Origin: Methanobacteriota archaeon
GTDB lineage: Archaea > Thermoplasmatota > Poseidoniia > Poseidoniales > Poseidoniaceae
Assembly: GCA_002726395.1 (NCBI GenBank)
Contig: PBTA01000007.1
Span: forward strand, 1-34,350
Direction: 5' to 3'
DNA length: 34,350 bases
Position 1 is the stretch's first letter; every line of letters starts with the position of its first letter. Under the pieces are notes generated by a model, which was not told the DNA's origin, made no database searches, and saw nothing but the letters and a program-made list of their open reading frames with translations. Position numbers and translations under genes: made by a program. Of the stretch, positions 1 to 34,350 are shown piece by piece.

Positions 1-197
1 CTTCTTTTTAGCTCTAGAGTGTACGGAAAGTCAGGCTCAGAGCATAGGAGATCACCAAGCCCAGCTGTCCGTGTTTGCTCTAAATTACGACTAAACTTAA
101 AGCCTAACTCTAGCCCTAAATAAGTTGATATATCGCGCTCAAATTGCTTGCCGCGAGTGTTAGCCAGTTTTCCTGACTGACGTGCTGTCCGATTCAT
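1..197 (-). CDS. Putative PDDEXK / Holliday-junction-resolvase-like nuclease, truncated by the window edge
   Basis: Hand translation of the minus strand from ATG at 197: MNRTARQSGKLANTRGKQFERDISTYLGLELGFKFSRNLEQTRTAGLGDLLCSEPDFPYTLELKR... The GDL...LELKR pattern resembles a PDDEXK core. Not in the ORF track because it runs off the window. Confidence 0.55.
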   Translation of the reverse strand, partial: MNRTARQSGKLANTRGKQFERDISTYLGLELGFKFSRNLEQTRTAGLGDLLCSEPDFPYTLELKR

Positions 198-372
198 TTT
201 CTGCCTCTAAATAGTCCTCAAGAACTTGCTCAACTAGCTTTGCTAATGATGTTTGCTCAGTGTTTGCTTTTGCCTGTAATCGCTCTTTGTGGCTTTTTTG
301 CACTCTGACAAATAAGATAACACGTTGATTTTGTTTATTTTTCTTGCTGATCATTTCTAACAAACATTTCAT
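160..372 (-). CDS. Ribbon-helix-helix family small DNA-binding protein
   Basis: 70 aa; RVILFVRVQKSHKERLQAKANTEQTSLAKLVEQVLEDYLE matches the RHH strand-helix-helix pattern. Overlaps the start of the nuclease ORF. Confidence 0.6.
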   Translation of the reverse strand: MKCLLEMISKKNKQNQRVILFVRVQKSHKERLQAKANTEQTSLAKLVEQVLEDYLEAENESDSTSVRKTG

Positions 373-380
373 TAAAGATA

Positions 381-410
381 ATGCTTGTTAAGCTAGCTTA
401 ATGCGTGTTA
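381..410. promoter_or_regulatory. Candidate operator: direct repeat ATGCTTGTTA/ATGCGTGTTA flanking the palindrome TTAAGCTAGCTTAA
   Basis: ATGCTTGTTA at 381-390, ATGCGTGTTA at 401-410 (20-bp spacing), perfect 14-bp palindrome at 388-401, located in the divergent intergenic region 373-450. Confidence 0.55.
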
Positions 411-450
411 CTTATGCAATACAACAAAAGACGTACAGATAGGAGATGTT

Positions 451-684
451 ATGTCGAGTTATGAAAAGAGAGATATAGTAACTATAAAAAGAGGGGTAGA
501 TAAAAAGCTTCTATTTAACGCTTATGAATTATCGGAATTTAAAGTTGTTTTAGGAAGTTTAGACCGTCTGCGTAAGGGAAGGCGGCAATTTAGGCATTTA
601 GCAGATCAACAGGCTTTACACAGAGCATATATAGCAATTGACGAAATTTTGCAGCGCTACAAAGAAGTGGAGCAGCAGCAATGA
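451..684 (+). CDS. Hypothetical small early protein
   Basis: 77-aa ORF with SD-like aggag upstream; ATGA overlap with the next gene. Confidence 0.7.
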   Translation: MSSYEKRDIVTIKRGVDKKLLFNAYELSEFKVVLGSLDRLRKGRRQFRHLADQQALHRAYIAIDEILQRYKEVEQQQ

Positions 685-1361
685 ATGACGTTATAGGTTT
701 TATAGCTGGGGTAGATCCTGAGCTAAAAAAGAAACACCGCCAGCAGTTAAAAGCGCTAGCTGGGGAGAGGCATATAGACTTTGTAGAAGAGCCGGAAACC
801 TACAACATGCTAGCCTATGAAGCGCGTACAGAATTGCAGTACGCAATAACAGCAGCTGAGACTTCAGTAAGCGTACTTGCCGTTGCGTCAGCTACTGGCT
901 TAACGAATCGCAAGTGGAAAGCTTTACGGCTATTAGATCAGATAGCAGAGAAGGGGATCAGCATAGAGGTTGCTGACGATCCTAGCATAAATTCTCATTC
1001 TATCAGCGTCTTAGCGTACTCAGCTGAAGTAGCTAAAGAAAAATTATTGACAAGATCTAAGAAAGCTTTGCAGTCTATTAAATTGAGATTAGCGGCTGGA
1101 GAAGAGGTTTATAGCAGCAAGGGTAGAAAAATTACTAAGCTAGGTACGCCCCAAGCCACGGAAGCCATGAAACAGGCTAGAATTAGTAAGTCTGATGATT
1201 TTGCGTCTAAGATTTTTCCAACTATTAAACCGTACCTTGACCGTGGGTTAAGCTTGAATCGCATTGCCCAAGAGCTAAATCGTCAAGGCGTCAAGACTGC
1301 TAAGGGTAGAAAGTTTTATCAATCAACCATAAGCGCTATAGTAAGAAGGGTAAGCGAATGA
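681..1361 (+). CDS. Serine-recombinase/resolvase-like protein lacking catalytic residues
   Basis: C-terminus (GTPQATEAMKQARISKSDDFASKIFPTIKPYLDRGLSLNRIAQELNRQGVKTAKGRKFYQSTISAIVRRV) is a typical resolvase-tail HTH. The N-terminus follows the resolvase core, but YxRVST is replaced by FIAGVD and the KLDRLxR region by SATGLTN. Confidence 0.65.
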   Translation: MNDVIGFIAGVDPELKKKHRQQLKALAGERHIDFVEEPETYNMLAYEARTELQYAITAAETSVSVLAVASATGLTNRKWKALRLLDQIAEKGISIEVADDPSINSHSISVLAYSAEVAKEKLLTRSKKALQSIKLRLAAGEEVYSSKGRKITKLGTPQATEAMKQARISKSDDFASKIFPTIKPYLDRGLSLNRIAQELNRQGVKTAKGRKFYQSTISAIVRRVSE

Positions 1362-2020
1362 ATAAGATAAACGAAACACAAAGGTATCGTACAATCGGTA
1401 ACTATTATGACGATAAATGTGAGCACTGTGGGCAGCCGTGTGTTGACGACGTGTGTGAGTGCAGAGACTTTATTGGAAAACAGGAAGTCATACTGACCGA
1501 CAAAAAAGATAGGCTAACTAACTTTCCTAAAGATGGAAACGATCTGCGCGACTTTCGTGAGCATTTGACAAACGCATTTTTGCAAACACAAATTGCGTTA
1601 GAGCATGAAATTTATCTAGACAAAAAGGCTTGGTCAGAGAGAAACGAAATGTGTGACTGGATCTTTGCAACGCCAAACCGACAAATGATGTTTTGGATGT
1701 TTGCAAAAACTCCAATTATTAATGGCTGGACGGTTGCTGAGGCGGCTGAATATTTAAAACGTGACCGTACAAGTGTGTCGAAGGATCTGTCGGATATGCA
1801 CAGTAAGAAATACATTTATCGTAACAACAAAGAGGGTTTTCAGCGGCATTATTTGCCTAGCCGAACATTATTGAATAATGCGTTATGGTTCTCAGAATAT
1901 TATGTAGACACTACTTTGCGGCTTACTGAGGACAGTGCGCGTAGAGATTTTTTTGAGTATCGTTCGTCAGAGCGAGAGTATTTTAAAAACATGCAAAAGC
2001 GTGGCAGTACTGCACAGTAA
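1358..2020 (+). CDS. Zinc-ribbon plus winged-HTH DNA-binding protein
   Basis: CEHCGQPCVDDVCEC cysteine cluster near the N-terminus; WTVAEAAEYLKRDRTSVSKDLSDMHSKKYIYRNN resembles a wHTH. Confidence 0.5.
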   Translation: MNKINETQRYRTIGNYYDDKCEHCGQPCVDDVCECRDFIGKQEVILTDKKDRLTNFPKDGNDLRDFREHLTNAFLQTQIALEHEIYLDKKAWSERNEMCDWIFATPNRQMMFWMFAKTPIINGWTVAEAAEYLKRDRTSVSKDLSDMHSKKYIYRNNKEGFQRHYLPSRTLLNNALWFSEYYVDTTLRLTEDSARRDFFEYRSSEREYFKNMQKRGSTAQ

Positions 2021-2074
2021 ATATTCAGTTTCGACACGTTGACTGTACTAATTATGTACGAGTAAGGTTGTAGT

Positions 2075-2608
2075 ATGAAGAGAAGAAAACTTGATAACCC
2101 AACTGCACGAAAGTTAAGAGGCGGTGGAATACGTCAAAGCAGACGCCTTGAAATGCTCTGTTGGCACGTTGACCATCTGCAAGCAAACGTAAGAATTTTA
2201 CGTGAGCTAGCCGATAACATAGAGCGTGTACTAGGCATCAAAGAAGCAAATATGTCTGATAAAGTATTCATGGCTCAGAATGAAATAACTAGAGCGAATA
2301 TTCATTGCAGCAGGGTGAAACCTGAAAGCACCAGGACAAGAGGGGCAGCAATGTATGAATATATAACAGAGAAAAATAGCCTGGTAGATATGAACGGAGT
2401 GAGAGAGATTGAAGCCCGTGAAGATCTGAGAGAACCAGAGTCATATTACTTTGCTAGAAAGAGCAAGCAATTTCGGGAAGATTTCGAGATGCGCCAGCAC
2501 AACCAGCCACCAGAGCCAGTAAACAATAAATCACTTTTTAGCGACGAACATCACGCAGCTGTAGAGGCGTGGAAACGTAAAAAAGGCTTAAACAAAAAGA
2601 ACATGTAA
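2075..2608 (+). CDS. Hypothetical protein
   Basis: 177-aa ORF collinear with the early operon. Confidence 0.6.
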   Translation: MKRRKLDNPTARKLRGGGIRQSRRLEMLCWHVDHLQANVRILRELADNIERVLGIKEANMSDKVFMAQNEITRANIHCSRVKPESTRTRGAAMYEYITEKNSLVDMNGVREIEAREDLREPESYYFARKSKQFREDFEMRQHNQPPEPVNNKSLFSDEHHAAVEAWKRKKGLNKKNM

Positions 2609-2614
2609 AAAGGT

Positions 2615-2627
2615 TTAATACGTGTTA
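2615..2627. promoter_or_regulatory. Third operator-like copy TTAATACGTGTTA
   Basis: Matches TTAATGCGTGTTA (398-410) at 12 of 13 positions; lies in the intergenic gap 2609-2664. Confidence 0.35.
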
Positions 2628-2664
2628 GGCTAAGTATTAATTAAAAAGAGGTGAGAAAACAATA

Positions 2665-2877
2665 ATGAGGCAATCAATCTATAAACGCTTTTCGCATAAT
2701 ATATACATTGTTAGTATTTACAGAGCGTTCAGAAATTTAACACAAACAGAACAAACAGACCAGACTAAACAGAATGAACAGGATAGACTGTTTGAGATAG
2801 CTGGTGACATTCTAGGTGCTATTTCACTATTTATTATATTCTACGCTGCAATAGTGCTTGCTGGTATATTCCAATGA
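2665..2877 (+). CDS. Hypothetical protein with C-terminal TM segment
   Basis: GDILGAISLFIIFYAAIVLAGIF hydrophobic stretch; ATGA overlap with the next ORF. Confidence 0.55.
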   Translation: MRQSIYKRFSHNIYIVSIYRAFRNLTQTEQTDQTKQNEQDRLFEIAGDILGAISLFIIFYAAIVLAGIFQ

Positions 2878-3131
2878 GCAATGCAGACAAAGCAGTTGTA
2901 GAGCTTTCTGATAAATTGCGTAAAGATCTGCTAGATATTTGTGGTTGTTATCATGTTGCTAGTACGCAACTAGAAAGTTACCAAGACGCAATAGAGCTAA
3001 TGGAACAAATGATAGGTGAGGCATTAGCCGCGCTTAGTTTGACTTCTTTTGAAACAGAAAATTATTATTTCACGCGCTTTGAAACAGAGCTAGTGATAGA
3101 GGTGAAGGGGGAACAATGCGCCCTTCATTAA
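2874..3131 (+). CDS. Hypothetical protein
   Basis: 85-aa ORF in a compact operon. Confidence 0.55.
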   Translation: MSNADKAVVELSDKLRKDLLDICGCYHVASTQLESYQDAIELMEQMIGEALAALSLTSFETENYYFTRFETELVIEVKGEQCALH

Positions 3132-3367
3132 CGCAAAAGCAAAAAGAAGTTTACGACTTCTACAAGAAATTTTGGGAAGTAGAAAAACGCTGTCCGTCGC
3201 TCAGAGAAATCTGTGAGGGGAGAATAAACAATAAACAGATTCTTGAGCAACGGTCAGCACGATCTACCGCACATGCAATAGTCAATCATTTAGTCAGCAA
3301 GAACTATCTAAGTGAGAGCTATTATAACGATAGACCTAGCTACTATCCTAGAGAGCTTGAACAATGA
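3116..3367 (+). CDS. Stand-alone LexA-type winged-HTH protein
   Basis: LTQKQKEVYDFYKKFWEVEKRCPSLREICEG...TAHAIVNHLVSKNYLSE resembles the LexA DNA-binding domain; no S24 peptidase part. Confidence 0.55.
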   Translation: MRPSLTQKQKEVYDFYKKFWEVEKRCPSLREICEGRINNKQILEQRSARSTAHAIVNHLVSKNYLSESYYNDRPSYYPRELEQ

Positions 3368-3540
3368 CGTTGGCAAGCAAACTAAGAGCAGCAGCAAATT
3401 CGTTAGGTGATTGTGATTTAGCTCTAACACTAGAGCAAGCCGCCCATGAACTTGACAGATTTGAATTTCACAAAGCTATCAGCAGAGCAGAGCAGACTTT
3501 TGAAAACAGAGAAACTGCAAGTGGCACACGTCACGTTTGA
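3364..3540 (+). CDS. Hypothetical 58-aa protein, absent from the ORF track
   Basis: MTLASKLRAAANSLGDCDLALTLEQAAHELDRFEFHKAISRAEQTFENRETASGTRHV*; ATGA overlap with the upstream stop. Confidence 0.5.
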   Translation: MTLASKLRAAANSLGDCDLALTLEQAAHELDRFEFHKAISRAEQTFENRETASGTRHV

Positions 3541-3712
3541 ACTAGATCAGAGCGCTTGTACCTTCAGTTTAAAAGCTGGTGAAGCAGTCCACGCTAAAGA
3601 TAGACGCGCTCTTTTCAGCGGTCACATAACGCCAGAAATGGGTTTGCAGTTACGACAATTAGCAGAAGCTGTTGAGGATATAAGACAGCACAGATTAGAG
3701 GCGAAAGAATGA
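3446..3712 (+). CDS. Hypothetical protein (start uncertain; GTG at 3521 is an alternative)
   Basis: 88-aa ORF overlapping 3364-3540 in another frame. Confidence 0.5.
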   Translation: MNLTDLNFTKLSAEQSRLLKTEKLQVAHVTFELDQSACTFSLKAGEAVHAKDRRALFSGHITPEMGLQLRQLAEAVEDIRQHRLEAKE

Positions 3713-3954
3713 TAATAGCATTTTATACAGCAATGATCCTTGGCTATAGAATAGATGGTGAACACGTCACAGCGCGATTCTGGATGCAGAGCTATGAACA
3801 ATGTTTAGAGGCTATGGATCACGCAGAAAAATTATATGATTATATTGCTGACAATATTAGCGACAAGCACATTTATTTATGGTGTGAGAAGTCAGAAGTT
3901 GTGAGCAGCTTTGACATGACTATAAAACCAATGCCAAGACCGGAGATTAACTGA
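3709..3954 (+). CDS. Hypothetical protein
   Basis: ATGA overlap on the 5' side; collinear. Confidence 0.55.
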   Translation: MIIAFYTAMILGYRIDGEHVTARFWMQSYEQCLEAMDHAEKLYDYIADNISDKHIYLWCEKSEVVSSFDMTIKPMPRPEIN

Positions 3955-4151
3955 TGTATAATTTATATATCTATATTTATGAAACGTGGTGCTTACGTAA
4001 AAAATTTAAAAAATTAAAAGACGCTAGAGACTATCAAGATGGTTTAATCAATACGGGTGCTGGTAGTGCAAACGTAATGATAATTAGTGAAAGAACTAAT
4101 ATTGAAATGCAGAACCGTGAAGAAATAGCAAATAAAAGATTCAAACGTTAA
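3954..4151 (+). CDS. Hypothetical protein
   Basis: 65-aa ORF, last gene of the plus operon. Confidence 0.5.
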   Translation: MYNLYIYIYETWCLRKKFKKLKDARDYQDGLINTGAGSANVMIISERTNIEMQNREEIANKRFKR

Positions 4152-4759
4152 ATCAGCCACTGATAGATTTTCTTAGTTTCTTTCTGTCTATGTGAAAGCC
4201 CTGTATAACCACCGTTAATCTTACGTGTCAGGGTTTTTATCGTATCGTCAGAAACACCTTCATCACATATTTCCCAGAGCTTGTTCCGACTAAAGAACCA
4301 AAGCGCCGTTTCTATTGCATACTCTTTTTCAAGCAAGCTGGGGTCTTGTAGGATCTGGGGCAAGGCCATGTCAGAAGCAAATGCTTTGTGGTTGTCAAAG
4401 CCCGTCAGCATCAGAAAACCTCTGCCTATGTATTTCTCAGCAGCATCTTCATTATTACCCATGCGCCCCGAATAAACTTTTCTAGCTAATGCTTTAGGAT
4501 TTCTAGCGTAAGGTTCTGCGCTCTCTTCTGTAGGAAATCTGCTAGGCCACACGCGCATCATAGCCTCAACGCTGTAATTAAGGTTCTCACGGGTGTATCT
4601 AAAGTTTCCTGACTCGTGATGCACCTGACCTAGTAAGTGCGCTCCACGCTCAGGGGATAGCTCATAGAAGCCAACAATTCCCTTAGCTGTCTGTCTCCCA
4701 AATGCCCCATCTGGAGTACACCCACAGCGCTCTTGAAGGTGGCGTAATGCATCACTCAT
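4148..4759 (-). CDS. Endolysin, GH19 chitinase/lysozyme-like with residual peptidoglycan-binding N-terminus
   Basis: GQVHHESGNFRYTRENLNYS, YIGRGFLMLTGFDNH and ALWFFSRNKLWEICDEG match GH19 endolysin motifs; LQERCGCTPDGAFGRQT resembles a PG-binding core. Confidence 0.85.
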   Translation of the reverse strand: MSDALRHLQERCGCTPDGAFGRQTAKGIVGFYELSPERGAHLLGQVHHESGNFRYTRENLNYSVEAMMRVWPSRFPTEESAEPYARNPKALARKVYSGRMGNNEDAAEKYIGRGFLMLTGFDNHKAFASDMALPQILQDPSLLEKEYAIETALWFFSRNKLWEICDEGVSDDTIKTLTRKINGGYTGLSHRQKETKKIYQWLI

Positions 4760-4848
4760 TTTTTCATTTCCAGATATAAGCGATACACATTAGCACAAGT
4801 GTTAATTGTAACAGCTGTGAGCAAACAAAGTGCAATAGAAGTGGTCAT
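4756..4848 (-). CDS. 30-aa hydrophobic small protein in the lysis cassette, absent from the ORF track
   Basis: MTTSIALCLLTAVTINTCANVYRLYLEMKK*; overlaps both neighbours at identical ATGAAAAAATGA junctions. Confidence 0.5.
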   Translation of the reverse strand: MTTSIALCLLTAVTINTCANVYRLYLEMKK

Positions 4849-5261
4849 TTTTTCATATTCTCCCTAGCTACACCTTTGGATTTCTCGAATGATCTGAGGC
4901 CAGAAACGCCTAGAAGTGATAGCGTCAATGTCATCAGTGATCCTGTATCAAGCTCAAAAAGAACTACGTCAGGATACCAGACAGCTACTACCCAATCTGC
5001 TATTGGCATCACAAAGAAATTTAGAAATAAGCCTAATGTGCAGCACCATAAGATAGCTGGCCTTGCACCAGCCACAAAAAGGCTAGGGTGCTTGGCGGCT
5101 TCTACGTTTGCTTGTGCTTGAAGTGCAGCATTTTCAGCAGCAAGTTTCTCAGACATTGTAGCGATTTCATGCGCTAGTTTAGCTTTTTGGTCTTTGTCCT
5201 CTATTACTTTGTCGAGAATAGAACTAACCGGATTAATAAGCTTTTCAACAAGACCTAACAT
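4845..5261 (-). CDS. Holin, 3TM-type
   Basis: LINPVSSILDKVIEDKDQKAKLAHEI followed by hydrophobic segments; resembles the holin_3TMs pattern. Confidence 0.7.
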   Translation of the reverse strand: MLGLVEKLINPVSSILDKVIEDKDQKAKLAHEIATMSEKLAAENAALQAQANVEAAKHPSLFVAGARPAILWCCTLGLFLNFFVMPIADWVVAVWYPDVVLFELDTGSLMTLTLSLLGVSGLRSFEKSKGVARENMKK

Positions 5262-5497
5262 TATGACTTAGCCTCTATCTTAGTGCTACTATTAGACTTT
5301 GCAGAGAAGCCAAAATACGCACCTACAAGGCCACTGAGAGCTAGATACTGTGCCATTAATATGCTGTCAGCTTCTGCCATTTGACCAGGCCACACAACAG
5401 TAGCGACTGTCACAATACCCATCATTGCCATAGCTAAATAAGCCATAATTCTTTTATTCAGCTGATAGGCTTTTTTGTCTGGAATAAGTTCGTTCAT
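5261..5497 (-). CDS. Small two-TM membrane protein, holin-like
   Basis: MAYLAMAMMGIVTVATVVWP and ILMAQYLALSGLVGAYFGF segments; lysis cassette position. Confidence 0.5.
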   Translation of the reverse strand: MNELIPDKKAYQLNKRIMAYLAMAMMGIVTVATVVWPGQMAEADSILMAQYLALSGLVGAYFGFSAKSNSSTKIEAKS

Positions 5498-5610
5498 TTT
5501 TTTAAATCCTTTATTATTTTTCTAATAATATTGAGATCTCTACTGATAATCAGCACATAGCCCTTATCGTTGTAGAGAACGTACTTGAGCTTCCACTGTC
5601 GCAGATACAT
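5494..5610 (-). CDS. 38-aa small protein, absent from the ORF track
   Basis: MYLRQWKLKYVLYNDKGYVLIISRDLNIIRKIIKDLKK*; TGA overlaps the ATG of the next gene; starts immediately after the preceding stop. Confidence 0.4.
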   Translation of the reverse strand: MYLRQWKLKYVLYNDKGYVLIISRDLNIIRKIIKDLKK

Positions 5611-5775
5611 TTACCGTTCAATTTTTATGCAGATAACTTTGCTGTTTTTAGTTGTGACCAAGATTTTAGAGCGCTTTAAATCAGCCTCACAAGATTGTTC
5701 AGTGCTGTGAGAACTAATATGATAATGCTTTAGCTCACCAGCTGTCGTTAACATTACCCAGAGCAAGACAAACAT
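5611..5775 (-). CDS. 54-aa small protein with hydrophobic N-terminus, absent from the ORF track
   Basis: MFVLLWVMLTTAGELKHYHISSHSTEQSCEADLKRSKILVTTKNSKVICIKIER*; TGATG overlap with the upstream gene. Confidence 0.5.
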   Translation of the reverse strand: MFVLLWVMLTTAGELKHYHISSHSTEQSCEADLKRSKILVTTKNSKVICIKIER

Positions 5776-6233
5776 CAGAAAGATAACCAGCCCATATAGA
5801 TTGCAAACAGATACATGCCGCCAAATAATGCAACAGCAGCAACGACAATAACCGCAACAGTCAGCGCTGCTTCTGCACGTTTCTGACGTTCTAACTGGCG
5901 CTGTGCCTCAGCTGCTTTGCGCTCTTGCCGTATTTCTTTACGGATGTTCTGCAATTCTTGATAGCTGGATAGCCCCCTAGAATTGACGATTAGTTCGCGT
6001 AAATTTTCTTCCGCGTCTTTAGCCGCCATAGCGTCAAAGTAGGTTGCAAGACCTTCTTCATTTGACCCAGCAAATATGCTGTTTTTCTTCTTAGCATGTT
6101 TAGCTTTCGCATCATCTACACCGTCAAAAAAACTGACAATTTCATTCTTCATTGCATAAAGTTGTTTGCCAGCTTTTATACCGCCTGAGATTGTCGCAAG
6201 CGTAGCTGATACAGCTGTGATTGGATCAACCAT
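5775..6233 (-). CDS. Membrane-anchored structural or lysis-associated phage protein of unknown function
   Basis: MVDPITAVSATLATISGGIKAGKQ... charged central region and C-terminal TM AALTVAVIVVAAVALFGGMYLFAI; resembles proteins common in marine phages. Confidence 0.5.
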   Translation of the reverse strand: MVDPITAVSATLATISGGIKAGKQLYAMKNEIVSFFDGVDDAKAKHAKKKNSIFAGSNEEGLATYFDAMAAKDAEENLRELIVNSRGLSSYQELQNIRKEIRQERKAAEAQRQLERQKRAEAALTVAVIVVAAVALFGGMYLFAIYMGWLSF

Positions 6234-6234
6234 C

Positions 6235-6435
6235 TTAGACTACTTGAATAAGAACCGTAGCCAGCATCAACATAATTGCACCGCTAGCACCTATGATAAT
6301 ACTTTGAATTAGTTTTATACGCCCGTACAAATCCTTATGCTGTAGTTTCACAATTGTCGAAAGCTCTAGTAAGTTCATAGATAGTTCGTCTATACGCTTG
6401 TGAGCGCTTGCTACTGTGCGTTTATCATCCATCAT
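6235..6435 (-). CDS. XhlA-like haemolysin/holin-associated membrane protein
   Basis: 66 aa with helical N-terminus plus IIIGASGAIMLMLATVLIQV TM. Confidence 0.5.
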   Translation of the reverse strand: MMDDKRTVASAHKRIDELSMNLLELSTIVKLQHKDLYGRIKLIQSIIIGASGAIMLMLATVLIQVV

Positions 6436-6755
6436 GCTAACTCAGGTGTTATGTCGATTGCTATTGATCCGTCATTCGGAAACGTTTCAATTCCACCATC
6501 CGCAAAAGTAACTTGAAACTCAGCTTGGAAACTGCCAGCTGTAGAAGTGTCTCCAGTTTGCCATACGTATTTAACACTTCCAGAAGCAGCAACTAGAATA
6601 GTTGCATCTGAGGTAACAGAAGCACTTGCTGCGCCTATCCGTCTCATATGAAATCTTACAGAAGCTCCAGTTATATCCCTGGCATTACCTGACCCATCTT
6701 TTAGAGTCGCGGCTATCTGTGGACTTGTATCGTTTTGCTTAATATTAAAAGCCAT
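6432..6755 (-). CDS. BppU-like/Ig-like baseplate or fibre accessory protein
   Basis: ATLKDGSGNARDITGASVRFHMRR...KYVWQTGDTSTAGSFQAEFQVTFADGGIETFPNDG resembles the BppU N-terminal domain. Confidence 0.5.
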   Translation of the reverse strand: MAFNIKQNDTSPQIAATLKDGSGNARDITGASVRFHMRRIGAASASVTSDATILVAASGSVKYVWQTGDTSTAGSFQAEFQVTFADGGIETFPNDGSIAIDITPELA

Positions 6756-6757
6756 TA

Positions 6758-8020
6758 TTATACCTCTGAAACTGTGACTGAATTTCTAGACGTAGCTGAT
6801 GGAACGTCAGCTGTATTTTTGCTTGTATCTCCAAACTCAACAATGCTTAACGTTCCAACATTTAGAAGCAGAGTAGGAATTGAAACACTACCAGTTTCTA
6901 CACTATTAAAAGTAAAGACCTGATCTTGCGTTGCAGCAAATGAGCTTACATCTGGAGCACCAGCTACGACGTCAGCAAACGTTATGTTGCTGAGAATACT
7001 TGTAACGTTATAAGCGCCTACTACTGGAGCGCCAGCAGTAACATTACTGAATGTAAAGTTATGGTTTTGAGTAAAGCTAAAGCTTGCAATATCTGGCGAA
7101 CCAGAAGCAACGTTAGTGAATACAAATGTTTCATCTTCAGCTGCTGAGAAGGTTGGCACTGCTGGAGAGCCAGTTACCACATTATTAAATGTAAAGCTGT
7201 GAGTTTGTGTGACTGCAAAGTTGTCTGCAACAGGATTACCAGAAGTAACGCCCGTCAGAACAAAAGCGTCAGACAGAGCAATAGTTGTGCTTCCGATTGT
7301 TGGAGAGCCAGCTGTAACATTATTAAAAGTAAGTAAGTGATTTAGTGTAAGTGCATAGTTATCAACTGCTGGTGAGCCAGCCACAACATTGCTGAAAACA
7401 AATGTTTCATCTTCTGCTGCTGTAAAGCTTGGAACTACTGGAGAGCCAGTTGTAACACCGTTAAAAGTAAATGAATGATTTTGTGTTAGTGCATAGTTAG
7501 CAATTGCTGGTGAGCCAGCTGTAACATTGCCAACCGCTATAATCTGAGCTTGGGTTAGTGCTAGATTGTCAACTACTGGAGCGCCAGTATAAACGTTCTC
7601 AGAAACTAATGTTTCACGCTCTGCACAATTAAAGTTTTGTACAATAGGAGCACCAGCTACAACGTTACTAAAAGTAAAGCTGTGATTTTGTGTCAGCGCA
7701 AAGCTGGCGACAACTGGTGGCGCTGTTGCAATGTTGAGTGTGGTAAGAGCGTGTGTTTGCGTAAAGCTTAGATTTTCTATCTGGGGAGAGCCAACACCGA
7801 CACCATTAAATGTAATAGCACTGGTAACGCTTACAGCAGTATTCTCTACAACTGGAGCGCCAGTTACAACATCACTAAAAGTAAAATTGTGGACTACAGT
7901 AGCAGAGAAATTATCAACTACTGGAGCGCCTGTAACAATGCTACTAGGAGTAATATTGACAACATTTACCGTTACATCATCCGCAATGGGCGCTGATGCA
8001 ATGGGAGAAAATCCAAACAT
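6758..8020 (-). CDS. Tail fibre-like protein built of about 16 tandem 23-aa repeats
   Basis: Recurring V(V/T)xGSPxVxNFALTQNHSFTFxN units; located in the fibre cluster. Confidence 0.7.
   Translation of the reverse strand: MFGFSPIASAPIADDVTVNVVNITPSSIVTGAPVVDNFSATVVHNFTFSDVVTGAPVVENTAVSVTSAITFNGVGVGSPQIENLSFTQTHALTTLNIATAPPVVASFALTQNHSFTFSNVVAGAPIVQNFNCAERETLVSENVYTGAPVVDNLALTQAQIIAVGNVTAGSPAIANYALTQNHSFTFNGVTTGSPVVPSFTAAEDETFVFSNVVAGSPAVDNYALTLNHLLTFNNVTAGSPTIGSTTIALSDAFVLTGVTSGNPVADNFAVTQTHSFTFNNVVTGSPAVPTFSAAEDETFVFTNVASGSPDIASFSFTQNHNFTFSNVTAGAPVVGAYNVTSILSNITFADVVAGAPDVSSFAATQDQVFTFNSVETGSVSIPTLLLNVGTLSIVEFGDTSKNTADVPSATSRNSVTVSEV
6830..7960 (-). repeat. Coding tandem repeat, about 69 bp per unit
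   Basis: Repeated DNA such as actggagcgccagttacaac...attaaaagtaaagctgtg in each unit; boundaries approximate. Confidence 0.8.
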
Positions 8021-8030
8021 GGATTAGGTA

Positions 8031-8297
8031 TTACTCACCGCTGTCATCGTCTGTTGGCTCTACATAGTCAGCATTAGCTGTCCATTTTTTGCCATTGTAG
8101 CAATACTTGTTTCCAATCCAATCATCAGGAGTATCAGCAACGTCTGCATAGACTGTAGTATTAGCGTCATTTAGATCACCAATAATAAACTGTACTGGAT
8201 CACCGACTGTAATATTGGCTGCTGTTGACTCAACAGTTACATCGTCAGCGATTGCATATTTAGAAATGTTGTTTTCAGTTTCTACTATAATTTTCAT
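8031..8297 (-). CDS. Small fibre-region protein
   Basis: 88 aa, between two fibre genes. Confidence 0.5.
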   Translation of the reverse strand: MKIIVETENNISKYAIADDVTVESTAANITVGDPVQFIIGDLNDANTTVYADVADTPDDWIGNKYCYNGKKWTANADYVEPTDDDSGE

Positions 8298-8300
8298 TTA

Positions 8301-9785
8301 CTATCCTTTCACGATTAATTTTGATGCTGATAAAGCCGTACCTGCAATTACAGATGGACTGTCGGCTGTAGTACTTAGTGTTCCGTCATTCTGCACATAA
8401 TAAAGCTGCCCTGCTGTCAGTCCACTTTGTGCATCATCTGTTGCCCCTGCAACTTGTATCGTAGCAGTTGCACCGTCTGCATAAGCTGCATCAGAAACGC
8501 CAATATAGTTTGTCGCTGTTAGGTTGTTTTGACTGAAAGCATTTGTAACTACGACATAGCGCCCTTCATTATCACTCTGACCACTTTCATTATAATAGAT
8601 AACAAATTTACCGTCGTTCGTTTCGCGTGCTCCAAGGTACTGCATAGGATTACCCATGCTAACTTCACTACCAATGTTAGTTATTGCGCTTCCATTGAAT
8701 TTAAAGGTTTTGTATTTTGCAGCAGAAGAAACTTGATATGCAACAAGAAAAGTCTGACTTAGAGGATCATATCTTGCAACAGTTTCATACGAAGTTGAGG
8801 AATAAAGTGATGATCCAGAGAGCAGACTTGGAGTAGTGCCAGAAATGCTTACACCTCTAGCTATAATATTTGAATTATCTTCTACATAAGAAATAACGCA
8901 TTTTTGGTTTGTATCGTCATACATAACACTAGGACTTTTAATACGGACAGTTTGACCAGTTAACTTTGCTATTTGTACAGCAGTTCCAAAGCTTATTGAC
9001 GTACCGCTTACCGTTCCAACGCGAATATATGAAATGCCATATGACCCGTTTGTTTCCCAAGGATCAGCAGAAACTAAAACTACTTTCCCTGCTGAAGCAT
9101 CATAACCTAGTGCCATGGTGTAGGTATTGCCCTGACTTATAGCAGTAGCACTCCCAAAACTAATAGACGTACCCGAAACAGTTCCAACTGCGACCTTACC
9201 AAGCGCATTAGAGTAGTACCCAACAATAACTTTATTATTTGCAGTATCATAGGCAAGAGTAGGATTTTCACCTATTGCACTACTATCTACAACAACGTTT
9301 GATCCAAAACTTACAGTGTTATTAGAAGGATCGACCGTCCCAACTTTGGCAGTGACATAGTTACTGTTATCATTATCTCTAAAAACTACAATAATTTTAG
9401 AATTATCAGGATCATAAATTCCACTGAAATGTGAACCGGAATTAGTACCGTTTACTGCTGTTTCTGTCAAACTTCCAACCGTATTACCTGAGATAGTTCC
9501 CACTACTGCGGTTATGCGGTTATACCAACCATCATTAGTTAAAAAGATCACTCTATTATTTGTAGAGTCGTAAACGATACCTTCATTTGAGTGCATACCC
9601 ACACCGTAAACATAACCAGAACCCTGACTACCGCCTGTCCATCTATTACCACCATAATATACAGCCTCTGTTCCAGCCGATGCGCTTTGTTGGGTTGCAG
9701 CAATTGCACTAACTGTTCCATCTGCATTTACACAAACTTTAGTACCATCAGATAACGCACCATTAGCAACAACTTGTGTTGTGTT
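8301..9785 (-). repeat. Propeller-like module 4 (C-terminal)
   Basis: Header VVANGALSDGTKVCVNADGTVSAIA, seven blades, terminal LTATNYIGVSDAAYADGATATIQVAG domain. Confidence 0.6.
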
Positions 9786-12700
9786 TGGCTTCTCAATTGG
9801 CTGTCCAGATTTAACAAGTAACTTTGTTGCAGAGATAGCTGTACCTGCGACAACGGAAGGTGAGCTAGGAGTAAGCCCGATACCGCCAGTGCTTTGAACA
9901 AAGTAAGTTTGTGCAGGTGTTAAACTTGATTGAGCATCATCTACTGACCCTGCGGTTTGAATAGTTGCAGTAGCACCATTGCTGTAAGCTCCATCAGATA
10001 CACCTAAAAAGTTTTCATCTGTAAGGTTTGTTGATCCGTCAAATGGGCTTTGTACTACAACAGCTTGCGCTTGACTATCACTGTCATTCTTAAAGATTAC
10101 CAAAAATTTATTAGCAGTTGTATCATAAGTTACCCATCTTGTACTATAAGCTTCTAATTGATCTGAACTACTTAAAATTGTGCTTGCAGACCCTACTGTT
10201 GCACTTGTACCCGACACAGTTACAGGAAAATAAACAGTATCATTTAAAGAGGCTGTCCATCTACGGTAAAACAACGCTATATTTTGATTGTCTGGATCAT
10301 AAACAATAGTTTTTGAATTGGAGTTATGATCAACAAAGCCAGTAATTTTTGACCCAAAACTGATACTTGTGCCCGAAACAGTCCCCACTTGCAATGTTTG
10401 AGCTTCACTGTTGTTATAATCCTCATAAGCGACAACTACTTTATTAGCATTAACGTCATAAGCTACTCTAGGGTCATCAGACCTATCAGAATTAAAGTAA
10501 GTTGTACTACCTATAGAAAGTGAGTTGGAACTGTTTGATACAGTAAGAACTTTAGCTGCACCATAGAGACTATTAGCATTATCTCTGAAAACAAGTACAA
10601 CTTTGTTACTGCCACTGTCAAAAGCCATATGATGACCATATGCAGCACTGTTAATTGTTTGCGCTGATCCGCTTGTAATTGTGGTTCCTGAGACTGTACC
10701 AACAACAGTTTCTAGTCTATATGATTGATCAAAATTGATTGCAGCAAAGACAAATCTATTTTCATTGCTATCAAAGACAACATCACACATTCCTGGTTGA
10801 AAACTTGCTAAATTCTTTGCTCCTCCTACCGTAATAGTTGTGCCTGACACCGTCATAGCTTTTGCGCCCCAATAAAAGGGATTCCCTTGTTTTCGGTAAC
10901 TACAGACAACAGCTTGTGAATTGGGATCATAAGCAGTAGCAAGATAATCAATAGTGTGAGAACTTTCGAAGGTAACTTGGTTTGCAAACGTAACAGACGT
11001 TCCTGAGATTGTTCCTAGTGCAGCATAGGTAGTATTGCTGCTGCTATCTCGGTATACAGCGACTATCTTGTTTATTCCAGAATGATAAACTGCTGTAGGA
11101 TCATTAGCTATACTACTAGAGTAAACAGTTGCAGGAGTACCAACAGCAAAAGCTTGTGTACTATCTGCGACAACACTAACTGTTCCATCTGAGTTAAGAA
11201 CAACCATGTCTCCGTTTGCTAATGCTCCTGATGCTGTAGCTGTAATACTACCTGCCCCTGTCGCATCATCTGTCCAAGCATAATCTGAACCATTGTAACT
11301 TAGAACTTGCCCACTAGATGCTCCACTTAGATTGAGGTGTGCATCTACTTGAGTATTTGTATAACTTGCAGGATTAGTATCAGGATTTATTGATAATTGA
11401 GTTGCACTAAGAGCCGTACCTGCCATTACTGCAATTGTATCAGGGCTTGTTCCTAATGATCCATCAGCTTGAACATAATAACTCTGACCTGCTGTAAGAC
11501 CACTTTGAGCGTCATCAACTGCCCCTGCAATCTGCACTGTAGCCGTTGCACCATCTGCATACGCAGCATTTGAAACACCAATGAAGTTTTCTGAGGTGAG
11601 TGATCTTGTTACTGAAAAAGCATTTTGAATAATTATTGCTGTACCTTTATTGGAATTACCATCATCTCTGTATGCCGCAATCATACGTTTACTATTGGAG
11701 TCGTAAGCAATGTGAGGGTAGTCAGAAGTTCCAGAATTTAAGGTAAATTCTGCGCCAACAGTAAATGTTGTTCCGCTTAAAGTAATTCTATTTGCCACCA
11801 AAGAGCTGCCAATATTTTTTTCATACACAGCGACTAATACTTCTGCATTGGCATCATAATCTATTTCAATTCTGTTTATATCCGCAGAATTTAAAGATTG
11901 TTCACTACCAAAAGAAACACTTGTGCCACTGATAGTAGCTGCTCTTATTCTTCCTAAACCTCCCAGACCATCATCAGAGAAAGCAATTACAACTTTCTGT
12001 GCGCTTGCGTCATACGTTGAGTCTAAATAAGCAGTAGAACCACTATTAAATTCTACCTCTGTACCAAAGCTTACTGACGTTCCGCTGATAGTAGCGACCC
12101 TACATTTTCCATATTGTGATGCACCTCTATAAGAAATAAGGAATTTTTGAGCGTTAGCATCATAGACAGGTCTAGGGGACATAGTACCATCATCATTAGA
12201 GATTCGTGCATTTGTCCCTGCTGATATAGTTCCACCACTTACAGAAATTACACGTGCGTTAATTTTATAACTATCATTTGCATCACTATAGCATAGCAAA
12301 AACTTTCCATTAACTGTGTCATAGTCAACTTCAGCATATGCCCCTCTCGCTACATTTTGCTCTGATCCAAAACTAACGCTTGTGCCACTGACAGTCGCTA
12401 TTACAGCATTGCAATTACCATTATTTGTTTCATCTAAATAGAAACACACAATTGAACTTGATGCAGTATGATAAGCTGCATTAATCCAAGATGTTGCACC
12501 TGTGTTAAAAACAGAAGGTGTTCCAAAAGAAATTGTAGTTCCACTAATTGTTCCGACTACTGCTGTACCATATTCACTATTCGATTGATCTTGATAGAAA
12601 AGAACTATTTTTCCTGAACCTGGATCGGTTACCGAAGACATATATCTTGAGCCAGAAGTTCCCGTGTTAAAAACTGTTTCTGAACCTATAGCATTACTTA

Positions 12701-15353
12701 CGCTCTGTGTGCCAATCGCGCTTACAGTGCCGTCTGCATTGATGATTACCATATCGCCATTTGATAATGCACCTGCGGCTGTACCATTTAACGATGGTGA
12801 TGTACTGTCATTTGTCCAAGCATAATCACTTCCGTTCCAACTTAATACTTGCCCAGAAGAAGCACCACTTACATTAAGATGACTATCAACGTCACTATTT
12901 GTATAGCTTGTTATTGTTGGGTCACTATCTGGATTTATCAGTAATTTAGTCGCAGAAATCGCTGTACCTGCTACCACTGAAATCGTATCTGGTGTCGTTG
13001 ACAAACCTCCAGTTGCAGCTTGCACATAATAAGTCTGCCCTGCTGTCAAACCACTTTGAGCATCATCTACCGAACCTGCCGTTTGGATTGTCGCTGTAGC
13101 ACCATTAGCGTAAGCACCGTCAGATATACCTATAAAATTTTCCGCTGTTAGTGTAGCACCTCCAGTCGTGGGCGTACGCCAAACAACAGCCTCACCATCA
13201 TAGCTATTGTCACTATCTTGATCTGTAAAAGCAAATATAATTCTATCATTTGAAGAGTCATAAGCTAATGGATTGTGTCCTGAGTTCTTTTGAGTAGTGC
13301 CTAAATTGGCAGGTGTACTAAAGCTTACACTTGTTCCTGAGATAGTCGCATATGCGTATCTTTTATTATATGGTGAAGCATCCTTTCCATAAACAACAAG
13401 TATCTTTTTTGAAGTTGGATCGTATATTGCGTTTGGAGTATTTCCTTTGGCACTTTCAATATGGGTTATACTACCAAAAGAAATACTATTTCCACTACTT
13501 GCTACTGTTCCAACAAAACCTCCCAAATATTCAGTAGCACCCACCTCATCTTGCATGAGTAACAACATTTTTCCAGAGTTTGTATCGTAGGTAAGATCAA
13601 CATCTTCACCTTGTCGTAAATTTACTGCAGCCGCCATGCCAATATGTTGTTGTGTAATTGTACCTACGGCAGTAGCAACTTGCGTTGGGCTAACATCATC
13701 TCTACGAAACGCATAAACTACCCTTGCATTTACTGGATCATATTCAACTTTATTATGAAAAGTAGCACCATTGTGAGAATAAGTTGGACTTGAAAAAGAA
13801 ATTGAGGTTCCACTAACACTTCCAACTGAGGTAAATCCTTTATTACTTGTTCCACGATATGACATAATTATTTGGGAATTACCTGAGTCATAAGCAAAAT
13901 CATGGAAATAATGATATGTACCAGTTCCGTGCGTGGTTGCTGATCCAACGCTAAGACTTCCATTAGCCGCTAATGTAATTACTTTTGTTTTTCCTGCACC
14001 GCTATCACCCCAATCTCCAAAAGCAACAACAATTTTTTCGCTAACAGGATCATATATAGTAGCAATTTGTTTAGAATTTGAAGAATGTAAAGTAGTTTTG
14101 GTTCCAAAGCTGATTGTTTCACCAGAAACCGTTCCAACAACACCAGTCAAATAATAGCTATTATTTAGTCTGTCAGAATAGATAATTACTATTTTATTTA
14201 ATGCTGCATGATAAACAGCATTCGGTGTTTCAGTATATTGCGTTGTATCAAAAATAGATTGCGCACCTATATTCTGTGTTCTTGGTGCCTCTATTATACT
14301 TACCGTTCCATCTGCATTGATCGCAACCGTTGCGCCATCAGTTAATGCTCCTGTTGCTACGGCAGTTAAATTACCTCCTCCACCACCTGTTGCCTGATCT
14401 ACAAAACTTAAATTTCCTGATCCATCCGTTTTTAGGACTTGATCTGCACTTCCATCTGCTGTTGGAAAAGATAAACCATCTAAGATAACCTTCCCCGAAC
14501 CATTAGGAGTAATAGCTATATTTCTATTGGAAGTAGATACGATACTATTGGTCTGAACATCTAAATCACCGCCTAACTGGGGAGAAGTGTCCTCAGAAAT
14601 ATTACCTAATCCACCACTAGCCATTGTAGTGAAGCTTAAATTTCCACTACCATCTGTTTTTAAAACTTGGTTAGCTGAACCATCTGCTGTTGGGTGAGAC
14701 AGACCATCAATAATTACTTTGCCAGAACCGTTTGGCGTTATTGAAATATTGCCATTTGATGCAGAGACGATTGACTGTCCATTAACATCAAGCGAGCCTC
14801 CCAATTGAGGAGAAGTATCTTCAACAATATTATCAATTCCGCTAGTATCACTGTCTGCAACCCAAGCATAATCTGAGCCGTTCCAACCTAATAGCTGTCC
14901 ACTGGATGCAGCGCTTGTATTTAAATGAGTATCTACATCGCTGTCACTGTAAGAGCTAACGGCAACAGGAGCAGTTTCTGCACCAGCACCCATACCGCTA
15001 TGATTTCCGCAATAATAATAAAGTTGATCAGGAGCGTCTTGCTGTAATTGGACTTCTACATATGCCCCTGCGCTACCTGCTGTTCCTGATGTTGTAACAC
15101 CAGTTGTATAAGCCGAACCACTGCCATGAGTACCGTCTGAAGTTGTGCTAAATCTAAGTGGGTGATTTGAATTTGTACTATCGCTTACATCAAATCTATA
15201 TTTAACACCCTTGGGAATAAACATATCCTGTTGTGAAGTTCCATCTACAACAAACTTACCGCCAGCAACCGTGACAGTAACAGCTATACCTTTTAAGCTT
15301 CCGTCTGTTTGAACATCTTTTGCAAAAGTTGCTAAATTTCTGTTTATACTCAT
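8301..15353 (-). CDS. Giant tail fibre/adhesin (2350 aa) with cupredoxin-like N-terminus and four 7-blade beta-propeller-like modules
   Basis: Single ORF; fibre motifs EDTSPQLGGxLDxxxxxIxSxxNxNIxITPNGSGKV; repeated YDxxxxKVVVAYRDxxNSxxxxAxVGTVSGTSISFGS blades; repeated LTxENFIGVSDGAYAxGATATIQ module ends. Confidence 0.8.
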   Translation of the reverse strand: MSINRNLATFAKDVQTDGSLKGIAVTVTVAGGKFVVDGTSQQDMFIPKGVKYRFDVSDSTNSNHPLRFSTTSDGTHGSGSAYTTGVTTSGTAGSAGAYVEVQLQQDAPDQLYYYCGNHSGMGAGAETAPVAVSSYSDSDVDTHLNTSAASSGQLLGWNGSDYAWVADSDTSGIDNIVEDTSPQLGGSLDVNGQSIVSASNGNISITPNGSGKVIIDGLSHPTADGSANQVLKTDGSGNLSFTTMASGGLGNISEDTSPQLGGDLDVQTNSIVSTSNRNIAITPNGSGKVILDGLSFPTADGSADQVLKTDGSGNLSFVDQATGGGGGNLTAVATGALTDGATVAINADGTVSIIEAPRTQNIGAQSIFDTTQYTETPNAVYHAALNKIVIIYSDRLNNSYYLTGVVGTVSGETISFGTKTTLHSSNSKQIATIYDPVSEKIVVAFGDWGDSGAGKTKVITLAANGSLSVGSATTHGTGTYHYFHDFAYDSGNSQIIMSYRGTSNKGFTSVGSVSGTSISFSSPTYSHNGATFHNKVEYDPVNARVVYAFRRDDVSPTQVATAVGTITQQHIGMAAAVNLRQGEDVDLTYDTNSGKMLLLMQDEVGATEYLGGFVGTVASSGNSISFGSITHIESAKGNTPNAIYDPTSKKILVVYGKDASPYNKRYAYATISGTSVSFSTPANLGTTQKNSGHNPLAYDSSNDRIIFAFTDQDSDNSYDGEAVVWRTPTTGGATLTAENFIGISDGAYANGATATIQTAGSVDDAQSGLTAGQTYYVQAATGGLSTTPDTISVVAGTAISATKLLINPDSDPTITSYTNSDVDSHLNVSGASSGQVLSWNGSDYAWTNDSTSPSLNGTAAGALSNGDMVIINADGTVSAIGTQSVSNAIGSETVFNTGTSGSRYMSSVTDPGSGKIVLFYQDQSNSEYGTAVVGTISGTTISFGTPSVFNTGATSWINAAYHTASSSIVCFYLDETNNGNCNAVIATVSGTSVSFGSEQNVARGAYAEVDYDTVNGKFLLCYSDANDSYKINARVISVSGGTISAGTNARISNDDGTMSPRPVYDANAQKFLISYRGASQYGKCRVATISGTSVSFGTEVEFNSGSTAYLDSTYDASAQKVVIAFSDDGLGGLGRIRAATISGTSVSFGSEQSLNSADINRIEIDYDANAEVLVAVYEKNIGSSLVANRITLSGTTFTVGAEFTLNSGTSDYPHIAYDSNSKRMIAAYRDDGNSNKGTAIIIQNAFSVTRSLTSENFIGVSNAAYADGATATVQIAGAVDDAQSGLTAGQSYYVQADGSLGTSPDTIAVMAGTALSATQLSINPDTNPASYTNTQVDAHLNLSGASSGQVLSYNGSDYAWTDDATGAGSITATASGALANGDMVVLNSDGTVSVVADSTQAFAVGTPATVYSSSIANDPTAVYHSGINKIVAVYRDSSSNTTYAALGTISGTSVTFANQVTFESSHTIDYLATAYDPNSQAVVCSYRKQGNPFYWGAKAMTVSGTTITVGGAKNLASFQPGMCDVVFDSNENRFVFAAINFDQSYRLETVVGTVSGTTITSGSAQTINSAAYGHHMAFDSGSNKVVLVFRDNANSLYGAAKVLTVSNSSNSLSIGSTTYFNSDRSDDPRVAYDVNANKVVVAYEDYNNSEAQTLQVGTVSGTSISFGSKITGFVDHNSNSKTIVYDPDNQNIALFYRRWTASLNDTVYFPVTVSGTSATVGSASTILSSSDQLEAYSTRWVTYDTTANKFLVIFKNDSDSQAQAVVVQSPFDGSTNLTDENFLGVSDGAYSNGATATIQTAGSVDDAQSSLTPAQTYFVQSTGGIGLTPSSPSVVAGTAISATKLLVKSGQPIEKPNTTQVVANGALSDGTKVCVNADGTVSAIAATQQSASAGTEAVYYGGNRWTGGSQGSGYVYGVGMHSNEGIVYDSTNNRVIFLTNDGWYNRITAVVGTISGNTVGSLTETAVNGTNSGSHFSGIYDPDNSKIIVVFRDNDNSNYVTAKVGTVDPSNNTVSFGSNVVVDSSAIGENPTLAYDTANNKVIVGYYSNALGKVAVGTVSGTSISFGSATAISQGNTYTMALGYDASAGKVVLVSADPWETNGSYGISYIRVGTVSGTSISFGTAVQIAKLTGQTVRIKSPSVMYDDTNQKCVISYVEDNSNIIARGVSISGTTPSLLSGSSLYSSTSYETVARYDPLSQTFLVAYQVSSAAKYKTFKFNGSAITNIGSEVSMGNPMQYLGARETNDGKFVIYYNESGQSDNEGRYVVVTNAFSQNNLTATNYIGVSDAAYADGATATIQVAGATDDAQSGLTAGQLYYVQNDGTLSTTADSPSVIAGTALSASKLIVKG
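9800..11250 (-). repeat. Propeller-like module 3
   Basis: Header ATASGALANGDMVVLNSDGTVSVVA, seven blades, LTDENFLGVSDGAYSNGATATIQTAG domain. Confidence 0.6.
11371..12796 (-). repeat. Propeller-like module 2
   Basis: Header GTAAGALSNGDMVIINADGTVSAIG, seven blades, LTSENFIGVSNAAYADGATATVQIAG domain. Confidence 0.6.
12920..14370 (-). repeat. Propeller-like module 1
   Basis: Header AVATGALTDGATVAINADGTVSIIE, seven blades, LTAENFIGISDGAYANGATATIQTAG domain. Confidence 0.6.
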
Positions 15354-15362
15354 ATCAGATCC

Positions 15363-16076
15363 TTAAATTGCATACTGTTGAACTTGCACAATATCCCCAG
15401 CATTACCGCCAGAAACTAAAGTTACTGTGCTGGAAGAAATTGAATAATCGGTATTCGGTAAAAGCAAAATGCCGTTTATGTAGACCGCACTTTTATTAAT
15501 GTTATAACTGCCACTAAATGCAGTTTGCCCAGCTGTTGCTGTAAACTCAGTTGTCGAATAATTTGCAGAAGCACCGCCATACTCTACCACTTCAACAATA
15601 TCGCCAGCACTAGCCCCTGCGCCTAAAACAACAGCCGTTCCTGAGCTTGACGTAAATGAGGAGGTATCTAATTTAGCTCCGTTCATAAACACCAGGATGT
15701 TACCAACTGTATAATTTACGCTAAAACTGGTTTGCCCAGCTGTCGCTGTAAATGCTGTAAAATTGTGAGCAGCACCCGAAAGAGTTAGATCAGCAGAAGA
15801 CGGACTGATAAAGACATATGCAGAACCGCTAAGATTAAGAAGCGAACCAGTAGAGCTACTACGGAGCACACGGGTCAAAGTTTGGCCGGAGTGTGTATAG
15901 ACCCCTTGAGATATTTCCCAGGCAGTACTATCTTCTATTACAAAAACGGTTGTATCCCCGTCTGCAATCCCACCATCTGCAAAACTTTGATAGCCACTAC
16001 GGGGAGAGCCTAAACTTATTGTACCCGTGCCCGTACTGCTAGTTGAGACAGAGACCCTATCAGCAAATTTTACCAT
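15363..16076 (-). CDS. Virion structural/tail fibre protein
   Basis: Two copies of FTATAGQTxFSxxYxxxxxxVxxNGxxL...GDIVxVxxY, a repeat typical of marine phage fibres. Confidence 0.65.
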   Translation of the reverse strand: MVKFADRVSVSTSSTGTGTISLGSPRSGYQSFADGGIADGDTTVFVIEDSTAWEISQGVYTHSGQTLTRVLRSSSTGSLLNLSGSAYVFISPSSADLTLSGAAHNFTAFTATAGQTSFSVNYTVGNILVFMNGAKLDTSSFTSSSGTAVVLGAGASAGDIVEVVEYGGASANYSTTEFTATAGQTAFSGSYNINKSAVYINGILLLPNTDYSISSSTVTLVSGGNAGDIVQVQQYAI

Positions 16077-16217
16077 CTACTTTTCCGTTTCTTTTTTCTT
16101 CTCTTCTTGAGCCTCATCGCTCTTCAAATCTGTCGTGTAGCCTTTGTCAGATATTTTTTTTGCGACTTCATCAGAAACAAACTCAAAGTGATGAACTGTT
16201 TTTGTAGTCATAACCAT
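16077..16217 (-). CDS. 46-aa small protein, absent from the ORF track
   Basis: MVMTTKTVHHFEFVSDEVAKKISDKGYTTDLKSDEAQEEKKKETEK* fills the gap between two fibre-cluster genes. Confidence 0.5.
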   Translation of the reverse strand: MVMTTKTVHHFEFVSDEVAKKISDKGYTTDLKSDEAQEEKKKETEK

Positions 16218-16228
16218 TAGCTAATTCC

Positions 16229-16600
16229 TTATGATGGATCTGGAATACCCGTAGCAAATGAAGCGCCTGTAAATGAGTTTCCGTTAGTGACAGACTGAGA
16301 AGCTGATAAGCTGCCAGTGACAAGCAATCTGCTATTATTTGTATCGCTGATGGAATAGTGAGTAGCAGTGCCAGTGCCTGTAATACTTCCATCTGTGATT
16401 GCCGCAAAAACAACCTCACGCCCACCGCCAGATCTGTCAGAAGGTGCAGCGCCAGAAAGTGATGTAGAGTTTCCTAGTGTGTAAGTAGAAGTAGCTTCAG
16501 CATATGTAGTCGGCTCTTGACTACACACGTCTATTCTATTTGCTTCTGTGTCTAGGGTTGTGAGACCAGAGTCTAGCACTCTGTCATTTAATGTAGCCAT
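16229..16600 (-). CDS. Phage structural protein of unknown function
   Basis: MATLNDRVLDSGLTTLDTEANRIDVCSQEPTTYAEA...; fibre cluster position. Confidence 0.6.
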   Translation of the reverse strand: MATLNDRVLDSGLTTLDTEANRIDVCSQEPTTYAEATSTYTLGNSTSLSGAAPSDRSGGGREVVFAAITDGSITGTGTATHYSISDTNNSRLLVTGSLSASQSVTNGNSFTGASFATGIPDPS

Positions 16601-16627
16601 TTTTAAGATCTCCTTATTTGGTTGGCA

Positions 16628-17041
16628 TTATGGCAAGGTAGGCCATACGGGGTTGAGAGGATCAAAGCCGTCAGCTTGCGGCATATCCCTCAAAATCTGT
16701 CTTAGTGTGCGATAATTTTGTTTGTCAGTTTCAGATAACGGACTGTCAGCCGCTTGTGTCCAATCGGTTGCTGCTAGTCTTTCATTCCGTTCTTGTCTGA
16801 AATTATTAAGAGCAAGGTTATCATCTGCTACCCATTGCTCAGTATCTGCATTAAAGGTTACAGGGTAATCAGGTTTAACAGGGTATTCTTTTAATTGATT
16901 GTTTTTGACGTAGTAATATTCATCTGTAAATTTACCTTCAACATATGACTCGCCTTCATTTACATTTAAATCAAGTGTTTCCTCAGAACAATTTAAAATG
17001 GAAATAATTTTTTCTGAATTGTAAATAGTATAACAATTCAT
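16628..17041 (-). CDS. Phage tail assembly chaperone-like protein
   Basis: C-terminus RQERNERLAATDWTQAADSPLSETDKQNYRTLRQILRDMP matches the tail-fibre assembly chaperone pattern. Confidence 0.6.
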   Translation of the reverse strand: MNCYTIYNSEKIISILNCSEETLDLNVNEGESYVEGKFTDEYYYVKNNQLKEYPVKPDYPVTFNADTEQWVADDNLALNNFRQERNERLAATDWTQAADSPLSETDKQNYRTLRQILRDMPQADGFDPLNPVWPTLP

Positions 17042-20000
17042 TTCTTAAGTTCCAAATATGAGATTGTTGGATATAGAAACCTAGTCCATGATGTATTGCC
17101 GCCAGTATTTTGTACTGTAAGTGTATAGGTGATAGTAGAAGCACTTGTATTATTATCTAAAGCTTGCAAAGTAAATGATGGAGCATTGAAGTGTCCTACC
17201 ATAGCTCCACTTAACCCTGCTATACTTGTTCCATTTTTTCTTAAATTATAATTAAACTTACGATACTCACCTGACGCTGTTACATAATTATTATTCCTAT
17301 GCGTTGCAAATAGATTAGCAACAACTTGTGCGCTTGCTCCTGTGTTAGATACAGTCAATGTTACAAGTGTTTTGAGAGCAGTATCGGTAAATTGAACATC
17401 CGTCAGTGATGATCCAGTTGCCATTTGAGGAAACGTAACAACATTATTACCAATCTTTGCAGTAGTAATACTTGCATCTGTAATACTTGCTGCACCAATA
17501 ATTCCTTGATCTATTTGTGCAGAATTTGTAATAATACCTGCTGTAGCTAAAAGTCCTCCTGTTATTGTATTAGCTACTATTTTGTTACCAGTAATTGAAT
17601 TTGCTGCTATTTCATTTGCGCCAACAGCATTGGCACTAATTTTATTTGCTGTAACACTATTATCAGCAAGTTTAAGTTCTGTTATGAGACTATTAGGTAT
17701 TTGTCCTATAGCAATTGAGCCACTTAATCCTGAGAAAGATGTTGCACCTGCGGTATTTGCTGCCCACGAAGACCCATTCCAAGCATACAAAACATTATCG
17801 CTTGTTAAATATACGTTCTGCCCAACAAAATCCCCACTGGAAGGTAACGATGAAACAGGTTGTATCATATCTAAACCTGCATCAATAAATATTTGTCTTA
17901 TGCCATTTTCAAAATCAGGATCATCCAGATAAGTTGTTGTTGCTGATACTCCTGTCGTAAAAGCAGATTTATTCCCAGTATAATCTACTGATTTTAAAAA
18001 ATAATATTTTGTTTGATTTAATCCAAGATTTGTTCTTGTAAATGTATCGCCACCTGAAACACCAACTTTTGTTGCACCAGTTGAACTATTGGTACTATTT
18101 TCATAAATCTCTACAAAATTCAAATCTGAGTCAGTTGGATTAGTCCAATTTATAGTAATAAACTTAAATCCACCTGTAGCAGATATAGCAGTTGGTAGGG
18201 CTGGAGCAGTTGTATCACCACCGCCTGTAAAAGTTGCTGTAACAAATGAGCCTTTAATGCCCTGTACGGTTACAGCCCTGACCCTGAATGTATATTCTAC
18301 AGCGTCCACTAACGGACTTAGTTCAATGCTTGTTTCTGTTGTTGTTGTCGAATGATAATTACTATCGCTTGTGGCTTTGTATTCAACTTCATAATGAGAG
18401 ATGAAACTATTGCTTGGAGCAGTCCAAGAAACAATTGCACTATGAATAAAAGTACCATCACCAGCAGTACGCCCACCGCCAGAAATATTGAGAGCAGCAA
18501 TAGCAAGACTAGCGCCTACGCTTGGGAGCGTCGAATTGTTACTTAGTATTTCGCTTTCTTCTGCTGACCAACTAAAAGCAGCTGAAGATGTTTCACGAAG
18601 TGTTAAGCTTACACTTAGTTCACCGCTGGAACTATCGTTTGAAAACTTCCAACCAACTACCTCAAATTCTTTTGCACTCCATCCGTAACGGCTATTGGTT
18701 ATTCCTACAACGTCACCAACTTGAACGTTAAAAGCATCTAACCCAAAATCCGCTGAAACGGTCATGCTTTCACGCGCTCTAAACAAAGTCATCTTGGCTA
18801 ATCTTTGAGCCATAGCGCTAGACGTTGTGTAGGGTAGGGCTAAGTCAACAGCGCTTTCTACACCAGCATCATTTGTAATAAAGGTTGAGCTTCTTATTTC
18901 TGGATAATCAGTGCGTATATAATCGTCAGCAGCAGAATTAAACATTCCGCGAACAATGTTAAAGCTATCGCGTCTGCTAGGTTTTGTTTCAACGCTAATC
19001 CCAGATCTAAAATCATCTAGGGTAAAAGTTTTAACAGCTGCTGTGTATTCTCCTACTTTTAATTGCCAGTTACCCTGACCCCAAAATAATGTAGCAGCGC
19101 AAGAAGTCATCATATCTGCTAGAATATCAGACGGGCTTCTGTCTAAACTTACAACACCGTTTAGCTCATAGCGCTTTTCAGTGCCGCCACCAGATAAGGT
19201 AACAGTTTCATCACAGGCATTAGCAGCTGCTGAGAAAGTTGTATCAAGAGTGACGCCTGTATTATCTACACCATAAGAGCTAGTGAGATAATCACGAATA
19301 CATAGAGCCGCATTTGCTGAGAAAGCAGTGCTAGAATTTCTGGGATCATAAACCTTTTTGCCCTCAACTATTGCAGTGAATAAAGGTATTCCCTCAGCAA
19401 AAACATTTTGATCATACTCCATGCGAACATAGAGACAAGCAATCCCTTCACCTTTAAAATTTGTATCTTGACCAGCGCTAGGAGCAACCCCGTCTATTTT
19501 CCATTCTGGGGGATCTGTAATAGCGTTTAGTGTGCTGTAAACATTTTGGTTATCAGCGCCTGTAAACTTGCGAATATATATCTTAGCGTTACTGTCTGCG
19601 TCTTTCCACCTCGCATCAGAAACAAAATAATCTGAGCCAATTGTTACAGTTGCGTCATTGATATAAACAGAGCCAATGCCATTAACTTCATGTCCACCCA
19701 AAACAATTATTTGGTGCAGAAATTTATTAGTATCACCTGTACTTTCAACGTAAGATACTACACCGCCTTTACGGATTGTACCGTATATAATTTCTTGTGG
19801 CGCTGTTGCTGTTCTAGTATTTGCAATTAATCCCTGACTTGTGCCGAAAGCTCCAAAATCAGGAGTTGGAGTAAGTGCTTTAATAGCCCAAGTAGTAACT
19901 GCTGATATTGCTATATAGCTTATAGCTTTACTTATAAATATTTGAGTAGCTGTTGCGCTGGCTAATATATTCCCACCGAACAGTATAAAAGGATCTCTAG

Positions 20001-20070
20001 GTATTCTCTCCCAGCTGTTAAGGCTGACCAATCTGTAATTGTAAAGACTGTCTTTCACTCTAGCACCCAA
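17038..20070 (-). CDS. Tail tip/host specificity protein (J-like) with fibronectin type III domains
   Basis: 1010 aa; HQIIVLGGHEVNGIGSVYIND, SPSDILADMMTSCAATLFWGQGNWQLKVG, two FN3-like regions and C-terminal ADNSVTANKISANAVGANEI repeats. Confidence 0.75.
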   Translation of the reverse strand: MGARVKDSLYNYRLVSLNSWERIPRDPFILFGGNILASATATQIFISKAISYIAISAVTTWAIKALTPTPDFGAFGTSQGLIANTRTATAPQEIIYGTIRKGGVVSYVESTGDTNKFLHQIIVLGGHEVNGIGSVYINDATVTIGSDYFVSDARWKDADSNAKIYIRKFTGADNQNVYSTLNAITDPPEWKIDGVAPSAGQDTNFKGEGIACLYVRMEYDQNVFAEGIPLFTAIVEGKKVYDPRNSSTAFSANAALCIRDYLTSSYGVDNTGVTLDTTFSAAANACDETVTLSGGGTEKRYELNGVVSLDRSPSDILADMMTSCAATLFWGQGNWQLKVGEYTAAVKTFTLDDFRSGISVETKPSRRDSFNIVRGMFNSAADDYIRTDYPEIRSSTFITNDAGVESAVDLALPYTTSSAMAQRLAKMTLFRARESMTVSADFGLDAFNVQVGDVVGITNSRYGWSAKEFEVVGWKFSNDSSSGELSVSLTLRETSSAAFSWSAEESEILSNNSTLPSVGASLAIAALNISGGGRTAGDGTFIHSAIVSWTAPSNSFISHYEVEYKATSDSNYHSTTTTETSIELSPLVDAVEYTFRVRAVTVQGIKGSFVTATFTGGGDTTAPALPTAISATGGFKFITINWTNPTDSDLNFVEIYENSTNSSTGATKVGVSGGDTFTRTNLGLNQTKYYFLKSVDYTGNKSAFTTGVSATTTYLDDPDFENGIRQIFIDAGLDMIQPVSSLPSSGDFVGQNVYLTSDNVLYAWNGSSWAANTAGATSFSGLSGSIAIGQIPNSLITELKLADNSVTANKISANAVGANEIAANSITGNKIVANTITGGLLATAGIITNSAQIDQGIIGAASITDASITTAKIGNNVVTFPQMATGSSLTDVQFTDTALKTLVTLTVSNTGASAQVVANLFATHRNNNYVTASGEYRKFNYNLRKNGTSIAGLSGAMVGHFNAPSFTLQALDNNTSASTITYTLTVQNTGGNTSWTRFLYPTISYLELKK

Positions 20071-20474
20071 CCACTTGTAATTGTTTCTATCGGTAGAGCT
20101 TCCAAAGACTGCTTTCCTAAAAAGACAGCGCTGCTCCCTATGCTTATTCCAAGAGCATCATTTATTACCCAACGTCTAGCAGCCTTAGTTGTAACTAGAC
20201 TCCCTCTAGGTGGTACTCCGTCAACTCTTGTCAGCTTTGTTTTTAGAGCTTCATAAAGTGTATTTGCTCCAAACCGTTTTCTGAGTTTTTCCCGACTTAA
20301 ATACATTCCGTTTTCTGTATATTTACACAGCCAATCATCAGCGTAACCAATGCCATACATTGCGCGAAAACAGTTGTTAGTAAAAATAAAGCAATCGTTT
20401 GTATGCCATTGAAAACCGTAGTCTCTATTTGCTCTTATATAATCGTTAAGAGCATCAAGATTAGGTTGCTTCAT
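20055..20474 (-). CDS. NlpC/P60-like tail tip assembly protein (DUF6950-like); ORF track start 20537 is probably too early
   Basis: MKQPNLDALNDYIRANRDYGFQWHTNDCFIFTNNCFRAMYG...; ATG at 20474 gives a short overlap with the upstream gene. Confidence 0.5.
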   Translation of the reverse strand: MKQPNLDALNDYIRANRDYGFQWHTNDCFIFTNNCFRAMYGIGYADDWLCKYTENGMYLSREKLRKRFGANTLYEALKTKLTRVDGVPPRGSLVTTKAARRWVINDALGISIGSSAVFLGKQSLEALPIETITSGWVLE

Positions 20475-21048
20475 CACCAGCTTGAACTTCCCGACCCCAA
20501 ACAATTGACTTATCTTGAAGACCAGAAACCCAATCAAAAAAACTATCAGATCCTGACAGACCTTTAGACGTTCTTACAGCCTTGTGACTTTCGCTTGTGT
20601 AGCGTCTGATGTTGGGGCGCTCTAAAGTAATTAATCTATTTTCAACCGTCAGCTTGATTGTTGCGCTTTCAGCTTCATCCAGAATAGTCATTTGATCCAT
20701 GTAGCCGCTAAAGACTTCAACTACATCACTAACCCCGTTTAGACCCCAGTAAATTGTTACAAGTCTACCCTGGTACTCTTCAGTCAAAGCGTAAGTCAAA
20801 ACTGTGTTTGCTAAACCGGACAGAGTTATTGTCGTTCCTCTAGCTGATAAATCACCAGCCTCTTCTAATCCCTCAATAGAAAGCAGAGTACCCGTTCCAG
20901 TATAGGTTGCAGAGCTTATAGTTTTATCACCGTAGCCCGTCCATAATTTCAAAGCACCGGATTGAAAAGCCAAATCTACAGCGTAGAACGGTTCAATTTC
21001 AGCGTTTGATAGAGCTGATAAAATCGCGCTCGGAACTGCTCTAGTCAT
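20461..21048 (-). CDS. DUF2163-like tail protein
   Basis: IEPFYAVDLAFQSGALKLWTGYGDKT...GTLLSIEGLEEAGDLSARGTTITLSGL; position before NlpC/P60-like. Confidence 0.6.
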   Translation of the reverse strand: MTRAVPSAILSALSNAEIEPFYAVDLAFQSGALKLWTGYGDKTISSATYTGTGTLLSIEGLEEAGDLSARGTTITLSGLANTVLTYALTEEYQGRLVTIYWGLNGVSDVVEVFSGYMDQMTILDEAESATIKLTVENRLITLERPNIRRYTSESHKAVRTSKGLSGSDSFFDWVSGLQDKSIVWGREVQAGDEAT

Positions 21049-21644
21049 ACTGCTTCCATAGCTCCAAAACTAATCCCATAAACTGCTAATTGATCTACAC
21101 TGTATGCAGTCTCATTACTGCTTAGTCTGAATAAGCCATTAGCGCTTGTAAGATCAGCTGAGACTGATGAACGAGCTTTTCTAAGACTAGGCCATATTTC
21201 TAGATCTGCTGCGCTGCCAGTGCCTGTATAGTCCTCTAATACTTTATGCAACGTCGAGTCAGAGCCAGCGCCAAAGCCAATAAAGTCACCAGCCTTTAAT
21301 GTCTGACCAGACGTTACAACCGTACTAACTGTATTATCTCCAGCTGACCCCGATACTGTAGCAGCTGTCGCTGTGCCTTGTATGCTGTGCGATATAGGAT
21401 CACTCAGTAGAAATGTTCCATGCTGACCCCTTAGACTGATTAGCCACGCCACCCATTTTTCAGCTGTATCTCTCCGCATTGGTTTTAGACTTACATCTAC
21501 TGACCACATTTGACCGCTGTAAGTGTGTGTCTGCCCATGAAAAGAAAACGGACTACGTGAATATGCAACAGAATTTATTGCCCTAAAGTCTATGGATCTG
21601 ATTGTTGTGTAATCAGGTAAGCTTAGAGGATATGTTATCGCCAT
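21045..21644 (-). CDS. Distal tail-type/minor tail protein
   Basis: YSGQMWSVDVSLKPMRRDTAEKWVAWLISLRGQHGTFLLSDP; located between tape measure and DUF2163-like. Confidence 0.6.
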   Translation of the reverse strand: MAITYPLSLPDYTTIRSIDFRAINSVAYSRSPFSFHGQTHTYSGQMWSVDVSLKPMRRDTAEKWVAWLISLRGQHGTFLLSDPISHSIQGTATAATVSGSAGDNTVSTVVTSGQTLKAGDFIGFGAGSDSTLHKVLEDYTGTGSAADLEIWPSLRKARSSVSADLTSANGLFRLSSNETAYSVDQLAVYGISFGAMEAV

Positions 21645-23308
21645 TAGCTAAAAGCCCGTCCAAAACTCCCACCTCTACGCTTGCTGTCAACAACAGCTGC
21701 TTTCGCACTTTCTGCGATTTGAGGTAACATTGTTTTTATTTCGTTTCTGACCGTCTGTTGTACGCCAGTAGTGACGTTAATGGTTTGATTGATTGTCACC
21801 CCATCGCCACCGCTTATCGCGCTCTGTGCTTGCCCAACAGACAGCACACGCCCAGCTGTTGACGGTACAAAGATTTCTCTGCCATGCTCACCGACTACAG
21901 ACGGTTGACCAGCTTGCAGATAATTACCACCAGCTGAAGCAGTTGTAGGAACGCTAGCACTGAAATTAGGTACTGGTGTTCCTATCCCTAGAAAACTCAT
22001 TGTAGCATTTACTAAGCGCTGTACTACTAAGATCCTGTATAGCTCTCTTATGATTGCTTGGGCTGAAGATTTCAAAGTATCTTTAAAACTTTTTGATCCT
22101 TCAATTGCGCTCATAAAAACATCTTCAAAAGCAGATTCTAAAGTAGAGGCCATAGAGTCTAGATCTTCTAGAGTTTTGTTCATTATCTTTAATTCAGCGG
22201 TAGCTTTCTTAACGTCTTTTGGATCTATTGGTGAAAAGCCTGTACCTTTGCTATTTCTTGCTTTTTCCATTTTCATAATTAATTGTGTTCGCGCTTCTTC
22301 TTGGTCTAGCAATTTCATTCTTTCATCTTGAACACCAGCAAGCTTTATTTCCGCGACAACTAGATTATCTATCATAATTTGCTTTTTCTTATTGAAATTT
22401 TCTTCAGTATCAAAAGCAGCTTTTTTAAATTTCTCAATCGCCTGACGTTTTTTTAAAACTTTTTCCTCTAACTTAATTTGTTGTTCGTACAGTGAATCCA
22501 TTCTTGCTTTGTCAGTCATTTGAAAAATAGCGTCAAAAGCTTCTAGCGCTGTCAAAGCAAACTTTGAAAACTGCTTACCCATAGCGTCCAGAATTTCATC
22601 CATGCGCCTACGCATTTCAACTCCAGCTAATACTGTATCATTAGATAATACTAGCCCAAGCTCTCTAGCTCTTTCTGACATTTCACCCATTGCTTTGGCG
22701 TTATCTTGAAACAACGGAACAAGTAATGTTGCATCACTAGCAAGCGCTTCCATAAAGAATGTCATTTCTTGCTGGTTTACGTTTGCATCTTCTAAAGCTT
22801 TTACATAAAGCGCTAGACCTTCATCTGAACTTAGCCCCTTAAAAGCGTCAGCAGTCAGCCCAACTTTAGGAGCGATCTGCTCAAAGAAGTCTACAGCGCC
22901 ACCACCGCCAGTTTGGAAAAAGTCAGCAAACTTGTCGTTTGTGTCTTTAAGTATGTCTGCAAGTTTCTCCTGAGAAACGCCAAAGTTTGCAGCTGCAAAA
23001 GACATTTCTTGAAAGCGCTCAACACTCACACCAGCAAGAGTTGAAAGATTAGTAATCTCTTTTGAAGCTTGTGTGGCGTTATCAATCATTCTTTGAAAGC
23101 CAACACTTATAGCACCAACCGATAACAAGCCGCCAAGCTTACCAGCAGAGATACTAAGCTTATCCATAGCTTTAGTTGTTTGGTTTAAATTAGTCTTAGA
23201 CTTATGTGCAAATCTTTGGATCTTTTTATTTGCACGATCCATAGCCTTATTAAATTCACGATCTTTTGCAGAAAGTATAATGTTTAATTCTTCTGCACTA
23301 ATCGCCAT
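21644..23308 (-). CDS. Tape measure protein
   Basis: 554 aa, helical, follows the G/GT chaperones; C-terminal GGNYLQAGQPSVVGEHGREIFVPSTAGRVL is typical of lambda-type tape measures. Confidence 0.85.
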   Translation of the reverse strand: MAISAEELNIILSAKDREFNKAMDRANKKIQRFAHKSKTNLNQTTKAMDKLSISAGKLGGLLSVGAISVGFQRMIDNATQASKEITNLSTLAGVSVERFQEMSFAAANFGVSQEKLADILKDTNDKFADFFQTGGGGAVDFFEQIAPKVGLTADAFKGLSSDEGLALYVKALEDANVNQQEMTFFMEALASDATLLVPLFQDNAKAMGEMSERARELGLVLSNDTVLAGVEMRRRMDEILDAMGKQFSKFALTALEAFDAIFQMTDKARMDSLYEQQIKLEEKVLKKRQAIEKFKKAAFDTEENFNKKKQIMIDNLVVAEIKLAGVQDERMKLLDQEEARTQLIMKMEKARNSKGTGFSPIDPKDVKKATAELKIMNKTLEDLDSMASTLESAFEDVFMSAIEGSKSFKDTLKSSAQAIIRELYRILVVQRLVNATMSFLGIGTPVPNFSASVPTTASAGGNYLQAGQPSVVGEHGREIFVPSTAGRVLSVGQAQSAISGGDGVTINQTINVTTGVQQTVRNEIKTMLPQIAESAKAAVVDSKRRGGSFGRAFS

Positions 23309-23868
23309 TTATCCGTACTTCCTTGCTAGTTCTTTTGCCTCTTCTAGAGAAGGTGCATTTTTGCCAGCCCTGTTTGGGCTATGCGCTTTTTGCCAACCAT
23401 CGAAAACAATAAAAACATCTTTTGGGATCATGTTCCTAATTTCGTCAGGCTTTAATCCAGCTACTATTCCGTTTGCTATTATTTTACGGACTTCAAGCCT
23501 TGTTTGCTTTTGCGTGTAACTTTTTTTTTAGGCTCTGAGGCAAATGCGTCAGGCATAAACGCAATACCTAAAACAGCCTGAGCAATTTGGTAGAGCCGCA
23601 AATAATCAGCTGGGGAGCAATCTTCAATTATTGCATCAGCTTCTTGATCTTTTAAACCACCACCAACTAAGCCTAATGCTAAAAGATCTTTTATTTCTGT
23701 TGAAGTTGGTTTGCTACTGCGCTCAAAAAAGCTATCCCAAAATTCAAAAACGCCTCTATGCTTATCCTCAAATCTTTCGATCTCTTTAATTCTCAGAACA
23801 AACGTGTAGCTAATGCCGCCAAGCTCCTCAACTAAACCCCCTCTAGGGGCTTCAGCGGTAATAGCCAT
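23309..23868 (-). CDS. Tail assembly chaperone GT fusion (186 aa), made by -1 frameshift
   Basis: AAAAAAAAA at 23529-23521; the -1 frame reads SYTQKQTRLEVRKIIANGIVAGLKPDEIRNMIPKDVFIVFDGWQKAHSPNRAGKNAPSLEEAKELARKYG* and ends directly before the tape measure ATG. Confidence 0.8.
23479..23868 (-). CDS. Tail assembly chaperone G
   Basis: 129 aa; position between the major tail protein and tape measure; frameshift site near its 3' end. Confidence 0.8.
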   Translation of the reverse strand: MAITAEAPRGGLVEELGGISYTFVLRIKEIERFEDKHRGVFEFWDSFFERSSKPTSTEIKDLLALGLVGGGLKDQEADAIIEDCSPADYLRLYQIAQAVLGIAFMPDAFASEPKKKVTRKSKQGLKSVK

Positions 23869-24293
23869 TATGCAGCAGTAAACGTTACAGCACCGTTACT
23901 TTCAAGACTTGTTGAGAACGTAACTCCACCTTCTGTTTCTCCACCAAACTCCAAAGACGTTACTCTAAAGTTCCCAGCATATGTTCCGAAATCTGGTATA
24001 AGAATTTGACAATTCATTGCTGGATCAGATTGCATTGCTACAGTGTTTAATCTAGCCTCAGCTGTCTCATCTAGAAAAACTCCATCAGCAGATAAGCTTA
24101 CAGACTTCAGCCCGTTTAAGCTGCTTGCAAACAAAGCACCAGCTGGCGAACTTGCGTCAGGGGTTGTTACATCAATTGCACTGTTATTGATTGTAATTGT
24201 CTTAGAGTTTAGTCCAGCTAAAGAAGTAAAAACTTCTGAGCCGCCACCGTCACCGACTTTCAATAATAGTGCTCTACCTAGTTGTTTAGCCAT
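23868..24293 (-). CDS. Major tail tube protein
   Basis: MAKQLGRALLLKVGDGGGSEVFTSLAGLNSKTITINNSAIDVTT...; matches the phage tail tube/TP901-1-like pattern. Confidence 0.8.
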   Translation of the reverse strand: MAKQLGRALLLKVGDGGGSEVFTSLAGLNSKTITINNSAIDVTTPDASSPAGALFASSLNGLKSVSLSADGVFLDETAEARLNTVAMQSDPAMNCQILIPDFGTYAGNFRVTSLEFGGETEGGVTFSTSLESNGAVTFTAA

Positions 24294-24308
24294 AGTGAAA
24301 ACTCCTTA

Positions 24309-24722
24309 TCAGGCTGTTTGAATATTTGCGTTAAAAAGAATTGAGCCTTTATGCCCTCTATCATCAGTATTCTTTTCAACCATGTAATTTTCGCAACGTA
24401 GATCTATAAGATGAAAACCCGTCAGACTTACGTTTGTTTCTTGTCGATGAAGCGCTGTCCGGACAGCTTCTAAAATTCTAGTAGCTTCTACACGTCCAGT
24501 TGTTTGACTAAATGCCTCAATAAATAATGTTACCTCCGCTCCAATACTTCCGTCTGTATCGTCAGCGCGTGGAACAATGCCGCCAAACCTTATAAACGGA
24601 TAGGTGACGGGGGTAGGGGCTTCATCATAAATTCTATCAGATACAAGAGCAGTTGTAGAACTATCAGCTGCTAACCTTGTCCTTACCGCCTTTTGTAATT
24701 CCAATGCAAAACCATTACTCAT
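24309..24722 (-). CDS. Tail completion protein (DUF3168/gp17-like)
   Basis: LQKAVRTRLAADSSTTALVSDRIYDEAPTPVTYPFIRFG is typical of DUF3168. Confidence 0.75.
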   Translation of the reverse strand: MSNGFALELQKAVRTRLAADSSTTALVSDRIYDEAPTPVTYPFIRFGGIVPRADDTDGSIGAEVTLFIEAFSQTTGRVEATRILEAVRTALHRQETNVSLTGFHLIDLRCENYMVEKNTDDRGHKGSILFNANIQTA

Positions 24723-25153
24723 TTTAAACCGTTTTCTTTTGCAGCTTTGTTAATTGCACGTTTAATTTTCCGAATATGTTTTTTACCCAGCAGCAACCAA
24801 GTTGTCCTAATAAAACTATGTGGTTCAGTTTTACCTGTAGCCTTAAACTTTCCTGTTAATCTTGGCTGTCTAGTACGACTTGTGTATTGCCTACCAAACT
24901 CTACAGATAACGCTTTTATTTGATCTTTGGCTGTTGCTGGTGCAGCTTCCACAGATCCGACAAAACTATTTTTTCTAAATTCAAACTTTGCATGTATGCC
25001 TTGCCTTAGTGCTCCAGTATCACTTGGGGCAAAAGCTCTTGCTTTTGCAACACCGTCCAACGTTGAACTACGTACTGCATCGCCTATTAATTTTCGTTGC
25101 CGCCTTGGATATTTTTTAATATTTGCTGAAAGTTTTTCAAACTCAACCTTCAA
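24719..25153 (-). CDS. HK97 gp10-like tail/neck protein
   Basis: VAKARAFAPSDTGALRQGIHAKFEF...LSVEFGRQYTSRTRQPR pattern. Confidence 0.75.
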   Translation of the reverse strand: MKVEFEKLSANIKKYPRRQRKLIGDAVRSSTLDGVAKARAFAPSDTGALRQGIHAKFEFRKNSFVGSVEAAPATAKDQIKALSVEFGRQYTSRTRQPRLTGKFKATGKTEPHSFIRTTWLLLGKKHIRKIKRAINKAAKENGLK

Positions 25154-25488
25154 GCCGCCACGCCTTTTTCCAAAACAAACAATGTAATGTCATTTTTAGC
25201 AGTTGGGCTTGTTATAGACTTTATCGCCCAAGTTGTATTTCTAGCAATCACACGATCTGACAAGGTAATTGTGTTTACTGTGCTGTCTGTCCTGACGCGC
25301 ATATTTGCTTTTGCTACATCTTCAAATGCGCCTGTTTCATCGTTCATAGTACCAGAGCGCTCTACAATCTCAGCAAAACGGCTGATAAGATCTGACCAGC
25401 TGTCTTGTGTTACATTGCCAAAGTCATCAGCAGTTGCTGACATTCTTTGAAACCTGACACGATCTCTGAACAGTCCAGACCTAGCCAA
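25150..25488 (-). CDS. Head closure/head-tail adaptor
   Basis: LFRDRVRFQRMSATADDFGNVTQDSWSDLISRFAEIVERSG matches the SPP1 gp16-like adaptor pattern. Confidence 0.75.
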   Translation of the reverse strand: MARSGLFRDRVRFQRMSATADDFGNVTQDSWSDLISRFAEIVERSGTMNDETGAFEDVAKANMRVRTDSTVNTITLSDRVIARNTTWAIKSITSPTAKNDITLFVLEKGVAA

Positions 25489-26080
25489 CCCACGAACTCC
25501 GTTCCATTGCTATTAGCTGCTCAACGCCAAAAGGTAGAGTTTTGGATATTGTTCCTATAAGTTCGTTTTCACGATTTTCATAATAGTTAGCGACTAGCAT
25601 TTTTATGGCATGACGCACCGTGTCAGGCACACTTGCTGCTGTGTCACCATAACCAACAACATAGGTTATCTTTATAGCATCATCGCGCTTAAAGGTTACA
25701 GGCCAAGAATACCCAGATTTAGGGTATATTGTCTTGTAGCCTTTTGTACCGATTATATAATAATTTGACAGCGTGTCAGTTTGTAAAACGTTGTTTACGT
25801 CATAATATTCTATAGAAGTTACAGACTGAACTGGCGTAATACTTAGGTGTACTGTGGTTGCATGAAAATCAACATACTCAGCCCAGGTCTGTGTAATCAT
25901 TGCTTTACCAAGCATTCCCGTGACGTCTAAATACTTTACTGCAACATTTATCAAAGATCCAATAACTTCATCATCGTCACTATGCTCAATACGCATATGA
26001 CGTTTACACTCAGCAATAGTCACGGGATCGACTGTCGGAGCAGTAACTAACTCTAATCTATGTTGCAGAGGTAAATTCAT
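25481..26080 (-). CDS. Head-tail connector (HK97 gp6-like)
   Basis: LVTAPTVDPVTIAECKRHMRIEHSDDDEVIGSLINVAVKYLD. Confidence 0.8.
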   Translation of the reverse strand: MNLPLQHRLELVTAPTVDPVTIAECKRHMRIEHSDDDEVIGSLINVAVKYLDVTGMLGKAMITQTWAEYVDFHATTVHLSITPVQSVTSIEYYDVNNVLQTDTLSNYYIIGTKGYKTIYPKSGYSWPVTFKRDDAIKITYVVGYGDTAASVPDTVRHAIKMLVANYYENRENELIGTISKTLPFGVEQLIAMERSSWVG

Positions 26081-26082
26081 TG

Positions 26083-26277
26083 TTACTCTTTCACAGCTGT
26101 CTTTTTCTCAACAACTTGCTTTGTTGCCTTTTCTACTTTCTTCTCTTCAACAATTTCAGCTATGCCGCGCTCAACGTATCTTTGCAGAGCGTCAGGGTCA
26201 TTAATTTCGACAATATCACCAACGCTATTACTGAAACCAATACCAGCCATACTTTGAAGTAATCTTACTTTTGCCAT
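26083..26277 (-). CDS. Small head-region protein
   Basis: 64 aa; between capsid and connector. Confidence 0.5.
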   Translation of the reverse strand: MAKVRLLQSMAGIGFSNSVGDIVEINDPDALQRYVERGIAEIVEEKKVEKATKQVVEKKTAVKE

Positions 26278-26288
26278 GTTTATATTCC

Positions 26289-26321
26289 TTAAAAAAAGTG
26301 AGGGGGTTGTTTCCCCCTCAC
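26289..26321 (-). terminator. Rho-independent terminator downstream of the major capsid gene
   Basis: Minus strand GTGAGGGGG-AAACAA-CCCCCTCAC-TTTTTTT: perfect 9-bp stem plus U-tract. Confidence 0.85.
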
Positions 26322-26329
26322 ACTGCCAT

Positions 26330-27571
26330 TTAAGCTTGGGTTAGCGCTTTGATTGCGCCCGTGTCTGACAAGCAACCGTCAAAACGGATATAACCTAAGA
26401 CCCCAACATCAGGAGCAAAACGCTCTCTAAGCACTGTTATAGATGGAGCGCCTATCTTACGAACGTAGAAACTGCTCATGTCACCAAACAAGACTGACTT
26501 GTTACCAGTAGCGATAGATGCCATGTCCTGGTTGACCATTACCGGATAGCCTAAAACTGTTTGAGGCATGTCAGCAGCATAACCGCCAATCTCCCACAAA
26601 TATCTATTTTGACTGTCTTTCAGTTTCCGAACAGCTGATAGTGTGCTGTCATTCATCATCATAGCAACATTACCGCCTTTTCGATATGCTGGATCTACTG
26701 AGTGAACCAAGTCAATCAATTCATCAGCTGCAATTGCTGTCGCTGAGGCTGCTGTTATTCCAGCGCCAGCATTGGTTGCAATTCCTTCAACATCACTAGA
26801 ACCTGATCCAGTTGTAAGTTTTGCGTTAGCAATACGGGCTAATCTGATTCCCAACAGTCTACCTAAGAGGCTTTCCATGTTAAGCACTGAGTCCTGCTGC
26901 ATCTCGTGAGAGAAACGGATAAATTCAGTATTGAAGCCGAAAGCATTTATCTGCTTCTGCCCAAAAGTTACATCTTTTCCACCGTCATCAGTTGGCGCAA
27001 CGCCCTCAGTATGAGCTTCAGCAGTTACCGTTGTGTCATCAACAGTTGGGATTTTAAAAGGCTCACCACTTGTTGTATTAATAGTTGTGAACATGGTTGA
27101 GGTGTACATTTCACCGTGAGCTTTCATTGTCTCGATGATGACGTTTGAAAGGGTTTCTGGAACAGTAAAACCGCCTGACGTATTAGTGCCAGTTACTTGC
27201 ACACGTTTTTCTATCAGTGCTTGCCTAGCTTCTGGTGAAACGTCAGCTAGACCACCTTTAGAAACGTACTCCATGAACGCAGCGCGATATTCCATAGTCT
27301 CGCCTTGATCTGTAGCTGGAGCAGTACGCCCTTCTACTTCTGGAAGCTTTGACGTGTCAGGTGCTTCTATTGCGGCCTGAGCTTTATTAAGTCTTTCCTC
27401 ACGATCAGCGCGTGCCGCTAGCTTGTCGTGATCTTCCATCATAGCGTCAAACTCACGCTCAATTTCAGCTGCTCTTTCTTCAACAACATCGTCGTTGATT
27501 TCTTCTAGTTTCTTTCGCGCTTCTGTGGCGATATTCGCCATTTTCTCACGCAAAGTTTTTATCTCAGACAT
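26330..27571 (-). CDS. Major capsid protein, HK97 family
   Basis: N-terminal delta-like coiled region, then QVTGTNTSGGFTVPETLSNVIIE...GYIRFDGCLSDTGAIKAL. Confidence 0.9.
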   Translation of the reverse strand: MSEIKTLREKMANIATEARKKLEEINDDVVEERAAEIEREFDAMMEDHDKLAARADREERLNKAQAAIEAPDTSKLPEVEGRTAPATDQGETMEYRAAFMEYVSKGGLADVSPEARQALIEKRVQVTGTNTSGGFTVPETLSNVIIETMKAHGEMYTSTMFTTINTTSGEPFKIPTVDDTTVTAEAHTEGVAPTDDGGKDVTFGQKQINAFGFNTEFIRFSHEMQQDSVLNMESLLGRLLGIRLARIANAKLTTGSGSSDVEGIATNAGAGITAASATAIAADELIDLVHSVDPAYRKGGNVAMMMNDSTLSAVRKLKDSQNRYLWEIGGYAADMPQTVLGYPVMVNQDMASIATGNKSVLFGDMSSFYVRKIGAPSITVLRERFAPDVGVLGYIRFDGCLSDTGAIKALTQA

Positions 27572-27583
27572 ATGAGATCCTTT

Positions 27584-28813
27584 CTATTTAGGGAGAAATT
27601 TTGCTTTCATCTTTAAGCGCCTTATGACGCTGTGATGTCTGCGTTTTGCGTGTCGCGCTTTTCGGTACGTCTCCAACGCATCAATTCCACTTCTAAGACC
27701 GATAGAAGTTGACTCATACGCTGGGGTTGTAACAATGCTTACATCGTGCAAATCAGCCCTAGTAATGGTGCGAGTAGGCATTTCACCTTCATCGTTCCAT
27801 TCTTGCTGTGTTGGTACGAAAGCAAACGACATTTTGTCCAGATCACCCCGTTTCATCTTAGGGAGTATTGACCGAACGTCGGGATCTGAGGGATCTAGAT
27901 TAGCTCTTATTTTAAGACCTCTTTCATCCTCAGATAATTCTAGCGTACCGGAACGGGTACGCGCTAATGGCAAACCAGTGTGATTGATTAGAAAAACAAC
28001 ATCATCACGATCTACAGCCTCAGTAAATGCACCACGCGCTATCTGCTCTTGCCACTTACCAGCTATTACCGTTGGGCTGTCAAAGACCGCTGCATAACCC
28101 TCAACTGCTACAGTACCGTCTTCAGCCTCTCTCACCTCTAAGCTAGGTGCTGGACGCGACTCCCTGTATTTGTTTTTATCTTTTTTCTTTTTCTTGCCGT
28201 TCATACTTTCCTCAACATCCTCATCGTTTAATCTTTCAGCTACGACTGTAAGTGTTGAGAATTTGTGACCGACAAGCTGACCCGTGGGGGAGTAGCCGTC
28301 ATCTGCCTCACGATACAGCATTATAAGTGCTGCTGGGTCATCTTCTGTTGCATTAAGACTAAAATCGGTATCTGGCACGTTAAGCGAACCGTCTCTGACT
28401 ATGCGTCTTACTTTACCGTAAGCCCTGCCACCCGAACTATCCCAGCTGACAAAATCTCCGACTTTCACTCCATCGGGTGCTGCTCTATCTTCCATGCGTT
28501 TATCTTCCTCACTTTTTGAGTATCTGTTAGCGAAAGCCTTTCCAGCGTCTCCACCCCATAACGCCCATGCTATACGTCCAGCTGAGGGATAGCCTTTCTC
28601 ACCTTGGCTAAAACCCTCACCCTTTTTGTCTACTTCGTGTCTTGCAAAGTAGCTTTTCATTCTCCTAATCGTGCTAAGAGAAAGATCCTTATTGTTTGCA
28701 ATATCTCGCGCTCTAGCTACACCTACAGCTGTACCGCCTCTGTTAAACTCTCTACGCCAATCAAGACCGCGCCTTGCTTCCTCACGCATCCCCTGAGTAG
28801 GTTTAACCATCAA
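27584..28813 (-). CDS. Prohead protease (HK97/S78) fused to two N-terminal domains
   Basis: C-terminal half EVEGYAAVFDSPTVIAGKWQEQIARGAF...LINHTGLPLARTRSGTLEL...DKMSFAFVP; N-terminal PSAGRIAWALWGGDAG and TUDOR-like VKVGDFVSWDSSGGRAYGKVRRIV. Confidence 0.85.
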   Translation of the reverse strand: MMVKPTQGMREEARRGLDWRREFNRGGTAVGVARARDIANNKDLSLSTIRRMKSYFARHEVDKKGEGFSQGEKGYPSAGRIAWALWGGDAGKAFANRYSKSEEDKRMEDRAAPDGVKVGDFVSWDSSGGRAYGKVRRIVRDGSLNVPDTDFSLNATEDDPAALIMLYREADDGYSPTGQLVGHKFSTLTVVAERLNDEDVEESMNGKKKKKDKNKYRESRPAPSLEVREAEDGTVAVEGYAAVFDSPTVIAGKWQEQIARGAFTEAVDRDDVVFLINHTGLPLARTRSGTLELSEDERGLKIRANLDPSDPDVRSILPKMKRGDLDKMSFAFVPTQQEWNDEGEMPTRTITRADLHDVSIVTTPAYESTSIGLRSGIDALETYRKARHAKRRHHSVIRRLKMKAKFLPK

Positions 28814-30011
28814 AGTTGACTGACTGTGTATTGATCGGAACTGTTGCGCCTTGGATCAGCAAATCATCACCACTGGCCTTTGCAGCTAGCCCTTCAATCT
28901 CTCTAACTTCATTTGGCGTTTTAACAGCGTTTTGTATTGCAGCAGCGTGTGCTTCCATACGGGTTTTCAAATCACCTCTAAGCAAGCTATCTACATTGTA
29001 GCGAACCTCTAAACTGCTCTCACGACCAAACAGCTTTAAATTCATTTCCTGTTCTGTCTGCTCAATCCAGCGCCTTAGCGTATGCTTTACAAAATGCAGA
29101 TCTTGTTGCTCATTGTTACTAAATGTGCCGTTGCTCAAGTCTTGTAGGAAAACAGGCGGTAGGCTGTATATACGTGCAATCTGCTCAAGTAAAAATCTCT
29201 GCAATTCAATCAGTTGCATTTCGCTAGGACTAAAGCCTACCGCCTTTAATTCGTGTCCAGCTGGTAGAGCTAATACTTGCCTACCTTCTTTTGCTAGTTT
29301 TGCTGTTGCCGCTGCAACATCTTCTGACGCTCTTTGTGCAGCCGCGCCAGATTGAAAACTTCCCTGGAGCGACATCGGAGGAATACCGCCTGACTGAAAA
29401 GCTTTTGACCCATACCGCGTGGCTGCTATGGCTAGACCAACAATATCTTTGTTAGTAATAATAGGGGAGCGAATATCTAAGTTGTTATGCTTAGTCATAT
29501 ATGTAAAATCGAGAACCTCAGAAGCTGAATAAGTTTGTGAGGTTGTTCTGTAAGCACGACTTAAAAAACCATTATCATCTTTTGTTTCGACAACAGTTAT
29601 ATCCGCTGGATCAATAGGAACTAAATCAGTTACATCACCACGGGCATTACGGACAATTAATGTAACGGATCTACCACCTGTAAGCACTTGCTCGAATGAA
29701 TACTTACGCCAATGAAAGCTAGAGGTAGTTGGGTTTACAGCGCGATTCATCCATGCGCCTATACCTGTTGTCTGCTTTTCCCCGTTATTAAAAATCTCAA
29801 GAGGCAAAGAAGCTAGCGTGCCAGAGATAAAATTAACAGCCGCCCAAATAGACGGAACGCCTAAAGCGTTATCAATATTTACATCAACGCCAGCAGTAGA
29901 GTTTGTATTTCCAAAACCAATTAAATCAAAAAAATTATTTCCGGTAAAAGGCGTATTTGGGTTTTCTAAAGTTCTAGCTTCTACTTTTTTAAAGCTGTCA
30001 AATATTCCCAT
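28803..30011 (-). CDS. Portal protein, HK97 family
   Basis: VPSIWAAVNFISGTLASLPLEIF...LEQIARIYSLPPVFLQDLSNGTFSNNEQQ. Confidence 0.92.
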   Translation of the reverse strand: MGIFDSFKKVEARTLENPNTPFTGNNFFDLIGFGNTNSTAGVDVNIDNALGVPSIWAAVNFISGTLASLPLEIFNNGEKQTTGIGAWMNRAVNPTTSSFHWRKYSFEQVLTGGRSVTLIVRNARGDVTDLVPIDPADITVVETKDDNGFLSRAYRTTSQTYSASEVLDFTYMTKHNNLDIRSPIITNKDIVGLAIAATRYGSKAFQSGGIPPMSLQGSFQSGAAAQRASEDVAAATAKLAKEGRQVLALPAGHELKAVGFSPSEMQLIELQRFLLEQIARIYSLPPVFLQDLSNGTFSNNEQQDLHFVKHTLRRWIEQTEQEMNLKLFGRESSLEVRYNVDSLLRGDLKTRMEAHAAAIQNAVKTPNEVREIEGLAAKASGDDLLIQGATVPINTQSVNFDG

Positions 30012-30013
30012 AC

Positions 30014-31528
30014 CTACACCGCCAGTTTAAAATTTGGATCATCCCAGGCGCTAACCTGTTGTAATTGCTCATCTTTTCCTATTGCGCCAAGTGCCATTGC
30101 TAAGGCAACAAGACCGTCAATCTTTGAATAGCTCTTTGCTTTGTGAAGCTTTCTATTTCCAGCTGGGTCACTTGTGGCAACCGCCCCAGCTGCACACATA
30201 TTTAAAATGGGGTGATCCCCGTGGTTAAGCTTTCTATCAACTACCAGACGCTCAAGCTTTTCGATTGCTGGAGACATATCCCTAAATCCTTGACCGTGTG
30301 GGGTCATAGGAATATCAGCACCAATTGCATCAAGCTCACGCTTGAAATCGTTTATACGCCAGCGATCAAATGCCAGCAGTTTAAGGTCATATGTCTCAGC
30401 AACCTCAGCAACAAACCTAGCAATAATCTCCGGCTGTATTACAGCGCCCTCAATTGTATGCAGAAACCCTTGCTTTGCCCATAGATCATATGGCACTTTC
30501 TCGCTTTGAGACTTATCCCTCAGCCCGTCCTCTGGAAGCCAGAAGTGAGGCACAACGTCAAAGCTTTCACCGCGAGGGAAAACCAAAACTAGAGCAGTTA
30601 AATCACGACTAGCTGACAAATCTAAACCAGCAAAACAAATGTCAGCAGGTTTATGATTGGGAGCAATTTTGTTAGCTTGCCATTCAGCCCTAGAGAGAAA
30701 TGGACTTTGTGCCTCTATTCTTTGGTTGAGATATAACCACCTAAAACTATTAGCTTTAGCTGGTAGTCTTTCAGCTTGCTTTGCAAAATCTTTTATATCT
30801 GCAACAGACCTAAACTTTCCTAATGCTGGGTTTGCTGCTTTCCATGCTTTCCTATCTGACAAGTCACACTCAACAGGAGCACTATAGACGTGGCTAACTA
30901 TTCTAGGATCTTTTGCATTATCAGCATCGTCTAGCCACTGAGAAAATAAATCTCCGTCAGTTGCAGACTGTGTAGAGATAGCAATGAGTAGGGGAGAGTT
31001 ATGTGCTCCCTGGGCAGTTTCTATTGCCTCAACAAAGCTATCCTGATTTCCCCTTACCTGCCCAAGTTCATCTAGTATTGCCAACACGGGTGACAGCCCG
31101 TGTGCAGTATTAGCCTCAGCTGATATTGCCCTGTATTCTACGTTACAGATTAAGCCTAACAGCGTTTTTTGTGACGGTACTATTCTTACAATTTTGTGAA
31201 GCTCAGGATTAAGCCTAACCATTTTTTCAGCTAGCTTGTAAACCAGTGACGCTTGTTCCCGTGATCTAGCGCCACTGATTATCTGACTGTTCTGTTTTGC
31301 TTCACTTCCAACTAAGTGAGCGAGTACGATAGCAGCTATTAAAGCTGACTTACCGTTTTTTCTTGCGACACTTAAATAGGCTCTGCTAGTTCCATTTGGG
31401 TTGTCATAAACGTCAATGATAAACTTACGCTGAAAAGGCATAAGCTTAAAAGGCTTGCCAACGTGCTCACCTTCCGGAATCAAGCAATAGCGCTCTATAA
31501 ATTTGCAGACCTTCTGACCTCGCGTCAT
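30014..31528 (-). CDS. terL: Terminase large subunit
   Basis: Walker A-like SVARKNGKSALIAAI, Walker B LAILDELGQV, nuclease FAGLDLSASRDLTALVLVF. Confidence 0.93.
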   Translation of the reverse strand: MTRGQKVCKFIERYCLIPEGEHVGKPFKLMPFQRKFIIDVYDNPNGTSRAYLSVARKNGKSALIAAIVLAHLVGSEAKQNSQIISGARSREQASLVYKLAEKMVRLNPELHKIVRIVPSQKTLLGLICNVEYRAISAEANTAHGLSPVLAILDELGQVRGNQDSFVEAIETAQGAHNSPLLIAISTQSATDGDLFSQWLDDADNAKDPRIVSHVYSAPVECDLSDRKAWKAANPALGKFRSVADIKDFAKQAERLPAKANSFRWLYLNQRIEAQSPFLSRAEWQANKIAPNHKPADICFAGLDLSASRDLTALVLVFPRGESFDVVPHFWLPEDGLRDKSQSEKVPYDLWAKQGFLHTIEGAVIQPEIIARFVAEVAETYDLKLLAFDRWRINDFKRELDAIGADIPMTPHGQGFRDMSPAIEKLERLVVDRKLNHGDHPILNMCAAGAVATSDPAGNRKLHKAKSYSKIDGLVALAMALGAIGKDEQLQQVSAWDDPNFKLAV

Positions 31529-31980
31529 TGTGGCCTTGCTAATAACCCATCATCTAAAGGGTTATCAGCCTCAATACTTTGAGCAATCGCTGTCTTTTTG
31601 TTGGCTACATGTTGCTCTTCTCGCGCACGCGCATTGACCCCCAAAGATCTACGCAGTGACAGCAAGTCTCCCGTCAAGCTTTTTACTATTCTAACCCTAG
31701 GATTTTCTACACTTGTTCCGTTTTGACGGGTGGTTATGTAGCCCTCAGAGCGCAAAGCTTGCTGCTCTGTGTTAAGATCTGCCATTGTTCTAGCCATCAT
31801 TGCAGCAATTTCTAGAGCGTGTTGTGTCCACTGAGATCTAGCAAATTCGTTTATCACATTATGAAAAAAAGGTAAGTCGCTTTTATCTAGTGGAGTGTTG
31901 CTTGGTACGTGTACAGGCTGCGCTCCAGCTTTCATTATAGCCGCTGCACTTTCTTTGCTGTCTGTCCTAGTTCTAGCCAT
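31525..31980 (-). CDS. terS: Terminase small subunit
   Basis: Directly upstream of TerL; P27-like pattern WTQHALEIAAMMARTMADL...KSLTGDLLSLRRSLGV. Confidence 0.75.
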   Translation of the reverse strand: MARTRTDSKESAAAIMKAGAQPVHVPSNTPLDKSDLPFFHNVINEFARSQWTQHALEIAAMMARTMADLNTEQQALRSEGYITTRQNGTSVENPRVRIVKSLTGDLLSLRRSLGVNARAREEQHVANKKTAIAQSIEADNPLDDGLLARPQ

Positions 31981-32068
31981 ATTTCGATAAAAAATCCTAG
32001 TTTACAATGTGTGTTTGTGTGTGATGCCGATTTGTAGGTTTTGGGTCATAGCGATAGAACTACCCCCC

Positions 32069-32413
32069 TTATTTTGCTGACGGATGTTTTGGATCTACAG
32101 GCCACCCATCATTTCCAATTGTGGTGTCGTAGCCAAGAGCCTCGATGCTTTGAAGTTTTCCAGAGTGACAGCGCCAGCAAACAGCTTGCAAATTGTCAGG
32201 CTCAAAGAATAATTCTAAGTCTCCCTTGTGCGGTTTTAAATGATGAATAACGGCACTATTCGGTTTATCCCTGCCTGACGTAAGCGCAACGCCACAGCCG
32301 ACCAGCTGGCAAGTGTAAAGATCACGGGCAAGAATAGTCTGCCTTAGTGATGCCCACGCTTTTGTATAATATAACAGCTTGTACTGCTGATACTCATAAG
32401 ATCTGTCTGACAT
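32069..32413 (-). CDS. HNH endonuclease, packaging-associated
   Basis: AVIHHLKPHKGDLELFFEPDNLQAVCWRCHSGK plus a CQLVGC site; upstream of TerS/TerL. Confidence 0.85.
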   Translation of the reverse strand: MSDRSYEYQQYKLLYYTKAWASLRQTILARDLYTCQLVGCGVALTSGRDKPNSAVIHHLKPHKGDLELFFEPDNLQAVCWRCHSGKLQSIEALGYDTTIGNDGWPVDPKHPSAK

Positions 32414-32420
32414 GGATAAG

Positions 32421-32448
32421 AAATAAAAAGACCGCCACTATGGACGGT
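32421..32448 (-). terminator. Rho-independent terminator between the replication-type and packaging modules
   Basis: Minus strand ACCGTCC-ATAGT-GGCGGT-CTTTTTATTT: stem with one bulge plus T-rich tail. Confidence 0.6.
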
Positions 32449-32501
32449 AGTTGAGGTAAAAATTACTACAGGCAATGAGAGCAATTTTATAGAGTCTGGG
32501 G

Positions 32502-33068
32502 TCAAAAAAACGACAAGTCAACCGTTTTGTGTGAATATGTAAATATGTGGTCTATGATGTCCTGACCGGCTTCCGTTTGTGCGCTAAGGATCTGCTTAGT
32601 GGTAAGCCCTGTTATTGCACCGATACGCTGTGTCTTAACCCCATTAGCCTTGAGGTAAACAGCCCGTTTAATACGTGATCGATCACCCTTCCTAATTAAA
32701 GCGTAATGATGCCAAAGATACAGAATAAGCTCAGATCTATCTATTTGCTCACTGCTCGGCCTACTAGCCTTTGTCTCAGAGCTAGGTAAGCTTTCTATAT
32801 CACCTCTGAGATAAGCGCTCATAAGCTGCCATTGTGTCACGTCATCAGGTGCGTCTGGTAGGCTAGAGGTGCTGGGGAAGCCTGTACGTGGTGGAGCAGG
32901 GTAGGTTAGCCGTGATACCTTAGCTGCTTCTTTAAGAAGCTCCCAGGCTATATGATGATCCCTGAGCACTGCGTCAGCTTTCTTGTTATCTAACGCCAGC
33001 TGCTCACCGTCTCTCAGGGTCTTATGCCAATTATGATTTTTTATTTTTAATATAATCTGGTCTATCAT
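32502..33068 (-). CDS. Hypothetical HTH-containing protein
   Basis: AVYLKANGVKTQRIGAITGLTTKQILSA resembles an HTH. Confidence 0.5.
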   Translation of the reverse strand: MIDQIILKIKNHNWHKTLRDGEQLALDNKKADAVLRDHHIAWELLKEAAKVSRLTYPAPPRTGFPSTSSLPDAPDDVTQWQLMSAYLRGDIESLPSSETKASRPSSEQIDRSELILYLWHHYALIRKGDRSRIKRAVYLKANGVKTQRIGAITGLTTKQILSAQTEAGQDIIDHIFTYSHKTVDLSFF

Positions 33069-33177
33069 ATTTTTTCCACGGGGGTTGAGGTAATGTTACC
33101 TTTTTGTGGCCTGTTGCAGCTGCACGTCTGACCGCTTGTTTAGCTAGCTCCTTACTTGTCCAACGCTTACTTTTCAT
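33031..33177 (-). CDS. 48-aa basic small protein, absent from the ORF track
   Basis: MKSKRWTSKELAKQAVRRAAATGHKKVTLPQPPWKKYDRPDYIKNKKS*; overlaps the next gene by 38 nt. Confidence 0.45.
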   Translation of the reverse strand: MKSKRWTSKELAKQAVRRAAATGHKKVTLPQPPWKKYDRPDYIKNKKS

Positions 33178-33322
33178 TCTTTGTCACCCATTGCGTATGC
33201 TCCTCAATATGTTTGACAATATCAGTCACCATAAAAGTAAACTGCTCAGGGTGAATGACAGCTATGAGCTTACCATCTACCCAAATTCTAAGCCCATCAT
33301 CATAGACTGCCCATCTAACCAT
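33167..33322 (-). CDS. 51-aa small protein, absent from the ORF track
   Basis: MVRWAVYDDGLRIWVDGKLIAVIHPEQFTFMVTDIVKHIEEHTQWVTKNEK*; overlaps both neighbours. Confidence 0.5.
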   Translation of the reverse strand: MVRWAVYDDGLRIWVDGKLIAVIHPEQFTFMVTDIVKHIEEHTQWVTKNEK

Positions 33323-33503
33323 TTTCTAATTCCTGTTTGCGCCTCTTGATCATGCTAATCTGCCAAGAGTTGTATTTTTTTAAATCTGCTTTGAGGTAGG
33401 ATCTACGGTTTGCTAGACCCTGTAGCTCCTCTCTTGAAGTCACAGCGTCTAAAACTGCCTTAAATTCTGTCATAGAGAGTTCAGCATAATCTTTAATATT
33501 CAT
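33315..33503 (-). CDS. Hypothetical small protein
   Basis: 62 aa; collinear. Confidence 0.5.
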   Translation of the reverse strand: MNIKDYAELSMTEFKAVLDAVTSREELQGLANRRSYLKADLKKYNSWQISMIKRRKQELENG

Positions 33504-33506
33504 GCA

Positions 33507-33530
33507 GAAGCCCTCCCCAAGAGGGGCTTC
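33507..33530. other. Imperfect hairpin GAAGCCCTCCCCAAGAGGGGCTTC overlapping the SD of the downstream minus-strand ORF
   Basis: GAAGCCC pairs with GGGCTTC, plus 2 bp past a bulge; no T-tract. Confidence 0.5.
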
Positions 33531-33537
33531 ATGCTAT

Positions 33538-33655
33538 GGGGGGGTATGGGGGGGAGCATGGAGGGTATGCAAGAAGGGGGCATGAAGCAATGCGTGAAGG
33601 GGGGCTTGAATAGAGCGTGAAGTTCAAAAATCATATGCATGTAGGGGGCGTGAAG
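33538..33655 (+). repeat. G-tract/iteron-like noncoding region with repeated GCRTGAAG
   Basis: GCGTGAAG at 33592, 33615 and 33648; GCATGAAG at 33580; related copies at 33556, 33604 and 33637; GGGGGGGTATGGGGGGG at 33538-33554. Confidence 0.6.
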
Positions 33656-33660
33656 GTACA

Positions 33661-34350
33661 TTACGCACCCACCTTTCTAATAAATTTGACCCGTCTGCTG
33701 GGTGATCCTTCCTCTTCTATTTTGATTTCTTTCCGCAAAATTAGGCGCTCTTGTGCCGCCATAAACTGCTTTTTGCTGACGCTTTCCCGATCCTCTGAAC
33801 GACTGAAAACTGTAGCTGCTGAGTTGTTGCTGGTGTAGTTAGGACTAAGCTTGACGCTAGCAGCTGTATGCACCTCTAACAGACGTAAAAACACTCTGTC
33901 AGCCTTAGCATCAACAGCAACGCGATCTAAGCTGTCTGTGGTTTTATCTGCCTCAAAAAAGCCGTCATGATAGTTCATAAGTATTTCGATACCTGTTTCA
34001 CCATAATTAGATTTCATTACGGTCAATTTTCGGGCTGTTTTGTCAGCCTCATAGCCGTCTTCCTGTATCCGCTGCATATATAGGCGTGAGCGCACCGAAT
34101 TGCTCCAGGCTGTGTTGCCGGATGTACCAGAGCCGCTAGCCATACCTGACAGACTAGGGTGACTGAGCAGCACCACAGTAGTATCAAAATCTACCGCCAG
34201 TTTACGCAGCTGACCAATAAACTGACGTGCTGAGGCTCTGTCATTCTCATTTGCAGGGAATAAGTCGGCCAGTGTATCTAATACCACCAAGCTAGGTTTT
34301 TCAGCGGCTACTTTTGTCACTATTTGCTGATATAAGGCGCTAGGATAGAG
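33661..34350 (-). CDS. RepA/AAA_25-like ATPase, truncated at the window edge
   Basis: SLVVLDTLADLFPANENDRASARQFIGQLRKLAVDFDTTVVLLSHPSLSGMASGSGTSGNTAWSNSVRSRLYM; frame stays open to 34350 (LYPSALYQQIVTKVAAEK). Confidence 0.75.
   Translation of the reverse strand, partial: LYPSALYQQIVTKVAAEKPSLVVLDTLADLFPANENDRASARQFIGQLRKLAVDFDTTVVLLSHPSLSGMASGSGTSGNTAWSNSVRSRLYMQRIQEDGYEADKTARKLTVMKSNYGETGIEILMNYHDGFFEADKTTDSLDRVAVDAKADRVFLRLLEVHTAASVKLSPNYTSNNSAATVFSRSEDRESVSKKQFMAAQERLILRKEIKIEEEGSPSRRVKFIRKVGA

Follow-up and report, generated by a model that had tools for sequence, protein, structure and literature searches.

To our knowledge, the replication origins of most environmental phages are unknown, and the question raised by the present locus is what a 157-bp stretch of phased repeats, located immediately behind a RepA-like helicase gene, does in such a phage. 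The window that was analysed, 34,350 nt in length, is part of contig C65 (37,633 bp), the ends of which (1-748 and 36886-37633) form a 748-bp terminal repeat with 99.2% identity. Because the ends repeat over 748 bp, the assembly is taken as circular (or concatemeric) at 36,885 bp, and because the two copies are not identical, a strain mixture is likely. Read along the minus strand, two genes for proteins of 208 and 134 aa precede the RepA-like ATPase; the repeat region comes next, followed by genes for 62 and 188 aa, one for an HNH endonuclease, and the terminase. No primase was identified in the phage, this RepA was absent from the TerL relatives of the phage, and a pattern scan with the 62-aa and 188-aa neighbours gave no relative or one weak relative.

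The MAG into which the contig had been binned has a size of 1.8 Mb and belongs to a small, unrelated-looking class (340 genomes, 25 genera). RepA was absent from the MAG itself outside the window, from 99 related genomes and from 339 genomes of the class, and the named relatives sharing the module were found to be all alphaproteobacterial, mostly Rhodobacteraceae. Since the relatives of RepA are alphaproteobacterial and the class of the MAG is without it, the phage contig is probably mis-binned.

The features of the region, in coordinates of the window, are the following.

33315 to 33503, minus strand: the 62-aa gene that lies past the module; in L210 and L211, the array is likewise followed by a gene of this kind (DYADLS..NRRSYL).
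33507 to 33530, minus strand: GC hairpin GAAGCCCCTCTTGGGGAGGGCTTC, overlapping the inverted copy and containing the Shine-Dalgarno GGGGAGGG of the next gene, read from the sequence.
33527 to 33534, minus strand: inverted copy of the iteron word, CTTCATGC (GCATGAAG on the minus strand), an exact match a few nucleotides past the core.
33538 to 33554, minus strand: core CCCCCCCATACCCCCCC, conserved on comparison across relatives; on the plus strand it is the tract first annotated as G-quadruplex-capable.
33556 to 33655, minus strand: iteron array, eight copies of CTTCAYGC(CCC) (GCRTGAAG on the plus strand), from sequence and repeat statistics.
33500 to 33661, minus strand: a 53-codon frame of uncertain status through the array, sharing TAATG with the RepA stop and ATGA with the start of the following gene.

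The initial annotation had listed seven repeat words, spaced from 33580 on by 12, 12, 11, 22 and 11 bp, and a G tract GGGGGGGTATGGGGGGG at 33538-33554. On re-reading, every word, coordinate and spacing and the tract itself were found as claimed, while a copy GCAAGAAG at 33569 and the inverted copy had been overlooked. The copy at 33569 closes the gap between 33556 and 33580, so that eight near-copies start at 33556, 33569, 33580, 33592, 33604, 33615, 33637 and 33648, in steps of 11-13 bp or two turns. The 157-bp region holds all five occurrences of GCRTGAAG in the circular genome of 36,885 bp, and non-overlapping copies with at most one mismatch number seven, against a maximum of five in 500 dinucleotide shuffles. 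These are tandem, helically phased direct repeats adjoining a putative initiator gene, as in an iteron origin. An AT-rich unwinding element, which such an origin has beside its iterons, was not obvious on inspection of the module, which is C-rich, its AT being confined to the TAT/ATA inside the core and to a brief AT-rich part of the array. On this count the module, although iteron-like in its presumed working, stands outside the classical plasmid iteron type. Folding of the region as RNA gave a z of -2.6; it had no match in Rfam, and a phage DNA search with it returned none. A GC-skew profile, which had been suggested as a check, tracks gene orientation and was uninformative on the origin. 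The Shine-Dalgarno of the 62-aa gene sits in the hairpin, and one arm of the hairpin overlaps the inverted copy of the iteron; translation of that gene could thus be influenced by RepA when bound, or by refolding of the RNA.

Conservation of GCRTGAAG in relatives had also been suggested as a check, and the word itself proved not to be kept. A scan of viral contigs for the literal pair GCRTGAAG-N4-GCRTGAAG listed at least 120 matches, a number close to the chance estimate, and the arrays inspected among them looked like coding repeats or chance occurrences. For the architecture the check came out differently, with an array 3' of RepA in most relatives and a word that covaries with the DNA-binding domain of RepA. 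In the first relative, L179 (a prophage contig, ~50% identity), CCCTTCATCCCC is repeated at 12, 12 and 11 bp directly past the RepA stop. When named genomes, viral contigs and Rhodobacteraceae genomes were scanned, 60 loci were obtained (49 distinct ones), and 43 RepA relatives, mainly Rhodobacteraceae prophages and marine viral contigs, were examined for an array. The architecture shared by most of them is the RepA stop, followed by 11-12-bp repeats of a phage-specific word and usually by a C-run/TAT/C-run core; the words differ by relative (CTTCCAACCCC, CTTCATCCCCC, GCGATCTCCCC, GGTGCAACCCCC, TGCAAACCCCC, CTTCGCGCCCC and others) within the same architecture. The repeat count exceeded that of all 100 shuffles in 27 of the 43 loci and that of every same-locus control window in 30, and among 195 copy spacings, 11 bp was found 91 times and 12 bp 21 times (112 together), with a further 30 at 22-24 bp.

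In ten loci (the window, L222, L224, L229, L233, L190, L202, L227, L236 and L199), the word of the respective phage recurs without mismatch in inverted orientation, starting within a few nucleotides past the core. Several further loci carry an inverted copy with one mismatch or a different inverted pair (CACACA/TGTGTG), and overall about a dozen relatives have an inverted copy of the word. The array is still kept in L211, where a 271-aa gene is inserted between it and RepA, and the module is inverted relative to RepA in Roseivivax (L198/L221); the array is absent in L197, and no significant array was found in the most distant relatives, L204, L238 and L239. The inserted gene of L211 (1771-2586), judged from its sequence, resembles a PAPS-reductase/ATP-pyrophosphatase. 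A literature search outside subscription papers found no description of this module, which is widespread and, it seems, so far undescribed.

The core CCCC(C)-(T)TAT/ATA-CCCC(C) was present in 27 of 42 3' regions against 7 of 658 control windows (p 1e-31), which bears on the G tract of the initial annotation. The tract does have G-quadruplex potential, and no other canonical G4 motif exists in the genome; moreover, four-run motifs are enriched in the 3' regions (15 of 42, against 12 of 1052 windows). That a G-quadruplex or i-motif is the functional unit is nevertheless very improbable, as the canonical four-run motif is missing from 27 of the 42 modules, the conserved element consists of two C-runs around TAT/ATA, and G-quadruplex formation leaves the words and their covariation unexplained. 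The tract is better read as the conserved C-run/TAT/C-run core.

The label "noncoding" first given to the 157 bp was found unsafe, for an open 53-codon frame runs through the array on the minus strand, fitting exactly between RepA and the next gene; L209 has a like tiling, and L210 comes close to it. Where the overlap reads RTGA, the coupled frame stayed open over 150 nt or more at 19 of 25 loci, whereas the remaining two frames did so in 19 of 50 cases (p 0.003). A small proline-rich gene, whose coding repeats would be the array, would account for this fit, but the 11-12-nt spacing is mostly not a multiple of 3, and therefore the DNA repeats determine the peptide, whatever the reading frame. 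The peptides of the relatives do not resemble a single family, with conservation at the level of the DNA word. Such a gene is thus a highly unlikely explanation, and the frame may at most serve translational coupling across the origin.

The same open frame bears on Rho-dependent termination of the RepA transcript, by which the C-rich, G-poor stretch with ~11-12-nt spacing, followed by a hairpin, would be a terminator. In 29 of the 42 modules, the sense strand of RepA has more than 1.5 times as much C as G, a GC hairpin follows in most of the modules, and the array spacing lies within the range known for rut sites. A Rho terminator, however, needs no phage-specific repeated word, no inverted word and no covariation with a winged helix, and the Roseivivax module is inverted relative to the gene. 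Where the array is translated, as the frame coupled to RepA would allow, the RNA would be shielded from Rho, which weakens the case for termination further. A terminator is an improbable account of the module, although Rho termination could be an additional role.

Recognition of the array by RepA is suggested by the protein itself, for which the following features were located.

33661 to 34350, minus strand: the C-terminal 229 aa of the RepA-like AAA_25 helicase (Pfam AAA_25, 4.7e-10), the gene of which continues beyond the window end on C65.
33673 to 33933, minus strand: winged-helix domain, residues 140-226 of 229, in an AlphaFold2 model with pLDDT about 80-97.
33688 to 33708, minus strand: the wing GSPSRRV, from alignment and model; its last residue, V221, is the column covarying most with the repeat word.

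The full-length frame is 381 aa in L003. A RepA profile matched RSF1010 RepA (1g8y) with an E of 1.2e-19 at positions 44-269 only, and the best Foldseek matches (1olo, 1nlf and 1g8y, all RSF1010 RepA) likewise covered the ATPase part only, so that profile and structure search both find the RecA-fold core of the RSF1010 RepA helicase family. The C-terminal domain of ~100 residues is uncovered by the profile match; Pfam did not recognise it and Foldseek gave no match. AlphaFold2 models it as helices at 140-163, 178-183 and 193-205 and strands at 209-214 and 221-226, and the full-length RepA of L210 showed the same winged-helix arrangement with high confidence.

Word distance was associated with RepA distance at 0.544 for the C-terminal domain and 0.243 for the ATPase domain. 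In partial Mantel tests, for which automated consensus words were used, the C-terminal domain retained 0.505, with none of 2000 permutations as high, while the ATPase domain gave -0.072 (p 0.75). Nine of the ten columns with the highest mutual information fall in the C-terminal domain, which holds 78 of the 358 alignment columns, and the best covarying column is the wing residue after PSKR. With word classes assigned by hand, this residue is Arg in 13 of 13 TTCC-type phages and Val or Thr in 10 of 11 TTCA/TTCG-type phages (TTCA 8/9, TTCG 2/2). With a tree built from the ATPase part only, 22 changes of word are counted, and phages with the TTCC label do not cluster; in the sister phages L190/L193 and L188/L186, word and wing differ together. 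Independent pairs all point in one direction (about 4:0), too few for significance (p 0.125). By sub-region, the association was 0.51 for S1-H2, 0.48 for the wing, 0.35 for H3, 0.21 for H1 and 0.23 for the ATPase, the value for H1 being at background level. A simple gradient of linkage with distance is unlikely because H3, which is nearer, scores below S1-H2; since the winged-helix DNA adjoins the array, however, co-transfer could inflate the covariation, and linkage stays a caveat.

Because the word varies in step with the DNA-reading tip of RepA, it is probable that RepA recognises the array behind its own gene; these comparisons of sequences argue strongly for binding. The covariation points to recognition and not to function, and RepA might bind the array for autoregulation, partition or incompatibility control while replication begins elsewhere. 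Plasmid iteron arrays, which also act in copy-number control, are a precedent for such a non-origin use. An autoregulatory operator, however, is expected 5' of the operon, and the location 3' of the helicase gene, the core with its inverted copy and the precedents of SaPI, SCCmec and pRN1 speak for an origin. A non-origin role is therefore considered unlikely. The origin-or-binding-array reading of the initial annotation is the best supported, on the basis of architecture and of covariation with the DNA-binding domain: quite probably, the region serves the phage's own RepA as replication origin or, failing that, as a specific binding array, with origin activity suggested by analogy to known systems.

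In RSF1010 (IncQ), RepA has no C-terminal domain and the iterons are read by a separate RepC. The RepA/RepB'/RepC replicon of that plasmid thus resembles the phage system in the ATPase core, for which 1g8y, 1nlf and 1olo are the nearest solved relatives, but in the phage the presumed DNA reader and the helicase are one protein. Self-loading helicases with an iteron origin directly 3' of their own gene are described in SaPI Rep and SCCmec Cch2 (PMC7581432, citing Ubeda et al. 2007). The likeness would extend to a C-terminal domain that reads short iterons just downstream of the helicase's own gene, such reading being suggested here by covariation, and the array is likewise positioned directly 3' of the gene. 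RepA is not a member of the SaPI Rep helicase families (DUF927 or D5/Primase_Cterm); by Pfam it is AAA_25, an RSF1010-RepA-like RecA-fold ATPase found in tailed phages. The phage module also differs from the SaPI/SCCmec origins in its C-run/TAT/C-run core, often with one inverted iteron. The origin of pRN1 also lies 3' of its rep gene (PMC4234260), and ORF904 combines helicase and winged-helix domains, but pRN1, which has no iteron array, relies on a stem-loop of 100 nt and on an SF3 helicase together with a fused primase. The RepA/ATPase of Phage WO is an AAA_25 protein 34-40% identical to the present one; in KX522565, the repeats 3' of its gene have another word, AAGWTGGCA, and no long C-runs. 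These repeats, direct and inverted (L242 4190-4400), are possibly an equivalent origin of the Wolbachia phage.

A mechanism can be proposed that treats RepA as a ring helicase whose ATPase core resembles that of RSF1010 RepA and whose C-terminus forms a winged helix. With the wing and the S1-H2 region, this domain would read the phage-specific 6-8-nt word, which recurs once per helical turn behind its own gene, and RepA would stack on one DNA face of the array. RepA would open the DNA near the C-run/TAT/C-run core, bounded by the inverted copy of the word, and then load itself onto one strand, presumably as a hexamer. Somewhat more likely than not, the phages have an initiator class in which an RSF1010-type RecA-fold helicase, fused to an iteron-reading winged helix, self-loads at a fast-diversifying origin behind its gene, and in which a wing code (Arg with TTCC, Val/Thr with TTCA/TTCG) would set origin self-specificity among related phages.

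The module provides a recognisable origin candidate for a group of alphaproteobacterial phages and prophages. The code of wing residue and word predicts which residues select which repeat, and origin self-specificity between related phages is made testable via a single wing residue or word. That word and wing have switched time and again points to selection against recognition by relatives, satellites or origin-directed nucleases, for the last of which the action of Odn against PLE origins (PMC8263062) offers a comparison.

Three further observations concern the rest of the window. The contigs of five close relatives (L005-L009) start at, or at most ~11 bp from, 32018-32029, a point just upstream of the small terminase and beside the HNH gene, and contig starts in several more distant relatives lie at a comparable distance from TerL; this point is probably a cos site, the physical genome end. 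At 681-2020, plus strand, a 226-aa frame with a serine recombinase signature (Resolvase and Recombinase, Pfam) overlaps the start of a second frame of 220 aa, which Pfam does not recognise; together they may represent a large serine integrase that is split or frameshifted. At 4848-5261, minus strand, a holin of gene-transfer-agent type (GTA_holin_3TM, 4.8e-15) was found, consistent with an alphaproteobacterial host.
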